From: Candidatus Latescibacterota bacterium
GTDB lineage: Bacteria > Latescibacterota > UBA2968 > UBA8231
Direction of reading: 5' to 3'
DNA length: 64,000 nucleotides
Assembly: GCA_022819745.1 (NCBI GenBank)
Contig: JAJEGS010000055.1
Coordinates: 1 to 64,000 of the forward strand
Part shown: piece by piece, positions 1 through 64,000 of the stretch
Layout of the letters: every line of letters begins with the position of its first letter
Position numbering within the stretch: position 1 is the first letter of the stretch
Program-made: the position numbers and the translations under genes
Notes under the pieces: model-generated
The model's database searches: none
What the model was told of the DNA's origin: nothing
Seen by the model: only the letters and a program-made list of their open reading frames with translations

Positions 1-1196
1 CTTCACCACGGTTCATCCCCGCGCCTGCGGGGAACATACCGCGATGGATGCCCGGACCGCGTTCTTGTTCGGTTCATCCCCGCGCCTGCGGGGAACATGG
101 CTATCCCCCCACACGTCAAAGGGATCAGTCCGGTTCATCCCCGCGCCTGCGGGGAACATCAAGCCATTGTCTCCGTATGCGGCGGGATGGGCGGTTCATC
201 CCCGCGCCTGCGGGGAACATGAGTTATCGTTTAAGCAGGAGTTCGAGGCCGATGGTTCATCCCCGCGCCTGCGGGGAACATGCCACCCCCTCCACACGTC
301 AAAGGGATCAGTCCGGTTCATCCCCGCGCCTGCGGGGAACATTACCCTACTACGTCCCACTACGTCCATACTGACGGTTCATCCCCGCGCCTGCGGGGAA
401 CATAACCGTCTGGCGAAACGTCAATACGCCGCTTTCGGTTCATCCCCGCGCCTGCGGGGAACATATGCCACAAAATAGGCGCGAGGGGGCTGCCTGCGGT
501 TCATCCCCGCGCCTGCGGGGAACATAGCTTTGGGAATCAAAAGTCCCTCGGTTCTGCCGGTTCATCCCCGCGCCTGCGGGGAACATGGGCAACGGCCAAG
601 GACGTGGAAGGCACAACGCGGTTCATCCCCGCGCCTGCGGGGAACATTTGTCCCCGCCGAGGAGATCGAGGAGGCCCGCCGGTTCATCCCCGCGCCTGCG
701 GGGAACATTCCACAAGATGCCAATGCGGGTCGGCATAAATCGGTTCATCCCCGCGCCTGCGGGGAACATCATTGTGGCCGCCGTGGTGGCCCTTGTAACG
801 GCGGTTCATCCCCGCGCCTGCGGGGAACATTTCTCCCCTGTCTGTGTGCGCAGGGACTAGGACGGTTCATCCCCGCGCCTGCGGGGAACATGCGAAGTTG
901 ATGAAGTCGGCCTCGAACTCCTGCGGTTCATCCCCGCGCCTGCGGGGAACATCCGATTAGTACTCGCGCGGTAGAACCTAATCTCGGTTCATCCCCGCGC
1001 CTGCGGGGAACATAGAAGGTAGAAGAGCAGCTTGAAAAAATAGTTAGGTTCATCCCCGCGCCTGCGGGGAACATGAATTTTCCTCTTGCCTTCGCGCACG
1101 CGAATACGGTTCATCCCCGCGCCTGCGGGGAACATTTCTAATTTACCCTTGCAACCGTTCCAGCTTTCGGTTCATCCCCGCGCCTGCGGGGAACAT
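1..1196 (-). CRISPR. Type I-E CRISPR array, 20 repeats, truncated at the left edge
   Basis: Twenty copies of a 28-29 nt repeat start at 10, 71, 132, 193, 254, 315, 376, 437, 498, 559, 620, 681, 742, 803, 864, 925, 986, 1047, 1108 and 1169. The period is exactly 61 bp, giving 32-33 nt spacers. The core is perfectly conserved and contains the stem CCCCGC/GCGGGG. Only the base before GGTTCAT varies (C in 18 copies, T at 253, A at 1046). That is the position type I-E systems derive from the PAM. By comparison with E. coli repeats the array is transcribed on the minus strand, so the 1169 copy is leader-proximal and newest. Bases 1-9 are the end of a further spacer, so the array continues beyond the window. 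Spacer pairs 99-131/282-314 and 221-253/892-924 share sequence. Confidence 0.99.
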
Positions 1197-1226
1197 ACAT
1201 AATCTTAACTGACTGCTACAGTGTAG

Positions 1227-1254
1227 GTTATATGCTACTCAAAATAGGTACCAA
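1227..1254 (-). promoter_or_regulatory. CRISPR leader promoter
   Basis: The 105-bp AT-rich stretch between the cas2 stop and the first repeat (1197-1301) is the leader. On the minus strand it carries TTGGTA (1254-1249), a 16-bp spacer and TATAAC (1232-1227), a plausible sigma-70 promoter. It would start pre-crRNA about 20-25 nt before the first repeat. A short palindrome, CTACAGTGTAG (1216-1226), lies over the predicted start site. Assignment is by position and consensus only. Confidence 0.6.
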
Positions 1255-1301
1255 CGATTTAGCCCCTGATTCATCGCCCACCTCTACCAAGCATATACAC
1301 A

Positions 1302-2529
<1,228 letters not shown>

Positions 2530-2530
<1 letters not shown>

Positions 2531-3261
2531 TAGGCAATCCTTTTTATGAGCATCAGGCCACAGCCAAATGCCTTGCCGCGCCCGAAACCCTGCCGAAGAC
2601 GGGCGAGAAACGAATTGGGCTCGGTTATGGTCAAAGCACCTTTGAGGTCGAATATGCCCAACGTGCCAAATTGTCCACCGCGCCGTGCGAAACGCTCGGC
2701 GCGATAGCCTTCGAGTCTCAGCTTATCAAGGTGGAATCCATGTTCCGCAGCCCGCGTCGTTAGCCAGTCGTAGGCCGCCTTTTCGGCAAGTTGCATCCGA
2801 TATCCGGCGCGGTCGGGTTTTGCTTCCTCCTTGAGCAGATCCATAGCCACATCGCAGCGTTGCCGAACGGCTTTTCCCAGACCGTCCTCGCCAACCTTTC
2901 GATCAACTGTAGCGTTAAGGCGCAGGTCAAATGCCAGCTTATTGCCAAGTGAGAGTGCTGGCTCAAAGGGTTTTGTCTCGATAGTGAAGAAGGGAGAGTC
3001 TTCCAAAGGCTTGGGGCCGAGAAGGTAGTACCGCCCGCGTTGACGGTCAGCCCGCCAAAGAAACGCGGATTTTGGCGTACCGGCAGTCCGGCTCTGTTCC
3101 ACCTCAGTACGAATTTCTGTCGGGATGACTGTCCAGAGTAACCGGTGATCTACTGCGAGACGGTCAGACGACTTCGATGGTTGAAGGACTTGGAGCAAGG
3201 GCTTGATGTCCTCGGCATCGCGCCGGAGCGTAAGACGCGAAAAATAAAGGAGTGTGCTCAT
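2530..3261 (-). CDS. cas6e: Cas6e (CasE) crRNA-processing endoribonuclease
   Basis: 243-aa ferredoxin-fold RNase that recognises the repeat hairpin, cuts at its base, and stays bound as a Cascade subunit. The candidate catalytic histidine is H39 in the VDHRLLW motif typical of the family. The C-terminal glycine-rich loop GFGRGKAFGCGLMLIK is the classic RAMP signature. Start ATG overlaps the cas5e stop by 4 bp. It should process the array and possibly also the two degenerate repeats between cas3 and cas8e. Confidence 0.96.
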
Positions 3262-3962
3262 TGCGAAGCCTCCTCTTGGTCGGTAGGAACGTATTCATAT
3301 TCGCGCCGTTGCCCGAACTGCCAGCTCGTGCGGTCGCCCGGCTCGTCCATCCGCAGTCGCGTCCGCAAGGAAGCGTCGGGAGAGCCGAGGTCCGCCCGAT
3401 CCTCCACGGCGATTAGGCCATGCGGCTCGTCGCTATGGCGCCTGAACGCATCAATGACCGTTTGTGCTTCAATGATCTCCGGCGCGAGTGGGTGCGACAG
3501 TGGGCAAGATTTGCGCCCTAAATACAATGTGTAAACCGGTTTCTCGAACCCAGTGTTGAGATTCTGCAACGAGTATCGTCCTCCTGAGACGGCTCGGTAA
3601 GCCGCTTGGTAGCGCACATCCGTACGGTACTCGCGGTGAGTGATGCTCGTCGCAAGGTCCAAGGGGTGGGAAAGTGCCTCCGCTCTAGTGTGCAGACGCC
3701 CTTTGGCCGAAGGCAACGACTGGTAAGTGTGGAAATCCGTCACCAACGTTCCGGCGCACAGTGTGTGAGTAGCAATACGGAAAGAGGCAGCAAGTGTCCT
3801 CTGCCCCTCTGCATCAGCACGATCAATGCCTAGCGCCGCGCCAGCCAGCCCCAAAAGGGCAGACCGCGTTGGACGGTCAGCCGTGCCGCGCCGCACGTTG
3901 CCTGCCTCTTCGCCGAAGCTGGCCATGGGTGCCGCAAGGGTGACGATCAGCCATTCCGTCAT
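3258..3962 (-). CDS. cas5e: Cas5e (CasD) Cascade subunit
   Basis: 234-aa Cascade subunit that caps the 5' handle of the crRNA. The N-terminus LIVTLAAPMASFGEEAG and the segment RRGTADRPTRSALLGLAGAA match the type I-E Cas5 signature. A longer upstream in-frame ATG exists. I chose the ATG at 3962 because it begins the conserved domain and overlaps the cas7e stop as ATGA. It is followed by cas6e with another ATGA overlap, so the five Cascade genes are translationally coupled. Confidence 0.95.
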   Translation of the reverse strand: MTEWLIVTLAAPMASFGEEAGNVRRGTADRPTRSALLGLAGAALGIDRADAEGQRTLAASFRIATHTLCAGTLVTDFHTYQSLPSAKGRLHTRAEALSHPLDLATSITHREYRTDVRYQAAYRAVSGGRYSLQNLNTGFEKPVYTLYLGRKSCPLSHPLAPEIIEAQTVIDAFRRHSDEPHGLIAVEDRADLGSPDASLRTRLRMDEPGDRTSWQFGQRREYEYVPTDQEEASQ

Positions 3963-5026
3963 GCTAAGCCCTCTTCCGCTGCGAAGGCGGCTAGTTCGTC
4001 CAGCTTGGCACTGTCCTCTTCGCCTACGTGGAGTTCGATATCGTCTCTCCAATCCTTACCATAGGTTTTCTCAAAGTCGGTGCGCTGTTTCTTGAGCGCC
4101 TTTACGGATTCTGCGAGTTGGTTGCCCGATCCTACTGGTTTGGTGAAGGCACTGGCCAAGCTGCGAGGCTGGCCATCGCCGCGCTCCAACAACAGGTATT
4201 CGGCGCGCACGTGATTAGCGAAGCTGTTTTTCTTGCCAGAGGGCGAGGCCGTCGCCGCAGCACGTACCAGCGCGGAGAGAGCACGGCCTGCCAGATCCGT
4301 ATCACCCGAGAGATTTTTCAAAAGTAGCTCCCGATTTACACAGATGTAGAGATAGAATACGCCAGCGCCGAAACCCGCCTCTCCGATGAAACCTGCTCCC
4401 GCATCCTCTTCTGGGGTCTTCAAGTCGTCAACAGCCGTGTAGTAGTCATCTTCGATATCGACTCGGTTAGTGGTAAAGGCATGAGCCACTTGCACGGCGG
4501 CATCGCGGTTGAAGTTGGGGTTGTCAGCCAACATGCGCCCGAACATCGCGATGTCCACGGCTCCATCAGCGGTGTTTAGGACCTGTTTCGCCAGTTCCTT
4601 TTCCTTCGGTAAAGATTCCCCGCTCAGTGCCTTTTCTGCCAAATCGAATGCAGCAGCGCGTTCATCCGGCGAGACGAAGGCTAGCTGTTCGGTATAGGCC
4701 GGATTCTCGTCTTTTTCCCCTTTTATTTTTCCGAACAGGGTAGCGATATTCCGTGCGATTTCGAGTGCCTTGTCCTCCGAAGCACCCTTTTCTAGCAGAT
4801 GCTCTCGCACCTTGTCGCCCATACGCTGCGTGCGCTCGCCTAGCTTTCCCGTTAGGGCGAACCGGAAAGCGTCGTCCGTGCGGATGGCGCGTTTGAGGGC
4901 TTGGCTGGAAATGCGCATCCGCGACACACCGCCGATGAAGGCGGTCTTGGGACGGCCGAGGTCGTCTCGGTTGGGGTTGGACGGCGGATAGGTGGTCAGA
5001 ATGTGCATTTGCACAAAGCGGCTCAT
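3959..5026 (-). CDS. cas7e: Cas7e (CasC) Cascade backbone subunit
   Basis: 355-aa backbone protein, of which about six copies coat the crRNA guide in 6-nt steps. The family signature is clear near the N-terminus: HILTTYPPSNPNRDDLGRPK, then GGVSRMRISSQALKRAIR. The thumb inserted between neighbouring subunits is what leaves every sixth guide base unpaired. This matters for the mismatch pattern of the pseudo-spacer at 7384-7403. Starts 3 bp inside the end of cse2. Length is normal for the family. Confidence 0.97.
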   Translation of the reverse strand: MSRFVQMHILTTYPPSNPNRDDLGRPKTAFIGGVSRMRISSQALKRAIRTDDAFRFALTGKLGERTQRMGDKVREHLLEKGASEDKALEIARNIATLFGKIKGEKDENPAYTEQLAFVSPDERAAAFDLAEKALSGESLPKEKELAKQVLNTADGAVDIAMFGRMLADNPNFNRDAAVQVAHAFTTNRVDIEDDYYTAVDDLKTPEEDAGAGFIGEAGFGAGVFYLYICVNRELLLKNLSGDTDLAGRALSALVRAAATASPSGKKNSFANHVRAEYLLLERGDGQPRSLASAFTKPVGSGNQLAESVKALKKQRTDFEKTYGKDWRDDIELHVGEEDSAKLDELAAFAAEEGLA

Positions 5027-5589
5027 AGTTGAGTCTCCTCTTGGGGTTGGGTGTTTTCTGGAGTATCGGCTCGGCGCGTATGATAGTATTCAAAGGTCCA
5101 TTGCTGCCGGGTCTGGTCATTAAAGAAGAGTACGTCGCGGACAAAACGGCGGACGTTAAAGGGCTTGTCGCCCAAGATCGCCAAGGCCCGACGCAATGCC
5201 AGCGCGAACCTGTCCTTGTTGTCCTTGTCCGTGCTGGCCCTGAGCAGAGCACTAAAGCGCATAGACGACAGGCGTGGACGAGTGTCGCCGGTGGGAATTT
5301 TATCTTCCTGCGTGTGGCCCAAAACAGTGGAGAAGTTTGGAAAACGGGCGATTTTCTCAGCGGGTTTAACCCTAGCAAGGGCCAAGGCCAGCACGGCGAG
5401 GTTTTTCTCAGACACATAGCCATTTTCATGCACGCTAGCGATTAGCCTATGAGTCTCTGGCTCTAAGAGGGCGTCGAATACGCTTTCGCAGCGCTTCAGC
5501 CGCGCTCGGGCACCCCGATCTCCGTGATCCGCGTGAAGCAATTTCCACCAGTTCACTACTGCATTGACGGTAGGGCTGTCATGCTGCAT
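5023..5589 (-). CDS. cse2: Cse2 (CasB, Cas11) Cascade small subunit
   Basis: 188-aa helical protein in the expected place between cas8e and cas7e. Two copies form the belly of Cascade and stabilise the R-loop. Family-like features are the N-terminal segment AVVNWWKLLHADHGDRGARA with basic residues, and the RFSALLRA-type segment near residue 130. The sequence is poorly conserved in general, so the assignment rests on size, position and these short matches. The start codon overlaps the cas8e stop. Confidence 0.93.
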   Translation of the reverse strand: MQHDSPTVNAVVNWWKLLHADHGDRGARARLKRCESVFDALLEPETHRLIASVHENGYVSEKNLAVLALALARVKPAEKIARFPNFSTVLGHTQEDKIPTGDTRPRLSSMRFSALLRASTDKDNKDRFALALRRALAILGDKPFNVRRFVRDVLFFNDQTRQQWTFEYYHTRRADTPENTQPQEETQL

Positions 5590-7259
5590 TAAGCGGCCTC
5601 CTTTTTGGTTTTGGATTTTGGCTCTGGCAAAGGAAGATCGAGCTTGTCGTAAAGCGTCTTGCTCTGCTTGGTCAGGCCAGCAAAGGTTGCGTTCAAGATC
5701 CCATAGGCGTTGACGATAGTCTTGGCCTTCTCGGCATCTTGTAAGGGCACGGGTGCTAGGCGGTCAAAAATTGTAAGAGCCTCGTGGCGCATGATCCTTA
5801 GCCAGTGTCGTGCAGAAGCGTTTGGGTCGGTCAAGCGGCCATCTTCGGGCATTTCTTGGAGTAAGTCGTCAAGCAGATGATGGAACTGATCCTCGGTTGC
5901 GTCGAAGAAATGCGCTCGCGCTTGGTCGAGAACCCCCTTATCGTTTGAGGTGTTCTTCTGGCCGCTGAAAAGGGCCTTTTTCAGAGTTGCTAACAACTGA
6001 GAAACCGCTTGATCGGCGGCTTCGGAGAAATGTCGGGCGAGTTCGTCGAGCGCCTGTTGTTGATCGGGTGTCTTCGCCAGATGCAAAGGCTCCTCGGCGA
6101 TGAGATAGGCGATTGCTTCCATGTTGTTCATGGCCCAGCCGCCAACGCGGATGCGGGCATCCACCCCTTGTTTATTCTGGCTAAGGGCGTGGGAGCGATT
6201 ATTCTTGGCGAGCTTGATGTTTGTGGGCTGTTCAGCTAGCTTACCCTCCTTACTCCCCACCGTGACGGCGACCCAGTCGCGATAGCCGAAGCGTCCCGAT
6301 TTTGGCTTGGCTGAATACGGTTCTCCCGCTTCTTTTTGGCGTCGGTAGGGTGTCAAGGGATGCTTCCATAGCCCATAATTTGTGCCGTAGGGCTTCTGGA
6401 TAAATCCGGTGGCTAGTAGTTCCTCCCTGCCGGTCATGGAGCAGATGCCCGGCTCGCTGGAAAAGACTAGCCGGATGCGGCGTGGCATACCGAAATACGC
6501 CTGCAAAGGGTGGGCGTCTGGGTCGGCTTCATGCACTTCACGCGGAGGCTTGCCTCCTGACGTGAGCGTCGGAGCCAGCCATGGCAGGGCTTTGGACAAC
6601 TCGCTTGCTTTAGGTTTCGCATAGTGTCCTACATTGGCAAAGATTTTGTGCCACAAAGGCACGAGTGACGCACCGCCATGACTCACCGGAACGACTAGGG
6701 CGGTCAATGGTCCTCCCCCACGCATAGAAGTGCGGTTCCCGGCACCACCGGACGGCGCGTAGGCTTGCAGGGTGTACAGTGCCATGGCCGCAGCCGATAA
6801 ACCAAGAGCGGCATAGCGGTCGCGGTGAGTCAATAGGTCCGAGTTTTTGCGCTGGCCGTTTTGCCCAGGTGTGTCAATAAACAGCAATTCAATGGGGGTT
6901 TCGCCGCCTTGCAGGGACTCACAGTCCTGTAGGAAGCACGGCCCTTCGCCGTTGAGATAGAAGGCGGAAATAAGAGGGGCGAGCTTTTCGGCAAGCACGT
7001 CTCGATTAGGCGGATTGGTCCAAAATGGACGCCAGTCATCCTCTCCGCGGATGTCGAAAGCGAGCGATAGTACGCCGATACAGAACTCGAAGCTCGCCAT
7101 ATTGAAGTCTGGACGCGGCCAGCTAAATTCGACTGGGTAGTCTTCATTCAAGCCGTTGCTTTTGGCCCCGGTCACCAGTTCGGGAAAGGCAAGCCATCTC
7201 TGTGCTCCAGATCGCATGGTGACCGGGAGAAAAGGATCGCTGAGCAGATTAAAAGTCAT
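5589..7259 (-). CDS. cas8e: Cas8e (Cse1, CasA) Cascade large subunit
   Basis: 556-aa large subunit that recognises the PAM and recruits Cas3. The N-terminus FNLLSDPFLPVT is characteristic of Cse1. The remaining sequence, including a tract near AYAPSGGAGNRTSMRGGGPL, fits the family (E. coli CasA is about 500 aa). The start is fixed by AAGGAGCT nine bases upstream of ATG 7259. It is the first gene of the Cascade-adaptation operon, with its own promoter region (7260-7406). That region contains a site resembling the pseudo-spacer between the degenerate repeats, suggesting autoregulation. Confidence 0.96.
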   Translation of the reverse strand: MTFNLLSDPFLPVTMRSGAQRWLAFPELVTGAKSNGLNEDYPVEFSWPRPDFNMASFEFCIGVLSLAFDIRGEDDWRPFWTNPPNRDVLAEKLAPLISAFYLNGEGPCFLQDCESLQGGETPIELLFIDTPGQNGQRKNSDLLTHRDRYAALGLSAAAMALYTLQAYAPSGGAGNRTSMRGGGPLTALVVPVSHGGASLVPLWHKIFANVGHYAKPKASELSKALPWLAPTLTSGGKPPREVHEADPDAHPLQAYFGMPRRIRLVFSSEPGICSMTGREELLATGFIQKPYGTNYGLWKHPLTPYRRQKEAGEPYSAKPKSGRFGYRDWVAVTVGSKEGKLAEQPTNIKLAKNNRSHALSQNKQGVDARIRVGGWAMNNMEAIAYLIAEEPLHLAKTPDQQQALDELARHFSEAADQAVSQLLATLKKALFSGQKNTSNDKGVLDQARAHFFDATEDQFHHLLDDLLQEMPEDGRLTDPNASARHWLRIMRHEALTIFDRLAPVPLQDAEKAKTIVNAYGILNATFAGLTKQSKTLYDKLDLPLPEPKSKTKKEAA

Positions 7260-7281
7260 TGATAGCTCCTTAAAAATAATA

Positions 7282-7303
7282 ATTAACCAACAGCTTACTA
7301 CAT
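7282..7303 (-). promoter_or_regulatory. Protospacer-like site in the cas8e promoter with ATG PAM
   Basis: Read on the minus strand this is ATG (7303-7301) followed by TAGTAAGCTGTTGGTTAAT. It matches the 19-nt pseudo-spacer at 7402-7384 at all positions except guide positions 6, 12, 15 and 19. ATG is one of the interference PAMs accepted by E. coli type I-E Cascade (known for the family). Positions 6 and 12 are the bases Cascade flips out. The site begins two bases downstream of the predicted -10 box and covers the predicted start site. Function as a Cascade binding site is inferred. Confidence 0.6.
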
Positions 7304-7304
7304 A

Positions 7305-7332
7305 AGTAAAAGAAGTGATCGCACCTTGTCAA
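7305..7332 (-). promoter_or_regulatory. Predicted promoter of the cas8e-cas2 operon
   Basis: On the minus strand a perfect TTGACA (7332-7327) is followed after 16 bp by TTTACT (7310-7305), four of six to the -10 consensus. The expected start site is near 7298, giving a leader of about 40 nt before cas8e ATG. The promoter sits directly upstream of the ATG PAM and the protospacer-like site at 7282-7303. Mapping of the start site is needed; spacing alternatives of 17-18 bp give weaker -10 boxes. Confidence 0.55.
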
Positions 7333-7355
7333 GGGCAACTTGCGGCCTATCAATT

Positions 7356-7431
7356 AATTAATCCCCGTGTGTACGGGGAACACGTTAGCCGACAGCATAC
7401 TACGGCTCATTCCCGCGTCTGCGGGACAACA
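7356..7431 (-). ncRNA. Candidate CreR/CreA-like Cas-regulating RNA: two degenerate repeats around a short guide
   Basis: Two imperfect CRISPR repeats, at 7431-7404 and 7383-7356, flank a 20-nt pseudo-spacer (7403-7384). The period is 48 bp, not 61. Against the array repeat both keep the 6-bp stem through paired changes: TCCCGC/GCGGGA in the first and CCCCGT/ACGGGG in the second. The predicted 5' handle ATGAGCCG differs by one base from the array handle ATGAACCG. Cas6e processing would give a crRNA-like RNA with a 19-20 nt guide that resembles the cas8e promoter. No dedicated promoter is evident, so it may come from the 3' end of the cas3 transcript. Alternatives are a decayed mini-array or a duplicated operator. 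Confidence 0.62.
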
Positions 7432-10184
7432 AATCTAAAGCCCTGTCGGGCACAGTACATAAAATAGCCGTCATCTTTCGCCCCTTCCAATCGCACCCGT
7501 CCATCTTCTTCTACCACGGCAATAAGTATCTCGCGGCGTTCCCACTCCGGCCAGTCATTTTTAGCCTGCTCTTGCAGGGCCTGATCCTTGGTCGGAGGAG
7601 ACGCACTATCGAGAAATTTCTCCCGCACCTGAATCTCGGACAAGGCCCAAGCCCTGTTGAGGTCGTCGGCTGCACACCGTGGAACAAAAGACCCTTCCGC
7701 TAAGCGAGCCAAGCGCAACGTGACGGTCTTTTCTCCTAGCCGGGTGCCGATGTCCTCTGTGCCGCTCAATTCCGTCGGCAGGATACCGTAGCCATCTTCT
7801 AAGCTGACGACATTGAACCGGCCCAGCGAGCGGCTGCCCATTTCCTTCCCTTCGTCTTCGATTTGCTTTTCTTCAAGGGCCGATGGCACATCATCATTGG
7901 TGTAAACGCGTTCAATCAACGGGCGAAAACTTCCCGGCGTGTCAATACGTCCAGTGTCAAACAGGGCCTTTGCACTGCGCCACATCACGCCGGCATGTTG
8001 ATAGACAAAGGCCGCCTTGCCGAGTACTGGCTCAAGCCAGTTTGCATCTTCTACCTGATCGGGGTCTGGTGAGACAACAAGCACTTGGGGGCCGTCTATC
8101 GGGCGGCTTTTCGGCGGGCGCTCGTCCAAATGCCGCCACATCCGGCCGGCCCGCTGAATTATGAGATCTACCGGCGCGAGATCCGAAATGACCAGATCAA
8201 AGTCGAGGTCGAGACTTTGCTCAACCACCTGCGTAGCCACAAGGATGCGTCCCGCCCGGTCCGTCGCGTCGGCGTCCCTCCCGAATCGGCGCAATACGTC
8301 CTCTTCGATGTCCTGCCTATCGCCTTGGGCAAAGCGAGCGTGGAACAGGTGAACGCGATCTAGGTGATCCACTTGGTTCGCAATCGACTCATGTACGGCG
8401 ATGGCCTCATCTACTGCGTTGCAGATGACCAACACGGCTGCTCCCTTTTCTGCTGCGGAGAGTGCCCGTGTCTCAGCGGTTGTTCGGTCGGACAGGCGTT
8501 CTACCGTTACGCTGCGACGCAACTCATAATCGAATCCCGACTCGCATTCCTGTACTCCGCCGACTGTGGCCGAGGTGAGCAGCGGGTACGCCTCACTGCA
8601 TAGTTGATCGCTCAGATCTTCTGGGTCGCGCAGGCCGAGGCCCTTGGCAAACGCCTCTGTCATATTGCGGCGCTGCTCCAGAGATAAGGTCGCCGAGAGC
8701 ACGATGGCGGAGCCGCCGTTTTGGGCGTGAAGTTCCAGCAGCGCGGAGAGTTCCTCGCCCATATAGGCATCAAAGCAATGGGCTTCATCAACGATGAGGA
8801 TGCGGCCAGCCAAACCATATTGTCGCAAGGTTAAATGTTTTTTGGGGAGGACGGAGAGAAAGGCTTGGTCGATGGTCCCCGCTCCGACATCTGCGTAAAA
8901 GGCTTTCTTTCGGTTATCTGCAATCCATTTGGTACAAAAGGCGGATGTGGTTTCATCCTCGCTACCATTTGGCCATGCGCCAGTGGAATCCTCGCCGCCG
9001 TTAGCCATGTCAGTAGAGTTGACGATGGCGCGGAACGCCTTGGACAGGTCTGACTTGCCGTGTGCCAAGACGAGTGAGAGGTCATCGGCGGCTGAAGTTT
9101 CAAATAGTGTTTTATAAGTCTTTGCCAATCGCTCATACATAGCGTTGGCCGTCGCCATAGTCGGCAGCGCAAAGTACAGGCCCTCCCCCTTGCCCTTGGC
9201 CATCATCCGGGCCGCGAGCATAATGGCCGCCTCTGTCTTACCGGCACCTGTAGTATCTTCTATGATGAATAGCTGCGCTCCGTCTAAAAGCGGTACTTTT
9301 TCCGCCAGTTTCTGCATGGGTCTTGGACGGGGGGCCGCTTGCGGCGCGAAACTAGCATAACTCGGACGGGACTCCGGGGACTGAGGCCGTAGCCCCTTGT
9401 CCACTATGGCCTTTTCGGCCTGAGTAAGCGCCCACTCCCAATAGTCCTCCAGCCTCGTATCGACCGATTCAAAAGAGAAGTAATCGGGGTCCGAACCAAC
9501 CCAGTCGGCCAGTGTGACAAGCCCTGACAAGCGCCAGGACCACTGCGTCGCCTGCTTCTGCTTTTCGAGAGACGATAGCGGCAGAGGCTCTATCAGGTTG
9601 CGGAGCATACAAAAGGCAGTATGAGCCGCGTCCACGCATTCCTCACCAAGCTGCTGGTCGCGTCGAGCTTTGCCTGGATCGGCGTTTACTTCATCCTGTC
9701 CCTCGGGCGGTCGTCCATGGTGCCCCGCAATGGCAGCAATGATAGGTGCTATATCATAAGGGATGCTAGGGAATAGGCTGGCGAACTCTTGGGATATTGG
9801 TTCGGCCCTGAGAAGGATAGCCGTGTTGCGCCAATGACCGCGGTCGGAGATTTCTCTCTTCGGGCCAAGGACCTGCCTTGGCCACAATTCGGATACCTTC
9901 GCCTGAAAGCCGCGTGAAAATTTGCCGAGATCGTGTACGCCAGCCAGAAAAGCCGTGGTCTTGGCTAAGCACTCTGGACTCGCTTTCAGTAAAGCGGCTT
10001 CGCGCTCAAGACGGGTAGGATTCAATTGCTGCCATCGTAAGGCGACGGCAGCGACATCCATCAAATGATGTAGGACAGGCTTATAGCTACGTTGCCCTTC
10101 GGTATCACTGAATACAGTTTCCGAGGAATTGTCAAAACTGCGCAGCGTCTTGCCCCAAAATGCTAGCAGACGAGCCTCTTCCAT
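7407..10184 (-). CDS. cas3: Cas3 helicase-nuclease, type I
   Basis: 925-aa effector that unwinds and degrades DNA marked by Cascade. The N-terminal HD nuclease domain has HH near residue 39, HDLGK (HD at 84-85) and AGHHGRP near 153. The SF2 helicase part has Walker A TGAGKTEA (312-319), DEAH (466-469), SAT (about 497) and QRAGRMWRH (about 677-685). An ATG at 10247 is possible. I chose 10184 because the protein then begins just before the HD domain, as in E. coli, and lies one base after the stop of the SDR gene (TGA-G-ATG). The last seven codons and stop lie inside a degenerate CRISPR repeat. Confidence 0.96.
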   Translation of the reverse strand: MEEARLLAFWGKTLRSFDNSSETVFSDTEGQRSYKPVLHHLMDVAAVALRWQQLNPTRLEREAALLKASPECLAKTTAFLAGVHDLGKFSRGFQAKVSELWPRQVLGPKREISDRGHWRNTAILLRAEPISQEFASLFPSIPYDIAPIIAAIAGHHGRPPEGQDEVNADPGKARRDQQLGEECVDAAHTAFCMLRNLIEPLPLSSLEKQKQATQWSWRLSGLVTLADWVGSDPDYFSFESVDTRLEDYWEWALTQAEKAIVDKGLRPQSPESRPSYASFAPQAAPRPRPMQKLAEKVPLLDGAQLFIIEDTTGAGKTEAAIMLAARMMAKGKGEGLYFALPTMATANAMYERLAKTYKTLFETSAADDLSLVLAHGKSDLSKAFRAIVNSTDMANGGEDSTGAWPNGSEDETTSAFCTKWIADNRKKAFYADVGAGTIDQAFLSVLPKKHLTLRQYGLAGRILIVDEAHCFDAYMGEELSALLELHAQNGGSAIVLSATLSLEQRRNMTEAFAKGLGLRDPEDLSDQLCSEAYPLLTSATVGGVQECESGFDYELRRSVTVERLSDRTTAETRALSAAEKGAAVLVICNAVDEAIAVHESIANQVDHLDRVHLFHARFAQGDRQDIEEDVLRRFGRDADATDRAGRILVATQVVEQSLDLDFDLVISDLAPVDLIIQRAGRMWRHLDERPPKSRPIDGPQVLVVSPDPDQVEDANWLEPVLGKAAFVYQHAGVMWRSAKALFDTGRIDTPGSFRPLIERVYTNDDVPSALEEKQIEDEGKEMGSRSLGRFNVVSLEDGYGILPTELSGTEDIGTRLGEKTVTLRLARLAEGSFVPRCAADDLNRAWALSEIQVREKFLDSASPPTKDQALQEQAKNDWPEWERREILIAVVEEDGRVRLEGAKDDGYFMYCARQGFRFVVPQTRE

Positions 10185-10185
10185 C

Positions 10186-10953
10186 TCAGCGGCCCATCCA
10201 CCCCCCATCGACGAGTACGATGGACCCGTGCACGTAGTCGGCGGCACGCGACGATAGCCATACCACCGCGCCTTTTAAGTCGTCCGGCGTGCCCCACCGG
10301 CCCGCTGGGATCCTTACCAGTAGCTGCTCGTTGCGCACCTGATCGTCGCGCAGGGCCTGATTGTTGTCGGTGGCGATATAGCCGGGGGCAATGGCATTGA
10401 CGTTGACTCCACGACCAGCCCATTCGTTGGCCAGCGCCATGGTCAACTGCCCGATCCCGCCTTTGGCCGCAGCATAGCCCGGCACTGTGATCCCACCTTG
10501 GAAAGTCAGCACCGAAGCGGTGAAGACGATCTTGCCCCGGCCGCGGGACAGCATCTGCTTGCCGAATTCCCGCGCCAGCACGAACTGCGCGTTTAAGTTC
10601 ACCTCGATGACGTGGTCCCAGTCGTCGTCTCCATGTTCCTCAGCCGGGGCGCGCCGAATCGTACCGGCGTTGTTGATGAGGATGTCGATTGGTCCGACCT
10701 CGGCGTTGACCTGCTCGACGAAGGCGCGGACCGCCTCCCGGTCGCTGAAATCGCAGGCATAGCCTGTGAAGCGCTTGCCGCGTTCGGCAATGTCTTGGCC
10801 GACTTCGGAGTCTGCTTCCAGCGAGGCGCTGACGCCGACGATATCCGCGCCCGCCTCGGCCAGTGCTTGCGCGAACCCGCGTCCGATGCCTCGGCGGCAC
10901 CCGGTGACCAGTGCCGTCTGGCCGTCGAGCTTAAAAAGGTCCAAGATGCTCAT
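10186..10953 (-). CDS. SDR-family oxidoreductase, 2-deoxy-D-gluconate 3-dehydrogenase (KduD)-like
   Basis: 255-aa classical short-chain dehydrogenase. Seen: cofactor loop TGCRRGIG (17-24), NNAG (94-97) and catalytic S147, Y160, K164. The start LFKLDGQTALVTG and the C-terminus VDGGWMGR resemble KduD and gluconate 5-dehydrogenases, which interconvert hydroxy and keto groups on sugar acids using NAD(P). It is the last gene of the minus-strand operon from 17237, starting six bases after the alcohol dehydrogenase. Its stop is separated by a single base from the cas3 start, so the metabolic operon and cas3 may share a transcript. Substrate is unknown. Confidence 0.88.
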   Translation of the reverse strand: MSILDLFKLDGQTALVTGCRRGIGRGFAQALAEAGADIVGVSASLEADSEVGQDIAERGKRFTGYACDFSDREAVRAFVEQVNAEVGPIDILINNAGTIRRAPAEEHGDDDWDHVIEVNLNAQFVLAREFGKQMLSRGRGKIVFTASVLTFQGGITVPGYAAAKGGIGQLTMALANEWAGRGVNVNAIAPGYIATDNNQALRDDQVRNEQLLVRIPAGRWGTPDDLKGAVVWLSSRAADYVHGSIVLVDGGWMGR

Positions 10954-10959
10954 TCTATA

Positions 10960-11982
10960 TTATTCCCCTTGGGTGTCGATTAAAATTTTGACTGCGTCCG
11001 TGCCCGCTGTCAGTCGGGCAAAGGCGTCGGGCAGCGCGTCTAAGGGAAGGCGCTCGGTAATCAGTTCGTCGAGCGGTAACGCACCGCTGGCCGCTAGCTC
11101 AATGGCGCGGTCGTAGTCTTCGGGTTCGTACACGCGCACGCCGCACATTTTTAACTCGCGCCAGAAGAATTGAAAGAGATCGACTTTAGGAGCGTCAGCG
11201 AAAATCGCTACTACCACGATCCGCCCGCGGACCTTGGCGAGCTTAGTCATTACCTCGGCCCCGGCCGACGAGCCGGAGACCTCGAAGACTGCGTCGGCTC
11301 CCGCGCCCTCGGTCCAGGCTTCGACGTGGGAGATCAAGTCCTCCTCCAGCGGATGGACGGTTTCCAGCCCCAGTGCGTGTGCCGCCTGTAGCCGATAGGC
11401 ATTGACCTCGGCCACCCGCACCTCGGCCCCCGCGTGCTGCGCCACCAACGCGTTGAGCAGGCCGATCGGGCCGCCGCCGATCACCACCACCTTCTCGCCC
11501 GGCACCACCTCGCCCAAGCGCACGTCGTGACAGGCGACCGCCAGCGGCTCGACTAGGGCACCCAGCGTCATCGGCATGTCGTCAGGCAGACGGTGCAGTG
11601 TGTGGGCTGGCACTGTCCACGATCCTTGGAAGGCTCCCGGACTGTCGATGCCGATGAAGTTTAGGTTTTGGCAGATGTGGCCATTGCCGGCGTTGCAGGC
11701 CGCGCACGCGCCGCAAGCCTCTAGGGGACGCACTACGACCGGATCGCCCACGGCCCAGTCTTCGACGCCGGCCCCGATTTCTGCGATCCGCCCCGACATC
11801 TCGTGCCCAATGACTTGAGGCATGTCGATCCGGCGGTCCTGATGGCCTAGGTAAATGTGGATGTCCGTGCCGCATACGCCGCAATAGGCCACTTCGATCC
11901 GCACCTGATCTGCGCTGGGGGATTGTGCTCGGCACTCGCCTATTTCGACGGTGCGGTCGCCGCAGTAATAGGCCGCCTTCAT
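10960..11982 (-). CDS. Zinc-dependent alcohol dehydrogenase (threonine/sorbitol dehydrogenase type)
   Basis: 340-aa medium-chain dehydrogenase. Catalytic zinc ligands are C37 (CGVCGTD) and H60-E61 (GHEMSG). Structural zinc cysteines are 90, 93, 96 and 104, and the Rossmann motif GGGPIG is at 169-174. The set fits NAD-dependent polyol or threonine dehydrogenases; the substrate is not evident. I placed the start at ATG 11982, which begins the fold and overlaps the stop of the upstream phosphatase-superfamily gene (ATGA). A longer frame exists upstream. With the SDR it could oxidise a sugar or polyol released by the hydrolases of this operon. Confidence 0.9.
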   Translation of the reverse strand: MKAAYYCGDRTVEIGECRAQSPSADQVRIEVAYCGVCGTDIHIYLGHQDRRIDMPQVIGHEMSGRIAEIGAGVEDWAVGDPVVVRPLEACGACAACNAGNGHICQNLNFIGIDSPGAFQGSWTVPAHTLHRLPDDMPMTLGALVEPLAVACHDVRLGEVVPGEKVVVIGGGPIGLLNALVAQHAGAEVRVAEVNAYRLQAAHALGLETVHPLEEDLISHVEAWTEGAGADAVFEVSGSSAGAEVMTKLAKVRGRIVVVAIFADAPKVDLFQFFWRELKMCGVRVYEPEDYDRAIELAASGALPLDELITERLPLDALPDAFARLTAGTDAVKILIDTQGE

Positions 11983-13880
11983 CGCAGATGCCAGTCCGCG
12001 TCTTCGAGTGCCTCGTAGATTACGCCGCCTTCCACCTGCTCGGGCATGGGGATGCCTAGCAAGTAGCACAGCGTCGGCGCGACGTCCACCGCTCGCACTT
12101 GGCGCTTGAGCGCTAGCCCTTGCTTTACGCCGGCCCCAGCTAGCACGAATGTGCAGTGCTGGCCGCCGATGCCGAGGGTGGCCGAGGGGAGCTGCTTGCC
12201 GTGCGCGCCGTCGTATTCGGGCCGCAGGGCATAGACCACATCGCCGACGAGTTCGCCTTCCAGATTGACCATTTCCGCGTCTTCCCGCGTCAGCGCGAGG
12301 GCAAATGGAGCGCGCCCGGTCTGCGGATGGCGATAGGCGTGGAGGGCTTCGATGAGGTCGAGCCGCGTTTGCTCGTAGTCGCTGGGATCGACGATCCCCG
12401 TAGGCTCGCGTCCCTTGAGATTGACGAAGATGTGGACCAGCCCCACATTGGCCGCCCGCGTTCGCTGCCAGTCGATCTGGTTTTTCTCCGCGTCTGCATA
12501 GACCAAAAAGCCCGCCTGTTCCAGCACCTCGGCGATATCGACCGGACGGTGTTGGTTGGGGGTGCCGCCGTGGTCGGCGACGACCGCGACGACGGTGTCG
12601 TCATCGGCTAGTTCGACGACGCGGCCGATCATGCGGTCGATGGAAGCATAGGTTTGAGCCACGCCCGCTTGGCAGCGCGCTAGCGTGTGCGCGTCGGCTC
12701 CACTGCACTCGTCGGCTTGTGAGAGGAAGAAGTGGCTGGTGTAATCCGAGGCGTGGGTTTCGATGAACAGCACGTCCCAGTCATTGCTCTCCGTCAGGTA
12801 AGCAGCCACCTCGGCCAGCCGCTGGTGGTGGAAGTCCAACAGCTCGAAATAGGTGTCGTCATCGACTACGCCCAAAGCGTCGCGTGCTGGATTCTGCAGG
12901 AAATTGCCGACGTTTTCGTCGATCTGCTGCGCCACTTCTTCCGGCTGTGTGTACCCGGTAGCCGGCCAGATCTGCGGCACAAAAAGCTCGAACACATCGC
13001 CTGCTGCGCTCAGGCTGACGAGTTTCATGCGCACGTAGCCGTCAAGCGCCTGTCCGTCGATTTCAAAGCTGTCCTTCCACCACTCGGTCCATTGGCCTAC
13101 GGATAGCTCGGCGACTCGGTCACTCGCATCGCGGCTGCGACAAATGAGCAGTCGATCGTAGCCCTTGTCGGCCGAGGCGTATATCAGGCCGTAGAAATGT
13201 TTAGGCGTTCCCTCTCGGCCTTGTCGGCGCATGTCAGCTCGACCGCGCTTGAGCATCTCGACGACTAGCTCTACTTCTTTGGGCGGCAGCGCGGATGTGG
13301 GCACATCTTGCCATCCTTCCGCTGGGACGATTTCCACTGGATCGACGTTGCGCACCTTTTGCAAGGCGCTCGGGTCCAACGTCTCGGGATCGCGCGGCCC
13401 GCCGATTGGCCGAGGTGTCCAGCCGCCGCCGACAAAGAGGTGATAGCCGGTGATCTGATGCACGTTGGACACGCCTGGGCCGGTGCCCTCGACTTGGATG
13501 CCGGTTTGCACGGTCGGCGGCCAGGACATCTCCCACTTGACCAAGATCGGCTTTTTGTCGGCCCGCTCGACCGTGTTCCACATGTACTCGGCCTGCGAAA
13601 GTTGGGTGTTGATGCCCCACACAGTCTCGTCGAGACGCCCACCTAACTTGCGGATATTGAAGTCCATGACTTGATGGGTACCCGCCCAAGCTCCGGTCGA
13701 AGTGGCCGTCCAGCCGGGTGGGGTCAAGGTTGGAAAAACGCCGATCATGGGCCGCTTGACGCCCTGCGCCATGAGCTGACCCAAGTGGGGCATGTGACCT
13801 TGATCCACCATGTGTTGCACCAACTCCATGGCGGCACCGTCCATGCCGATGACGATGGCTTTTTGCGCCGGACTCTGCAT
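11979..13880 (-). CDS. Alkaline phosphatase superfamily hydrolase (phosphodiesterase/phosphomutase type)
   Basis: 633-aa protein of the AP superfamily. The metal and nucleophile region reads IVIGMDGAAME near the start, then FPTLTPPGWTATSTGAW, where the PTLTPPGWT segment is typical of nucleotide pyrophosphatase/phosphodiesterase-like members with a Thr nucleophile. A second metal motif, VVADHGGTPNQHRP, lies about two-thirds along. No signal peptide, so probably cytoplasmic. Start at 13880 is supported by AGGAGA ten bases upstream. It lies between a sulfatase and an alcohol dehydrogenase in one operon, so it may cleave an ester in the same pathway. Confidence 0.83.
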   Translation of the reverse strand: MQSPAQKAIVIGMDGAAMELVQHMVDQGHMPHLGQLMAQGVKRPMIGVFPTLTPPGWTATSTGAWAGTHQVMDFNIRKLGGRLDETVWGINTQLSQAEYMWNTVERADKKPILVKWEMSWPPTVQTGIQVEGTGPGVSNVHQITGYHLFVGGGWTPRPIGGPRDPETLDPSALQKVRNVDPVEIVPAEGWQDVPTSALPPKEVELVVEMLKRGRADMRRQGREGTPKHFYGLIYASADKGYDRLLICRSRDASDRVAELSVGQWTEWWKDSFEIDGQALDGYVRMKLVSLSAAGDVFELFVPQIWPATGYTQPEEVAQQIDENVGNFLQNPARDALGVVDDDTYFELLDFHHQRLAEVAAYLTESNDWDVLFIETHASDYTSHFFLSQADECSGADAHTLARCQAGVAQTYASIDRMIGRVVELADDDTVVAVVADHGGTPNQHRPVDIAEVLEQAGFLVYADAEKNQIDWQRTRAANVGLVHIFVNLKGREPTGIVDPSDYEQTRLDLIEALHAYRHPQTGRAPFALALTREDAEMVNLEGELVGDVVYALRPEYDGAHGKQLPSATLGIGGQHCTFVLAGAGVKQGLALKRQVRAVDVAPTLCYLLGIPMPEQVEGGVIYEALEDADWHLR

Positions 13881-13894
13881 AGTGTTCTCCTGTT

Positions 13895-15370
13895 TTAGAT
13901 TCCCAAGCGTTCGTATTGCTCTGGTGGTGCTTCGCACGCTTCCATTTGTGCGCGCAACAGTCCCTGCATCCGCTGCTCTAACGCCGCGTCGGCGAGCGGG
14001 TTTTCTTGGCGCGGGTCTTGCTCCAAGTCGAAAAGAAGGGTTCCGTACTCGTGCTGCTTGCTGCGCGTGTGTCCTTGCGTCCGCAGCAGCCGACAGCCCT
14101 TGCTAAAACCAAACGGCTCGGCGAGCTCCACGTTGGCGAATTCATCGACTGGGAAGGGGTCGCGCATGTGCGTGGGCATGAGCGTGTAGTTGTACAGGGG
14201 CTGGTTGTCGGGCTGGGCAGGCGCGCGCATGTACACGTAGCGGCCGTCAGTGACGTTCACCTGCCCGCCGTGATTGCCGAAAATCGCGGCCTCGCGCACG
14301 GGTGAATCGCTCGCGCAGACTCCGCGCAGGCTCTGGCCCAGCATGTCCTCGGTCGGCTCCATCTCAAAGAGATCCAGCAAGGTCGGCCCCAAGTCGACCG
14401 ACGGTTGCACCAAGCTCTGCCGTCGCTGGCCCGCGTGGCCGCAGCGAGGATCCCAGACGAAGAACGGCGTATTGGACAGCTCGCGGTACCAAGGCATCTG
14501 TATCTTGGCCCACAGGTCGTGCTCGCTGAGCAGGAAGCCGTGGTCGGTCCACACGATGAGCATGGTGTCGTCCCACAGTTCGAGCCGGTCCATCTCGTCG
14601 AGGATGTCGCCGAGGCGGGCGTCGCACATGCTCAGCAGCGATGCGTAGTGGCCCCGGCATTGATCGACGAGGGCTTGCTCTTCGGTCACCGGGCCGTAGG
14701 TCGGCCAATCGAACAGCACGGACGAGCGGTTCTTAAAAAGCTCTGGGTAGAGGTCTTGGTATTGGCGTTGGGTGAAAAACGGCTCGTGCGGGTCAAAGGT
14801 CTCGATCTGCAAAAACCAGTTGTCTTGCGCGTGGTTGCGGCGGATGAACTCGACGCCGGACTTGAAGGTCTGCGATTGGGGCTGATCTTCCTCGCGGCGC
14901 ATGTATTGCCGGTTGACGTGGTCTTGGCGGTGCCACATGCTGCGGCCCGCATTGCTCGCGTGCGCCTCTACGGGTGGCGGGTCGGCTACTTGTCCGATCC
15001 ACGGGTCGCCCTCTTGGCCGCGGAAGAACTGCCAAGTGTTGTACTGGGTGTGATAGGTAGCGCCGCCGGCCTCCCAGTAGTGGTAGTGATCGCTGATGAG
15101 GTGCGACGAGACGCCGGCCTCGCGTAGCATTCGAGGGACGGAGTCGTCGAACGGCTCCAGCGGCCCCCAAGAGCGGTGGAGAAAGTTGGGTCGCCCGGTG
15201 TGCAAATCGCGACGGGCTGGCATACACGGCATGGAGCAGACGTAGCTGGTGTCGAAAGTGAGCGACCGCTCGGCGAGCCGCTGGAAATTGGGCGCGTGCG
15301 TCCAATCGCAGCCGTAGGGCGGCAACATGTGCCGGTTGAGCGAGTCGAACATGACCATAATTGCTTTCAT
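13895..15370 (-). CDS. Type I sulfatase
   Basis: 491-aa sulfatase of the AP superfamily. The formylglycine site is C49-M-P-A-R53, followed by RDLHTGR, the C-X-P-X-R signature. Asp near residue 9 and the DHGFLLSEHDLW segment supply metal ligands. The N-terminus begins directly with the fold (KAIMVMFDSLNR), without signal peptide, suggesting a cytoplasmic enzyme. Cys-type sulfatases need an anaerobic or FGE maturase, which is not in the window. The start overlaps the stop of the PhyH gene (ATGA). It removes sulfate from an unknown ester, probably the same substrate its neighbours modify. Confidence 0.92.
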   Translation of the reverse strand: MKAIMVMFDSLNRHMLPPYGCDWTHAPNFQRLAERSLTFDTSYVCSMPCMPARRDLHTGRPNFLHRSWGPLEPFDDSVPRMLREAGVSSHLISDHYHYWEAGGATYHTQYNTWQFFRGQEGDPWIGQVADPPPVEAHASNAGRSMWHRQDHVNRQYMRREEDQPQSQTFKSGVEFIRRNHAQDNWFLQIETFDPHEPFFTQRQYQDLYPELFKNRSSVLFDWPTYGPVTEEQALVDQCRGHYASLLSMCDARLGDILDEMDRLELWDDTMLIVWTDHGFLLSEHDLWAKIQMPWYRELSNTPFFVWDPRCGHAGQRRQSLVQPSVDLGPTLLDLFEMEPTEDMLGQSLRGVCASDSPVREAAIFGNHGGQVNVTDGRYVYMRAPAQPDNQPLYNYTLMPTHMRDPFPVDEFANVELAEPFGFSKGCRLLRTQGHTRSKQHEYGTLLFDLEQDPRQENPLADAALEQRMQGLLRAQMEACEAPPEQYERLGI

Positions 15371-16413
15371 ACATTTACCTCGTGTAGGAGTTGGAGAGCC
15401 TGCTGCCCGCGCTCGGATTCAGGATCGCGCCGCGCAATGCGCCGCAATTGGTACAGGGCACGCTCGTCGCCGTCCCGCGCTAGGGACAGGGCCTCGGTAA
15501 ACCCTTGATCTCCCCATTGGGACGACTGCGGTACCACGTCTAGGTCTAGATCCTGCCAATAGTACTGCAATGATTCGCTTTGCCAGCCCGCGTAGCAGGC
15601 TTCCCAGTTAAAGCCGGTGACGCCGATCAGGTGTGGATCCAGCATGTGCTGTGCAATCGGCTCGCCCTGCGCCTGATAGCGGTTGTCGAGCGAGATGCGC
15701 AGGCGATCTTCCGTGTAGTTGGGCAAGGCTTGGTGGACGGTCAGGCTCGGAAAGATCAGCGCGTCTCCGGCTTCGTAATTCGCGCTCAGCCAGCGCCCGG
15801 TCAGTTCGGATTCGTCCACGGCTAAGCCGCCGGCCCCCAGAGAGAAGTGGTGCTCGCGCACCTTGCCGATTTTGTGCGATCCGGGCAGCACGGCCAATCC
15901 TCCCAGTTCCAGCGGACAATCGCCCACGGGAGCCCAGAAGGTATAGGTGTTGAAGCTGCCTTGGAAGTGGACAAAGTCTTGGTGCATGGGCGTGGTGTGC
16001 TCGGTGTATTGGGGAAACCACAGCCGGGCAATTTTTTGGGGATGCGGCAGCACCGGGCCACCGACGACTTGCTCCATCACGGCTAAGACCTCCGGCCAAT
16101 GCCCAGCTTGGTGGAAAGCCTCCAAGCTGTACACCCGGTGATATATCTCGGCGTATTCGGGATCGCCTTCAGTGCACTGCGCGTCGATTCGCGCAATGCC
16201 TTCCATGGGATCCGTACCGGCGACCAGCCACCCGGCCTCCATCAACACCTCCGCCATCTCCTGCCGCAGAGATAGCAGCTTGTCTTTGGCCATGATCTGC
16301 CGCAAGAAGATGTACCCTTGTTCGTCCAGTCGCCGCCGCAGCTCGGCGCTGTCGCCGAGGGCATCGTTGGCCTCTTGCATCAGGCCGACTTCACTTGTGT
16401 CTTTTGCTGTCAT
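15367..16413 (-). CDS. Phytanoyl-CoA dioxygenase (PhyH) family protein
   Basis: 348-aa Fe(II)/2-oxoglutarate-dependent dioxygenase-like protein. The iron-binding H144-Q-D146 occurs in TTPMHQDFVHF, and a distal His lies in FPSLTVHQALPN near residue 228. The segment LAVLPGSHKIG is also typical. A C-terminal extension of about 50 residues contains a helical stretch. An AAGGAC ribosome site precedes the ATG. It lies 11 bp after a second PhyH gene, and the two may hydroxylate related positions on one substrate. Bacterial PhyH enzymes hydroxylate diverse small molecules, so the name does not imply phytanate. Confidence 0.88.
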   Translation of the reverse strand: MTAKDTSEVGLMQEANDALGDSAELRRRLDEQGYIFLRQIMAKDKLLSLRQEMAEVLMEAGWLVAGTDPMEGIARIDAQCTEGDPEYAEIYHRVYSLEAFHQAGHWPEVLAVMEQVVGGPVLPHPQKIARLWFPQYTEHTTPMHQDFVHFQGSFNTYTFWAPVGDCPLELGGLAVLPGSHKIGKVREHHFSLGAGGLAVDESELTGRWLSANYEAGDALIFPSLTVHQALPNYTEDRLRISLDNRYQAQGEPIAQHMLDPHLIGVTGFNWEACYAGWQSESLQYYWQDLDLDVVPQSSQWGDQGFTEALSLARDGDERALYQLRRIARRDPESERGQQALQLLHEVNV

Positions 16414-16424
16414 CAGGCTCGTCC

Positions 16425-17237
16425 TTAGCTGGCCGCTGGCTCCATCTCGTTGTCCCGGAATCCGGCCACGACGATGTTGTTGTTGCGATCCAGCACGTTG
16501 TCTTGGTCGATGCGATGCGGATTGTCCTCAGCGCGTCCCACCGGCCGCAGCGCCGTGCTGTGATAGCCAAAGCGCACGGATTTGCGCCAAGAATCCGTGC
16601 GGTTGCAATCCGACCAGTGGATCGTCTGGTAGCTGAAGAAGATCATGTCGCCGCGCTCTGCCGGCACGGCGACGCTGTCGAGGCGGTCGGGATGGTACTG
16701 CGCGGGCGGCAGGTGCGGGGCTGTTTCCGGCCCCAACACGTGCTCCAGCGGCCCTTGCTTGTGGCTGCCCGGCACGACCATCAGCGCACCGCTCTCCAGC
16801 GGCGTGTCGTCTAAGTGCAACAAGCAATCGACAAAATCCGGGCCGTCGTGCGGGTAGAACGGATAGTCTTGGTGCATGGGGAAGGGCGTGCCTTTCTCCG
16901 GCGGCTTGGCGTGCAGGACCGTGTGGTGCCACTGAATTGGGCCGTCGATGAGCTGCCGCACGCAGGAGATCATGGCCTCGTGGAAGAGGACTCGGCCCCA
17001 AGCGGCCGAGTAAAAATGCGGGTTGTGCATGAAGACCGCCCGCGTGTTGAGCCGATCTTCTTCTTCGAGGTAGCGATCGCGCCAGGGACCAACCCAGCCG
17101 ATGGTTTCTTGCCCCCATTGTTCGATCACCCGCACCATCTCCGAGGCCAACTCTTCGGTTTCCTCGGGCGTGAAGAGTTGGGGGATCTTGAGATAGCCCT
17201 GTTCGCGATATTGCGCTACCTGTTCCTTGCTCAGCAT
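16425..17237 (-). CDS. Phytanoyl-CoA dioxygenase (PhyH) family protein
   Basis: 270-aa PhyH protein, first gene of the minus-strand operon. Iron ligands are H122-Q-D124 (FPMHQDYPFYPH), with a distal His in YQTIHWSDCN and the loop LMVVPGSHKQGP between. AAAGGAG lies seven bases before the ATG. Its sequence is clearly different from the neighbouring 348-aa PhyH, so this is not a recent duplication. Genes from here to the SDR at 10186 are separated by 14 bp or less or overlap, which supports one transcript starting in 17238-17471. Confidence 0.88.
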   Translation of the reverse strand: MLSKEQVAQYREQGYLKIPQLFTPEETEELASEMVRVIEQWGQETIGWVGPWRDRYLEEEDRLNTRAVFMHNPHFYSAAWGRVLFHEAMISCVRQLIDGPIQWHHTVLHAKPPEKGTPFPMHQDYPFYPHDGPDFVDCLLHLDDTPLESGALMVVPGSHKQGPLEHVLGPETAPHLPPAQYHPDRLDSVAVPAERGDMIFFSYQTIHWSDCNRTDSWRKSVRFGYHSTALRPVGRAEDNPHRIDQDNVLDRNNNIVVAGFRDNEMEPAAS

Positions 17238-17471
17238 GTCTAGCTCCTTTCTTCTTCGGCCCTCTTTTGCAGGGCGCGCATGTAAGCCAGTGTGTAAGCC
17301 GTGCCCAGCCGCCCGTCGTGCCCCCTACTGGGGCCGGACTGCACGCTACAAAGTGCGGGGTGGGATTTGAGCGGCAAATCTAAGGCCCGAGCCGCGCGCT
17401 ATCAACCAAGGGACGCAAGCGGCAGATCGAATATGTCGCTATACTTGGAAAGCGGGAGGTATGCGTGCAAA
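17238..17471. other. Divergent intergenic region between the PhyH operon and the SAM hydrolase
   Basis: A 234-bp gap that must hold the promoters for both directions. For the plus strand a TATACT hexamer occurs at 17440-17445, without a good -35 box. The minus strand has an open frame of about 52 codons without a convincing start. I see no terminator or repeat. Confidence 0.4.
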
Positions 17472-18275
17472 ATGCAGAATAAATTCATGCGGCGTGCGGC
17501 CCCAATCGTCACGCTGACGACGGATTTTGGCGGTAGCGATTACTACGTCGGCGCGATGAAGGGAGTCATCTTGGGCATCGCACCGGAAGCCCAGCTCGTG
17601 GATATCTCCCACCAGATTCCGCCTCAAGACGTGCTCGCCGCCGCTTTCGTTCTGCGCCACGCCGCGCGCGAATTCCCACCCGGCACCGTGCACCTAGCCG
17701 TCGTCGATCCAGGTGTAGGTACGCGACGACGACCCCTCGCCCTCCAGAGCAGCGGCCACTTGTGGGTGGGGCCGGACAATGGCCTCTTCAGCTTTGTCCT
17801 CGACCACGCCGACAGCCGGGTACACGAAATTGTCCGGCCCGATCTCGGTCAGCCCAACCCGAGTAGCACCTTCCACGGCCGCGACCTCTTTGCGCCGCTG
17901 GCCGCTCACCTCTGTCGCGGCTTGGACCTTGCTGACATCGGCCCGCCAGTGGCCGATCCGGTGCGCTTAGCCGAATCCGCGCCTTGTAAATCGGCCGACC
18001 GCATCGCCGGCCACGTCATCCACATCGACGGCTTTGGCAACTTGGTGAGCAACATTGCGGCCGCTGATATTGCGCCGTGGGGTTCTGCGCTGTGCATTCG
18101 TCTTGGGAACCATGTACTCACGGAACTTTGCCGAACGTACGAGGATGTCGAGCCGGGTGCGCCGCTTGCTTTGATCGGCAGCGCTGGTCTGTTGGAAATT
18201 TCGGTCAACGGTGGCAATGCAGCCCGTCAGCTAGGTGTGCAACGCAGCGCTACCCTTGTCGTCGAAAAGCTCTGA
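17472..18275 (+). CDS. SAM hydroxide adenosyltransferase (DUF62, S-adenosyl-L-methionine hydrolase)
   Basis: 267-aa protein of the DUF62 family, which hydrolyses SAM to adenosine and methionine and is related to fluorinase and chlorinase. Seen: TLTTDFGGSDYYVGAMKG, VVDPGVGT, VGPDNGLF and GRDLFAPLAAHL, the conserved substrate-binding segments, and the C-terminal IDGFGNLVSNI. Starts at 17433, 17472 and 17487 are all in frame. I prefer 17472 because GGGAGG lies about 12 bases upstream and the fold begins soon after. The phosphohexomutase follows after 13 bp. Confidence 0.9.
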   Translation: MQNKFMRRAAPIVTLTTDFGGSDYYVGAMKGVILGIAPEAQLVDISHQIPPQDVLAAAFVLRHAAREFPPGTVHLAVVDPGVGTRRRPLALQSSGHLWVGPDNGLFSFVLDHADSRVHEIVRPDLGQPNPSSTFHGRDLFAPLAAHLCRGLDLADIGPPVADPVRLAESAPCKSADRIAGHVIHIDGFGNLVSNIAAADIAPWGSALCIRLGNHVLTELCRTYEDVEPGAPLALIGSAGLLEISVNGGNAARQLGVQRSATLVVEKL

Positions 18276-18288
18276 GAAAGAAAAAGTT

Positions 18289-19647
18289 ATGCCTAGTGCT
18301 CCACTCATCGTCAGCATTTCTGGAATTCGCGGCCTCGTCGGCCAGTCGCTCACCGATGAGGTCGTCGCTCGCTTTGCCGCGGCCTTTGGCACCACCTTGA
18401 CACCGGGCGATACCGTCGTCCTCGCCCGCGACACGCGCCCGTCTGGAGCGGATTTTGCCCAAGCGGCGGCCGCTGCTTTGCGCCAGACGGGTTGCCGCGT
18501 CGTCGATTTGGGTATGTGTTCCACGCCTGGAGCCAAGCTGATGATCTCCGCACTCGATGCCAAGGGCGCGATCATCATCACCGCCAGCCATAACCCGGCC
18601 CCTTGGAATGGCCTCAAGTTGGTGCGCGCCGACGGTGTCTTCCTCAATGCAGAAGAGGGCGCACACGTCGAGGCCCTGTTCCACGCGGGCGAGTTTCGCT
18701 GCACCGCGTCCGGCGCGATGGAAACGATCGACTCAGACGCCGTGGTGGCGCGCCACGTCCAGCAGATTGTGGACTATGTCGATGCTGACGCCATTCGCCG
18801 GGCCGGGTTCAAGGTGGCCGTCGATCCCTGCAATGGCACGGGGGGCTTGGTGGCTCCGAGCCTGCTGGACGCCTTGAGTGTCGAAGCTACGCTCATCAAC
18901 GCGCGGCCCGACGGCGATTTCGCCCACGACCCAGAGCCGGTGCCCGCCAATCTCGTCCAACTCGGTCAGGCCGTGCGCGACAACGGCTGCGCCATCGGCT
19001 TTGCCATCGATCCGGACGCCGACCGCGTCGCGTTGGTCAATGCGAACGGCGCGCCCGCAGGCGAAGACTACACGCTCGCACTGGCGGTGCAAGCGGTGGG
19101 GGCGCGACAGCCCGGCCCGGTCGTCACCACGCTCTCCACCTCGCAGGCCGTTACAGACGCGGCTACTGCCCACGACTGCCCGGTCTTTCTCACGGCGGTC
19201 GGCGAGGTTCACGTGGTGGAGAAGATGATGGCTGAGGGAGCTGTCATCGGCGGCGAAGGCAACGGCGGCGTCATCGTCACCCAAATCGGCCCCAGCCGCG
19301 ACGCGGCCCTTGGCTTGGCCCTAGTACTGGAGGCTATGGCGCGAACCGGTCAATCTCTTGAGGAACTGATCGCCGCGCTGCCCAGCTACGCCATCGACAA
19401 GCGCAAAATTACTTGCACTCCAGAGCAGCTAGCCGACGCCATTGCCGCGCTGCGCGACCGCTATCCCGAGGCATATGTTCACCCCGTCCGCGATGGTTCC
19501 AAGCTCTACCTGAATGGTCGGCTCGAATGCCCTTGGGTTCACCTCCGCGCCTCCAACACCGAACCCATCGTCCGGGTCATCGCCGAGAGCACGAGCGCCG
19601 CAGAATCCGCCCTGCTCTGCGACGAGGTGAAGGGATTGTTTGAATAG
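18289..19647 (+). CDS. Phosphohexomutase (phosphoglucosamine/phosphomanno-/phosphoglucomutase family)
   Basis: 452-aa alpha-D-phosphohexomutase that moves phosphate between C1 and C6 of a hexose phosphate. The active-site Ser is in TASHNPAPWNG, the Mg loop is DPDADRVALV, the sugar loop is GEGNGG, and the C-terminal phosphate-binding segment is RASNTEPIVRV. The sequence resembles archaeal-type GlmM/ManB more than E. coli Pgm; the exact substrate is undecided. The start ATG at 18289 is inside a longer frame and begins the conserved ISGIRGLVG region. It probably feeds cell-envelope sugar synthesis. Confidence 0.92.
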   Translation: MPSAPLIVSISGIRGLVGQSLTDEVVARFAAAFGTTLTPGDTVVLARDTRPSGADFAQAAAAALRQTGCRVVDLGMCSTPGAKLMISALDAKGAIIITASHNPAPWNGLKLVRADGVFLNAEEGAHVEALFHAGEFRCTASGAMETIDSDAVVARHVQQIVDYVDADAIRRAGFKVAVDPCNGTGGLVAPSLLDALSVEATLINARPDGDFAHDPEPVPANLVQLGQAVRDNGCAIGFAIDPDADRVALVNANGAPAGEDYTLALAVQAVGARQPGPVVTTLSTSQAVTDAATAHDCPVFLTAVGEVHVVEKMMAEGAVIGGEGNGGVIVTQIGPSRDAALGLALVLEAMARTGQSLEELIAALPSYAIDKRKITCTPEQLADAIAALRDRYPEAYVHPVRDGSKLYLNGRLECPWVHLRASNTEPIVRVIAESTSAAESALLCDEVKGLFE

Positions 19648-19654
19648 GGAAGGG

Positions 19655-19701
19655 ACGATATACACCCTATCGTAGAGGCGTTGACAATACGACGATATAC
19701 A
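19655..19701 (+). repeat. Direct repeat upstream of the HTH-methyltransferase gene
   Basis: ACGATATACA occurs twice, at 19655-19664 and 19692-19701, 37 bp apart. The first copy is part of the inverted repeat CGATA-7-TATCG (19656-19672). The pair sits just upstream of the promoter for a methyltransferase with its own HTH domain. It is therefore a candidate operator for autoregulation, comparable to C-boxes of restriction-modification systems. The second copy overlaps a possible TTGACA-led promoter (19681). Confidence 0.45.
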
Positions 19702-19714
19702 GTTAAGAACAGGG

Positions 19715-19743
19715 TTGACCATATAAGTAAACATAGATACATT
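19715..19743 (+). promoter_or_regulatory. Predicted promoter of the HTH-methyltransferase gene
   Basis: TTGACC (19715-19720), a 17-bp spacer and TACATT (19738-19743) give a good sigma-70-type promoter with a start near 19750, about 35 nt before the chosen ATG. The same TACATT -10 form recurs at 59127. An alternative TTGACA (19681) lies upstream. Confidence 0.5.
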
Positions 19744-19784
19744 ATCCTCAAAATCCTCAAATCCCACCTATGGAGAACGTCCGC

Positions 19785-21038
19785 ATGGTTCAGTTTGGGC
19801 ATCACCTGAAGGCGGCTCGCCTCGAAAGCGGATTGACCCAAGCCGATGTAGCAAACCGCCTTGAGGTTTCGAAGGGGTACATTTCGCGTCTTGAAAGCGG
19901 CAAGGCGCGACCCGCCGAAGCGACAGTCCGACGCCTAGCCGAACTTTGTGCGACCGACCCTGATCCGCTCCTCATCTTGGCCGATTACCTGCCCTCCGAC
20001 CTTCGAGAAATTCTATCGCAGCACCCAGCCGAGGCGTCGGCGATCCTGCGCGGCACCTTTGGGCGTACCGATCAACCGCAAAATACGCCTCCCGCTGTCG
20101 CCGAATCCCAAGCACTCTACCAGACTAGCGAAGCCTCATATCAGCTTATCCAAGAGGATTGCTTCTCATGGATGGAGCATTGCCCCCCCAACAGCGTCCA
20201 CGCCATCGTCACCGACCCACCCTACGGCCTGAAAGAGTACACCACCCAAGAAAAGGACAAACTCCGGCGCGGACGGGGTGGCGTCTGGCGCATCCCACCA
20301 GCTTTGGACGGCTGCGTCCGCCAGCCCTTACCTCGGTTTACCATCCTCAGTAACGGCGATAAGCAGCAGCTTGCTGCGTTCTTTGGACAATGGGGCGAAC
20401 GGGCATTGCGAGTGCTTGTACCTGGGGGGCACGTTTTCATTGCCGCCAACCCCCTGCTGTCGCACTTGGTCTATGCCGCCCTCGTCGAAAGCGGATTTGA
20501 GAAACGCGGCGAGATCATCCGCCTAGTACAGACGCTGAGAGGCGGCGATCGTCCTAAGAATGCACACGACGAATTTGCGGACGTCACCGTTATGCCTCGC
20601 TCCGGTTGGGAGCCTTGGGGCCTGTTTCGCAAGCCGTGCGAGGGGCGCGTACAGGACAATCTGCGCGAGTGGAAAACGGGTGGACTGAGACGGATCAATG
20701 CTGAACGCCCTTTCGGCGACGTCATCCGCAGTGCGCCCACTCGGCCAGCGGAACGAGACATTGCGCCGCATCCCTCCCTCAAACCGCAGAGCTTTATGCG
20801 TCAGATTGTGCGTGCGGCCCTGCCGCTGGGCGAGGGGATAGTGCTCGACCCCTTTATGGGTGGCGGTTCGACTATCGCCGCCGCGTGTGCCGTAGGCTAT
20901 GAGAGTATTGGTATTGAAAGCGACCCCGCGTTTTTCGAGATCGCAAAAGCCGCAATTCCGCAATTGGCCACGCTGGAGGTCAACGGAGAAAGCAAGCCAG
21001 CACCGACACCCGAGCGGCAGCCGAGCCTGTTCGGCTGA
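19785..21038 (+). CDS. HTH-fused DNA methyltransferase (beta-class N4/N6 type)
   Basis: 417-aa fusion of an XRE-type helix-turn-helix (about residues 5-60, with GLTQADVANRLEVSKGYISR) and a site-specific DNA methyltransferase. The catalytic TDPPYGL (about 144-147) comes first and the SAM-binding DPFMGGGST (about 357-363) comes last, the beta-class motif order. HPSLKPQ lies between them. An ATG at 19770 has no ribosome site, while ATG 19785 is nine bases after GGAG, so I chose the latter. The convergent gene at 21045 encodes a PD-ExK protein, together forming a restriction-modification unit. The HTH domain may replace a separate controller protein. Confidence 0.88.
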   Translation: MVQFGHHLKAARLESGLTQADVANRLEVSKGYISRLESGKARPAEATVRRLAELCATDPDPLLILADYLPSDLREILSQHPAEASAILRGTFGRTDQPQNTPPAVAESQALYQTSEASYQLIQEDCFSWMEHCPPNSVHAIVTDPPYGLKEYTTQEKDKLRRGRGGVWRIPPALDGCVRQPLPRFTILSNGDKQQLAAFFGQWGERALRVLVPGGHVFIAANPLLSHLVYAALVESGFEKRGEIIRLVQTLRGGDRPKNAHDEFADVTVMPRSGWEPWGLFRKPCEGRVQDNLREWKTGGLRRINAERPFGDVIRSAPTRPAERDIAPHPSLKPQSFMRQIVRAALPLGEGIVLDPFMGGGSTIAAACAVGYESIGIESDPAFFEIAKAAIPQLATLEVNGESKPAPTPERQPSLFG

Positions 21039-21044
21039 AGGCGC

Positions 21045-21686
21045 TTACGGCTCGGCTAGGATGGCGCGGTGGCGACCAATGCCGACGGCAGGCAGCCGGT
21101 AGATAAAATTGTTCCGCAGCTTCTCGACACCAGCCGCCGTTATGGACGCTGTGGGCGTCCGGCGCGAAGCACCCGTGCGGCCTGAGAATGACCAATCCGC
21201 TTCGTCGAGCTTGGCGCAGAGGATTTCGAGAAATGTCAGCGGCGTAGAAACCCCTTTTTCCTGCTCGCCAATCGCATAGCGAAACACCATTAGCCAGCAG
21301 TCCTCTGGGTTGTGCCCCTGCCACCCACCGCGCTGGATGGACGACTTAATTTCGATACCCTCGTCGCCCTTTAACACTAGATTCGATGCGTAATGACCTT
21401 TCGGCAGCAGGTCGGGATGCCCTCCCACCTTCGCATTCGCCTCCAGCGTTTCAGCAGCGCGGGCGATATTTTTTACGAGGAACTCAGAGATCATGCCGGA
21501 CAGCGAGTTGCCCAGCAGTAATTCCTCCAATGGACGGAAGCCACTGCTTTCGAGGAAGTCGTTCAACCCGTGGAAAAGGCGGTACGTCTCCGCCACCGCC
21601 TGTTCTATTTCTTCTACTTTGAGTCTGTAAGGAAGGGCGACGCGACGATTCACGTAGCAGGGGTCGAGTTTGATCGGTCGCGACAT
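21045..21686 (-). CDS. Putative type II restriction endonuclease (PD-ExK)
   Basis: 213-aa protein of no family I recognise by name. It has a plausible PD-(D/E)XK centre: P91-D92 in GGHPDLLPKG, then E112-I-K114 in GIEIKSS. It ends 6 bp from the 3' end of the convergent methyltransferase, the usual arrangement for a small restriction-modification system. Its start lies nine bases after the CYTH gene stop, so it may be transcribed with that gene. The ribosome site is weak, which would keep expression low. Endonuclease function is inferred from motif and position. Confidence 0.62.
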   Translation of the reverse strand: MSRPIKLDPCYVNRRVALPYRLKVEEIEQAVAETYRLFHGLNDFLESSGFRPLEELLLGNSLSGMISEFLVKNIARAAETLEANAKVGGHPDLLPKGHYASNLVLKGDEGIEIKSSIQRGGWQGHNPEDCWLMVFRYAIGEQEKGVSTPLTFLEILCAKLDEADWSFSGRTGASRRTPTASITAAGVEKLRNNFIYRLPAVGIGRHRAILAEP

Positions 21687-21695
21687 GGCTCTGGG

Positions 21696-22202
21696 TCAAC
21701 TAGCGGCGACAATATCCCCGTAGGAGCCTTTGACTAGCTGGTCGCTAGTGATTTCTAAGGCCCGCATTAGGGCCTCGACGCGTCGGTGGGATTCTTCGAC
21801 GCCTTTTTCTTCAGTCACGGCCTCTAGCTCGACGAACTGGCCGAGACCCTTTACGTCGTCGAGGTGGATGCGCACGTTTTCCCACAGCCAGACTTGGCGC
21901 GTCTTTTCCACTTCGACCCAGACGCCGTGGATGCTGCTGAGGATGTTGCGCAAGCCCTCGGGGTCTTCGGTTTTGGCAATTTCGTAATCGCTGCGCTTGG
22001 GGCCGGTTAGATCCTCGCGATGGTAGAAAATCAGATGACCTTCGTCGGTTCCAAGCTCGCGCAGCTTGAGCCGCCCTTGGGCGACGTTGAAATAGGTGTC
22101 CTTCTGGTGGAAGGTTCCCGCCAGCCCTGCGCCGAGGGCGTTGAGGTTTTCTTCGGCGCGCTCGACATCGGGGTAGCGTGCCTTGATCTCGATATTGGTC
22201 AT
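21696..22202 (-). CDS. CYTH domain protein (class IV adenylate cyclase-like)
   Basis: 168-aa CYTH (triphosphate tunnel metalloenzyme) protein. It starts with TNIEIKARYPD, the N-terminal motif of class IV adenylate cyclase-type CYTH proteins. It continues with KDTYFNVAQGRLKLRE and, later, WVEVEKTRQVWLWENVRIHLDDV, giving the alternating acidic and basic strands of the tunnel. The family acts on triphosphates or triphosphorylated compounds, and the reaction here is unknown. The first Glu of the usual ExExK is Asn in this protein. It is transcribed ahead of the putative endonuclease gene. Confidence 0.85.
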   Translation of the reverse strand: MTNIEIKARYPDVERAEENLNALGAGLAGTFHQKDTYFNVAQGRLKLRELGTDEGHLIFYHREDLTGPKRSDYEIAKTEDPEGLRNILSSIHGVWVEVEKTRQVWLWENVRIHLDDVKGLGQFVELEAVTEEKGVEESHRRVEALMRALEITSDQLVKGSYGDIVAAS

Positions 22203-22299
22203 GTCGGATGCGTTTCGTTAAATGCGGCTTGCAAATTTACGCCTGTCCTGCGGTTCGTCAAGCTTGCGCTTCACTGCCCGATACGTCAAAGTATAGGCC

Positions 22300-23274
22300 A
22301 TGAAAGCCATAATTGTAGCTAACGACGCGGACCACTCGCTCTGCTGGCAAGAGGTCCCAGACCCGACCTGCGGCCCAGGCGAGGTCCTCGTAGATATTCA
22401 TGCCACAGCCGTCAATCGCGCCGATCTTCTCCAGCGCGCCGGCAACTACCCACCGCCTCCGGGCGCATCGCCCTACATGGGCTTGGAAATGGCGGGTGTA
22501 ATCGCCGCTGTCGGCGAGGGAGCAGCACAGTGGCAGCCCGGCGACCGCGTCCTCGGCCTGCTCTCCGGCGGCGGGTACGCCGAACGCGTGGCCGTTCCCG
22601 CCACCCATCTGCTGCCTTTGCCTGCCGAGCGCGACTTCATCTGGGGAGCGGCCATCTGCGAGGTTTTTCTCACCGCATTTGTCAATCTGTTCCGCGAAGC
22701 CGGGTTGCGCGGGGGCGAGACCGCCCTCATCCACGGTGGAGGTAGCGGCGTCGGTACGGCCGCGGTGCAACTATGCCGCGAAGCTGGTGCCAAGGTGATT
22801 GTCACGGCTGGCACGGACGCCAAGGTGGCGTGCTGCCTAGCACTGGGCGCAGAGTTTGGAGTCAACTATAAGGAGCGGGATTTTGCCGAGGCCATCCTCG
22901 CCCACACCGACGGGGTCGATGTAATCCTCGACATCGCGGGGGCCGACTACTTGGCGCGCAATGTGCAACTGCTCAAGTCCGGGGGACGCCTCGTGATCAT
23001 CGCCGTCCTGACCGGTGCCGAGGCTCAGATCAACCTCTTGGAACTACAGAAAAAGCGGCTGCGCCTGATCGGCTCGGTTTTGCGCAGCCGCTCGGACGAG
23101 GAGAAAACCGCGATCATCGCGGCCTTCAAAGAGCGCTTCTGGCCGCTGCTAATCGACGGGCGCATGCGCGCTGTGATCGAGGACGTGCTGCCCATTGAGC
23201 GCGCAGCCGAAGCCCAGGACATCCTGCGGCAAAACCGCAACATCGGCAAGGTCGTCCTGCAAGTTAGGAATTAG
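22300..23274 (+). CDS. NAD(P)H quinone oxidoreductase (zinc-free MDR, QOR/PIG3 type)
   Basis: 324-aa medium-chain reductase without the zinc cysteines. The N-terminus has ATAVNRADLLQRAGNYPPPPG, typical of the QOR/PIG3 group, and the NADPH-binding loop is HGGGSGVGTAAVQLC. It likely reduces quinones by one or two electrons with NADPH. The ATG at 22300 lacks a clear ribosome site, so translation may be leaderless or weak. The C45 acyltransferase-like gene follows after nine bases and may be co-transcribed. Confidence 0.9.
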   Translation: MKAIIVANDADHSLCWQEVPDPTCGPGEVLVDIHATAVNRADLLQRAGNYPPPPGASPYMGLEMAGVIAAVGEGAAQWQPGDRVLGLLSGGGYAERVAVPATHLLPLPAERDFIWGAAICEVFLTAFVNLFREAGLRGGETALIHGGGSGVGTAAVQLCREAGAKVIVTAGTDAKVACCLALGAEFGVNYKERDFAEAILAHTDGVDVILDIAGADYLARNVQLLKSGGRLVIIAVLTGAEAQINLLELQKKRLRLIGSVLRSRSDEEKTAIIAAFKERFWPLLIDGRMRAVIEDVLPIERAAEAQDILRQNRNIGKVVLQVRN

Positions 23275-23283
23275 GAGTTTTCT

Positions 23284-24333
23284 ATGAGTACTCGTTACCG
23301 CCACATTGAAGTTAGCGGCCCGCCGCGCGAGTTGGGCCGCCAGATTGGGGAGGCCGCCCGCGATGAAATACGCGGCTTCGCCGCCATTGCCTTAGAGCGC
23401 GTCAACAAGACCGTGCCCGTCTCGCGCGACCGCGCCATGGACATAAGCCGCCAGAGCATGGATTGTGCGGCTGCGTACGCGCCCGACATGCTCGACGAGT
23501 TGCGCGGCATGAGCGAGGGCGCGGGCGTTGCGCTCGACGAAATGATGCTCTTGCAGGTGCGCAACCAGCTTTGCCCGGAGGAGGACGCGGCCTGCACGGG
23601 CTTTGCCATCGCTCCCCAGCGCAGCGCCGAGGGCCGGGCGATTGCCGCGCAGAACTGGGACAACGATCCCGCGCTGGACCCCTTCACGATCGTGCTGACG
23701 CGCCGCCCGGCTGGCAAGCCCGCGCTGATGAACGTCACCCAAGCGGGCCTCATCGCGTACATCGGTTGCAACGACGCTGGCATGGGCGTCTGCATGAACA
23801 CCCTGCCGGCCCCCAGCCGCCCGGTTGGCGTCCCGCACTACTTTGCCGTGCGCGCCATCTACGAACAGACCTCGCTCAGCGACGCGGTCGCCGCGGTGCG
23901 CCGGGCCGACCGCGCCATTCCCGGCAACGTCCTCCTCGCCACCCCGCAGGGGCCGGCCGATCTCGAACTCACCTTGGGCCACGTCCACGTCTTGCGCGAC
24001 GACGAGTTCGTCGTCCACACCAACCACTGCCTGCACCCGGAACTGGTGCCGATCAACCGCGAATTTCCCGAGCTGATTGAGTCTGTCCCGCGCCACCAGC
24101 GCATCGAACAGTTGCTCGGCCCCGAGCCGCTCGTGAGCATGGCGCAGGTGCAAGAGGCTCTGCGCGACCACGACCGGCATCCGTACTCCATCTGCCGCCA
24201 CGTCAACGACCACCCGCAGACTGGCTTTTGGGCGAGCGTGTTTTCGGTGGTGATTGAGGCCGATCAAGGCCGCATGCACATTAGCCGCGGCAACCCCTGC
24301 GAGACCCCGTACGAAACGTATTCGCTCAACTGA
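23284..24333 (+). CDS. Peptidase C45 / acyl-CoA:6-aminopenicillanate acyltransferase-like hydrolase
   Basis: 349-aa Ntn-hydrolase-like protein. The probable nucleophile is C104 in DAACTGFAIA, exposed after autocleavage in this family, followed by GRAIAAQNWDND, where the family has a conserved NWDW-type segment. The N-terminal region SGPPRELGRQIGEA matches the propeptide of C45 enzymes. Family members cleave or transfer acyl groups on amides; the substrate here is unknown. It is followed after 11 bp by the CehA-like gene, with AGGAGG before that gene, suggesting a shared hydrolytic pathway. Confidence 0.85.
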   Translation: MSTRYRHIEVSGPPRELGRQIGEAARDEIRGFAAIALERVNKTVPVSRDRAMDISRQSMDCAAAYAPDMLDELRGMSEGAGVALDEMMLLQVRNQLCPEEDAACTGFAIAPQRSAEGRAIAAQNWDNDPALDPFTIVLTRRPAGKPALMNVTQAGLIAYIGCNDAGMGVCMNTLPAPSRPVGVPHYFAVRAIYEQTSLSDAVAAVRRADRAIPGNVLLATPQGPADLELTLGHVHVLRDDEFVVHTNHCLHPELVPINREFPELIESVPRHQRIEQLLGPEPLVSMAQVQEALRDHDRHPYSICRHVNDHPQTGFWASVFSVVIEADQGRMHISRGNPCETPYETYSLN

Positions 24334-24344
24334 CAGGAGGCGCC

Positions 24345-25790
24345 ATGGGTACCCTGCACGGCACGATTATCGACGCAGTCTCCGGCGAATCGCTCGACGC
24401 CAAAGTCCACGTCCTCAATGCCTCGGGCAACTTTTCCCACCCGCCGAGCTCCATGCTAAAGCGCGGTCCGGGCACGCCGTTTTTCTTTTGCGATGGCGCG
24501 TTTGCCGTCGAGGGCAGTCGGGGACGCACGGATGTGCTGGTCGAGCGCGGCACGGAGTACGAACCTTATCGCACGACCATCGAACTGCCCGCCAAGGGCC
24601 GCGTCGAGGTGGAGATTCCGCTGCGCCGCTGGTATAGCCCCCAAGAGGATGCTTGGTATCCGGGCAACACGCACATTCACTACGATGAAAAGGAGACTCG
24701 GCCCGACGAGCGGCTCGGGATTGATTGCAGCGTCGAGGGGTACAACGTCACCTGCGTCAGCGTGCTCGACCGCCGCCAATTGCCCTACGCATCCAACAAG
24801 TATCCCATTGGCGTGATGAACGAGTTTACGACCGCCCATCACGTCCTCGACATCGGCGAGGAAAACCGCCACTACGGAGACAATTCGCCGTGGGGTTTTG
24901 GCTACGGCCACGTGATGTTGCTCAACATTCGCAACCTCGTGCAGCCCGTCAGCCGCGGCCACACCCTCGCCGGACAATTCGACCCGGACTACCCGCCCTT
25001 GTGCTTTTGCTGCGACGACGCTCGCGAGCAGGGCGGCTTGGTCATCTGGTGCCACAACGGCCGCGGCATGGAGGCCCCGGTGGCCGCCGCGCTTGGCAAG
25101 CTGGACGCCTTCAATCTGTTCGATCCCTTTTGGATGGATCCGGAATACGACCTCTGGTACAAGCTTCTCAACTGCGGTCTGCGGCTGCCGGCTTCGACGG
25201 GTACGGATTGGTTTGTGTGCTCGAACAACCGCGTGTACGTGCAAGTGGATGGGGAATTTTCGTATGCGAGCTGGATCGAGGGGATGAAACAGGGGCGGAC
25301 CTTTATAACCAACGGCCCGGCTCTCCAACTCACACTCAACGGGCGTCCCATGGGTGACACCGTGGAATGCGAAAGCGGCACGGAGTTAGAGGCCGAAGTG
25401 ACCTTTAGCTCATTTTATCCAATTGAGCGCGCCGAGTTGGTGGTCAACGGCGCGGTAGTACAGCGCTGGGAATGGCCCGAAGGGCGACGCGAAGGTGCCT
25501 TGCGCCACGGCTTCAGGGCCGAGCGCGACGGCTGGGTTGCTGCCCGGTTGTGGGGAGACTCGCGCGATAGCTTTGATCAGTCCATTTACGCGCATTCGAG
25601 CCCGAGCTATTTCCGCGGCGGTGCGCCGCCAGCCGAGCGCGAGGCGGACGCGAATTTCTTTCTCCGCTCGATTGACGAATCGCTCAAGTGGATCGACTCG
25701 TATGGCCGCTACAACAACGACCAGCAGCGGGAGGATGTGCGGGAACTGTTCAGGAGGGGGCGCGAGGTGTTCGCGGGGTTGACTCGCTGA
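24345..25790 (+). CDS. CehA/McbA-family metallohydrolase (PHP-like)
   Basis: 481-aa protein with an N-terminal beta-sandwich-like part (1-95, LHGTIIDAVSGESLDAKVHV resembles carboxypeptidase regulatory-like domains). A PHP-type metal site follows: WYPGNTHIHYDEK near residues 103-115, IWCHNGRGMEAP and STGTDWF. CehA-type enzymes hydrolyse carbamate or phosphonate/amide esters; the specific role is unknown. Strong ribosome site AGGAGG. Its last 41 bp overlap the 3' end of the convergent ksgA gene. Confidence 0.78.
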   Translation: MGTLHGTIIDAVSGESLDAKVHVLNASGNFSHPPSSMLKRGPGTPFFFCDGAFAVEGSRGRTDVLVERGTEYEPYRTTIELPAKGRVEVEIPLRRWYSPQEDAWYPGNTHIHYDEKETRPDERLGIDCSVEGYNVTCVSVLDRRQLPYASNKYPIGVMNEFTTAHHVLDIGEENRHYGDNSPWGFGYGHVMLLNIRNLVQPVSRGHTLAGQFDPDYPPLCFCCDDAREQGGLVIWCHNGRGMEAPVAAALGKLDAFNLFDPFWMDPEYDLWYKLLNCGLRLPASTGTDWFVCSNNRVYVQVDGEFSYASWIEGMKQGRTFITNGPALQLTLNGRPMGDTVECESGTELEAEVTFSSFYPIERAELVVNGAVVQRWEWPEGRREGALRHGFRAERDGWVAARLWGDSRDSFDQSIYAHSSPSYFRGGAPPAEREADANFFLRSIDESLKWIDSYGRYNNDQQREDVRELFRRGREVFAGLTR

Positions 25791-26553
25791 GTGGCCACCA
25801 AGCGCGGGTGATTGCGCCGAACTCGCGCGGTGTGACGGTGTACACGGGTTTGTTTTTGATCTTCTTGCTCAGGCTGGCGAGGGCGGCTGGGGGGACGATC
25901 TGCTGGACTTGCTCTTGGCGACGGGCAAAGAGGCTTTCCAGGACCTGCCGGAAGAAATCCTCGGACGGCACGGCGAATTTGGGCTTGGTGCGCTTGATGA
26001 GCACGAGTGCGCTCTCGACTTCGGGGCGGGGGAAGAAGGCGTCCTTGCCCACCTGCTCGATCCATTCCACTTGGGCCAACCGCCCTACAGTTACTCCAAT
26101 TCGACTATAGCCCTGTTGACCAACGGTGGCGCACAGCCGCTGGGCCAGCCGCTTGGGCAACATGAGCACAGCCCGATCGAAGCGCTGGTTTAGCAGCTTG
26201 AAGACAAGCGGCAGGGCCACTTGATAGGGCAGGTTGGCCACCGCCTTGTCAAAGCGCGGAAAATCCACGGCTAACGCATCACCCCATATTACCTTGAGAT
26301 GTTCGTGCCGCCGCTGTAGGTCCTTGAGACACGGGCCGAACTGGCGGTCTTGCTCCACGGCCACGACCTGCCCAGCACGCTCTAGCAATAGCTGAGTCAG
26401 ATTGCCGATTCCAGCCCCGATCTCCAGCACCGTATCTCCAGCCGCGATGTCGGCGCAGGCTACTTCGCGGCGCAGGACGGCAGCGTCAGTGAGGAAGTTT
26501 TGGCCGCGATTTTTCTTGGGGCGGATGGAGTAGCGGTTTAAGAGGGGTTGCAT
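25750..26553 (-). CDS. rsmA: 16S rRNA dimethyladenosine transferase
   Basis: 267-aa KsgA/RsmA, which dimethylates two adjacent adenosines in the 3' terminal helix of 16S rRNA. Seen: KKNRGQNFLTD at the start, the SAM motif LEIGAGIGNLTQLLLERA, and catalytic NLPYQVALPL. Length is normal. It is the last gene of a minus-strand operon after hydroxyacid dehydrogenase and trxB, 3 bp downstream of trxB. The C-terminal 13 codons overlap the convergent CehA-like gene. Confidence 0.96.
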   Translation of the reverse strand: MQPLLNRYSIRPKKNRGQNFLTDAAVLRREVACADIAAGDTVLEIGAGIGNLTQLLLERAGQVVAVEQDRQFGPCLKDLQRRHEHLKVIWGDALAVDFPRFDKAVANLPYQVALPLVFKLLNQRFDRAVLMLPKRLAQRLCATVGQQGYSRIGVTVGRLAQVEWIEQVGKDAFFPRPEVESALVLIKRTKPKFAVPSEDFFRQVLESLFARRQEQVQQIVPPAALASLSKKIKNKPVYTVTPREFGAITRAWWPLSESTPRTPRAPS

Positions 26554-26556
26554 TTC

Positions 26557-27492
26557 CTAATGCGCTAAAAACCGCTCGGCCTCAATTGCCGCCATGCACC
26601 CGGTGCCAGCCGCGGTGACGGCTTGGCGATACACGGAGTCCTGTACGTCGCCGCAGGCAAAAACCCCGGGAATACCCGTGGCGGTCGAATCTGGGTCGGT
26701 GAGGATGTAGCCTTGCTCGTTCATGGCCAATGTGCCCTCGAAAAGCTGGGAGTTAGGGATGTGGCCGATGGCCATAAAGACCCCTTCGCAGGCAAACTCC
26801 TGCGTCTGATCCGTTTGGGTGTCCTTGAGCAGTACCCCACGCACGGCCAACTCGTCGTCCACCTGTAAAATTTCCTCGACCGTGGCGTTGACCACGAAGT
26901 TGATCTTGGCGTTGTCCTGCGCGCGCTTGAGCATGATTTTGGAGGCGCGGAACTCGTCGCGGCGGTGGACGATGGTGACCTTGGAGGCGAATTTCGTCAG
27001 GTAGGTCCCTTCTTCCATGGCCGAGTCTCCGCCACCGACCACGACTAGCTCCTTGTCGCGGAAGAAAAAGCCGTCGCAGGTGGCGCAGGCCGAGACCCCG
27101 TGCCCCATGAGCCGCGTCTCGGATTCTATACCGAGGAGGCGCGCCGACGCGCCGGTGGCGATGATCAGTGCGTCGCAAGTGTAGGAGGCGTCATCGCTTT
27201 TGACGGCAAAGGGCCGCTTGGACAGATCGACTTCGGTGGCAATTTTGAATTGGCACTCGGCCCCAAAGCGCTGCGACTGCTGGCGCATCAGATCGACGAG
27301 TTCTGGCCCCATGATGCCGTCGGGGAAGCCGGGGTAGTTTTCTACGTCCGTGGTAATGGTTAGTTGGCCGCCTGGCTGCAAGCCTTCTAGGACGAGTGGG
27401 GCTAGGTCAGCTCTGGCCGCGTACAGGGCGGCGGTTAATCCGGCTGGACCCGAGCCGATGATGACGACTTTGTGGTGGTGATTCTCGCTCAT
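26557..27492 (-). CDS. trxB: Thioredoxin-disulfide reductase
   Basis: 311-aa flavoprotein that transfers electrons from NADPH to thioredoxin. FAD-binding [16 protein letters not shown] is at 13-28, the redox-active C136-A-T-C139 is in SACATCDG, and the NADPH motif [10 protein letters not shown] follows. The C-terminal FAD segment [10 protein letters not shown] is present. It is cytoplasmic and of normal low-molecular-weight type length. A GGAGAA ribosome site precedes ATG 27492. Confidence 0.97.
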
Positions 27493-27504
27493 TGTTCTCC
27501 TTTT

Positions 27505-28461
27505 TTAGACGATGCGGCTCAAAAGTTCTCGGCCCTCCAACCCAGCCAGCAGGTTGTCCACTGACCGCTCGGCCATGATTTGGCGCGTCTGGTGCGTTGC
27601 GCTGCCTAGGTGGGGTATGATGACGAGGTTGTCCAGCGCTAGGAGGGGGTGGTCGCGGGGCAGGGGTTCGGGTTCGGTTACGTCGAGGGCGGCTGCGTAG
27701 ATCCCGCCGTTTTGCAGGGTTTCCAACAGCGCGTCGTGATCGACGACGCCTCCGCGCGCGGCGTTGACCAGCACGGCCGACTTTTTCATCAGGCCCAGTT
27801 CACGCCGGCCGATCATGCCCCGCGTCTGATCAGTCAGCGGCATGTTCAAGGTTACGAAATCCGCCTGTTGGAGCAGTTCGTCCAGCTCGACGTAGCGCGC
27901 TCCGAGGTCGGCTTCGGCCTTGGGGTTGCGGTTGCGGTTGTGGTATAAGACGGTCATGTCAAAGGCCAGCCCGCGGCGCGCTACTTGGTAGCCGATGCTG
28001 CCCAGCCCGATAATGCCGAGGACTTGGTGGTGGACTTCTTGTCCCAGCATGAAGCTCGGATCGTAGGCCACGAAATCCGGGCCGCGGGCGAAGTGGTCGC
28101 CCTGGATGAGGTTGCGCGCCGCGGCCAAGAGGAGGGCGAAGGTTATATCGGCCGTCGCGCCGTCGAGGATCTTGGGCGTGTTGCCTACGGGGATGCCGCG
28201 CTCTTGGGCGGCTTGGAGGTCGATGTGATCGACGCCGACGCCGTAGTTGCTGATGACGCGGAGGTCGGGCATGAGATCCATGTATTCGGCGGTGAAGGCG
28301 TAGTGGCCGTAGTTGTACACGCCTTCGATGGTGCGGAGGAGTTCGGCCGGGGGCTGCGGATCCAGCGGATTCCAGCGCACGATCTCGGCGCGTTCCGCGA
28401 TCATGGGGATGATGGTGTAATACGGTTCGATTTCCGAGCGGATTAGGACTTTGTAGGGCAT
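27505..28461 (-). CDS. D-2-hydroxyacid dehydrogenase (glyoxylate/phosphoglycerate dehydrogenase type)
   Basis: 318-aa NAD(P)-dependent enzyme that interconverts 2-hydroxy and 2-keto acids. Rossmann motif GIIGLGSIGYQVARRG; catalytic Arg in VNAARGGVVD, Glu in DVTEPEPLP and His in PHLGSATH. Substrate not determinable from sequence. First gene of the three-gene minus operon with trxB and ksgA; 12 bp to trxB. It is divergent from the RidA-like gene across 111 bp. Confidence 0.92.
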   Translation of the reverse strand: MPYKVLIRSEIEPYYTIIPMIAERAEIVRWNPLDPQPPAELLRTIEGVYNYGHYAFTAEYMDLMPDLRVISNYGVGVDHIDLQAAQERGIPVGNTPKILDGATADITFALLLAAARNLIQGDHFARGPDFVAYDPSFMLGQEVHHQVLGIIGLGSIGYQVARRGLAFDMTVLYHNRNRNPKAEADLGARYVELDELLQQADFVTLNMPLTDQTRGMIGRRELGLMKKSAVLVNAARGGVVDHDALLETLQNGGIYAAALDVTEPEPLPRDHPLLALDNLVIIPHLGSATHQTRQIMAERSVDNLLAGLEGRELLSRIV

Positions 28462-28572
28462 TTTGGCATCAGGGATTAGAGACTGGGTTGCAAGGGGATG
28501 GAATATAAAGAAGGCGTCCGTTTCAGCAAGAGACCTTGACGCCTAGGATGGCGTGGGCGACCTTGAGGCGTC

Positions 28573-29322
28573 ATGCTGATTGCACATCCCAAAGGACACT
28601 ATCGCTTTCTTCAGGGCATTGACCCCTATTCCTGTGGCGTTGTCGCCGAGCCGGGCTGGGAGATCGTCCGCGTTGTGCTGGCCGAGCCGCTGCCTTGGCG
28701 CGAGGGCTTTGAGCGCGTGGATGCACATCTGGCGGCGGAAGGCTGCGACCGCGTCGCACTCTGCGCGATGGAACTGCGCTCGCCCGCGCCTTTTACCATG
28801 CAGGGGTTCATCGACTTCAACCGCGAGTACTGTGCCGTTCTGAAAGCGTGGGGTTTGTATGTAGAAGAGCTCAATCCGGTGGCGCGTACGAATGTTGCGC
28901 CGGCGTTCGATCCGCCGGCTGTGCCTTCGCTGTATGCCTTTTCCTACGCGATTCCCAACGATCAGATCGACCGCAAAACGCTGATCGTGGCCGGTGCGGG
29001 CGAATTGCGGGAGGGCCACCTCGTGACCGAGGGGATTATCTGCCCCGGTGACACGTCGCCCGTTGCCATGCGCGAGAAGGCCGCTTATGTGGCGCAGGTT
29101 ATGGGCGAGCGGCTCGCGGGTCTCGGCGGGACGTGGGATCTGATCGATGCGGTTGACGTGTACACCATCTATCCCTTAGCGGAAATCCTCAAAGAAATTC
29201 TCCTGCCGACGATGGGTGCGGCGCGGCGTGGCGGCGTGTGTTGGCACTACGCTCGGCCGCCGGTTGTGGACATCGACTTTGAGATGGATCTGCACGGCGT
29301 GGTGACGCAGCGGACCGTCTAA
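28573..29322 (+). CDS. RidA/YjgF-superfamily-like protein (two-domain), function unknown
   Basis: 249-aa protein that I recognise only weakly. The C-terminal half, REKAAYVAQVMGERLAGLGG, then LIDAVDVYTIY and PPVVDIDFEMDL, follows the RidA fold pattern. The N-terminal half has a similar but more divergent layout, ending in NPVARTNVAP. Single-domain RidA proteins deaminate reactive enamines or imines in trimers. A two-domain version could be specialised, like 2-aminomuconate deaminase. No signal peptide. Its stop overlaps the convergent phosphopantetheinyl transferase gene by 4 bp. Confidence 0.5.
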   Translation: MLIAHPKGHYRFLQGIDPYSCGVVAEPGWEIVRVVLAEPLPWREGFERVDAHLAAEGCDRVALCAMELRSPAPFTMQGFIDFNREYCAVLKAWGLYVEELNPVARTNVAPAFDPPAVPSLYAFSYAIPNDQIDRKTLIVAGAGELREGHLVTEGIICPGDTSPVAMREKAAYVAQVMGERLAGLGGTWDLIDAVDVYTIYPLAEILKEILLPTMGAARRGGVCWHYARPPVVDIDFEMDLHGVVTQRTV

Positions 29323-30038
29323 GGCCGCCAGCGCCAGCCTCGCATCCGCCAGTCCACGCCCGCCCCACACAAGGCCGCCACGTATCCGTCCACCAGTTCC
29401 AAAGCGATCAACTTCCACCGCTCTACCTCGTCCTTCCCCTCGTCCGAATGCAAAAGCGCCGCCTCTGCTCCCAGCGACACCGCAAAAGTGCCGAGGCCAG
29501 CGGCGATGCCGTCGCCCCGCGCCTTGAGGTAGGCTTCCTTGCGCGTCCAGATGTTGTAAAAAGCCGCTCGTCGCTCCTCGTCCGGCACCTGCGCCAGCGC
29601 CTCCTGTTCCTCTAGCGAAAAGAAGCGCGCGGCGATTTGTTCGTGCGCGACTTGGGGCCGCATCCACTCCACATCGACGCCGACCTCGCGGCTTTGTGCT
29701 ATCGCGTACAGAGCCAGCTCGTGGGTGTGGGACACATTGAAATGCAGCGTCCCCTCTGGTAGAAAGGGCTTGCCGTGCGCGCCGCGCGCAAAAGTTACCG
29801 CGCCGGGATCTTGGTCGAGATACCGTCCCAAAAGCTGGCGCAGCATTCCCCGCGCCACCACAAAGCGCCGCTGATGGGTGCCGGAGAGCAAGCCGCGCGC
29901 CCGCTCGCGCTCTTCCTCGTTCAGACCAGCCGCGAGTGTGCTCACTTCACCGGCCGCGTCCAATTCGACGCACCAGACGTGGATTTCATCGTCGCTGAGC
30001 CGAGGCCAGTCCGACGGGATTTGCCAAGCAATAGTCAT
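29319..30038 (-). CDS. 4'-phosphopantetheinyl transferase, Sfp type
   Basis: 239-aa transferase that moves the phosphopantetheine arm of CoA onto a carrier-protein serine. Seen: GKPFLPEGTLHFNVSHTHE, the Mg motif VGVDVEWMRP and the signature WTRKEAYLKARGDG. The two-lobed Sfp length suggests activity on polyketide/peptide synthase carrier proteins as well as fatty acid ACP. No such synthase gene is in the window. Confidence 0.93.
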   Translation of the reverse strand: MTIAWQIPSDWPRLSDDEIHVWCVELDAAGEVSTLAAGLNEEERERARGLLSGTHQRRFVVARGMLRQLLGRYLDQDPGAVTFARGAHGKPFLPEGTLHFNVSHTHELALYAIAQSREVGVDVEWMRPQVAHEQIAARFFSLEEQEALAQVPDEERRAAFYNIWTRKEAYLKARGDGIAAGLGTFAVSLGAEAALLHSDEGKDEVERWKLIALELVDGYVAALCGAGVDWRMRGWRWRP

Positions 30039-30072
30039 AAAAGGTTCACTTGACGCCGCAGTTTATCGCATT

Positions 30073-30166
30073 AAAATTACGAATTGCGAATTAGGAATTA
30101 CGAATTAGCCCTTCGCAACTCCTAATTCCTAATTTTTAATTCGTAATTTCTAATTCCTAATTCCTA
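30073..30166. repeat. AT-rich short repeat cluster, imperfect palindrome
   Basis: The 142-bp gap before the molybdenum hydroxylase gene holds about 12 variants of the heptamer-like units GAATTAC/GAATTAG and their complements TAATTCC/TAATTCG. Plus-like units fill 30073-30108 and complement units fill 30119-30166, so the stretch can fold into a long imperfect hairpin. Composition is very unlike its neighbours. Such units resemble short tandem repeats dispersed in several bacterial phyla. Effect on the next gene is unknown; an AGAGGAG ribosome site follows at 30168-30174. Confidence 0.7.
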
Positions 30167-30180
30167 AAGAGGAGTGCCTC

Positions 30181-32490
30181 ATGGCTGCCTTTTCCAGCAA
30201 AGATTATCCCGATTACACGTCCGACGGCAAGTACAAAGTCATCGGCACCCGCCCCATCCGCCACGACGGCGTCGATAAGGTCACCGGGGCCGCGGTGTAC
30301 GGAGCCGACGTGCGCCTGCCGGGCCTGCTCTACGGCAAGGTCCTCCGCAGCCCGCATCCCCACGCCGAGATTCTCTCGATCGACACCTCCAAGGCCCTCG
30401 CGCTCGACGGAGTGCGCGCCGTGGCCACGTCCGACGATTTGGTCGAGACCGTGGATAAGCTCTCTAACATCGGCGAAACCACCGTCAACGTCCGCGAGAT
30501 CGCCAAAAACTCGCTGGCCTCGGACAAGGTGCTCTATACAGGCCACGCGGTCGCAGCCGTATGCGCGGTCAGCCCCCACATCGCCGAAGAAGCCCTCGAC
30601 CTAATCGAGGTCGAATACAAGGTCTTGGAGCCGGTCGTGGATATCCGCGAGGCCATGCGCGACGACGCTCCGCTGCTCGACGAAGAGCGCACCACGCGCG
30701 CCCTCGGCGAGGACACGGGCAAGAAGAGCAATATCGCCACCCACAATCAGCACGCCATGGGCGACCTCGAAGCGGGATTTGCCGAGGCCGACGTGATCGT
30801 CGAACGCGAATTTCACACGGCCACCATTCACCAGGGCTACATTGAGCCGCACAACACGACCGTGTGGTGGAAAAACGATGGCAGCGTCACTGTGTGGGTG
30901 AGCACGCAAGGGCCGTTTGAGATCCGCTCGCAGGTGTCAGAAGTGCTCAACGTGCCGGTCTCCAAGGTCAAGGTTATCCCCTGCGAGATCGGCGGTGGCT
31001 TCGGCGGCAAGTTCCCCACCTATATGGAGCCAGCCGCGGCCATTATGTCGCACAAAACTGGGCAGCCGGTCAAAATGATCATGAGCCGCACCGAGGTCTT
31101 TCAGGGGACAGGCCCGGCTCCCGGCTCTTATATAAAGGTTAAGATGGGGGCCAAAAACGACGGCACCATTACGGCGGCTCACTGCTACATGGCGTACGAG
31201 GCTGGGGCTTATCCCGGCTCGGCCGTGGGGGCGGGAGCGCAGTGTGTCCTCGCGCCTTATTACATCGCCAATGTTACCATTGACGCGTACGATGTGGTAG
31301 TAAACAAGCCCAAGTCTTCGGCCTACCGCGCGCCTGGGGCACCCAACGCGGCCTTTGCCTCGGAGAGCGTCATCGACGAGCTGGCCGAGAAGATTGGCAT
31401 GGACCCGCTGGCGATGCGGTTGCAGAACTCCGCTAAAGAGGGGACGCGCCGCGCCGACGGCACGGTGTACAGGAAGATCGGCTGCGAGGAAACCGTGCAA
31501 GCTGCCAAGGATTCGGAGCACTACCACAGCAAGCTCGAAGGCCCTTATCGGGGGCGCGGCGTGGCTGGTGGCTTTTGGTTCAACGGCGGCGGCATGTCTT
31601 CGGCCGCCATTGCCGTCAACGACAACGGCACGATCAATCTCACCGAAGGCTCGGTTGACATTGGCGGCAGCCGGGCCGCCATGGCCATGATCGTCGCCGA
31701 GACCTTGGGGCTGCGGGCCGAGGACATCAATCCCTCGATCCCGGACACCAGCTCGATTGGCTTCACCGGCGGCACCGGCGGCAGCCGCGTGTGCTATGCC
31801 ACGGGGCATGCCTGCTACAACGCGGCTGAAGACGTCAAAGCCGAGATGTGCCGGCGCGCGGCGCGGCAGCTAGAGGTCGCCGAGGACGACGTCGAGTTCC
31901 AAGACGGCAGCTTTGTCTGCAAAGCCGATCCCGCTCAGCGGCTCACCTTTGCGGAGGTCGCCGCCAGCCAGGGCAGCACTGGCGGGCCGATCACCGGCAA
32001 GGGCACGATCAATGCCGGCGGCCCGGGCAATGCCTTCGCCGTACACGTCGTCGATGTAGAGGTCGATCCAGACACCGGCAAGGTCGAGATTTTGCGCTAC
32101 ACCGCGGTGCAAGACGTGGGCAAGGCCATTCATCCCTCGTACGTCGAGGGCCAGATCCAGGGTGGGGCCGTGCAGGGCATTGGTTGGGCGCTCACCGAGG
32201 GCTACTTCTACACAGACGATGGCCAGATGGCCAACCCGACCTTCCTCGACTATCGGATGCCGACCACCTTTGACATCCCCTTGATCGAGACGATTTTGGT
32301 CGAAGTGCCCAATCCGGCCAGCCCGCACGGTATCCGCGGCGTCGGCGAAGTGCCCTTGGTGCCGCCGATGGCCGCCATTGCCAACGCCATGTACGACGCC
32401 TTGGGTTGCCGCTTGGGCGAGTTGCCCATGAGTCCAGACCGGGTCGTCGCTGCCTTGCAGGAGCATCAGCTAGAGGAAGCGGCTGGCTGA
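30181..32490 (+). CDS. Xanthine dehydrogenase-family molybdopterin-binding large subunit
   Basis: 769-aa molybdenum hydroxylase large subunit (CoxL/XdhA-like). Seen: the domain start RHDGVDKVTGAAVYGADV, the GGGFGGKF cofactor loop, AYRAPGAP near the active site, QGGAVQGIGWALTEG, and the probable catalytic Glu in RGVGEVPLVPP. Normally it works with a 2Fe-2S and an FAD subunit. Neither is adjacent, so partners must be elsewhere. Substrate (aldehyde, purine or CO-like) cannot be told; the CO-dehydrogenase AYXCSFR loop is not seen. A terminator follows at 32512. Confidence 0.9.
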   Translation: MAAFSSKDYPDYTSDGKYKVIGTRPIRHDGVDKVTGAAVYGADVRLPGLLYGKVLRSPHPHAEILSIDTSKALALDGVRAVATSDDLVETVDKLSNIGETTVNVREIAKNSLASDKVLYTGHAVAAVCAVSPHIAEEALDLIEVEYKVLEPVVDIREAMRDDAPLLDEERTTRALGEDTGKKSNIATHNQHAMGDLEAGFAEADVIVEREFHTATIHQGYIEPHNTTVWWKNDGSVTVWVSTQGPFEIRSQVSEVLNVPVSKVKVIPCEIGGGFGGKFPTYMEPAAAIMSHKTGQPVKMIMSRTEVFQGTGPAPGSYIKVKMGAKNDGTITAAHCYMAYEAGAYPGSAVGAGAQCVLAPYYIANVTIDAYDVVVNKPKSSAYRAPGAPNAAFASESVIDELAEKIGMDPLAMRLQNSAKEGTRRADGTVYRKIGCEETVQAAKDSEHYHSKLEGPYRGRGVAGGFWFNGGGMSSAAIAVNDNGTINLTEGSVDIGGSRAAMAMIVAETLGLRAEDINPSIPDTSSIGFTGGTGGSRVCYATGHACYNAAEDVKAEMCRRAARQLEVAEDDVEFQDGSFVCKADPAQRLTFAEVAASQGSTGGPITGKGTINAGGPGNAFAVHVVDVEVDPDTGKVEILRYTAVQDVGKAIHPSYVEGQIQGGAVQGIGWALTEGYFYTDDGQMANPTFLDYRMPTTFDIPLIETILVEVPNPASPHGIRGVGEVPLVPPMAAIANAMYDALGCRLGELPMSPDRVVAALQEHQLEEAAG

Positions 32491-32511
32491 GGAGCAACGC
32501 TCTGAGCATTA

Positions 32512-32545
32512 GCGCCCGGTTCCTCGTGGGAGCCGGGCGCTTTTA
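32512..32545 (+). terminator. Rho-independent terminator after the molybdenum hydroxylase gene
   Basis: GCGCCCGG (32512-32519) pairs perfectly with CCGGGCGC (32533-32540) and is followed by TTTTATT. It lies 22 bp after the stop and ends just before the IMPase-like gene, so that gene needs its own promoter or read-through. Confidence 0.85.
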
Positions 32546-32557
32546 TTGATTAGGATT

Positions 32558-33412
32558 ATGGCCGAAAACATCGATCCCGACGACTTTATCGACGCGCTGC
32601 TCCCGGTCGTCGGCCAGTGCGCTCGCGCCTCGCTGATTTTCTACGGCCAAGTCGCGGACATTGGCAAGGCCGCGGACACAAGCCTCACCGGCAGCAAGGC
32701 GCAGGACGCCTCCACGGCCTTCACAGTGCTCGACGCGGCCGTGCAGGATATCCTCCTCGCAGCCGTGCTGCAGCACTTCCCGTTTGTGCGCTGCATTGCC
32801 GAAGAGCGCACGCCGCTCAAAAAGCGCTTTGCCGGCAACACCTCGCCCTACGCGGTCATCCTCGATCCCATCGACGGCACCTTGCACTTCAAGCGGGGCG
32901 ACGCGCCCTATCACATTGTCATCGGCTTGGCTTGCGATGGCCAGATGCTGGCCGCGATTATCGCGCGGCCTTCAGAGGACAAAATTTTTACGGCCATCAA
33001 GGGCGAGGGAGCTTTTGTGCGTGTTGGCAATGGTCGTCCCCGCCGCTTGCAGCTACCCAGCGAACCGCGCACGAACAAAGCCTTCATTTCCTCCAAGGCT
33101 CGTTCCTATCAGGCCCTCGCCCGCCCCGCGCTGGACCCGCGCGAAAGTCCCATTGGTGCGGCGTTGGTCCTGACGGAGATCGCCGAGGGCGCGCTGTGTG
33201 CGTACCTGACGCGCCAAGTTGAGGTCTATGACGTCGGCCCGCCGTCGCTGATTGCTGAAGAAGCCGGAGCGCGCTGCTACATTGGACAACGTCGCCGCCC
33301 GACTTATACTCAGCGCCGCAAATTCGGGCACTTCTTGGCGGCGGCCAATGACGAGATCGTCGAACAACTTTTTGCCATCCTGCGCCGCGTGCGCCAAAGC
33401 CAACGACTATAG
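32558..33412 (+). CDS. Inositol monophosphatase-family protein
   Basis: 284-aa member of the IMPase/FBPase/CysQ superfamily. The metal site DPIDGTLHFKRG is intact, with a Glu pair in CIAEERTP upstream. The second signature is YDVGPPSLIAEEAGA, where WDxAPxxxI is usual, so the Asp is kept but the Trp and Ala are changed. It should hydrolyse a phosphate monoester (sugar, inositol or PAP). ATG 32558 was chosen over 32546 because it starts closer to the conserved helix; both lack a strong ribosome site. Confidence 0.82.
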   Translation: MAENIDPDDFIDALLPVVGQCARASLIFYGQVADIGKAADTSLTGSKAQDASTAFTVLDAAVQDILLAAVLQHFPFVRCIAEERTPLKKRFAGNTSPYAVILDPIDGTLHFKRGDAPYHIVIGLACDGQMLAAIIARPSEDKIFTAIKGEGAFVRVGNGRPRRLQLPSEPRTNKAFISSKARSYQALARPALDPRESPIGAALVLTEIAEGALCAYLTRQVEVYDVGPPSLIAEEAGARCYIGQRRRPTYTQRRKFGHFLAAANDEIVEQLFAILRRVRQSQRL

Positions 33413-33435
33413 CCGTCCTCAATCATTCGATGATC

Positions 33436-33465
33436 CGCAGATGGACGCAGATAGACGCAGACTAG
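33436..33465 (+). repeat. 10-bp tandem repeat, three units
   Basis: CGCAGATGGA, CGCAGATAGA and CGCAGACTAG follow directly on each other in the 106-bp gap before the DapA-like gene. The motif resembles ATCCGCAGATGG-type dispersed short repeats seen in several environmental phyla. It may be a miniature repeat family of this genome. No other copy was found by eye in the window. Confidence 0.6.
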
Positions 33466-33518
33466 TATTTTCAAGACGATCCGTATATCGAATCGTTCAA
33501 GTCATGTAGGATTGCTAT

Positions 33519-34424
33519 ATGAGCTACGAAATCAAAGACGTCTTGCCGGTCGTCCACATGCCGTACACCGACGACCAAGCCATTGACCACGCCGTATTGG
33601 AAAGCGAAGTCGATTATCTTTTTGAGACGGGGGCGCACGGGTTTTGCCTCGCCTTGGTATCCGACCTGTTGCGCCTGACGGCTGAAGAGCGGCTGGCGCT
33701 TCCGGCCCGGCTCGTGGAGTTCGCCCGCGGGCGCGGTCCGGTCATCATCGGCGTTGGGGCCGAGGGCACGGCCCAGGCCCGGCTCTACGCCCGCGCTGCT
33801 GAAGACGGCGGTGCCGCGGCCGTCATGGCCATTCCGCCGATTTCTCGCGCCTTGGGCGAGAGCGAGTTGCGCGCCTATTTTACCGCTCTGCTCGCCGAGG
33901 TTTCCATCCCGATCATGATCCAAGACGCCAGCTCGTATGTCGGCAACCCCATGAGCATTGAATTTCAAGCGTCGCTCTTTGGCGACTACGGCGACCGCGT
34001 CCTGTTCAAACCCGAGGCCACTCCCTTGGGGCCTTGCATCTCGGCCCTGCGCGACCACACCGAGGGCCGGGCCGGTATATTTGAAGGCAGCGGCGGCTTG
34101 CTGCTGATCGACTCCTTTCGCCGCGGCATTCGCGGAACCATTCCCGGCGTCGAGTTGCTCGACGGCACGGTGGCCCTGTGGCGCGCCCTCGCAGCCGGCG
34201 ACGAAGCGCGCGCGTATCAGATCTATTTCCCGATTTGTGCGCTGTGTACGTTGCAAATTCAAGGGGGTTTGGACGGGTTTATCGTGGTTGAGCGCTACCT
34301 AATGCACAAGCGCGGCCTCTTTCCCAATCAAGTCCACCGCGGCCCCCTGAGCTTTGCGCTCGATGCGGAAACGCGCGCCGAGATAGATCGTCTGTTCAAG
34401 TTGTTGCAGGAAGCGTTGCGGTAG
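33519..34424 (+). CDS. Dihydrodipicolinate synthase (DapA)-family aldolase/lyase
   Basis: 301-aa TIM-barrel class I aldolase. The Schiff-base lysine is K164 in RVLFKPEATP and the partner tyrosine is Y140 in DASSYVGNP. The usual GTTGE phosphate-like motif near residue 45 is replaced by LALVSDLLRLTAEER. True lysine-biosynthetic DapA is therefore unlikely, and a keto-acid lyase for sugar acids or hydroxy acids is more probable. A weak AGGA ribosome site precedes ATG 33519. Confidence 0.82.
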   Translation: MSYEIKDVLPVVHMPYTDDQAIDHAVLESEVDYLFETGAHGFCLALVSDLLRLTAEERLALPARLVEFARGRGPVIIGVGAEGTAQARLYARAAEDGGAAAVMAIPPISRALGESELRAYFTALLAEVSIPIMIQDASSYVGNPMSIEFQASLFGDYGDRVLFKPEATPLGPCISALRDHTEGRAGIFEGSGGLLLIDSFRRGIRGTIPGVELLDGTVALWRALAAGDEARAYQIYFPICALCTLQIQGGLDGFIVVERYLMHKRGLFPNQVHRGPLSFALDAETRAEIDRLFKLLQEALR

Positions 34425-34545
34425 GAGGCGCGAGCAACGATTTTGTACCTGAGGCGTTGAACGGTTGTCGCCATGAGCAGAGGAAAGGTGCCTCTCATTA
34501 TAGAGAGTGCATAGAATAGGCATAGAAGAGTGAGGAGGAATTATC

Positions 34546-34815
34546 GTGCCGTATATCAATTATACTCCCAGCGAAGTCGAGTCACGAGGCGAAGGCATTT
34601 ACGACCGACAGATACGCGACAAAGTTGAACTTAAGCATAAAGGCAGGTTCTTAGTTATCGACATCGAAACAGGTGAATACGAAATCGACGACGACGATCT
34701 GGTAGCTACGAAACGCCTGCTGGTCAAGCGTCCCAACGCCGTCATTTATGGCGTTCGGATCGGATTTCCAACCGCCTATAGAATTAGCAGAAATTGCTCG
34801 GTAAAGACGCGATGA
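34546..34815 (+). CDS. Small protein paired with an aspartic protease; function unknown
   Basis: 89-aa acidic protein translated from GTG 34546, supported by GAGGAGG about seven bases upstream. Sequence INYTPSEVESRGEGIYDR, then FLVIDIETGEYEIDDDD, then AVIYGVRIGFPTAYRI. This type of protein is often found directly before clan AA aspartic proteases and has been regarded as antitoxin-like. Its stop overlaps the protease start (ATGA). The coding sequence is less GC-rich than the flanking genes, suggesting later arrival. Confidence 0.6.
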   Translation: MPYINYTPSEVESRGEGIYDRQIRDKVELKHKGRFLVIDIETGEYEIDDDDLVATKRLLVKRPNAVIYGVRIGFPTAYRISRNCSVKTR

Positions 34816-35183
34816 TTAATGGAACAGTTACAGCCAATCGCGAAGCTGTCATCGCATTAGACGTTATTGGATCAAATCAAAAAAGAGAAAAAGTTGAGGC
34901 AGTAATAGATACAGGATTTAATGGCTACCTGACGCTACCGAGCGACTTGAGTAGAATCCTTGAACTCCCGTTAGCTGGCAATCGCCGCGCAACGCTCGGA
35001 GATGGGAATGTAGTGGTATTGGACGTGTGTATTGCAAAAACGTTATGGCATGGGCAAGAACGCGAAATACTCGTTCTGCAATCTGGTAGTGTACCTTTAG
35101 TTGGTATGTCTTTACTCTATGGAAATCGCCTGATAGTAGATGTTATAGAAGACGGCGATGTCGCCATTGAGCTTCTGCCATAA
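34812..35183 (+). CDS. Clan AA retropepsin-like aspartic protease
   Basis: 123-aa single-domain aspartic protease of bacterial type, which would have to dimerise to form the active site. The catalytic motif is VIDTGFNGYLTLP and the second hydrophobic motif is PLVGMSLLYGNRL. No signal peptide or membrane segment. Start ATG 34812 overlaps the previous stop, so the pair is translationally coupled. The biological substrate of this family is unknown. GC content again is lower than in the neighbours. Confidence 0.78.
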   Translation: MINGTVTANREAVIALDVIGSNQKREKVEAVIDTGFNGYLTLPSDLSRILELPLAGNRRATLGDGNVVVLDVCIAKTLWHGQEREILVLQSGSVPLVGMSLLYGNRLIVDVIEDGDVAIELLP

Positions 35184-35202
35184 ATCGAAAATCCAACAAC
35201 TC

Positions 35203-36369
35203 ATGATCGACTCCAAGCGCATGCAGGCAGTGCAAAGCCCGGTGATCCCGCACGTGGCCGCCCTCATCCGCGACAACCCGGGCACCATTTCCCTCGGCCA
35301 GGGCGTGGTGCACTATCCGCCGCCGCCGCAGGCCATGCAGGCGGTTGCCCGCTTCGGCGGCGCGATTGCCGAGCACCACTATCAAGTCGCCCGCGGCCTG
35401 CCCGAACTCAGGGAAGAGTTGTGCCAGAAACTCGCGTGCGAAAATCAGATCGAGGTAGGCGACAACCAACTCTTGATGGTTACGGCTGGCTCCAACATGG
35501 GCTTTTACCACGCCTTGCTCGCCGTTGCCGACCCAGGCGATGAGATCGTCGTGATGTCGCCCTTTTACTTTAACCACGAAATGGCCGTAGGCATGGCCAA
35601 TTGCCGGGCCGTACTCGTGGCTACGGACGAGGCCTATCAGCTCGATCTCGACGCGATTGAGGCCGCGATCACAGCGCGCACTCGCGCCATTGTTACGATC
35701 TCGCCCAACAACCCAACGGGCGCGGTCTATCGGCCCGCAGACTTGGCGGCAGTCAATCGGCTTTGCCGCGAGCGGGGTCTCTACCACTTTGCTGACGAGG
35801 CGTACGAGTACTTTACTTATGGCGCAGCGCAGCATTTTTCGCCCGGCTCACTGCCCGCAAGCGCCGAGCACACCATCTCGCTATTTTCCTTTTCCAAGGC
35901 ATACGGTCTCGCCAGTTGGCGGGTCGGCTATCTCGTGGCTCCGCGACACCTGCTGGGTGCACTGGAAAAAATCCAAGACACTGTGCTCATCTGCCCGCCG
36001 GTTATTTCGCAACGCGCCGCGCTTGGTGCCCTCGCGGCCGGAGCGGCCTACTGCAAGAACCATCTAGCGGATATGGATGCGGTGCGTCGGCTTTGCCTAG
36101 CGCGGCTCGGTGCGCTCGGCGAGCGGGTGCAGGTGCCGGCTGCTGAAGGAGCCTTTTATTTATTAGCGCGTCTGCAAACTGACCTCGACGCCATGGACGT
36201 GGTCGCTCGCTTGGTGCGGGAACACAAGGTCGCCGTCATTCCCGGCAATGCCTTTGGATTGAGCGCGGACTGCTATTTGCGCGTTGCTTACGGTGCCTTG
36301 CGCCAAGAGGATGTGGCCGAGGGCATGGATCGGCTCGTCGGGGGACTGGAGCAGATTCTCTCCGCTTGA
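35203..36369 (+). CDS. Class I/II PLP-dependent aminotransferase
   Basis: 388-aa fold-type I aminotransferase. The PLP lysine is in FSFSKAYGLASWRVGYL, the cofactor Asp/Tyr segment is FADEAYEYFTYG, and SPNNPTGAVY lies between. Arg near the C-terminus in CYLRVAYGAL should bind the substrate carboxylate. It resembles aspartate/kynurenine-type transaminases; the substrate is open. ATG 35203 begins the conserved region; a longer frame reaches back over the protease stop. Confidence 0.9.
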   Translation: MIDSKRMQAVQSPVIPHVAALIRDNPGTISLGQGVVHYPPPPQAMQAVARFGGAIAEHHYQVARGLPELREELCQKLACENQIEVGDNQLLMVTAGSNMGFYHALLAVADPGDEIVVMSPFYFNHEMAVGMANCRAVLVATDEAYQLDLDAIEAAITARTRAIVTISPNNPTGAVYRPADLAAVNRLCRERGLYHFADEAYEYFTYGAAQHFSPGSLPASAEHTISLFSFSKAYGLASWRVGYLVAPRHLLGALEKIQDTVLICPPVISQRAALGALAAGAAYCKNHLADMDAVRRLCLARLGALGERVQVPAAEGAFYLLARLQTDLDAMDVVARLVREHKVAVIPGNAFGLSADCYLRVAYGALRQEDVAEGMDRLVGGLEQILSA

Positions 36370-36390
36370 CACGGTAGGTTATTTAAGCGT

Positions 36391-39228
36391 ATGTTTCGGC
36401 TAACAGAGAGCGACCTGAATCGGCGTGAAGAATACCTCAGAGGAAGTTTTCCACTCCTCTACGACGTGGAACTTCGACAAACATTGTATTCGGTATTCTG
36501 GCGGGTTGGTCGCTCTTCTTTTTTGCTTCTGCTCGCCCTCCTGCTTCTGCCAGCGATTCTGTTCGCCCAATCCCTCGCCGTTGACCCGAATACGCTCGAT
36601 TTAGGTGTAGTCGGCGTTGGCGCGGAGGCGCGAGCGTCCGTTTCCGTCGAAAATCTGCAAGACGACGCGCTTGAAGTGATCGTCGGCATTAGCGGTGCCG
36701 GTTTTGGCGCTGCACCGGATACGCTGCGCTTGGACGGCAAGAGCAGCGGCAGCGTCGAAGTGCGCTTCAGTACCACGGCGGCCGGAGAGTATGCAGGCGA
36801 ACTGACGTTGCAGGTAGCTGCCTTGTTCAAAGACGAGCGCTTGGCCGTGCCGCTGCAAGCGGTAGCCGTCGTTCCGACCCTAGCACTTTTGCCGACCGAA
36901 GGACTGGATTTTGGCGCAGTGCCCGTCGGGCAAGTGGCGACGGCGACCGTTATTGTCAAAAATACCGGTGCCGTGCCCGTGGTGGCCGGGCGGATGGGCG
37001 TTGCCGACCTACAGGATGGCCCCTTTAGCGTTACGGGCGACGTTGGCCCTTGGCCCGCTCCCGGCGATGAGACGCGGATCGACATTGCGTTCACCCCGAC
37101 GCGCGCGGGGTCGGTCGCGACGGAGTTTGTCGCTGCGTCCGATTTTGGGATCTGGTCCATTCCCCTACGGGGCAGTGGTACAGTAGCGCAAGCAGCCTTT
37201 TCGCCCCTTCCGCAAGTGGGTCTCGACTTTGGCACCGTCGAAGTGGGCCAGCGCCTAACGCGCCGCGTGACCGTCCTCAATCAGGGCCAAGCCGAACTGT
37301 ACGTTGAAAATGTCGCCATTGAGGGCGCAGCATTTACTCTCGGAGTCGGGGACTCGTCAGCGACCATTGCTCCCGAGGGGCGGCTCGACCTGAGTGCGGC
37401 GTTTGTGCCGCAGGGCGAAGGGGATCGAAGCGGCGTCCTGCGTCTGTCCACTAGCGATCCACAAGCTGCCGAAGTGGCCATTCCCCTCGCCGGGCGTGGT
37501 CAGATCAGCCCGCCGCGCATCGAGATTATCAATGGCGACATTGATTTCGGCAGCGTGCCCATCGGCAAGACTGTGCGCGACCATTTGCTGTTGTGGAACA
37601 GGGGCGGTCAGCCGGGCGTGGTGGAGGTCTCGGTGACTGAGGACGAGGGCGTTGAATTTGGTCTTGAACAGCACTCGGTCCTCGTCCAGCCTAAAGCAAG
37701 CGCCCCAGTGGCGCTGAGTTTCTCGCCCAAGGAATCCGGTCCTCGTCAAGCCTTCCTTTACGTCGAGGCCGAAGCCAAGCGCCAGACCGTGCGCTTGCAG
37801 GGCACAGGCCAGTTTTTCGCCCTCAGCCCGACAACGGTGGACTTCGGTCGAGTCGCCGTCGGCGAAAGCAGCGGCCGAGTAGTAGAAATAGCCAATGTGG
37901 GCAACGCCGACTTTGAGATTCACCAGCTTCGCTCGACGAGTAGCGAATTTACCGTCCACACTTCAATCGATGCCGACAGCAAGTTCCTGCTGCCGGCCCA
38001 CAGCCAGCGCACCTTGCCTCTGCACGTGGCCTTCAGTCCGTCGGCGCGTGGAGCGATTTCGGGGACCTTGCGCTTGGACGGCTTGGGCGCGAATGATATC
38101 ATGGCGCTCGACATCTTGCTCAAGGGCAACGGCGTGGCCGCGGAAATCGAGTTGAATCCGGCGGGTGTCGTCGATTTTGGCTACGTGGTTTTGGGGGAAC
38201 AGGCGGAAAGGACCTTCGTAGCCACCAATGTCGGCGATACCGTGCTGCAAGTTGAGGCGCACCCCCAAAGCAAGGAGGCCCACGTTGCGCCGGCGCAATT
38301 CGCGCTGGCCCCGGGCGAGTCCGCCCGCCTCACGCTCTTTTTTACGCCCGATGCCTTGGGCGACCGCCGAGGGCGCGTTTTGTTAGTCAGCAACGACGTC
38401 AAAGACCGCGCCCGTCCGCTAGAATACAAGGGACAAGGGGTGCTTGCAGACATTGACTTGGCGCAGATTGTCGAGGTTTTGGTCTCGCACGGCGAGCAGC
38501 CCCAGCCTTTGGCCGTCGGCTGGGACAATACTCCAGTGGTACAAAAAGACGGCACCAAAGTGGATGTGGCCTTTGCGATTCCCGACTCGCTGCGGCAGGC
38601 GCTAATCGGTCGCGAGATGGTAGTTGAGTGGACCCGGCTCGACGAAAATTACGCCCCCAAAGGCAAAAGCAGTGCCCAAAAGCAGAAAGTTGCCATCTAC
38701 GAGTCGAGCGGCGGGCGCGTCCTAGCCGAGGATCTCAACTTGCAGTTGTCGGAAGAAGACAATCGCCGCGTGCGGCTCAAAATCACTACCCATAGCTACC
38801 CGGGTGCTCCGCCGCAGAGCGTGTCGCAGCTTTTGGAAGCCGGGGGTTGGAGATGGGAATTTGAGGCCAAGCCACTGGTTTCCTTTTTGACAATCCGCCC
38901 CGGACGCGATTATACCGACGCCGACGGCAACGCAGTCCCGGGCCAAACCGAGCGCCTGATTGGCTTGCCTGGGTTGGCCTTTGCTGGCTGGCACAACGTG
39001 GATAGCCCGTCGATTTCCGGCATTCATTTCACCGCCATCGGCAACGTCCTCGAAGCCCTTTCGACCGGCAACTCGCTGGCCATTTCTCTGGGCGTAGCCG
39101 TTTCCTTTTACAAGGATCAGTTCCTCTTCGGCTTTGGCTGGGACATTTACGACAGCCGCCCCCAAGCCAAGAAGAAAGGTTCGCAGGACTACATTATGAC
39201 CTTTAAGTATTCGGGGTTGTTCAAGTGA
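36391..39228 (+). CDS. ASH-domain (choice-of-anchor D) repeat surface protein
   Basis: 945-aa secreted protein. A strongly hydrophobic stretch (residues about 43-59, ending in FAQS) acts as signal peptide after an unusually long N-terminus. A TTG at 36484 would give a normal-length signal sequence and may be the real start. At least six ASH-type immunoglobulin-like repeats begin near residues 70, 172, 278, 384, 484 and 593, each with DFG-V-VG followed by an asparagine-containing strand. The last 250 residues differ and end with alternating hydrophobic residues and a terminal FK, possibly a membrane-interacting part. No enzymatic motif. Function as an adhesive or structural surface protein is inferred. 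Confidence 0.72.
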   Translation: MFRLTESDLNRREEYLRGSFPLLYDVELRQTLYSVFWRVGRSSFLLLLALLLLPAILFAQSLAVDPNTLDLGVVGVGAEARASVSVENLQDDALEVIVGISGAGFGAAPDTLRLDGKSSGSVEVRFSTTAAGEYAGELTLQVAALFKDERLAVPLQAVAVVPTLALLPTEGLDFGAVPVGQVATATVIVKNTGAVPVVAGRMGVADLQDGPFSVTGDVGPWPAPGDETRIDIAFTPTRAGSVATEFVAASDFGIWSIPLRGSGTVAQAAFSPLPQVGLDFGTVEVGQRLTRRVTVLNQGQAELYVENVAIEGAAFTLGVGDSSATIAPEGRLDLSAAFVPQGEGDRSGVLRLSTSDPQAAEVAIPLAGRGQISPPRIEIINGDIDFGSVPIGKTVRDHLLLWNRGGQPGVVEVSVTEDEGVEFGLEQHSVLVQPKASAPVALSFSPKESGPRQAFLYVEAEAKRQTVRLQGTGQFFALSPTTVDFGRVAVGESSGRVVEIANVGNADFEIHQLRSTSSEFTVHTSIDADSKFLLPAHSQRTLPLHVAFSPSARGAISGTLRLDGLGANDIMALDILLKGNGVAAEIELNPAGVVDFGYVVLGEQAERTFVATNVGDTVLQVEAHPQSKEAHVAPAQFALAPGESARLTLFFTPDALGDRRGRVLLVSNDVKDRARPLEYKGQGVLADIDLAQIVEVLVSHGEQPQPLAVGWDNTPVVQKDGTKVDVAFAIPDSLRQALIGREMVVEWTRLDENYAPKGKSSAQKQKVAIYESSGGRVLAEDLNLQLSEEDNRRVRLKITTHSYPGAPPQSVSQLLEAGGWRWEFEAKPLVSFLTIRPGRDYTDADGNAVPGQTERLIGLPGLAFAGWHNVDSPSISGIHFTAIGNVLEALSTGNSLAISLGVAVSFYKDQFLFGFGWDIYDSRPQAKKKGSQDYIMTFKYSGLFK

Positions 39229-40156
39229 GTAGGCGGCATACCATGGCCGCCGCGCACAAGTCCTGCGCCCCCATCCCCGTCAGATAAACCGCGCTTGGCG
39301 CTGACGTGCCAAGTCGCCCGCAGGCGGCATCGCCGATATCCAGCACCTTGCCCTCGGCATTGCGCGCCAAGGCGATCTGCTCAGCCGCGAAGCGAAACTC
39401 CCCGGATTTCTGGGCTTGGGCGAGCACATCGACGACCACCGTGCGCTCGTAGAGCACTTCCGGCGCGAGCTGGCGCGTGCGACTGTCTCCGGCGATGACC
39501 GCGAGATAGGGAACCTCGGCCAGTGCCGCCGAGGTCAAAATAGGCTGCGGCGTCGGCACCGCCGTCAGCACGGCGTCGGCACCGGCTATACACGCCTCTA
39601 GCGACGTTGCCAACCTCAGGGGCGCTCGCAGGTCCGGCTCGACTGCTTTGGCAAACGCTGTCCGGTTTGCCTCCCGGCGACTCGTGCAGACAATGTCCGC
39701 CAAATCAAAGAGCACGTCGCAGGATAGGGCCAAGGTCCGCGCAATCCGGCCAGTTCCCAGAATGGCGACTCGCTTGATGGCCGCGCCCGCTAGATATTGC
39801 AGACCCAGCGCGCCCGCCGCGCCGGTGCGCCAGTCGGTGATGTGCCCGGCCTCCAGCCGCCACGATCGGCCCTGTTGCAGATCTTCAAATGCGATATACG
39901 CCTCCCGCTTGGCCAGTCGTCCGGTCGCCACGTCTGAAAATTCTTCGATGATCTTTCGCGCGCGAAACTTCTCCGGCCATTCGGCTGGCATGTCCAAGCG
40001 AAAGTAGTCGAGTGCTCCGCGTTTTTGTATAGATTCAGTGCGCGGTGGATTGTCGATGACCCCCGTGCCGTAGCGCTCAAACGCTTGGTGACAGGCGGCG
40101 AGAAAATCAGCCGTGGAGAAGCGATGGGCAAAGGTTTCTTCGCGCAGGAGATCCAT
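39221..40156 (-). CDS. Ornithine cyclodeaminase / mu-crystallin family protein
   Basis: 311-aa NAD(P)-dependent protein of the OCD family. The Rossmann motif VAILGTGRIARTLALS lies after an N-terminal half with ALDYFRLDMP and EAYIAFED. Such enzymes act as ornithine cyclodeaminase, alanine dehydrogenase or ketimine reductase. The exact reaction is not clear. AAGGATG precedes the ATG. Its last 8 bp overlap the convergent ASH-protein gene. Confidence 0.82.
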   Translation of the reverse strand: MDLLREETFAHRFSTADFLAACHQAFERYGTGVIDNPPRTESIQKRGALDYFRLDMPAEWPEKFRARKIIEEFSDVATGRLAKREAYIAFEDLQQGRSWRLEAGHITDWRTGAAGALGLQYLAGAAIKRVAILGTGRIARTLALSCDVLFDLADIVCTSRREANRTAFAKAVEPDLRAPLRLATSLEACIAGADAVLTAVPTPQPILTSAALAEVPYLAVIAGDSRTRQLAPEVLYERTVVVDVLAQAQKSGEFRFAAEQIALARNAEGKVLDIGDAACGRLGTSAPSAVYLTGMGAQDLCAAAMVCRLLT

Positions 40157-40174
40157 GTTTCATCCTTTGTTTAC

Positions 40175-40203
40175 TTGACGTAACCTGCCGTTTTTTATTC
40201 ATT
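40175..40203 (+). promoter_or_regulatory. Weak promoter candidate for the LytR_C-rsfS-mtnA operon
   Basis: TTGACG (40175-40180), 17-bp spacer, TTCATT (40198-40203). The -35 is good and the -10 poor. It lies in the only gap upstream of a six-gene or longer plus-strand series, so a promoter is expected here. Confidence 0.3.
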
Positions 40204-40218
40204 AAGGACGTTGGAGCG

Positions 40219-40686
40219 ATGGAACGAGAAAACCCCAACGTGCAGGAGCTAATTTTGTGGGGGCTGGCCTTTGTGGCCATAGCCCTTCTTCTCAAAGTGG
40301 CCTTTTGGCCGCACTCTGTTGCTGCCCCCGAGCCAACGCCCCAACAGGAAGTTGCCAAGTCGGAAACTATTCCCCAAATCAGCCCCATTCGGGTCGAAAT
40401 TCTCAACGGCGGAGGCGAGTCGCAAGTCGCCGCCCGCCTGCGCAAAAAGGCACGCGCCCTCGGGTTAGATGTAATTCACGAAGGCAATGCGCCCAGCTTT
40501 AATTATCTCCACACCCTCGTCGTCGATTTGGACGGCGATATCGAGCAAGCTCGACAAGTGGCGGACATCTTGGGAATACCTCATTTTATTCAGCAGAAGA
40601 AGGAAAACCAGTTCAATCTGGCGAGCGTCTCGATTGTCATCGGGCGCGACTATCGCCGCATCGGCCTACTCGATCCGGCCAAGTAA
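40219..40686 (+). CDS. Membrane-anchored LytR C-terminal domain protein
   Basis: 155-aa protein with one N-terminal membrane helix (about 11-28) and a LytR_C domain: IRVEILNGGGESQVAARLRKK, then LVVDLDGDIEQARQVADILG. The catalytic LCP phosphotransferase domain of LytR is missing. Stand-alone LytR_C proteins are common next to rsfS in several phyla, as here. The domain probably sits in the periplasm; its ligand is unknown. Confidence 0.82.
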   Translation: MERENPNVQELILWGLAFVAIALLLKVAFWPHSVAAPEPTPQQEVAKSETIPQISPIRVEILNGGGESQVAARLRKKARALGLDVIHEGNAPSFNYLHTLVVDLDGDIEQARQVADILGIPHFIQQKKENQFNLASVSIVIGRDYRRIGLLDPAK

Positions 40687-40702
40687 CCACGAGAAAACGT
40701 CC

Positions 40703-41104
40703 ATGAGCCTGTGTCAAGAGTCGCGCATCACCCGCATCGTAGAAATTTTACAAGATAAGAAGGCCTTCGCAATAACCTTGCTAGATCTGCGCGACATTTC
40801 CGACACCTGTGACTACTTCTTGCTCTGTACGGGCACCTCTGAACAGCACATTCGCAGTCTCGTCGATGCGGTGCGGGACCAGCTCGTCGAGATGGGAGAA
40901 AAGCCTTGGCACATTGAGGGCGCGGATACGCGGCGCTGGGTGCTAATGGATTACGTCGATTTTGTCGTCCACATCTTTCGCGAGGAGGCGCGCGACTTCT
41001 ACGCTTTAGAGAGGCTGTGGGGCGATGCTGAACGCACGGATTTCGCCGATGGGGACGCGCCTGAGGAAGCCCCAGAAAAGCCCTTTGAATTTTCGACTTT
41101 CTAA
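40703..41104 (+). CDS. rsfS: Ribosomal silencing factor RsfS
   Basis: 133-aa RsfS/Iojap protein that binds uL14 and blocks subunit joining under starvation. Seen: KKAFAITLLDLRDISDTCDY, CTGTSEQHIRSLVDAV, WVLMDYVDFVVHIF and DFYALERLWGD, which together define the family. ATG 40703 is chosen because the conserved domain starts there; the frame extends upstream without homology. A short acidic tail is added. Stop and mtnA start overlap by one base (TAATG). Confidence 0.95.
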   Translation: MSLCQESRITRIVEILQDKKAFAITLLDLRDISDTCDYFLLCTGTSEQHIRSLVDAVRDQLVEMGEKPWHIEGADTRRWVLMDYVDFVVHIFREEARDFYALERLWGDAERTDFADGDAPEEAPEKPFEFSTF

Positions 41105-42144
41105 TGCCGATGCAAACGCTCAAATGGCAGGACGACGCGCTGAGCCTGCTCGACCAGACTCGCTTGCCCGAGGAACTGGTGTACACAACTTACCGCGATG
41201 TCGAGGCCATCGCCCGCGCTATTGAAGGGCTGGTGGTGCGCGGTGCCCCGGCCATTGGCTTGGCGGCTGCGTATGGCGTGGTGGTGGGTGCGCGTGCCGC
41301 GGTCGATTGCGCCTCCGAGTCTTTTGGTCGCTGCGTAGAAGCGGCCATCTCCCGCCTCGCCCGCACCCGGCCCACCGCGGTCAATTTGTTCTGGGCCTTG
41401 GATCAAATGCAGGAGGTGTTGGCGGCGAATCGGGATCGCGACAACCACTCCATCTGCGACGCCCTGCTAGCGGCTGCTCACCGCCTTTTTGAGGAAGACC
41501 GCCAAATCTGTCGCCAGATCGGCGCACACGGCGCGGCACTCCTACGCGATGGCAGCCAAGTTATCACGCACTGCAACGCCGGCGGCTTGGCTACGGCAGA
41601 CTACGGCACGGCCTTGGGGGTAGTCTATGCAGCCCAAGAGGCAGGTAAGAAAGTTGCCGTGTTTGCCGACGAAACTCGCCCCTTGCTCCAAGGTTCGCGG
41701 CTGACGGCGTGGGAGCTGATGCAGAGCGGCATCGACGTCAAGGTCATCTGCGACAATGCGGCCGCGGTCGTGCTGCGCAATGAGGCGATTGACTGCTGTA
41801 TCGTGGGTGCTGACCGCATCGCTCGCAACGGCGATGTGGCCAACAAAATTGGCACCTATGGACTAGCTATCCTCGCCCGCGAACACGACGTGCCTTTCTA
41901 CGTGGCCGCGCCGGTCTCGACCCTCGACATGAAATTGACCTCGGGTGCGGAAATACCCATTGAAAAACGCGATGGAGCCGAGGTTCGCCAAGGCATGGGC
42001 AAGCCCACGGCCCCGGACGCGGTGCCGGTTTACAATCCGGCCTTTGACGTCACGCCCTGCGACTTGGTGTCGGCGATCATTTCGGAAAAGGGCGTCGCCC
42101 GCGCTCCGTACGAACCCGCCCTGCGCGCTTGGATCGAGCCATGA
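41104..42144 (+). CDS. mtnA: Methylthioribose-1-phosphate isomerase
   Basis: 346-aa MtnA, an eIF2B-like isomerase of the methionine salvage pathway converting methylthioribose-1-phosphate to methylthioribulose-1-phosphate. Seen: VVRGAPAIGLAAAYG, catalytic Cys in THCNAGGLAT, and Asp in VGADRIARNGDVANKIGTYG. Length is normal. No other methionine-salvage gene is adjacent. The next gene overlaps by ATGA. Confidence 0.95.
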   Translation: MPMQTLKWQDDALSLLDQTRLPEELVYTTYRDVEAIARAIEGLVVRGAPAIGLAAAYGVVVGARAAVDCASESFGRCVEAAISRLARTRPTAVNLFWALDQMQEVLAANRDRDNHSICDALLAAAHRLFEEDRQICRQIGAHGAALLRDGSQVITHCNAGGLATADYGTALGVVYAAQEAGKKVAVFADETRPLLQGSRLTAWELMQSGIDVKVICDNAAAVVLRNEAIDCCIVGADRIARNGDVANKIGTYGLAILAREHDVPFYVAAPVSTLDMKLTSGAEIPIEKRDGAEVRQGMGKPTAPDAVPVYNPAFDVTPCDLVSAIISEKGVARAPYEPALRAWIEP

Positions 42145-42917
42145 GAACGTACTCTTTCCTCTTCTTGCTGGTCTTGCTCGGCACGGCCCACTGCGCGAGC
42201 GCACCGCGCTGGCGCAGCGATTCGGGCGATGCCGCGCCCGCCAGCCGCGAAGAATTTGATCCGCGCACCCTCGACGAAGATTTGCTAATTGAGCCAGTTC
42301 AACGCGAGAACCGCGATCAGGCCCAAACCCCAGCGGAGCCGACGGCTCCCGTGCAAGAGCACGACCCGGCAGCAAGCGCTTCGGTCTATCGCCTCCAGCT
42401 AGCGGCCCTGAGTAATGAAGCCATGGCCCGCCAGCTCCGCGCCGAACTAGAACGCGCTCTCGGCGTGAAGGTTTATCTAGTGGCCCGCAACGCTCACTCG
42501 GTGCTGCAAGCTGGCCAATACGCTACCCACGCCGCAGCCGCGGCCCTCAAGGAACAGGTCGTCGCACTTGGCCCGGACTATGCCGATGCCTATGTCGTCG
42601 AGCTCCCGGCGAGCGCGATGCCCGATTCCGCTCCAGAGGAGGCTGCGCCCGAGTTGGTAAGTATCACTGGCTGGCGGGTGCTGATTGACCAGTTCCTATC
42701 GCACGATCACGACAAGGCCATCCACCTCGCGGAAGAGGCAAAAAAGCGCCTGAAGCGCGAAGACATCAATGTGACCCTTAAGGGACCTTATTACAAGATC
42801 GAAGTCGGCAACTATCGCACTGAGGCGCAAGCCCAAGCCGCGGCCGAACGAATCGGGAGGTATTACCCCAACGCTCTCAAGGTCCGCTCCCAGATCCTCG
42901 TCTCGCAGGAGGAGTAA
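42141..42917 (+). CDS. Secreted protein with two SPOR-like domains
   Basis: 258-aa protein with an N-terminal signal sequence (RTYSFLFLLVLLGTAHCAS). The Cys would suit a lipoprotein, but the residues before it (AHC) are a poor lipobox. After a Pro/Glu-rich linker there is a SPOR-like domain (about 84-155, VYRLQLAALSNEAMARQL). A second, more divergent one (about 175-250) contains GPYYKIEVGNYRTEAQAQA. SPOR domains bind denuded glycan strands at division sites. Position next to MltD and the elongation genes supports a peptidoglycan role. Confidence 0.75.
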   Translation: MRTYSFLFLLVLLGTAHCASAPRWRSDSGDAAPASREEFDPRTLDEDLLIEPVQRENRDQAQTPAEPTAPVQEHDPAASASVYRLQLAALSNEAMARQLRAELERALGVKVYLVARNAHSVLQAGQYATHAAAAALKEQVVALGPDYADAYVVELPASAMPDSAPEEAAPELVSITGWRVLIDQFLSHDHDKAIHLAEEAKKRLKREDINVTLKGPYYKIEVGNYRTEAQAQAAAERIGRYYPNALKVRSQILVSQEE

Positions 42918-42923
42918 CGCGCC

Positions 42924-44822
42924 ATGCGCTTGTGCTGCTGTATCATCGCATTGCTGCTCATGGCCTGTGCCCGTGGCAAAAGCACCGGGCCGATGGTCTT
43001 CGACGATGGGGCTGTCCCTGTCGTGTCTGTTGAGGATCCACCGCCAGATACGGCCGACCTACGCGCTGTTCGCTGGCACTTGCTGTTCGCTATCGAAAGC
43101 CACGCTCTCGGTCAGACTCAACAGGCGCAAGAGTCGCTCGATGCGGCCATCGGCATTCTGGCCAGCCTCGACGAGCACGACGCGCTGGTCGATACCACGC
43201 AGGCCATGCGCCTCGGTTTGGAGATTGAGCAGGCCTACCTCAGCTTGTTGCCGCACTTGGAGCACCTTCCCCCCGACAGCCATTTACCCCTTCTGCTCGA
43301 AGGGCTATCCAAGGAAAAAATCGAGACCCTGCCAGCCGACGCCGAACCGTTGGTCCTCATCCACCGGCTCGGTCGCCGCTGCGACATGCCCATCGACGCC
43401 AATGACCGCGTCGTCGCCAGTCTCCAATTCTTTCAGACGCGAGGTCGCAAGACCTTTGCCATTTGGTTGCAGCGCGCCGGGCGCTATCGCAGGCTGATCA
43501 CCGATATTCTCCAGCGCGAGGGGATGCCCAGCGACCTTTTCTACCTAGCGGTTATCGAAAGTGGTCTCAATCCAAGGGCCTATTCGCGGTCGCGAGCGGT
43601 GGGGTTGTGGCAGTTTATGAAGAAGACTGCCGTTGAGGAGAACCTCAAGATTGACCATTGGATCGACGAGCGGCGCGACCCGATCAAGGCGACCGAGGCT
43701 GCTGTCCGGTACCTAGAAAAACTCAAGGAGGAGTTCGGCGACTGGCGCTTGGCCCTAGCCGCGTACAACGCCGGGCCAGGACGAGTCCGTCGGACTATTG
43801 CCCGCTCCGGCACCAAAGACTACTGGCAACTCGACCTGCCCCGCGAAACGAAAAACTACGTGCCGCTCTTTATGGCCGCGACCATCATCGCCAAGGAGCC
43901 ACAACTTTTTGGTTTTGAACCCCAAGCCGAAGAGCCAGCCTTTACATATGAGGAAGTAGTTCTGCCCGCAGACTGGCCGTATGTCGATCTGAAAGCAGCG
44001 GCCCAGCTCTTGGGCATCGAACGCCAAGTGTTGCACGACCTCAACCCCGAACTGCGCCAAGACATCACGCCGCCAGGGCACCGCTCGTCTTATACGCTGC
44101 GAGTGCCGCCCGGCAAGCGCCAGCTCTTGCTCGACCAGTACGCCAGTCTGCCGACCCCGCAGAAGGCCGCGGTCCATCATTACCGGGTGCAGCGCGGCGA
44201 CACGATCTCTGGGGTCGCCCAGACCTTTGGCGTTTCTACGCGGGTCATTGCCGCGGCCAATAGCCTCAAAAACCCCAATTTCATCCGGCCGCGGCAAATA
44301 CTCTATATCCCGATCTCGGCCGCTCCGAGGGCTAAGCAAGGAAGAGCCTCGAAAGGCGGCGAAATGTACACGGTGCAGTCGGGCGATACGCTGTGGGAAT
44401 TGGCCCGGCGCTTTTCGGTCAGCGTCGCCGACTTACAGGCTTGGAACGGTCTTAAAACCGAACGGATCAAACCCGGTCAGGAATTGGTGATGCGACCGCA
44501 GCCTAGTGCCCGAGCGGTGCTGAAAAGCGGCGAAATGTACACGGTGCAGTCGGGCGATACGCTGTGGGAATTGGCCCGGCGCTTTTCGGTCAGCGTCGCC
44601 GACTTACAGGCTTGGAACGGTCTTGAAACCGAACGGATCAAGCCCGGTCAACAGCTAACCGTGGCCAACGAGCAAACGCAGTTTTACACCGTAGTCACGG
44701 GCGATACGCTACACAGCATCGCCCGCAAATTCGGCCTCGCTCCCAGCGATATTGCCCACCAGAACAACATCGGCCTCTCGGAGACGCTGCTAGCGGGCAC
44801 GACCTTACAAATCCCGAGGTGA
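42924..44822 (+). CDS. mltD: Membrane-bound lytic murein transglycosylase D with four LysM domains
   Basis: 632-aa lipoprotein: signal IIALLLMAC has a proper lipobox. The SLT domain has the catalytic Glu in VIESGLNPRAYSRSRAVGLW and AYNAGPGRVRR downstream. Four LysM modules start near residues 419, 481, 538 and 587; E. coli MltD has two. LysM 2 and 3 are almost identical at DNA level. It cleaves peptidoglycan to 1,6-anhydro ends. It is followed after one base by mreD, tying it to the elongation machinery. Confidence 0.94.
   Translation: MRLCCCIIALLLMACARGKSTGPMVFDDGAVPVVSVEDPPPDTADLRAVRWHLLFAIESHALGQTQQAQESLDAAIGILASLDEHDALVDTTQAMRLGLEIEQAYLSLLPHLEHLPPDSHLPLLLEGLSKEKIETLPADAEPLVLIHRLGRRCDMPIDANDRVVASLQFFQTRGRKTFAIWLQRAGRYRRLITDILQREGMPSDLFYLAVIESGLNPRAYSRSRAVGLWQFMKKTAVEENLKIDHWIDERRDPIKATEAAVRYLEKLKEEFGDWRLALAAYNAGPGRVRRTIARSGTKDYWQLDLPRETKNYVPLFMAATIIAKEPQLFGFEPQAEEPAFTYEEVVLPADWPYVDLKAAAQLLGIERQVLHDLNPELRQDITPPGHRSSYTLRVPPGKRQLLLDQYASLPTPQKAAVHHYRVQRGDTISGVAQTFGVSTRVIAAANSLKNPNFIRPRQILYIPISAAPRAKQGRASKGGEMYTVQSGDTLWELARRFSVSVADLQAWNGLKTERIKPGQELVMRPQPSARAVLKSGEMYTVQSGDTLWELARRFSVSVADLQAWNGLETERIKPGQQLTVANEQTQFYTVVTGDTLHSIARKFGLAPSDIAHQNNIGLSETLLAGTTLQIPR
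44356..44650 (+). repeat. 171-bp-period tandem duplication inside mltD (LysM 2 and 3)
   Basis: The segment 44356-44479 reappears at 44527-44650 with only two differences in about 124 bp. The period is 171 bp or 57 codons, so the frame is kept and a whole LysM module plus part of its linker is duplicated. The near-identity indicates a recent or homogenised duplication. Confidence 0.9.
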
Positions 44823-44823
44823 C

Positions 44824-45291
44824 ATGAGTGCGGCCCGCCATATTCTCTTGTTAGCACTGGCCTTCGTCCTGCAAACTACTTGGGTTGATTCTATCAAGAT
44901 AGGATTGATCAAACCCGATCTATTGATTGTGGCGTTGAGTTTCGTCGCGCTGCGCAGCGGGCCAGTGGCCGGGGCCTATACGGGACTTGGGCTTGGCATC
45001 TTACAAGACCTCTATATGCCCGCCGATCTCGGGGTCAATGCGCTCGCCAAGTCGCTCATCGGCGCGGGCTTTGGCTACAGTCATACTCACATGGTCTCCG
45101 ACAGCATTCAAGTGCAGGCCGCCCTGATTTTCGGTGCTGTGATCTTCCATGATCTTATCTATTATGTAGGTGCCGGCGCTGATGTGCCCTTTGAGGTGGT
45201 CAATATCTTGGGCCGCGCTGTGTACACGGGCCTGATAAGTGCGGTTTTCTTAACCGGCTTGCTCGTCAAACGCTATCTCTTTCCCGCTTGA
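44824..45291 (+). CDS. mreD: Rod shape-determining protein MreD
   Basis: 155-aa inner-membrane protein with about five hydrophobic helices, typical of MreD: LLLALAFVLQTTWVD at the start, KPDLLIVALSFVALRSG, and GLGLGILQDLYMPADLGVNA. It belongs to the elongasome with MreB/MreC, PBP2 and RodA. MreB and MreC genes are not directly upstream, where mltD stands instead. Stop overlaps the next gene's alternative TTG start. Confidence 0.9.
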   Translation: MSAARHILLLALAFVLQTTWVDSIKIGLIKPDLLIVALSFVALRSGPVAGAYTGLGLGILQDLYMPADLGVNALAKSLIGAGFGYSHTHMVSDSIQVQAALIFGAVIFHDLIYYVGAGADVPFEVVNILGRAVYTGLISAVFLTGLLVKRYLFPA

Positions 45292-45293
45292 TT

Positions 45294-47066
45294 ATGCAAC
45301 ATCCACTGCCACAAGATGAGCGCCCGCCCCTCAAACTCCTCCTCGCGCCCATCATCTTGCTGTTCGCGATTTTGCTCCTGCGTCTGTTCTATTTGCAGGT
45401 CGTCACCTCGGCCGACTACGCTCGCGAGTCCGAGGAAAACCGCATTGCTCAGCGGCGCGTCAAAGCCCCCCGCGGGCTGATCTACGACCGCGATGGACGC
45501 ATATTGGCCCGCACCCGACCATTTTACACTGTCGCGTTAGAACGCACCACGCGCAAGGACTTTGAGGCAGCCACCGCAGCGTTTACAAGGGCCGTCGGGG
45601 ATATAGAACTAGACGGCGAATACAGTCGCAAATACCGCACAATCCGCCTCAAGCGCGATGTTGATTTTCGCACGGTATCGATCGTAGAAGAGCGGCTCAA
45701 GGCGGATTGGCCCTTGCTCGACATTGAAATCGAGACCCAGCGCTACTATCCTTATGGTACGGCCGCCGCTCATTTACTCGGCTATATCGGCATCATCCGC
45801 GACCAGGATCTCCAAGGGAACAATGAAAACGCCTACGTGCTCGGCGATTTTATCGGCAAAACCGGGATCGAGCAGGTGTACGAAAACAGCCTGCGCGGCC
45901 GCGACGGCATGCTGTACGTCGAGATTGACGCGACCGGACGCACGGGTCGAGAGTTTCCAGAGCGCGATCGGCTTCCCGTGCCCGGTGCCCCTCTGCACCT
46001 GACCCTTGACTTGGAAGTGCAGCTAGCGGCCGAGCGCGCCCTGCCCGATAGTTTTGCTAGTGCGCTGGTCGCTCTTGACCCGCGCACTGGGGCCGTGCTA
46101 GCTTGGGCCAGTAAGCCGACCTTTGATCCCAACATTTTCGTGTCGTTCCAAGCCCAAAAGGAGCGGCGGCGGGTCTTGCAGAGCGAGACTGTGCTCCTCA
46201 ACCGCGCTTTGCAAGGGCATTATCCACCCGGCTCGACGTTCAAGATGGTCAGTGCCATAGCCGCACTCGAAACGGGCGTCACCGATACGCTGAGCCTGTT
46301 TGAGCCTTGCTATGGTGCACTGCGGGTGGGTAGGAGCACGTTTCGCTGCCACAAGCGAACAGGCCACGGTAGTCTGACCCTACCAGGGGCTATTGAGGTC
46401 TCCTGTAATGTTTACTTCTACCATTTGGCTAGGTTGATGAGCATTGAAACGTGGCATAAGTACGGGGCCAAATTAGGCTTCGGCCAGCCGACTGGGATCA
46501 CCTATCCCGGAGAGGCTGCTGGTCTCCTGCCCTCGCGCCAGTACTACAAGGAGCGCGACGGCTGGTCCTTTGGGCACCTGATCAACCTCTCCATTGGTCA
46601 AGGTTCTCTATTGGTCACGCCCATGCAGATGGCCCGCTACGTAGCCGCCATTGCCAACGGCGGTCATTTGGTCACGCCATACGTCAGCGGCGATCCCCCT
46701 CGCCGCCAACGCATTGACGGCATTTCGTCGCGGACCCTCAGCATCGTGAGAAAGGCCATGCGGCGGGTGGTGGCCAGCGATACTGGTACCGGCCGCCGAG
46801 CGCGGGTTGACGGCGTCGCGATTGCGGCCAAGACGGGTACTGCGCAAGTGCCTAGTCGAGACGATGATGCTTGGATGGTGGCCTTTGCTCCGTACGAGAA
46901 ACCCGCCATCGCCATCGCGGCTGTGGTTGAAGGGGGGGGCAGCGGCGGGGCGCGCGTCGGCCCGGTTGTGCGCGAGGTCGTCAAAGCCTTTTGCATCCAA
47001 GAGGGCATCATTGCGCCAGAAGTGACCGAGGTGGACACGCTGTTGACTAACCAGGGAATGCTTTAA
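45294..47066 (+). CDS. mrdA: Penicillin-binding protein 2 (peptidoglycan transpeptidase)
   Basis: 590-aa class B PBP: N-terminal membrane helix (about 15-33), dimerisation domain with RGLIYDRDGRILA, and transpeptidase domain with active-site STFK in PPGSTFKMVSA, SCN in EVSCNVYFYH and KTGTAQVP near the C-terminus. It crosslinks new peptidoglycan during rod elongation together with RodA. ATG 45294 is preferred over the TTG at 45288. The rodA gene follows after 3 bp. Confidence 0.96.
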   Translation: MQHPLPQDERPPLKLLLAPIILLFAILLLRLFYLQVVTSADYARESEENRIAQRRVKAPRGLIYDRDGRILARTRPFYTVALERTTRKDFEAATAAFTRAVGDIELDGEYSRKYRTIRLKRDVDFRTVSIVEERLKADWPLLDIEIETQRYYPYGTAAAHLLGYIGIIRDQDLQGNNENAYVLGDFIGKTGIEQVYENSLRGRDGMLYVEIDATGRTGREFPERDRLPVPGAPLHLTLDLEVQLAAERALPDSFASALVALDPRTGAVLAWASKPTFDPNIFVSFQAQKERRRVLQSETVLLNRALQGHYPPGSTFKMVSAIAALETGVTDTLSLFEPCYGALRVGRSTFRCHKRTGHGSLTLPGAIEVSCNVYFYHLARLMSIETWHKYGAKLGFGQPTGITYPGEAAGLLPSRQYYKERDGWSFGHLINLSIGQGSLLVTPMQMARYVAAIANGGHLVTPYVSGDPPRRQRIDGISSRTLSIVRKAMRRVVASDTGTGRRARVDGVAIAAKTGTAQVPSRDDDAWMVAFAPYEKPAIAIAAVVEGGGSGGARVGPVVREVVKAFCIQEGIIAPEVTEVDTLLTNQGML

Positions 47067-47069
47067 CCC

Positions 47070-48308
47070 ATGCGCTTGCTCCGTCGGCTCGATGTCCCGC
47101 TCCTGATTGCGACTTTGGCGACCGTACTGATCGGCATCATCGCGATCTACAGTGCTACGTATCACAACGACTCTATCACGGTGCAGAACGCTTGGATTAA
47201 GCAACTCCAATTCGCGATTTTGGCCTTTGCCGTAGCTATAGCCGTCGTCTATATCCCGGAAAAGGTTATTTACAGCGTGGCGTATCTGCTATACCTGTTC
47301 GGCATTGTGAGCTTAGTCGCGGTGTTGATGTGGGGCACGGGCGACGCTACTCGTTGGTTGCGCTTGGGACCGGTGATGTTGCAGCCTTCAGAACTGGCCA
47401 AGATCGCGACCATCATAGCGCTAGCTCGCTACCTGAGCGACCGCAGCGCCGAACGCGTCAACTCCTTTGGTGGCTTTCTCGGGGCCTTGTTCCTCGTATT
47501 GGCGCCGATCATCTTAATTGTGCGCCAGCCCGACTTGGGAACCGCGATTTCTTTTGGCGCGCCCTTTTTCCCCATGCTTTATTGGGCGGGGATGCGCAAG
47601 TTCTTCATCTTCCTCGTCATCTCTCCGCTCATCAGCGTCTTCTGTTCCTTAGATCCGCTGTGGCAACAGGGTACTCCCTATGTCTTCGCTGTCTTTATCG
47701 TCGGCAGCACCTTCTTGATTCACCATTTTATACGCCGGCTCTGGCTCACCATTTCCATGGCTGTTGTAAACATCTCGGCGGGTTTACTCACGGTGTACTT
47801 TTTGGAGAATTTTCTGCGTCCATACCAGAAGGCCCGCATCATGACTTTCTTCGATCCAGCCAGCGATCCGCTCGGAGACGGGTGGAACATCATCCAATCC
47901 AAGATCGCCATTGGCTCTGGAGGGCTGACGGGTAAAGGTCTGTTAGAAGGGACGCAGACTAAGCACCAGTTCCTGCCGGCGGCTCATACCGATTTTATCT
48001 TCTCGGTCATTGCGGAGGAGGGGGGGTTTGTCATGGCCCTGATCGTGCTGGGCCTGTTCTTTCTTCTTATCTATCGGGCGCTGCACATCGCCTCCATGGC
48101 CAACAATGCCTTTTACGGCCTAACAGCCCTCGGCTTGGCTGCGATGCTGACCTTTCACGTGTTTATCAACGTTGGCATGACCATCGGCGTCATGCCTATC
48201 ACCGGCCTGCCACTGCCCTTTCTCAGCTCGGGAGGCTCTTCGCTGCTGTCCAACCTCCTCGCTATCGGTCTGCTCCTCCACATCGGCACCTACCGCCACG
48301 AGTTCTGA
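47070..48308 (+). CDS. rodA: Rod shape-determining protein RodA (SEDS glycosyltransferase)
   Basis: 412-aa SEDS protein with about ten membrane helices. Seen: ATRWLRLGPVMLQPSELAKI, the DLGTAISF loop, the periplasmic segment with KARIMTFFDPASDPLGDGWN, and PAAHTDFIFSVIAEEGGF, all typical. It polymerises lipid II and pairs with PBP2. Follows mrdA by 3 bp and is followed directly by the TPR gene. Confidence 0.96.
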   Translation: MRLLRRLDVPLLIATLATVLIGIIAIYSATYHNDSITVQNAWIKQLQFAILAFAVAIAVVYIPEKVIYSVAYLLYLFGIVSLVAVLMWGTGDATRWLRLGPVMLQPSELAKIATIIALARYLSDRSAERVNSFGGFLGALFLVLAPIILIVRQPDLGTAISFGAPFFPMLYWAGMRKFFIFLVISPLISVFCSLDPLWQQGTPYVFAVFIVGSTFLIHHFIRRLWLTISMAVVNISAGLLTVYFLENFLRPYQKARIMTFFDPASDPLGDGWNIIQSKIAIGSGGLTGKGLLEGTQTKHQFLPAAHTDFIFSVIAEEGGFVMALIVLGLFFLLIYRALHIASMANNAFYGLTALGLAAMLTFHVFINVGMTIGVMPITGLPLPFLSSGGSSLLSNLLAIGLLLHIGTYRHEF

Positions 48309-49367
48309 ATGCGCGTTGCTAGACAGGCCGTTTGCTGCGCTCTGCTCGGCGCGTTCGTCATCAGTAACCCGCAATGCGGGGCCTATCGAGCCGGGCACGC
48401 CCAGCTAGCGCACGCCTATTTGCGCGATGGCCTCTACGACCAAGCCTTGGCCGAAACCCGCCGGGCCATTCGCCAAGACGGGCCGAATGACCGCTTGCTG
48501 CTCATCGCCGCTCTCGCCCGGCTGGGCCTAGAAGAAGTGGATGCCGCACTGGAGCTGATCGGCCAAGCCGTTGCTTTGGCACCGGACAACGACGACCTGT
48601 ACAGGGCCCTGCGCGACATTTGCGAAAAAGAGGAGCGCTTCGCCCAAACCGAAAAACTCATCGTGCAATTGCGCACAGACCACGGAGAGAGTGCGTGGCT
48701 GTGGGCAATCGAAGGCTGGCTCCACGCCCGTCAAGAGCGGTCCGACGCAGCCGTAGAAGCGCTGCGCCAAGCTATCCGACTCGACGAGCACCACTTCTTC
48801 GCCCACATTGAACTCGGTCGCCTTTTGATTGCCGAAGGGCGATTCGCCGAGGCCGAAGTCGCGCTTGTCGAGGCCGTGCGCATTCAACCCGATGACCGGC
48901 AACTCGTCCTTACCTTGGGCGATTGCCAACTCCGCCAAGGGCTTGCGGAACGAGCCGCTCGCACTTTTGCTCAAGCGTTGACGGCCGGGGTCGTTAGTGC
49001 GGTTGACATCGCCCGCATCTACTACGAGCGCGAGCGACCCGGCCGCGCTATTGAATACTACGAGCGCGCCTTGGCCGGTGCTCCAGACGATCCCCTGATC
49101 CTCAACAACTTGGCTTGGACCTATGCAGAAGAGCGGCTGCGCCTTAGCTATGCCCTAAATCTGTCGATGCGTGCGGTCAAGCTCGACGCGGAAAGCTCGG
49201 TCTATCTAGACACCTATGCGGAATTGCTGCACCTGTTGGGGCGGCATGCCCACGCAGTGGCCATTATGCGCCAAGCCCTCGCGCTTGAGCCGACCGATGG
49301 CGAGCACCGGGCCTATCTCGAAGGCCAGATGGCGAAATTCCACCGTGCGCTCGCCACGCGCCTGTGA
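48309..49367 (+). CDS. Tetratricopeptide-repeat protein
   Basis: 352-aa protein with a short N-terminal hydrophobic segment (about 5-19), probably secreted or membrane-attached. At least seven TPR-like helix pairs follow, for example YDQALAETRRAIRQDGPNDR, AAVEALRQAIRLDEHHFF and RAIEYYERALAGAPDDPL. No catalytic motif. Start is the base after the rodA stop codon, so it belongs to the elongation operon and may scaffold envelope complexes. It ends one base before the convergent sigma-54 activator gene. Confidence 0.85.
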   Translation: MRVARQAVCCALLGAFVISNPQCGAYRAGHAQLAHAYLRDGLYDQALAETRRAIRQDGPNDRLLLIAALARLGLEEVDAALELIGQAVALAPDNDDLYRALRDICEKEERFAQTEKLIVQLRTDHGESAWLWAIEGWLHARQERSDAAVEALRQAIRLDEHHFFAHIELGRLLIAEGRFAEAEVALVEAVRIQPDDRQLVLTLGDCQLRQGLAERAARTFAQALTAGVVSAVDIARIYYERERPGRAIEYYERALAGAPDDPLILNNLAWTYAEERLRLSYALNLSMRAVKLDAESSVYLDTYAELLHLLGRHAHAVAIMRQALALEPTDGEHRAYLEGQMAKFHRALATRL

Positions 49368-49368
49368 G

Positions 49369-50403
49369 TTAGGTGCGGTAGTGTTGGTAGTCGATGTCGA
49401 GGTGTTCTAACTTTGCGTACAGGCTCTTGCGCGACAGGCCCACGTCTTCGGCTACTTGTGAAATCACCCCGCGGTGTCGGTGCAGAGCCTCGCAGAGGAA
49501 GTGCCGCTCAAACGAGCTCCGCGCTTCCTTAAAATCGCGCTGGCTTAGATCGGGCTCTTCTTCGTCCTGCCAATGGACGATCTCTTCGGGCACGTCTTTT
49601 TCCCGCAATAAGCTGTCGCTTGCGAAAATGACCATGCGTTCGAGCGCGTTTTCCAACTGCCGCACATTGCCCGGCCATGGATAGGCCAAAAAGTGGTTTA
49701 AGGCCGCGGCGTCGAGCCCGCGAATTTTGCACCCGTTTTGCGCCGCCAATCGGCGGATAAAGTGTTCGATTAGTAGGGGAATGTCTCCCTTGCGCTGGCG
49801 TAGCGGCGGCAGCTTGAGCGGTACGACGTTGAGCCGGTAGAAGAGATCTTCGCGGAAGGTTCCTTTGCGGACCTCTTCCCGCAAATCTACGTTGGTGGCG
49901 GCAATGACCCGCACATCTATCCGCAAGGTCTCAGCGCCTCCGACGCGCTCAAACTCGCGTTCCTGTAGGACGCGCAACAGGCGCAGTTGAACGCGCATAT
50001 CCGCTGCGCCAATCTCGTCGAGAAACAAGGTCCCGCGATCGGCTAGTTCAAAGCGGCCTAAGTGCTGGCGGACCGCACCCGTAAAGGCTCCTTTCTCGTG
50101 CCCGAACAGCTCACTCTCCAACACGCCTTCGGGCAGCGAGGCACAGTTGAGCCGCACAAACGAGGCTCTGCGCCTTGGGCTGCGCCCGTGTAAACGCCTC
50201 GCCAACACTTCTTTGCCTGTGCCGCTTTCTCCAGTGAGAAGCACGGTCGCTGGGGACTCAGCGACCCGGTCGGCTTGGGCTAGTAGGCGGCGGACTTGGG
50301 CGTTTTGGGTGATAAATTCGGGATGGTCAGCACAGCGGGGGGAGGACGCGCCCACTCGCGTAGCCGCGTCCGAGTTCGCAGACGTACAAGAGTATACAGA
50401 CAA
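49369..50403 (-). CDS. Sigma-54-dependent transcriptional activator without receiver domain
   Basis: 344-aa bacterial enhancer-binding protein. AAA+ domain: Walker A TGESGTGKEVLARRLH, the sigma-54 contact loop GAFTGA, Walker B LFLDEIGA and the arginine finger region FREDLFYRL. A Fis-type HTH ends the protein (VISQVAEDVGLSRKSLYAKL). Only about 30 residues precede the AAA+ domain, so there is no receiver, GAF or PAS sensor. Activity may be set by expression or a partner protein. The start is TTG 50403 after AAGGAAGGGAAGG. Confidence 0.9.
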   Translation of the reverse strand: MSVYSCTSANSDAATRVGASSPRCADHPEFITQNAQVRRLLAQADRVAESPATVLLTGESGTGKEVLARRLHGRSPRRRASFVRLNCASLPEGVLESELFGHEKGAFTGAVRQHLGRFELADRGTLFLDEIGAADMRVQLRLLRVLQEREFERVGGAETLRIDVRVIAATNVDLREEVRKGTFREDLFYRLNVVPLKLPPLRQRKGDIPLLIEHFIRRLAAQNGCKIRGLDAAALNHFLAYPWPGNVRQLENALERMVIFASDSLLREKDVPEEIVHWQDEEEPDLSQRDFKEARSSFERHFLCEALHRHRGVISQVAEDVGLSRKSLYAKLEHLDIDYQHYRT

Positions 50404-50454
50404 CCTTCCCTTCCTTCCTTTTTGGATATATAATGCAAAAATGCAAAAATGAAT

Positions 50455-50482
50455 ATAATATGCTGTTGCAAACGATTGTCAA
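50455..50482 (-). promoter_or_regulatory. Strong sigma-70 promoter for the sigma-54 activator gene
   Basis: On the minus strand a perfect TTGACA (50482-50477), 16-bp spacer and TATTAT (50460-50455). It starts about 45 nt before the TTG start codon. The leader includes a repeated TTTTGCAT motif (50433-50450 region). The very AT-rich 108-bp gap holds nothing else recognisable. Confidence 0.65.
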
Positions 50483-50511
50483 GAAAAAACAATGTAGAAA
50501 TTTGATGGGGG

Positions 50512-51288
50512 TTAGGCCAAGACAGAGGGCCGATGGGCACAGATTTCGGAAACTAAGCTGCTGTAGTTGCTGGAGCCTCTCGATTCTGCGTCGTAGAGCG
50601 CGACGGGTTGGCTAAAACCCGGGGCCTCGGCCAAGCTGATGTTGCGGCTGATGATCGTCTGATAGACCTTGTCGCCGAAGTGGTTGCGTACTTCTTGGGC
50701 CACGTGGCGACAAAGCTGCAAGCGGTTGTCATACAGGGTAAGTAAAACGCCCTCGATTTCGAGATTGGGATTGAGGTAGCGCCGCACCACGCGGATGGTG
50801 TCGTTGAGTTTGCTGACGCCTTCTAAGGCATAGTATTCACACTGCACCGGAATGAGCACGGAATCGGCCGCGCTCAGCGCGTTGATGGTCAGCAAGCCCA
50901 GGGACGGCGGGCAATCAATAAATATAAATTCGTATTGTCGTTTTATCGGATCCAGAGCTTCGGCCAGCCGTTTGTCGCGCCCGACCATAGCGGCCATCTC
51001 CACTTCGGCACCTGCGAGGCGGACATGCCCAGGCACTACGAAGAGGTCCTTTATATCAGTGGGAAAGGTCGCCGAGGAGGTGCTGAGTTGGCCTATCAAG
51101 ACCTCGTAGGTCGAGGCATAGTCGCTGCCGAGTTCGGCATCGCAACTACTAGTGGCATTGGCCTGTGGGTCTAAGTCGATGAGTAGGGTTCGATAGCCGG
51201 AAAGGGCTAGATAAGCGGCAAGATTGACAGCCGTAGTGGTCTTGCCCACCCCGCCTTTTTGATTGGCGATAGCGATGATTTTGCCCAT
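50512..51288 (-). CDS. ParA/Soj-family ATPase, no ParB next to it
   Basis: 258-aa ParA-type ATPase. Deviant Walker A KGGVGKTTTAVNLA, Walker A' region LLIDLDPQANATSS and Walker B FIFIDCPPSLGLLT. It matches chromosomal Soj in length. ATG 51288 (GKIIAIANQKGGVGK) is chosen; a start 18 bp upstream is possible. A parB gene normally follows, but here the next gene is the sigma-54 activator. ParB is either elsewhere or this is an orphan ParA positioning another cargo. Confidence 0.9.
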   Translation of the reverse strand: MGKIIAIANQKGGVGKTTTAVNLAAYLALSGYRTLLIDLDPQANATSSCDAELGSDYASTYEVLIGQLSTSSATFPTDIKDLFVVPGHVRLAGAEVEMAAMVGRDKRLAEALDPIKRQYEFIFIDCPPSLGLLTINALSAADSVLIPVQCEYYALEGVSKLNDTIRVVRRYLNPNLEIEGVLLTLYDNRLQLCRHVAQEVRNHFGDKVYQTIISRNISLAEAPGFSQPVALYDAESRGSSNYSSLVSEICAHRPSVLA

Positions 51289-51679
51289 ACCGATATTTTG
51301 CCCCATTAAAGCCTACAAAAAGGCTCAATCAGCTAATCGGAGCGCACCCAAGCGCGACTCCGTGCTATTTAGTGAGCAACCTAATCAAGAGGGTCAACTG
51401 ACTGCTCCCATAGCCAAAGGGAGCGTATTCAGGGGAGTTATACAGAAGACCCTAATCACCGCCTCTAATTCAATATAATACGGCGCGACGGCGCGTCAAG
51501 GATTTGTTTCAATTTGGTTGCATCTGGATATTAAATAATTCATAAGTATATATAAAACAATATGTTGTAAATTTATGATAAATGGGCTACAGCCCCTGTG
51601 CTACACGGTTTTTGGGCTGGTGGTGAGCAGTTTCTTATTATTGCTTTTCCCATAACCAAAATCGCGGAAGTGAAAGACG
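51289..51679. other. 391-bp AT-rich intergenic region between parA and mazG
   Basis: No convincing gene. It holds a parA promoter on the minus strand, a very AT-rich block (51525-51585) and a small GGGC-TACA-GCCC hairpin at 51587-51598. Plus-strand promoter elements for mazG must also lie here. I see no repeat of array, IS or attachment type. Confidence 0.5.
51472..51499 (-). promoter_or_regulatory. Predicted parA promoter
   Basis: Minus strand: TTGACG (51499-51494), 16-bp spacer, TATATT (51477-51472). The spacer contains the repeated GC-rich word CGCGCCGT. The resulting 5' leader of about 175 nt is long, so a nearer start is possible. Confidence 0.45.
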
Positions 51680-52480
51680 ATGCAAAACGATTCCACCTTC
51701 TCAGAATTAGTTGCTATCATGGCGCGTCTGCGCGGCCCTGCTGGCTGCCCTTGGGATCGCCAGCAGACGCACGCTACGCTCAAGCCCTACCTGTTAGAGG
51801 AAGTGTACGAGGCTCTTGAAGCCATTGACGCAGCAGACGACGCCGAACTGTGCAAGGAACTGGGCGATGTGTTGCTGCAAGTGGTGTTCCACGCCCAGAT
51901 CGCGGCCGAGGAGGGGCGCTTCGACATTGAGGCGGTCGGCCAAGCCATCGTCGATAAGCTGATTCGTCGCCATCCTCACGTCTTTGGCGATGCGAGTGCG
52001 GACGAGGCCGACGAGGTCTTGCTCCGCTGGGAGCAGATCAAAAAGCAGGAGCGCCGAGAGCAAGGGGAAGCTGCGCCATCGTTGCTGGAGGGCATTCCCA
52101 AGCACCTCCCCGCCTTAATGCGCGCCCATCGAATTCAGACGCGAGTCGCACATCAGGGGTTTGATTGGGACGACATTGATGGCGCACTCGACAAGGTCGA
52201 AGAGGAATTTGCCGAAGTGCGCAAGGCTTGGGAGACGGATAGGGCCTCGGCGGTTGAGGAAGAGTTTGGCGACTTGCTCTTTTCGTTAGTCAACGCCAGC
52301 CGATTCCTCAAAGTAGATCCCGAACAGGCGCTCAGACGGGCGAGCACCAAGTTCGAGCGCCGCTTTCGCGCCCTAGAGGATATCGTGCAGGCGCGAGGCG
52401 AGGAAGTCGCCACGCTCTCGCTGGCGGCCCTAGACGAGATCTGGGACGAGGTGAAAGCGCGCGAAAGGGGCAAAGAGTAA
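51680..52480 (+). CDS. mazG: Nucleoside triphosphate pyrophosphohydrolase MazG
   Basis: 266-aa two-domain MazG, hydrolysing NTPs to NMP and pyrophosphate as house-cleaning. The first domain has RLRGPAGCPWDRQQTHATLK and EEVYEALEAI with KELGDVLLQVVFH. The second has EEEFAEVRKAW with EEEFGDLLFSLVNASR. These are the EExxE and ExxD metal motifs. Normal length for E. coli-type MazG. A membrane-protein gene follows after nine bases. Confidence 0.95.
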   Translation: MQNDSTFSELVAIMARLRGPAGCPWDRQQTHATLKPYLLEEVYEALEAIDAADDAELCKELGDVLLQVVFHAQIAAEEGRFDIEAVGQAIVDKLIRRHPHVFGDASADEADEVLLRWEQIKKQERREQGEAAPSLLEGIPKHLPALMRAHRIQTRVAHQGFDWDDIDGALDKVEEEFAEVRKAWETDRASAVEEEFGDLLFSLVNASRFLKVDPEQALRRASTKFERRFRALEDIVQARGEEVATLSLAALDEIWDEVKARERGKE

Positions 52481-52489
52481 GCAAGTGAT

Positions 52490-53203
52490 ATGGAACTAGC
52501 GCTCGCCAAAGTCCCCCTCCGCGTTGACGTGCTCTTTTTCGCCACGGTCTTGGGCGTTTTGGCACTCTCGGTGATGGCTGTGCGCGTCGCGGTCCAGCGG
52601 GCAGGGCTGGCTGCCGACCTGTGGACTATGCGGGCGGCTATGGGAGCGATGCTCTGGTTGGTGGCGACCGGACTGGCCGCGCTCTCGGATGTGCTACGCG
52701 GCTTTTCGCTACCCCTCTTCACGGCCTTGATGATCCTAACGGGCGGTGCGGCCTTTTCGCGGGTGGGGACCGCGCTGGTGGCTGCGGTCGGCCCGGTCGG
52801 GCTGATTGGCTTCCAGTTTTTCCGCGTGCCGGTCGCCGTGTTCTTACGAGGAATGTACCAGGCCGGGCAAGTGCCGGTGCAGATGACCTACGCGGGGATC
52901 AACTTCGACATCTTCGTCGGCTTGACCGCCCCGGCTATGGCTTGGCTGGTCTGGCGCGGCAAGGTGGGGTCCTACGCGATATGGGTTTGGAATGCGCTTG
53001 GGTTGATGCTACTGGCCGAGGCAATTGTCATCGCGGCCCTCTCTATGCCGACGGAGTTCCGCGTCTTCACCAACGAGCCGGATAGCACGTTCGCCACTTA
53101 CGCGCCCTATGTCTGGCTGCCGACGGTCTTGGCCCCAGCCGCCCTACTGGGTCATTTGTTGGTACTGCGCTGGCTGTCGTCGAGTTGTTCGGGGTCGAGG
53201 TAA
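52490..53203 (+). CDS. Integral membrane protein of unknown function
   Basis: 237-aa protein with about six or seven hydrophobic helices spread evenly along its length and short charged loops. I do not recognise the family. The N-terminus (VDVLFFATVLGVLALSVMAV) enters the membrane directly. It may be co-transcribed with mazG. The last 52 bp overlap the 3' end of the convergent sulfatase gene; the extreme C-terminus (SSSCSGSR) looks like low-complexity read-through. Confidence 0.65.
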   Translation: MELALAKVPLRVDVLFFATVLGVLALSVMAVRVAVQRAGLAADLWTMRAAMGAMLWLVATGLAALSDVLRGFSLPLFTALMILTGGAAFSRVGTALVAAVGPVGLIGFQFFRVPVAVFLRGMYQAGQVPVQMTYAGINFDIFVGLTAPAMAWLVWRGKVGSYAIWVWNALGLMLLAEAIVIAALSMPTEFRVFTNEPDSTFATYAPYVWLPTVLAPAALLGHLLVLRWLSSSCSGSR

Positions 53204-54684
53204 TCCATGGCCGGGTCGAGCTTCCAGCGGCACTGGTCGGGGGGCTGTACGGTGCGGCCCCACGCGGATAGGATAGATCGGTCGGCGCGGAGTGCGGCCA
53301 TGCGCGCGGCGATCCACTCTGGGTCCCATCCGTCTAGGACTTCGGTTTTGAGGGCGGTCAGCGTTTCTTGGTGCGCCGGATCGGCCGCTAGGTCGCAGCG
53401 CTCGCGTGGGTCGTCTTGGAGGTTAAAAAGTTGGCAGGGCTGGCCGTGGTAGTAGTTGAGTTTCCACGGCCCGCGCCGAATCATGCGCTGGAAAATGCCC
53501 ATTTCTGAGAAAGGACCGCCGGCCCCGGCCGCATCTTGGCAGAACTCGGAGAAGGCGATGTCGTCCCACTCGGCGTTTTGGGGATCCGCGAGCAAGGGCA
53601 GTAGGCTGCGGCCCCGCGAGTGGGGCAAGGCCGGGCAGCCCAAGGCGTCGAGCATGGTGGCGTTGAGGTCGAGTGAAGAAATCACTCGGTCGCAACGAGT
53701 GCCTGCGGGTAAGCGTCCGGGCCAAGCGAGTATGGCCGGCACTTTAACCGAGTCCTCGTAAAAGGTTTGCTTCCACCACAGCCCGTGCTCGCCGACCTGC
53801 TCGCCGTGGTCCGACGTGTAGAGGATGAGGGTGTTTTCCTCTAAGTCGTTTTCCCGCAGCGCGGCTATGATCTGGCCGATCAGCACGTCCATGCGGTGGA
53901 CTAGCGCCCAATAGGCAGCGCGGGCGCGGCGGGTCTCTTCCTCGCTGACTTCCTCGATTTCGCAGGCTTGGCGCCAGTGCTTGAGGTGGGGATGCAGGTG
54001 GTCGCCGAAGGGTTCGGGGGTTTGCGGTGGGGTGATGTTTTCATAGTAGTAGCGATAGTCTTGCAAGCGGGCGACAAAAGGCTGGTGCGGCAGCATGAAA
54101 CCGACCGAGAGCGAAAACGGCTCAGCCGCTTGGCCGGCGCGTTTAGCAACGCCGAGGCGATTGAGGTAGTCAACGGTCGCGGCGGTGACGTCTTCGTCGT
54201 GGACTTGGTAGGCGCTCTGGCCGTGGCCGGACAGGCGCAGGCTGACGCGGCCCGGCCCGGCCGTGCCCGAAAGTTGGCCGTGATCGACGCCTTGGCCTCC
54301 GGGTTGGTTGGGGCCGTGGTCGCCGACGAGCCGCTCTGCGTACCCGTGCAGTTGGTCTGGCCCAACCGAGTGCATGCGACCGATGAGAACGGGGTGGTAG
54401 CCGCCGGCACCCATGGCGTGGGCGAAGGTGGGGATACCGGAGTCGAGGATGTGGCTGTTGGTCCAGACTTGGTTGTCGCAGGGGTAGCGGCCCGAGAGCA
54501 TGGACATCCGCGAGGGTACGCAAATCGGCGAGGGGCAATAGGTGTTGTCTAACACTACCCCGCGCGCGGCAAGGGCATCGAGGTGGGGGGTTTCAACTAA
54601 GGGATCGCCGTAGCAGCCAGCGACGTAGGGGCTGTGTTGGTCGGAGTGGATGTAGAGCAGGTTGGGGCGGGGTGATTGGCTCAT
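53152..54684 (-). CDS. Type I sulfatase
   Basis: 510-aa Cys-type sulfatase with the formylglycine motif C55-V-P-S-R59 followed by MSMLSGRY. Metal ligands are in LLYIHSDQHSP near the start and YTSDHGEQVGEHGLWWK. No signal peptide from the chosen start. ATG 54684 follows AAGGA and begins the conserved fold; the frame extends 56 codons upstream without homology. It differs clearly from the sulfatase at 13895. No dioxygenase or dehydrogenase genes accompany it. The substrate is unknown. Confidence 0.92.
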   Translation of the reverse strand: MSQSPRPNLLYIHSDQHSPYVAGCYGDPLVETPHLDALAARGVVLDNTYCPSPICVPSRMSMLSGRYPCDNQVWTNSHILDSGIPTFAHAMGAGGYHPVLIGRMHSVGPDQLHGYAERLVGDHGPNQPGGQGVDHGQLSGTAGPGRVSLRLSGHGQSAYQVHDEDVTAATVDYLNRLGVAKRAGQAAEPFSLSVGFMLPHQPFVARLQDYRYYYENITPPQTPEPFGDHLHPHLKHWRQACEIEEVSEEETRRARAAYWALVHRMDVLIGQIIAALRENDLEENTLILYTSDHGEQVGEHGLWWKQTFYEDSVKVPAILAWPGRLPAGTRCDRVISSLDLNATMLDALGCPALPHSRGRSLLPLLADPQNAEWDDIAFSEFCQDAAGAGGPFSEMGIFQRMIRRGPWKLNYYHGQPCQLFNLQDDPRERCDLAADPAHQETLTALKTEVLDGWDPEWIAARMAALRADRSILSAWGRTVQPPDQCRWKLDPAMDYLDPEQLDDSQRSTNK

Positions 54685-54829
54685 AAGGGTCCTTGTTGGT
54701 TTAGCGGTGTGGGCGACAAGGTACGCGGCTGGTCGGGGTCGAGCAAGATGGGGCGGGACCGATTTTTCTCGCGTTGCGGCCTTGTGTACGTTTTTTTGAA
54801 CGGCGAACTGCAAGCGATGGAGATTGGGA

Positions 54830-55633
54830 ATGAAAACCAAGAAAACTGCCAAACCAGCAAAGATGAAGAGGAAGGACTACGAGCGCGAATTGACCAAGTT
54901 GCACCACGAATTGGTCACGTTGCAGCACTGGATCAAGGACCAAGGGTTGCGGGTTGTGATCGTCTTTGAGGGACGCGACACGGCCGGCAAAGGCGGGACC
55001 ATAAAGCGCATTACCGAGCCGCTCAATCCGCGCGGCGCGCGCGTGGTGGCCTTGGGCACGCCGTCGGACCGCGAGCGCACCCAGTGGTACTTCCAGCGCT
55101 ACGTAGCCCACCTGCCGGCTGCCGGCGAGATAGTGATCTTCGATCGCAGTTGGTACAACCGCAGCGGCGTCGAGCGGGTGATGGGCTTTTGCACCGAGGA
55201 GGAGTATTGGGAATTCCTCCATTCGTGCCCGGAGTTCGAGCGCATGCTGGTGCGCTCGGGGATCATCTTGTTCAAGTACTGGCTGTCGGTGAGCGAGGAA
55301 GAGCAAGAAAGCCGCTTTCAAGAGCGCGCCCAGAATCCGCTCAAGCACTGGAAGCTCAGCGATATAGACCTCAAATCGCGGGATATGTGGGTCGAGTACT
55401 CCAAGGCCAAAGACGAGGCGTTTTTCTACACGGACATTCCCGAAGCGCCTTGGTACACAGTGGAGGCCGACGACAAGCGCCGAGCGCGTCTCAACTGCAT
55501 CGCGCACATCCTCGGCCAACTGCCCTATAAAGATGTGATGCCGAAAAAGATCAAGCTGCCGCCGCGCCCGCCGCACGGCGAGTACCAGCGTCCGCCGCAC
55601 AGCAAGTTGCACTTTGTCGATGAGAAGTACTGA
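54830..55633 (+). CDS. ppk2: Polyphosphate kinase 2 (PPK2)
   Basis: 267-aa PPK2 that transfers phosphate between polyphosphate and nucleotides. Walker A EGRDTAGKGGTIKRI near residue 45, lid region GTPSDRERTQWYFQRY, Walker B FDRSWYNRSGVERVMGF. One-domain class I form, which mostly makes nucleoside triphosphates from polyP. ATG 54830 is preceded by GGAG; a TTG two codons earlier is possible. Confidence 0.94.
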   Translation: MKTKKTAKPAKMKRKDYERELTKLHHELVTLQHWIKDQGLRVVIVFEGRDTAGKGGTIKRITEPLNPRGARVVALGTPSDRERTQWYFQRYVAHLPAAGEIVIFDRSWYNRSGVERVMGFCTEEEYWEFLHSCPEFERMLVRSGIILFKYWLSVSEEEQESRFQERAQNPLKHWKLSDIDLKSRDMWVEYSKAKDEAFFYTDIPEAPWYTVEADDKRRARLNCIAHILGQLPYKDVMPKKIKLPPRPPHGEYQRPPHSKLHFVDEKY

Positions 55634-55676
55634 AAAGCGGTTTTGCAAATTGTCCGAGTGCGAGCGATGAGACGCC

Positions 55677-56393
55677 ATGTCCAGCCAGTTCGAGTTTCTC
55701 GGCCTTTCCCACATCGCCGCGATGGGTGCGACGCTGGCCTTGCCGATCCTCTTGACCATCGTCGTCAAGCGGCTCAATTCGGCCAAGGCGACTCAAGCCA
55801 TCTGCGGCGCGTTCGCGGGCGTGCTCTTGCTCAACGAGATCCTGCCTTGGGGCCAGCGCTTGACGATGGTCGGGGCGTACGAGTTTGTGCGGTGGTATCT
55901 GCCGTTGCACGTCTGTAGTATCACCGTCTTCGCCGTTGCTGCCGCACTCATCTTCCGCTGGCAGACGGCGTATGAAATCGCCTACTTCTGGGGACTCGCC
56001 GGCGCGACCAATGCCGTTGTCACGCCGCCGCTCGTAGCTGACTATCCAGCGTATCGCTTCTTTCAGTATTTCATCGCCCACGGCGGCATCGTCGCCGGTG
56101 CGCTGTTCGCAACTTGGGGCCTCGGTATGCGACCGACTTCCAAGTCGGTCATTCGCGTTTTTGTGCTGCTCAATCTCTTGGCCATTGTCGCGTTCGGCGT
56201 CAATTGGGCGCTGGGGAGCAACTACATGTTCCTCAGCCGACCGCCCGTTACCCAGTCGCCGTTTTTCTTCGCCCCGTGGCCGTGGTATATCCCAATTCTA
56301 GACGGCGTGGCGCTCGTTTTGTTTTACTTGCTTCTTCTACCTTTTAAGATCGGGCGTAGAACAGACGGTTCGCGGATACCTACTATTCCATGA
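55677..56393 (+). CDS. TIGR02206-type integral membrane protein (YwaF-like)
   Basis: 238-aa protein with about six or seven membrane helices. Conserved family points seen: YLPLHVCSITVF, RFFQYFIAHGGIV and NYMFLSRPP followed by PWPWYIPILDG. Function of the family is unknown. The stop overlaps the glycosyltransferase start (ATGA), so the two membrane proteins are coupled. Confidence 0.82.
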   Translation: MSSQFEFLGLSHIAAMGATLALPILLTIVVKRLNSAKATQAICGAFAGVLLLNEILPWGQRLTMVGAYEFVRWYLPLHVCSITVFAVAAALIFRWQTAYEIAYFWGLAGATNAVVTPPLVADYPAYRFFQYFIAHGGIVAGALFATWGLGMRPTSKSVIRVFVLLNLLAIVAFGVNWALGSNYMFLSRPPVTQSPFFFAPWPWYIPILDGVALVLFYLLLLPFKIGRRTDGSRIPTIP

Positions 56394-58015
56394 AAGCATC
56401 TCGCAAAAAAAAGAAGGCTACGTCCCAAAAGTCCGGGTCGCAGGTTCCCAAAGCGAATATAGGTAGGCGCGTAGTCGGGTTATTAGAAACGCCACAGGCC
56501 CCCTTCTTTATTATCGCGGCGACATTCCTCCTAGGGATCTGGACTTTCGACGCCAAACTTTCCCTCAGCGGCGACAACGCCGAATTCATCACGCTGGCGC
56601 GCAGTCTGGCCCAAGGCGAGGGGCTTTTGCACATCAACTCGCCCGATCCTCAGCCGGCGACCAAGTATCCTTTTGGTTTTCCCCTATTGCTAGCTCCTTT
56701 GGCGTGGGCTTTTCCCGGCGATTGGGTGCCGATGAAGGTTTGGGTGCTGGTGTTCTTTACATTGGGGATGGGGGTGCTCTACCAATTGGCCAAGGAGCGG
56801 GTGGGCGTCTTGCCCGGCCTAGCGGTGGTGGCGCTGAGCATTGTGCTCGGCAAGAGCTATTTGACGCACGGGCCGACCGGCGCAGTTTACGGCCCGCTGC
56901 TTTTGCACTACGCACACCAAGTCATGTCCGAAGTGCCCTATCTGACTTTCTCGCTTTTGGCACTGTGGCTCGTCGAACGGGGCGTTAGGCGCGAGGGTAT
57001 CAAGGGAAACTGGTGGCTCGTCGGCGGATTCGCTTGCACCATTTGGGCGTACTACATCCGCACGGCTGGGATCGCGCTGGTGGCAGCCGTGGTGGTTTAT
57101 CTGTTGCTCCGGCGCGATTTTCGGCGGTGTTTGCTCTTTAGCGGCGCGGCGTTTGTCTACTGGCTGCCGTGGACATTGCGCAATCAAGCGGTAGGTGGCG
57201 GCAGCGTCTATATCAAGCAGCTTTTCATGGTCAATCCCTACCACCCAGAGCGAGGATTGCTCAACGTGGGTGGCTTCGTTGAGCGCTTTATTGGCCATGT
57301 GCATCGCTATCTGACGGGGGAATTGCCCAATACGCTAGTGCCGTTTTTTGATGGCACTGAGACGATTTTCCACCCCGCACCGTTGTTGCTGATCGCGCTC
57401 GCCGTTGCGGGGACGGTACTCTGCATCAAGCGCGGCGAACACCTGCTGCTCCTGCTCTACTCAGCCTTCTTCATGGGGATCGTGTTGCTCTGGCCTTGGC
57501 CGGGAGACCGCTTTCTGGTGCCGATTGTGCCGGTGCTCGTCTTGTTGGGGGTTTGGGCCGTTTTGCAAATTCTCGACGGACTAGCCGGAGGTCATGTCGG
57601 CAGGCTCGTGGTGTGGGGCTGCTTTCTAGTATGCATCATCGGCCAAGTTGGCGGCGTCAAACGCCTAGCTGACTACGCGGCCGCTGACTATCCTCCGCCT
57701 TGGCTTCGCTACTATCAGGCCGGTCAATGGCTCAAAACCAACGCGTCGGAAGACGCCATCGTGCTGTGCCGCAAGGGTTACTGGATGTACATCGTCTCGG
57801 GTCGGCGCTGCGTCGGCTTCCCCTTTGACGAGCCAGCAAAAGTGCTGGCCCACATGGAGCGCGAAAAGGTTGATTACGTGGTGCTGGAAAGCCTCGGTTT
57901 TCCGCAGACGGGGCAGTATTTGGTTCCGGCTATCGAGGAGTACCGCGACCGCTTTCAAGTGGTGTGGCACGACCCGGTGGTGCCGACGTTTGTGCTGCGT
58001 TTTCTCCAGCTTTAG
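56390..58015 (+). CDS. GT39/PMT-family membrane glycosyltransferase
   Basis: 541-aa protein with about ten membrane helices and a soluble C-terminal part. After the first helix comes GDNAEFITLARSLAQGEG, the acidic loop typical of ArnT/PMT-type GT-C enzymes, and KYPFGFPLLLAPLAW. Such enzymes move a sugar from polyprenyl phosphate to a protein or lipid in the periplasm. The dolichol-phosphate-mannose-synthase-like gene at 61516 could supply its donor. A Lys-rich N-terminal stretch precedes the first helix. Confidence 0.8.
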   Translation: MKASRKKKKATSQKSGSQVPKANIGRRVVGLLETPQAPFFIIAATFLLGIWTFDAKLSLSGDNAEFITLARSLAQGEGLLHINSPDPQPATKYPFGFPLLLAPLAWAFPGDWVPMKVWVLVFFTLGMGVLYQLAKERVGVLPGLAVVALSIVLGKSYLTHGPTGAVYGPLLLHYAHQVMSEVPYLTFSLLALWLVERGVRREGIKGNWWLVGGFACTIWAYYIRTAGIALVAAVVVYLLLRRDFRRCLLFSGAAFVYWLPWTLRNQAVGGGSVYIKQLFMVNPYHPERGLLNVGGFVERFIGHVHRYLTGELPNTLVPFFDGTETIFHPAPLLLIALAVAGTVLCIKRGEHLLLLLYSAFFMGIVLLWPWPGDRFLVPIVPVLVLLGVWAVLQILDGLAGGHVGRLVVWGCFLVCIIGQVGGVKRLADYAAADYPPPWLRYYQAGQWLKTNASEDAIVLCRKGYWMYIVSGRRCVGFPFDEPAKVLAHMEREKVDYVVLESLGFPQTGQYLVPAIEEYRDRFQVVWHDPVVPTFVLRFLQL

Positions 58016-58034
58016 AAACCAACAATGCACAAAC

Positions 58035-59018
58035 TCACGGCAGCGGCGCGTCGTCGCGGACTAAGGCCTCGTCGCGGAGTTCGGCCCAAAACGAGGCGGG
58101 AATCTCCTGCGTGAGCAAGTCGAAGTTCTCCTGCACCCGCTCGGGCTGCCGCGTCCCGGGGATGATGCAGGTGATGGCCGGATGGGCGAAGACGAATTGC
58201 GAGGCCGCTGCTTTGAGATTGACGTGGTGGCGAGCGGCCACGGCTTCTAGCGACTTGGCCCTAGCCGCGATTTCGGGCGGAGCTTCCCGGTAGTTGTACG
58301 TCGCGCCCGGGCGCGCGCCTTTGGCCAAGATGCCGCTGTTGTACGTGCCGCCGGCCATGATACCGATGTTTTTTTCCACGCACAGCGGCAAGAGTTCGCC
58401 GAGCGCACCTTGGTCGAGCAAGCTGTAGCGCCCGGCGAGGAGGAAGCAGTCGAAATCGCCCTCGCGGGCAAAGCGGGCCAGCATTTCCCATTGGTTCATG
58501 CCCGCACTGACGGCGCGAATGACGCCGTCGCCGCGCAGCTTGTCGAGCGCGGGGTAAGCACCATCGATGGCTTCCTGCCAATGGTTGTCCGGGTCGTGAA
58601 TGTGGAGGATGTCGATGCGATCTACGCCTAGGCGTTTGAGGCTGTCTTCAAAGGAGCGCATGACGCCGTCGTAGCTGAAGTCGAACACGGGTTGATACGA
58701 GGCCGGGCCATCGAAAATGCCCTCCTGTTGATCTTGCTCGATTGGGACCAAGACGCGCCCCACTTTGGACGCGAGCACATAGCTGTCGCGCGGCACGCCC
58801 ACGAGGGCCTTGCCGAGACGGATTTCGCTTTTGCCCGCTCCGTATAGCGGTGCGGTGTCTAAGAGGTTTAGTCCCAAAGACAGGGCGCGGTGTACGACAG
58901 AGACGGCCTGGTCGTCTGGTATGTCGCCGTATAGGCCGCCGATAGAGGCGCAGCCCAAGCCGAGACGGGTGACGCGCAGGCCGCTGCTGCCGAGGGTGAC
59001 TTTTTCGAGTGGATTCAT
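58035..59018 (-). CDS. Aldo/keto reductase (D-threo-aldose/fucose dehydrogenase-like)
   Basis: 327-aa AKR. Catalytic Asp and Tyr in LDTAPLYGAGKSEIRLGKAL, Lys in YVLASKVGRVL, His in IDILHIHDPDNHW, and the NADP-binding tail with IPGTRQPERVQEN. The sequence resembles L-fucose/D-threo-aldose 1-dehydrogenases and pyridoxal reductases. ATG 59018 follows GAGGAGC; a longer frame upstream is not supported. Confidence 0.9.
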   Translation of the reverse strand: MNPLEKVTLGSSGLRVTRLGLGCASIGGLYGDIPDDQAVSVVHRALSLGLNLLDTAPLYGAGKSEIRLGKALVGVPRDSYVLASKVGRVLVPIEQDQQEGIFDGPASYQPVFDFSYDGVMRSFEDSLKRLGVDRIDILHIHDPDNHWQEAIDGAYPALDKLRGDGVIRAVSAGMNQWEMLARFAREGDFDCFLLAGRYSLLDQGALGELLPLCVEKNIGIMAGGTYNSGILAKGARPGATYNYREAPPEIAARAKSLEAVAARHHVNLKAAASQFVFAHPAITCIIPGTRQPERVQENFDLLTQEIPASFWAELRDEALVRDDAPLP

Positions 59019-59103
59019 AGCTTGCTCCTCATAGTTTCTAGATGTAAGGAGCAAAACATAGGCCAAACTACCCGTGACAAAAAGCCCGCCCCTTGGAACC
59101 TGC

Positions 59104-59132
59104 TTGACGCTCACAGGGGCATGCCGTACATT
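59104..59132 (+). promoter_or_regulatory. Predicted promoter of the polysaccharide operon
   Basis: TTGACG (59104-59109), 17-bp spacer, TACATT (59127-59132). Start near 59139, about 38 nt before the lipoprotein ATG. The -10 is identical to the one at 19738. Confidence 0.5.
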
Positions 59133-59176
59133 AAGCGGCCTTTGTAAATGTTCCGAACTCATTGAATATAAAAGAG

Positions 59177-60610
59177 ATGTGTCAATTTAAGGCCAAGCTG
59201 CTGGCACTGCTAATGCTGGCTGGATGCGCCGTCCCCGAGGAGCCACCGCAAGAAGAAGCGGCTCGCAGCGAGCGGCCCGCTTTGGCCGAGTGGCAGTGGG
59301 CCGATGGCGAGCTGCCTTGGAGCACTTGGGACGAATCTTTGTTCGTGCGCGCCCAAAGCGAAGACAATCCCATATTGGTGTATTTGGCAGCTCCGGGATG
59401 CGAGGGCCTGTTCCCCGCGCCGACGCCAGCGTTACGTCAATTGGTCGCCGAGAAATTCGTCAGCGTGCGGGTCGATCCATTCAAGCGGCCAGACATTGCT
59501 CGGCGCTACGACAGCGGCGGTTGGCCGGCTCTAGTGGTGACCCTGCCGGACGGGCGGGTTTTCGCGCGGGCTGTGGATATTCCGCCGGCCAACGTCGAGC
59601 CTTATTTGCGTCGGTTGCACACGGCCTACGAGGAAAAGCGCGAAGTAATCGTCGCCAAGGTGCAGCGCGCCGCTCGTCCCAAGGTTGAGAAACCCGTTGC
59701 AATAGATGCTGTTTACCGCGCGTGCGCGGCTGTTTTTGACTCGGTCCACGGCGGTTTCGGCGGTCCGACCAAGTTTCTCGAAACTTCGACGTTGCGCTTC
59801 CTACTCACCTATGCCGAGGCACGGGGTGCAGCACCGGCGCGGCAGATGGCCTTGGCCAGCTTGGATGCGGTTCTTGCCTCGCCGCTTGAGGATAGCGGAG
59901 GTTTTCGCGCGTACTCGTATGCGCCGGATTGGAGCGCGCCTGCAGGCGAGCGAGAAGCGCTCGATCAGGCGGCCATGCTGCACCTGTTGCTGGAGGCTGG
60001 CCAGTCCCGCTACGCCGAGTCGGCCAGAGCGTTGCTCGGCTTTGTCGAGGGTACACTCTTTGACAAAGCCGAAGGTGTGTTCCGCGGTCGCCAAGTCATG
60101 GCCGACACTTGGTGGACCGACCCCACGCTCTACGCCGACCGTCAGGCGGCCTTGATAAGAGCTTATCTCGCTGCGGCCACCACTTTAGGCGACGAACGCG
60201 CTGCTCAGGTGGCTATGCAGGCTGGCGACGCGCTCATCAGCCACTGTATCGACGGCCGCGGCCGGGTGTGGCATGTCTGCGACTCAGACGGCGAAGGCAG
60301 CGCTGGCCTGCTCGTCGATCAAGCCTTGGCGGCATTGGCCCTGTGGGAGTTGGGCGAGTGGAGTGGGGAGGCGCGGTTTGCTACCGCCGCCGAGCAGGTG
60401 GCGCGCTTTATGGAGCAATCGTACGATCGTCCCGCTGCTCTCGATCCGCTATCGCACCACGGCAAAGCTCTCGCTCTCCAACTCTACGGGCGACAGGGCC
60501 GCGCCGAGCGGGTGGTCGCCTTGGCCGCCGAGCCGCGTCTGTCACAGTCGCCCGCCCGAGCGCATAGCTCGTGGGCGCGAGCCTTATTGCTGTACGGCCC
60601 ACCGCTATGA
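59177..60610 (+). CDS. YyaL/DUF255-like lipoprotein with degenerate thioredoxin domain
   Basis: 477-aa lipoprotein (lipobox LMLAGC). Residues about 35-140 form a thioredoxin-like domain whose usual CxxC is reduced to a single Cys in LAAPGCEGLF. The remaining 330 residues form an alpha/alpha toroid similar to YyaL and N-acylglucosamine epimerases: GGFGGPTKFLETSTLRFLL, then DQAAMLHLLLEAGQ, and LYADRQAALIRAYLAAA. Family function is unknown. The loss of CxxC excludes ordinary disulfide exchange. ATG 59177 is preferred over the TTG at 59162. Coupled to rfbD by ATGA. Confidence 0.75.
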   Translation: MCQFKAKLLALLMLAGCAVPEEPPQEEAARSERPALAEWQWADGELPWSTWDESLFVRAQSEDNPILVYLAAPGCEGLFPAPTPALRQLVAEKFVSVRVDPFKRPDIARRYDSGGWPALVVTLPDGRVFARAVDIPPANVEPYLRRLHTAYEEKREVIVAKVQRAARPKVEKPVAIDAVYRACAAVFDSVHGGFGGPTKFLETSTLRFLLTYAEARGAAPARQMALASLDAVLASPLEDSGGFRAYSYAPDWSAPAGEREALDQAAMLHLLLEAGQSRYAESARALLGFVEGTLFDKAEGVFRGRQVMADTWWTDPTLYADRQAALIRAYLAAATTLGDERAAQVAMQAGDALISHCIDGRGRVWHVCDSDGEGSAGLLVDQALAALALWELGEWSGEARFATAAEQVARFMEQSYDRPAALDPLSHHGKALALQLYGRQGRAERVVALAAEPRLSQSPARAHSSWARALLLYGPPL

Positions 60611-61506
60611 AAATTTTGGTGACAGGTGCCACTGGCTTTTTGGGCCGCACGCTGCTCTCCTTGGCAGGGGAAGCCGAGTGGATGGGTTGCGGTCGCCGGC
60701 CCGCTGCCGAGGGCATTCCCTATCGCCAGGTTGATCTAGATGACCGCAAAGCTGTGGCCGCACTCGTCGCCGAACTGGCTCCAGATTGGGTGATTAACGC
60801 CGCGGCCATGACCGATGTCGATGGCTGTGAAAAAGACGTGCGGGCCGCGCGGCAAGCCAACGTCGATATTCCCGAGAATGTGGCTGCGGCTTGCGACGCG
60901 ATTGGCGCTGGCTTGATCCACGTTTCTACAGATTATGTCTTCGACGGCAAGTGCGGCCCTTACGGCGAAGGGGATGCGGCCAATCCGCTGTCTTGCTACG
61001 GTCAACTCAAACTCGAAAGCGAGGGCATATTGCAAAAGATGGAGCGGGCGCTAGTCGTGCGGACCCTGTGGCTGTACGGCTATGTCCCGCAGGCCGGGTC
61101 CAACTTCCTCACTTGGGTGCTGCGGTCGCTGTCTAGCGGCCAGCCCCTGCGGGTCTTTGCCGATCAGTGGGGCAACCCGACCTATATCCGCGATCTGGCC
61201 CGTGCCTTGGTGGCCCTGTGCGGCCAAGAGGCTCGGGGCTTGTTCCACGTCGGCGGCGCGACCTTTATGACGCGCTGGGAGATGGCGCGGGAGATAGCCC
61301 ATTTCTTTGGTACCGACGGTGCGTTGATCGAACCGGTGCCGACCTGTGCGGTCGCGCTGCCAGCTAAGCGTCCTTTGCGCTCTGGTTTGCGCACCGACGC
61401 GCTGGAAGCCGCGCTCGGCCGCCGCCCCCTGAGCTTTGTCGAGGGGTTGCAATGCCTCGCTGCGGACCCGCTTTTTCGCCGCGACTTTCCCCAATTTGCC
61501 CGCTAG
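60607..61506 (+). CDS. dTDP-4-dehydrorhamnose reductase (RmlD/RfbD-like)
   Basis: 299-aa extended SDR. The NADPH motif GATGFLG, then NAAAMTDVDGCEKD, the catalytic Thr in VSTDYVFDGKCGPYGE, and Y-K in CYGQLKLESEG. It should make dTDP-L-rhamnose or a similar deoxysugar for surface glycans. The other rml genes are not in the window. ATG 60607 overlaps the previous stop. Confidence 0.87.
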   Translation: MKILVTGATGFLGRTLLSLAGEAEWMGCGRRPAAEGIPYRQVDLDDRKAVAALVAELAPDWVINAAAMTDVDGCEKDVRAARQANVDIPENVAAACDAIGAGLIHVSTDYVFDGKCGPYGEGDAANPLSCYGQLKLESEGILQKMERALVVRTLWLYGYVPQAGSNFLTWVLRSLSSGQPLRVFADQWGNPTYIRDLARALVALCGQEARGLFHVGGATFMTRWEMAREIAHFFGTDGALIEPVPTCAVALPAKRPLRSGLRTDALEAALGRRPLSFVEGLQCLAADPLFRRDFPQFAR

Positions 61507-61515
61507 CCTATCCTC

Positions 61516-62241
61516 ATGGATATCGTGCAGATTTCGCTGATAACGCCCACGTACAACGAGCGGGAAAATCTGCCGCTTCTGGCGGAAGAAATTTTCGCGG
61601 TCGTCGGCCAAGAGCCGGATATCGATTTGGAGCTTATCGTGGTAGATGACAACTCGCCCGATGGCACCGGCGAGGTGGCCGAGTCGCTGAAGGCCCGCTA
61701 TCCCATGCAGGTGGTACATCGGCCGGGTAAGCTCGGTTTGGGGTCGGCAGTGATGGCGGGTTTTGCGCAGTCGGCGCGATCGCATCTCGGAGTGATAGAC
61801 GCCGATTTGAGCCACGACCCGGCGATCCTGCCCGAACTCATCCGCAGCCTGCGCGAATGCGACATTGCCATGGGCAGCCGCTTTGGGGAGACCAGCCGGG
61901 TCGAACGGTGGGCTTGGCACCGCAAGCTGATTTCGCAAGTCGGCGTAGGTGCGGCTCGCTTGCTAACCGGGGTCGAGGACCCGCTGTCGGGTTATTTCTG
62001 TCTGCGCCGCCAAGTGATACAGGATCTAGTGCTCACGTCTTCGGGTTACAAAATTCTGCTCGAAATTTTGGTCAAGGGCCGCTATCGGCAGCATCGGTCC
62101 GTGCCTTTCGTTTTTCGCAATCGCCAGTTCAGCTCCAGCAAGCTGGACCTGCAAGAGTACCTACTATTTGCCAAGCAGATTCTCTACTTCAGCGGCTACA
62201 AGCTCATGGGTCGCCACCGAGGTACTAAATCGTGCGACTGA
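61516..62241 (+). CDS. Polyprenol-phosphate mannosyltransferase (dolichol-phosphate mannose synthase-like GT2)
   Basis: 241-aa GT2 enzyme. Seen: TPTYNERENLPLLAEEIF, DDNSPDGTGEVAE, the metal-binding DADLSHDP and PLSGYFCLRR. No C-terminal membrane helices, so it is the soluble or peripheral DPM1 type. It transfers a sugar, probably mannose, from a nucleotide sugar to polyprenyl phosphate. The product could be the donor for the GT39 enzyme at 56390. The end overlaps the next gene by 10 bp. Confidence 0.9.
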   Translation: MDIVQISLITPTYNERENLPLLAEEIFAVVGQEPDIDLELIVVDDNSPDGTGEVAESLKARYPMQVVHRPGKLGLGSAVMAGFAQSARSHLGVIDADLSHDPAILPELIRSLRECDIAMGSRFGETSRVERWAWHRKLISQVGVGAARLLTGVEDPLSGYFCLRRQVIQDLVLTSSGYKILLEILVKGRYRQHRSVPFVFRNRQFSSSKLDLQEYLLFAKQILYFSGYKLMGRHRGTKSCD

Positions 62242-63914
62242 GCGTTGTTTTCCTCAACTACAACACCCGAGACCTGACCCGCCAGGCCCTGAGTTCTGTG
62301 CTCGCAGCAGCCGAAGGGCTAGCGGTGGAGATATTCGTCGTTGACAATGCCTCGGTAGATGGCAGTGCTGACATGGTAGCCGAGGAGTTCCCGCAAGTGA
62401 AGCTGATCCGCAACGCGGCCAATGTGGGTTTTGCGGCTGGCAACAACGTGGCCTTGCGGCAGGTGACCGGAGAATACGTGCTGCTGATCAACACCGATAC
62501 CATTGTGCGCCAGGATGCGCTGCGCACGATGGTAGAGTTCTTGGACGCGCACCCGGAAGCCGGAGCCTGCGGGTGCAAAATCCTCGACCCGGACGGCACC
62601 TTGCAGCTCGACAGCCGCCGCGGCTTTCCGACGCCTTTGGCTGCCTTCTGCAAGATGTCGGGCCTGAGCCGCTTCTTTCCCAAGCACCCGCTCATCGCCC
62701 ACTACCACATGACGTATCTCGATCCCGAGCAGACGGCTGAGGTCGAGGTGCTGTCCGGTTCTTGCATGATGGTGCGCAAGGCGGCCATGGACCAAGTCGG
62801 CCTGCTCGACGAGGACTATTTCATGTACGGCGAGGACATCGACTGGTGCTATCGCTTCCACCAAGCTGGCTGGAAAATTTACTACGTGCCAACAACCTCG
62901 ATCATTCACTTTCGCGGCGAGAGTGGCCGGGGGGTGCCTCTGCGAATTCTCTATCGCAAGAGCCGTGCCATGTCGATTTTTGTCAACAAACACATGGCGC
63001 GGCGTTTTCGCTTCTTCCCACTGTGGCTTTTGCAGGTGGGCATTGCCCTGTACGGAACGTTCCGCCTCCTCGCCCGGGCGGGTCGCGCCTTGGCCATGCC
63101 GCTGATCGACGCTGGCTTAGTGCTCTGCGGCTTAAAGCTCGGATTAGCGGTGCGCTACCACCAAGAGCTGGTGCCTTTTATCTACCGCATCGAGCAAGTC
63201 GGCAATCTATTCGGCCTCGACGTCCAGCCGACGCGCTGGCTGGTGCCGCCTCCGTATTCGGATTTGCAATGGGCTACTGTGTACGGCGCTTCGACCTTGG
63301 TCTGGCTATTGGCGTTTTACGCGTCGGGCCTGTACGACCGCCGCCGCTACTCGGTGGCGTGGTCGGTAGTGGGGGTGACGCTGGGGTTTGCCTGCATAGT
63401 GATGCTGGTGTTCTTCTTTAAGGCGTACAATTTTTCGCGGCTAGCTGTGGTCGCGGCTTGGTTTTGCAACTTGCTGTTAATCGCCGGTTGGCGCTTGGCC
63501 GCGCGTTGGTTCCTGTACCAGCGCGGCCGCGAGGGTCGGTTGCGCACCCTGTTGGTGGGAACGGATGCGGTTGCCGTGCATTTCGTCGAGCAGTTAGAAC
63601 GCACGAGTATGGTCAACTGCGATCTGATCGGCGTGGTGGGCGATGGCTCCCAACAGCGGGGCTGCCCGCTGGCTGGTCGCCCAGTGGTCGGCCACGTTGG
63701 CGAACTGGAGGCATTGGTGGACGACTTTGCCATTGAGCACCTCGTGTTCACTCCGAGCGCCATGGCGTCGTTCTTGGAGCAGCCGGTGCAGTCGCGGGGG
63801 GCACGGGATTTGCGCGTTAGCATGGTGCCGGTCGCTTTTGCCGAGATGGTTGCCGATCGCGGCGCACACGACTCCGCGCCTTTGCCCCTCGTGGAGATTC
63901 AGACGGGGAGTTGA
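62232..63914 (+). CDS. GT2 glycosyltransferase fused to the non-catalytic half of a phosphoglycosyl transferase
   Basis: 560-aa fusion. Residues about 1-260 are a GT2 rhamnosyltransferase-like domain: VFLNYNTRDLTRQAL, DNASVDGSAD, NVGFAAGNN and INTDTIV. Residues about 355-560 have four hydrophobic helices and a CoA-binding-like Rossmann domain (RLRTLLVGTDAVAVHFVEQL) like the N-terminal part of WcaJ/WbaP enzymes. The catalytic sugar-phosphate transferase domain is absent and the frame stops at TAG after VEIQTGS. The start is GTG 62232. Confidence 0.82.
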   Translation: MRLSVVFLNYNTRDLTRQALSSVLAAAEGLAVEIFVVDNASVDGSADMVAEEFPQVKLIRNAANVGFAAGNNVALRQVTGEYVLLINTDTIVRQDALRTMVEFLDAHPEAGACGCKILDPDGTLQLDSRRGFPTPLAAFCKMSGLSRFFPKHPLIAHYHMTYLDPEQTAEVEVLSGSCMMVRKAAMDQVGLLDEDYFMYGEDIDWCYRFHQAGWKIYYVPTTSIIHFRGESGRGVPLRILYRKSRAMSIFVNKHMARRFRFFPLWLLQVGIALYGTFRLLARAGRALAMPLIDAGLVLCGLKLGLAVRYHQELVPFIYRIEQVGNLFGLDVQPTRWLVPPPYSDLQWATVYGASTLVWLLAFYASGLYDRRRYSVAWSVVGVTLGFACIVMLVFFFKAYNFSRLAVVAAWFCNLLLIAGWRLAARWFLYQRGREGRLRTLLVGTDAVAVHFVEQLERTSMVNCDLIGVVGDGSQQRGCPLAGRPVVGHVGELEALVDDFAIEHLVFTPSAMASFLEQPVQSRGARDLRVSMVPVAFAEMVADRGAHDSAPLPLVEIQTGS

Positions 63915-63983
63915 GTAGAGCAGTGTTGATCTTTTACCTTTATTTACGTATTGTGAACGCGAGCATATGCTGGGAGAATAACT

Positions 63984-64000
63984 ATGTCTGAAAGGCGTTT
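63984..64000 (+). CDS. Start of a gene cut by the right edge
   Basis: ATG 63984 follows GGGAGA by eight bases and begins MSERR. Only five codons are visible, so no product can be named. The preceding 69 bp contain the 10-bp palindrome AGCATATGCT (63962-63971), a possible operator. Position suggests the polysaccharide cluster continues. Confidence 0.4.

Follow-up and report, generated by a model that had tools for sequence, protein, structure and literature searches.

A two-repeat mini-CRISPR (7431–7355, minus strand) lies in the 147 bp that separate cas3 from cas8e in a type I-E CRISPR-Cas locus from a Candidatus Latescibacterota bacterium; it extends into cas3, and its guide partially matches the region ahead of cas8e. 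We consider it highly probable (roughly 87%) that this element is a type I-E CreR (cas-regulating RNA), predicted to steer Cascade to the cas8e–cas2 operon and to repress it. The CreR assignment likely includes a variant anatomy, in which the gene for the guide is nested in the stop region of cas3; the regulation is deduced from the sequence. Repression of the operon by its own Cascade had been proposed in a first-pass annotation of the window, the 64,000-nt stretch of DNA analysed here. It stands as the best reading, and the argument drawn from mismatches at guide positions 6 and 12 holds in other loci as well. The idea of such self-repression is not new and corresponds to the published CreR.

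NCBIfam profile matches place a complete type I-E CRISPR-Cas locus in the first 10.2 kb of the window on the minus strand (Table 1), and the effector set for the predicted repression is complete (cas8e, cse2, cas7, cas5 and cas6e). For cas3, the profiles cas3_core and cas3_HD scored above their cut-offs and PRK09694 below its cut-off. Repeats of the ordinary array and of the mini-CRISPR have the same orientation. Within the array, spacers 221–253 and 892–924 share an 18-nt overlap in opposite orientation (235–252/907–924, an inverted repeat), and spacers 99–131 and 282–314 have their first 23 nt in common; one invader was likely sampled repeatedly, as happens in primed adaptation. An ordinary array spacer directed against the promoter was considered and rejected, none of the 19 spacers compared matching at more than 12 of 19 positions.

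Table 1 Features of the type I-E locus, the mini-CRISPR and the region upstream of cas8e in the window
Feature	Position	Strand	Remarks
cas3	7407..10247	−	946 aa counted from GTG; helicase and HD domains; stop TGA at 7409–7407
psi-repeat 1	7403..7431	−	29 nt; hairpin UCCCGC-AGAC-GCGGGA; fold −11 kcal/mol; overlaps last cas3 codons
8-nt handle AUGAGCCG of psi-repeat 1	7410–7403	−	holds cas3 stop
guide (pseudo-spacer) TAGTATGCTGTCGGCTAAC	7384..7402	−	19 nt
psi-repeat 2	7355..7383	−	29 nt; hairpin UCCCCGU-ACAC-ACGGGGA; fold −11.9 kcal/mol
TTGACA, candidate −35 box of cas8e promoter	7327..7332	−	perfect hexamer; conserved in L003
ATG, PAM of target	7301..7303	−	directly precedes promoter copy
target TAGTAAGCTGTTGGTTAAT	7282..7300	−	15/19 versus guide; mismatches 6, 12, 15, 19
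AAGGAG, Shine–Dalgarno of cas8e	7266..7271	−	read from sequence
cas8e (cse1/casA)	5589..7259	−	NCBIfam TIGR02547, E = 3.5e-65; first gene of predicted repressed operon
cse2 (casB)	5023..5589	−	TIGR02548
cas7 (cse4/casC)	3959..5026	−	TIGR01869
cas5 (casD)	3258..3989	−	TIGR01868; start approximate
cas6e (cse3/casE)	2530..3261	−	TIGR01907; predicted processing enzyme
cas1	1577..2530	−	TIGR03638
cas2	1302..1580	−	TIGR01873
ordinary CRISPR array	1..1196	−	20 repeats, 61-bp spacing, cut by window edge

Both psi-repeats are related to the array repeat and have diverged from it in sequence, yet each folds into the repeat hairpin. In each of them, a U-A pair replaces one C-G pair of the array stem, and psi-repeat 1, which groups with the array repeats in repeat family D2, is without the outermost pair. 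Cas6e is predicted to cut psi-repeat 1 between 7411 and 7410 and psi-repeat 2 between 7363 and 7362. A consensus scan of 7200–7700 called neither a promoter of the mini-CRISPR's own nor a terminator, and an Rfam search of 7200–7600 at E-values up to 1 gave no match.

Guide and target, both on the minus strand, agree as the first-pass annotation had described, including the ATG PAM ahead of the promoter copy and the complete match at positions 1–5 and 7–11. Its extended count of 16 of 20 was dropped, because both the crRNA handle and the PAM end with the flanking G, which is therefore not countable as pairing. The predicted cas8e promoter holds in part: the −35 hexamer is perfect, but no good −10 hexamer was seen downstream of it, and no promoter was called in the consensus scan of 7200–7700. 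Throughout the 64-kb window, on both strands, this guide–target match is the best apart from the guide itself, the runner-up reaching 14 of 19 and being preceded by CAC. When the 124 bp from 7383 to 7260 were shuffled with their dinucleotide composition preserved, 5 of 20,000 shuffles gave a match of at least 15 on either strand, and 2 of 20,000 gave one beside AAG, ATG, AGG, GAG or TAG; an earlier chance estimate of about 1 in 10,000 is therefore about right.

Related type I-E loci were searched for guide–promoter pairs, as the annotation had suggested. A search of genome contigs yielded 11 cas8e loci, to which genome and plasmid searches added more (14 of the 40 plasmid records with matches were taken in). 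From the 85 loci fetched (L001–L085), we kept 70, giving 71 regions upstream of cas8e with the window. Left out were 12 second copies of a locus already included, L052, which duplicates L010, and, for lack of a cas8e start, L051 and L085; weak or partial cas8e matches below the family cut-off, such as L042–L046, L055–L058 and L080–L084, were kept in. Taxonomically, the survey extends over Alphaproteobacteria and the phylum to which L002, a Candidatus Latescibacterota record, belongs, with two Salinivibrio plasmids as its only members from other groups; viral contigs gave 3 pattern matches, none of them a relative. The scan recorded each handle preceded by a hairpin and compared the guide that follows with PAM-flanked sites up to the locus's own cas8e, allowing nine PAM triplets and weighting all 14 guide positions alike. 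It found 118 handle-plus-hairpin sites in 55 of the 71 regions, of which 115 were scored, sites of ordinary arrays inside regions L007, L009, L030 and L050 being retained. A match of at least 11/14 within the own region was obtained for 18 of 115 sites, versus 37 of 8,024 guide–region pairs across loci. Leaving out L005, whose guide is the same as that of L040, and keeping L003, there are 17 distinct guides with such a match to a PAM-flanked site upstream of their own cas8e. Lowering the threshold to at least 10/14 gives 21 distinct guides; of the four additional ones, we accepted L066/L076 and L010 as belonging with the rest, while inspection by eye led us to set aside L007, which is a spacer of an ordinary array, and L054, whose handle is poor and for which no second repeat was seen.

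The mismatches of the 17 pairs are concentrated at two positions. From position 1 to 14 they number 2, 0, 0, 0, 1, 13, 0, 1, 2, 2, 2, 14, 1 and 2, that is, position 6 is mismatched in 13 of 17 pairs, position 12 in 14 of 17, and any other of the 14 in at most 2. In 11 of 17 pairs both are mismatched, and 16 of 17 have a mismatch at one or both, the exception being L032, which pairs at both; without L003 the tally is 13 of 16 at either position. Random placement of the mismatches reached both counts in 0 of 200,000 trials, and since the 14 positions were scored equally, scoring could not have created the pattern. All 17 targets are preceded by one of two PAMs (14 AAG, 3 ATG). Since Cas7 of Cascade leaves every sixth guide base unpaired, the family-wide pattern is best read as the footprint of Cascade, not as that of a protein operator. 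Positions 6 and 12 are also stated to be unpaired in Cascade in the available part of PMC8501985, which describes, for the type I-B CreA, a seed of positions 1–5 and 7–11 with positions 6 and 12 dispensable by mutation. Pairing in the window follows this seed, with positions 6 and 12 free. Once the first repeat base is subtracted, guide lengths fall into clusters of 19–21, 26 and 31–33 nt, and guides of about 20, 26 and 32 nt among L033, L029, L009, L005, L032 and L036 are steps of one Cas7 footprint. These clusters fit 6-nt Cas7 steps, short guides being too few for a firm test.

The close relatives of the locus differ in how much of the element they keep. Over positions 13895–16413, the window shows 90–95% identity with five genomes of the L002 phylum, in which the metagenome-assembled genome G001, with its two loci L001 and L003, is also listed. 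Locus L003 is 82% identical to the window and has an identical psi-repeat 1 and guide. Its repeat–guide–repeat block is changed at 2 of 77 bases (the first and the last base of repeat 2), and its target only at positions 6 and 19, resulting in a match of 16/19. Since the window and L003 share one guide, this nearest pair shows conservation, not co-change. Locus L001, which shares 88% identity with 9 kb of the window, has kept the two repeats, and its guide finds no good match before its cas8e (best 11/20 beside TGT, best PAM-flanked 7/14); in L002, the cas3–cas8e gap is decayed. No pair reached 9/14 in L020, L023, L024, L025 and the partial L026 of the same phylum, and L034 and L064 have a repeat-like handle but no scored target (6/14 and 8/14). 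In genomes G053, G054 and G055 (loci L088, L089 and L090), the flanks are 92–94% identical to window positions 10179–16492 and cas8e is absent. G053 retains pieces of cas3 (window 7479–7701 and 8617–9104) and a repeat remnant, from which we conclude that the cas locus was lost there.

Target placement bears on a reading of the window's element as a CreTA-like addiction module, in which the guide would be a CreA antitoxin that silences a small toxin RNA and not a cas regulator. The target lies 246–613 nt before cas8e in 12 of the 17 pairs, and in several of these distant pairs the intervening stretch holds, as judged by eye, a mini-ORF served by a strong ribosome site (for example L005 and L062, also L010), an anatomy described behind the target of CreTA in the available part of PMC8501985. 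For the window itself we regard such a module as unlikely: the target starts only 41 nt ahead of the cas8e start codon, no toxin mini-ORF with a strong ribosome site was seen between 7282 and 7259, the sole Shine–Dalgarno sequence being that of cas8e, and a toxin gene hardly fits. Genomes G053, G054 and G055, moreover, are without cas8e, the first with cas remnants, and an addiction module should hinder losses of this sort. The targets of the window, of L003 (51 nt) and of L065 from Roseomonas marmotae (71 nt) sit directly before cas8e, a placement like that of CreR, and those of L048 (155 nt) and L067 (188 nt) are intermediate. Short ORFs with strong ribosome sites lie between target and cas8e in L004, L005, L009, L010, L029, L033 and L062, among them one of 8 codons with three TTA (L010), one of 11 codons with ATC ATA ATA (L005) and one encoding 35 hydrophobic residues (L004); they are likely type I-E CreTA toxins. 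In loci L032, L035 and L036, the stretch from the guide target to cas8e contains a conserved ORF encoding roughly 103 residues, a candidate Cascade-repressed protein whose L032 copy has no Pfam match.

Still less likely is a relic, that is, a functionless leftover of an array whose spacer once came from its own cas promoter and which is now decaying. Decay would not spare positions 1–5 and 7–11 in 17 different pairs, and the two changed bases that separate the elements of the window and L003 stand in an 82% identical locus, with the window's hairpins still folding; the degenerate repeats, and the decay of guide, target or gap in L001 and L002, are what this explanation has in its favour. The least likely alternative, named in the first-pass annotation, takes the two 19-bp copies, 102 bp apart, as operators of an ordinary repressor protein with incidental hairpins; it predicts neither the mismatches at 6 and 12 nor the AAG or ATG ahead of 17 of 17 targets, leaves the excess of matches within own regions among mostly unrelated sequences unaccounted for, and is largely contradicted already, handle and hairpin being a condition of the scan and hence not independent evidence against it save in the window itself.

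The annotation had overlooked that psi-repeat 1 is nested in the end of cas3 together with the stop codon of this gene. The C-terminal residues VPQTRE of Cas3 are encoded by the repeat, and the UGA within the handle is the cas3 stop. With Cas3 homology established by blastp, the stop lies inside the handle in 10 loci including the window (L001, L003, L010, L034, L053, L065, L066, L067 and L079), in agreement with the deposited cas3 ends in L065, L066 and L067. Of these, L066 is on plasmid p296221 of Paracoccus aestuarii DSM 19484 and L067 on plasmid pACRY02 of Acidiphilium cryptum JF-5. L001 and L034 are without a scored target; the remaining eight belong to the 19 elements accepted at a match of at least 10/14 (the 21 distinct guides minus L007 and L054). 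In L061 and L064 the handle is AUGGCCCG, without UGA, and the end of cas3 falls on the first repeat bases, while in L062 and L029 the stop precedes the guide by 48 and 97 nt, respectively; 14 loci had a confirmed Cas3-like ORF upstream, and cas3 continues into the guide in 0 of them. Within the nested stretch, 7 of 7 conserved codons are identical in L003 versus 428 of 670 overall, and 6 of 7 in L001 versus 649 of 803, values that only hint at codon conservation. Common ancestry of the nested-stop loci may account for their sharing of the arrangement, and the overlap could be one of convenience and not a regulatory device, the array repeat itself containing AUGA. We found no report of a first repeat nested in cas3 in the open-access literature, a search outside of which most subscription papers lie.

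In the type I-E system of E. coli, the last 8 bases of the repeat are left on the crRNA as its handle. The same is stated for Cas6 of type I-B in the available part of PMC9458426. Since these bases stay on the crRNA, the predicted cut would leave the cas3 mRNA without its stop; maturation of the guide by Cas6e is thus predicted to remove the stop codon of cas3. Guide maturation and Cas3 translation might be antagonistic, the guide needing a Cas6e cut that creates a non-stop cas3 message and a ribosome at the end of cas3 covering the hairpin and thereby blocking this cut, a notion that we advance tentatively and hold to be rather doubtful.

As a type I-E CreR, the element would operate as follows. 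The precursor of the guide would be transcribed by read-through from cas3, and Cas6e would cut both psi-repeats. The short crRNA would then join Cascade, probably with two fewer Cas7 subunits, and Cascade placed over the start region would block RNA polymerase, with attack by Cas3 being inefficient, as we propose, because guide–target pairing is partial. Abundant ordinary crRNAs or inactivation of Cascade would deprive the guide of its Cascade and derepress the operon. Each Cas6e cut would also yield a stop-less cas3 message, because the handle of psi-repeat 1 contains the stop codon, and guide maturation would in this way also cost Cas3 synthesis. Guide length as the reason for avoidance of Cas3 was considered and is weakened by type I-E reports: the available part of PMC7296934 states that, with spacers shortened by 6 or 12, Cas3-mediated degradation by type I-E complexes persists and is markedly slower. 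Shortness of the guide would therefore not suffice to protect the chromosome. For a type I-B system, the available part of PMC10551041 states that a spacer length of at most 26 nt turns cleavage into repression.

CreR itself was reportedly introduced by Liu et al. (2023, Cell Host Microbe) as a mini-CRISPR beside the cas operon that encodes a crRNA-like RNA with limited complementarity to the cas promoter and is said to have no toxin gene. The window shows the same combination, a mini-CRISPR by the cas operon with a partial guide match to the predicted cas promoter and no toxin gene; compared with CreR, known here by descriptions only, it differs in the cas3-nested first repeat with the stop in its handle, in the 19-nt guide and in its origin from Latescibacterota. 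CreR is stated for types I-B, I-E and V-A in the available part of PMC13131331, and for type I and V-A in that of PMC12737573. With CreA of CreTA, as presented in the available parts of PMC8501985, PMC9458426 and PMC10097628, the element has in common the two degenerate repeats around a guide, the PAM and Cascade as repressor, and also the location of the type I-F Acinetobacter CreA between cas3 and the next effector gene; the type I-B seed with free positions 6 and 12 (PMC8501985, in part) is a further likeness. Unlike the window, where the cas operon is the predicted target and no toxin gene is found, CreA represses a toxin RNA gene, and the type I-F CreA is reported, in the available parts of the same three sources, to be without a canonical seed. 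The tracr-L of Streptococcus pyogenes Cas9 is likewise a natural guide with a short PAM-flanked match through which the effector represses its own promoter; it differs as a type II system that uses Cas9 and an extended tracrRNA, with neither a two-repeat mini-CRISPR nor Cas6, according to the available part of PMC8616872.

Such guide–target pairs beside type I-E cas8e are now found in Alphaproteobacteria and Latescibacterota (17 guides, 71 regions), and mismatches confined to every sixth position together with a PAM provide a sequence test that can separate Cascade targets from protein operators ahead of any experiment. If the nested stop works as predicted, control would reach beyond transcription, one cut both freeing the guide and disabling the cas3 message, and self-damage would be limited at two levels. 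If the antagonism between guide maturation and Cas3 translation were true, a single short RNA segment would govern Cascade transcription as well as the output of Cas3.
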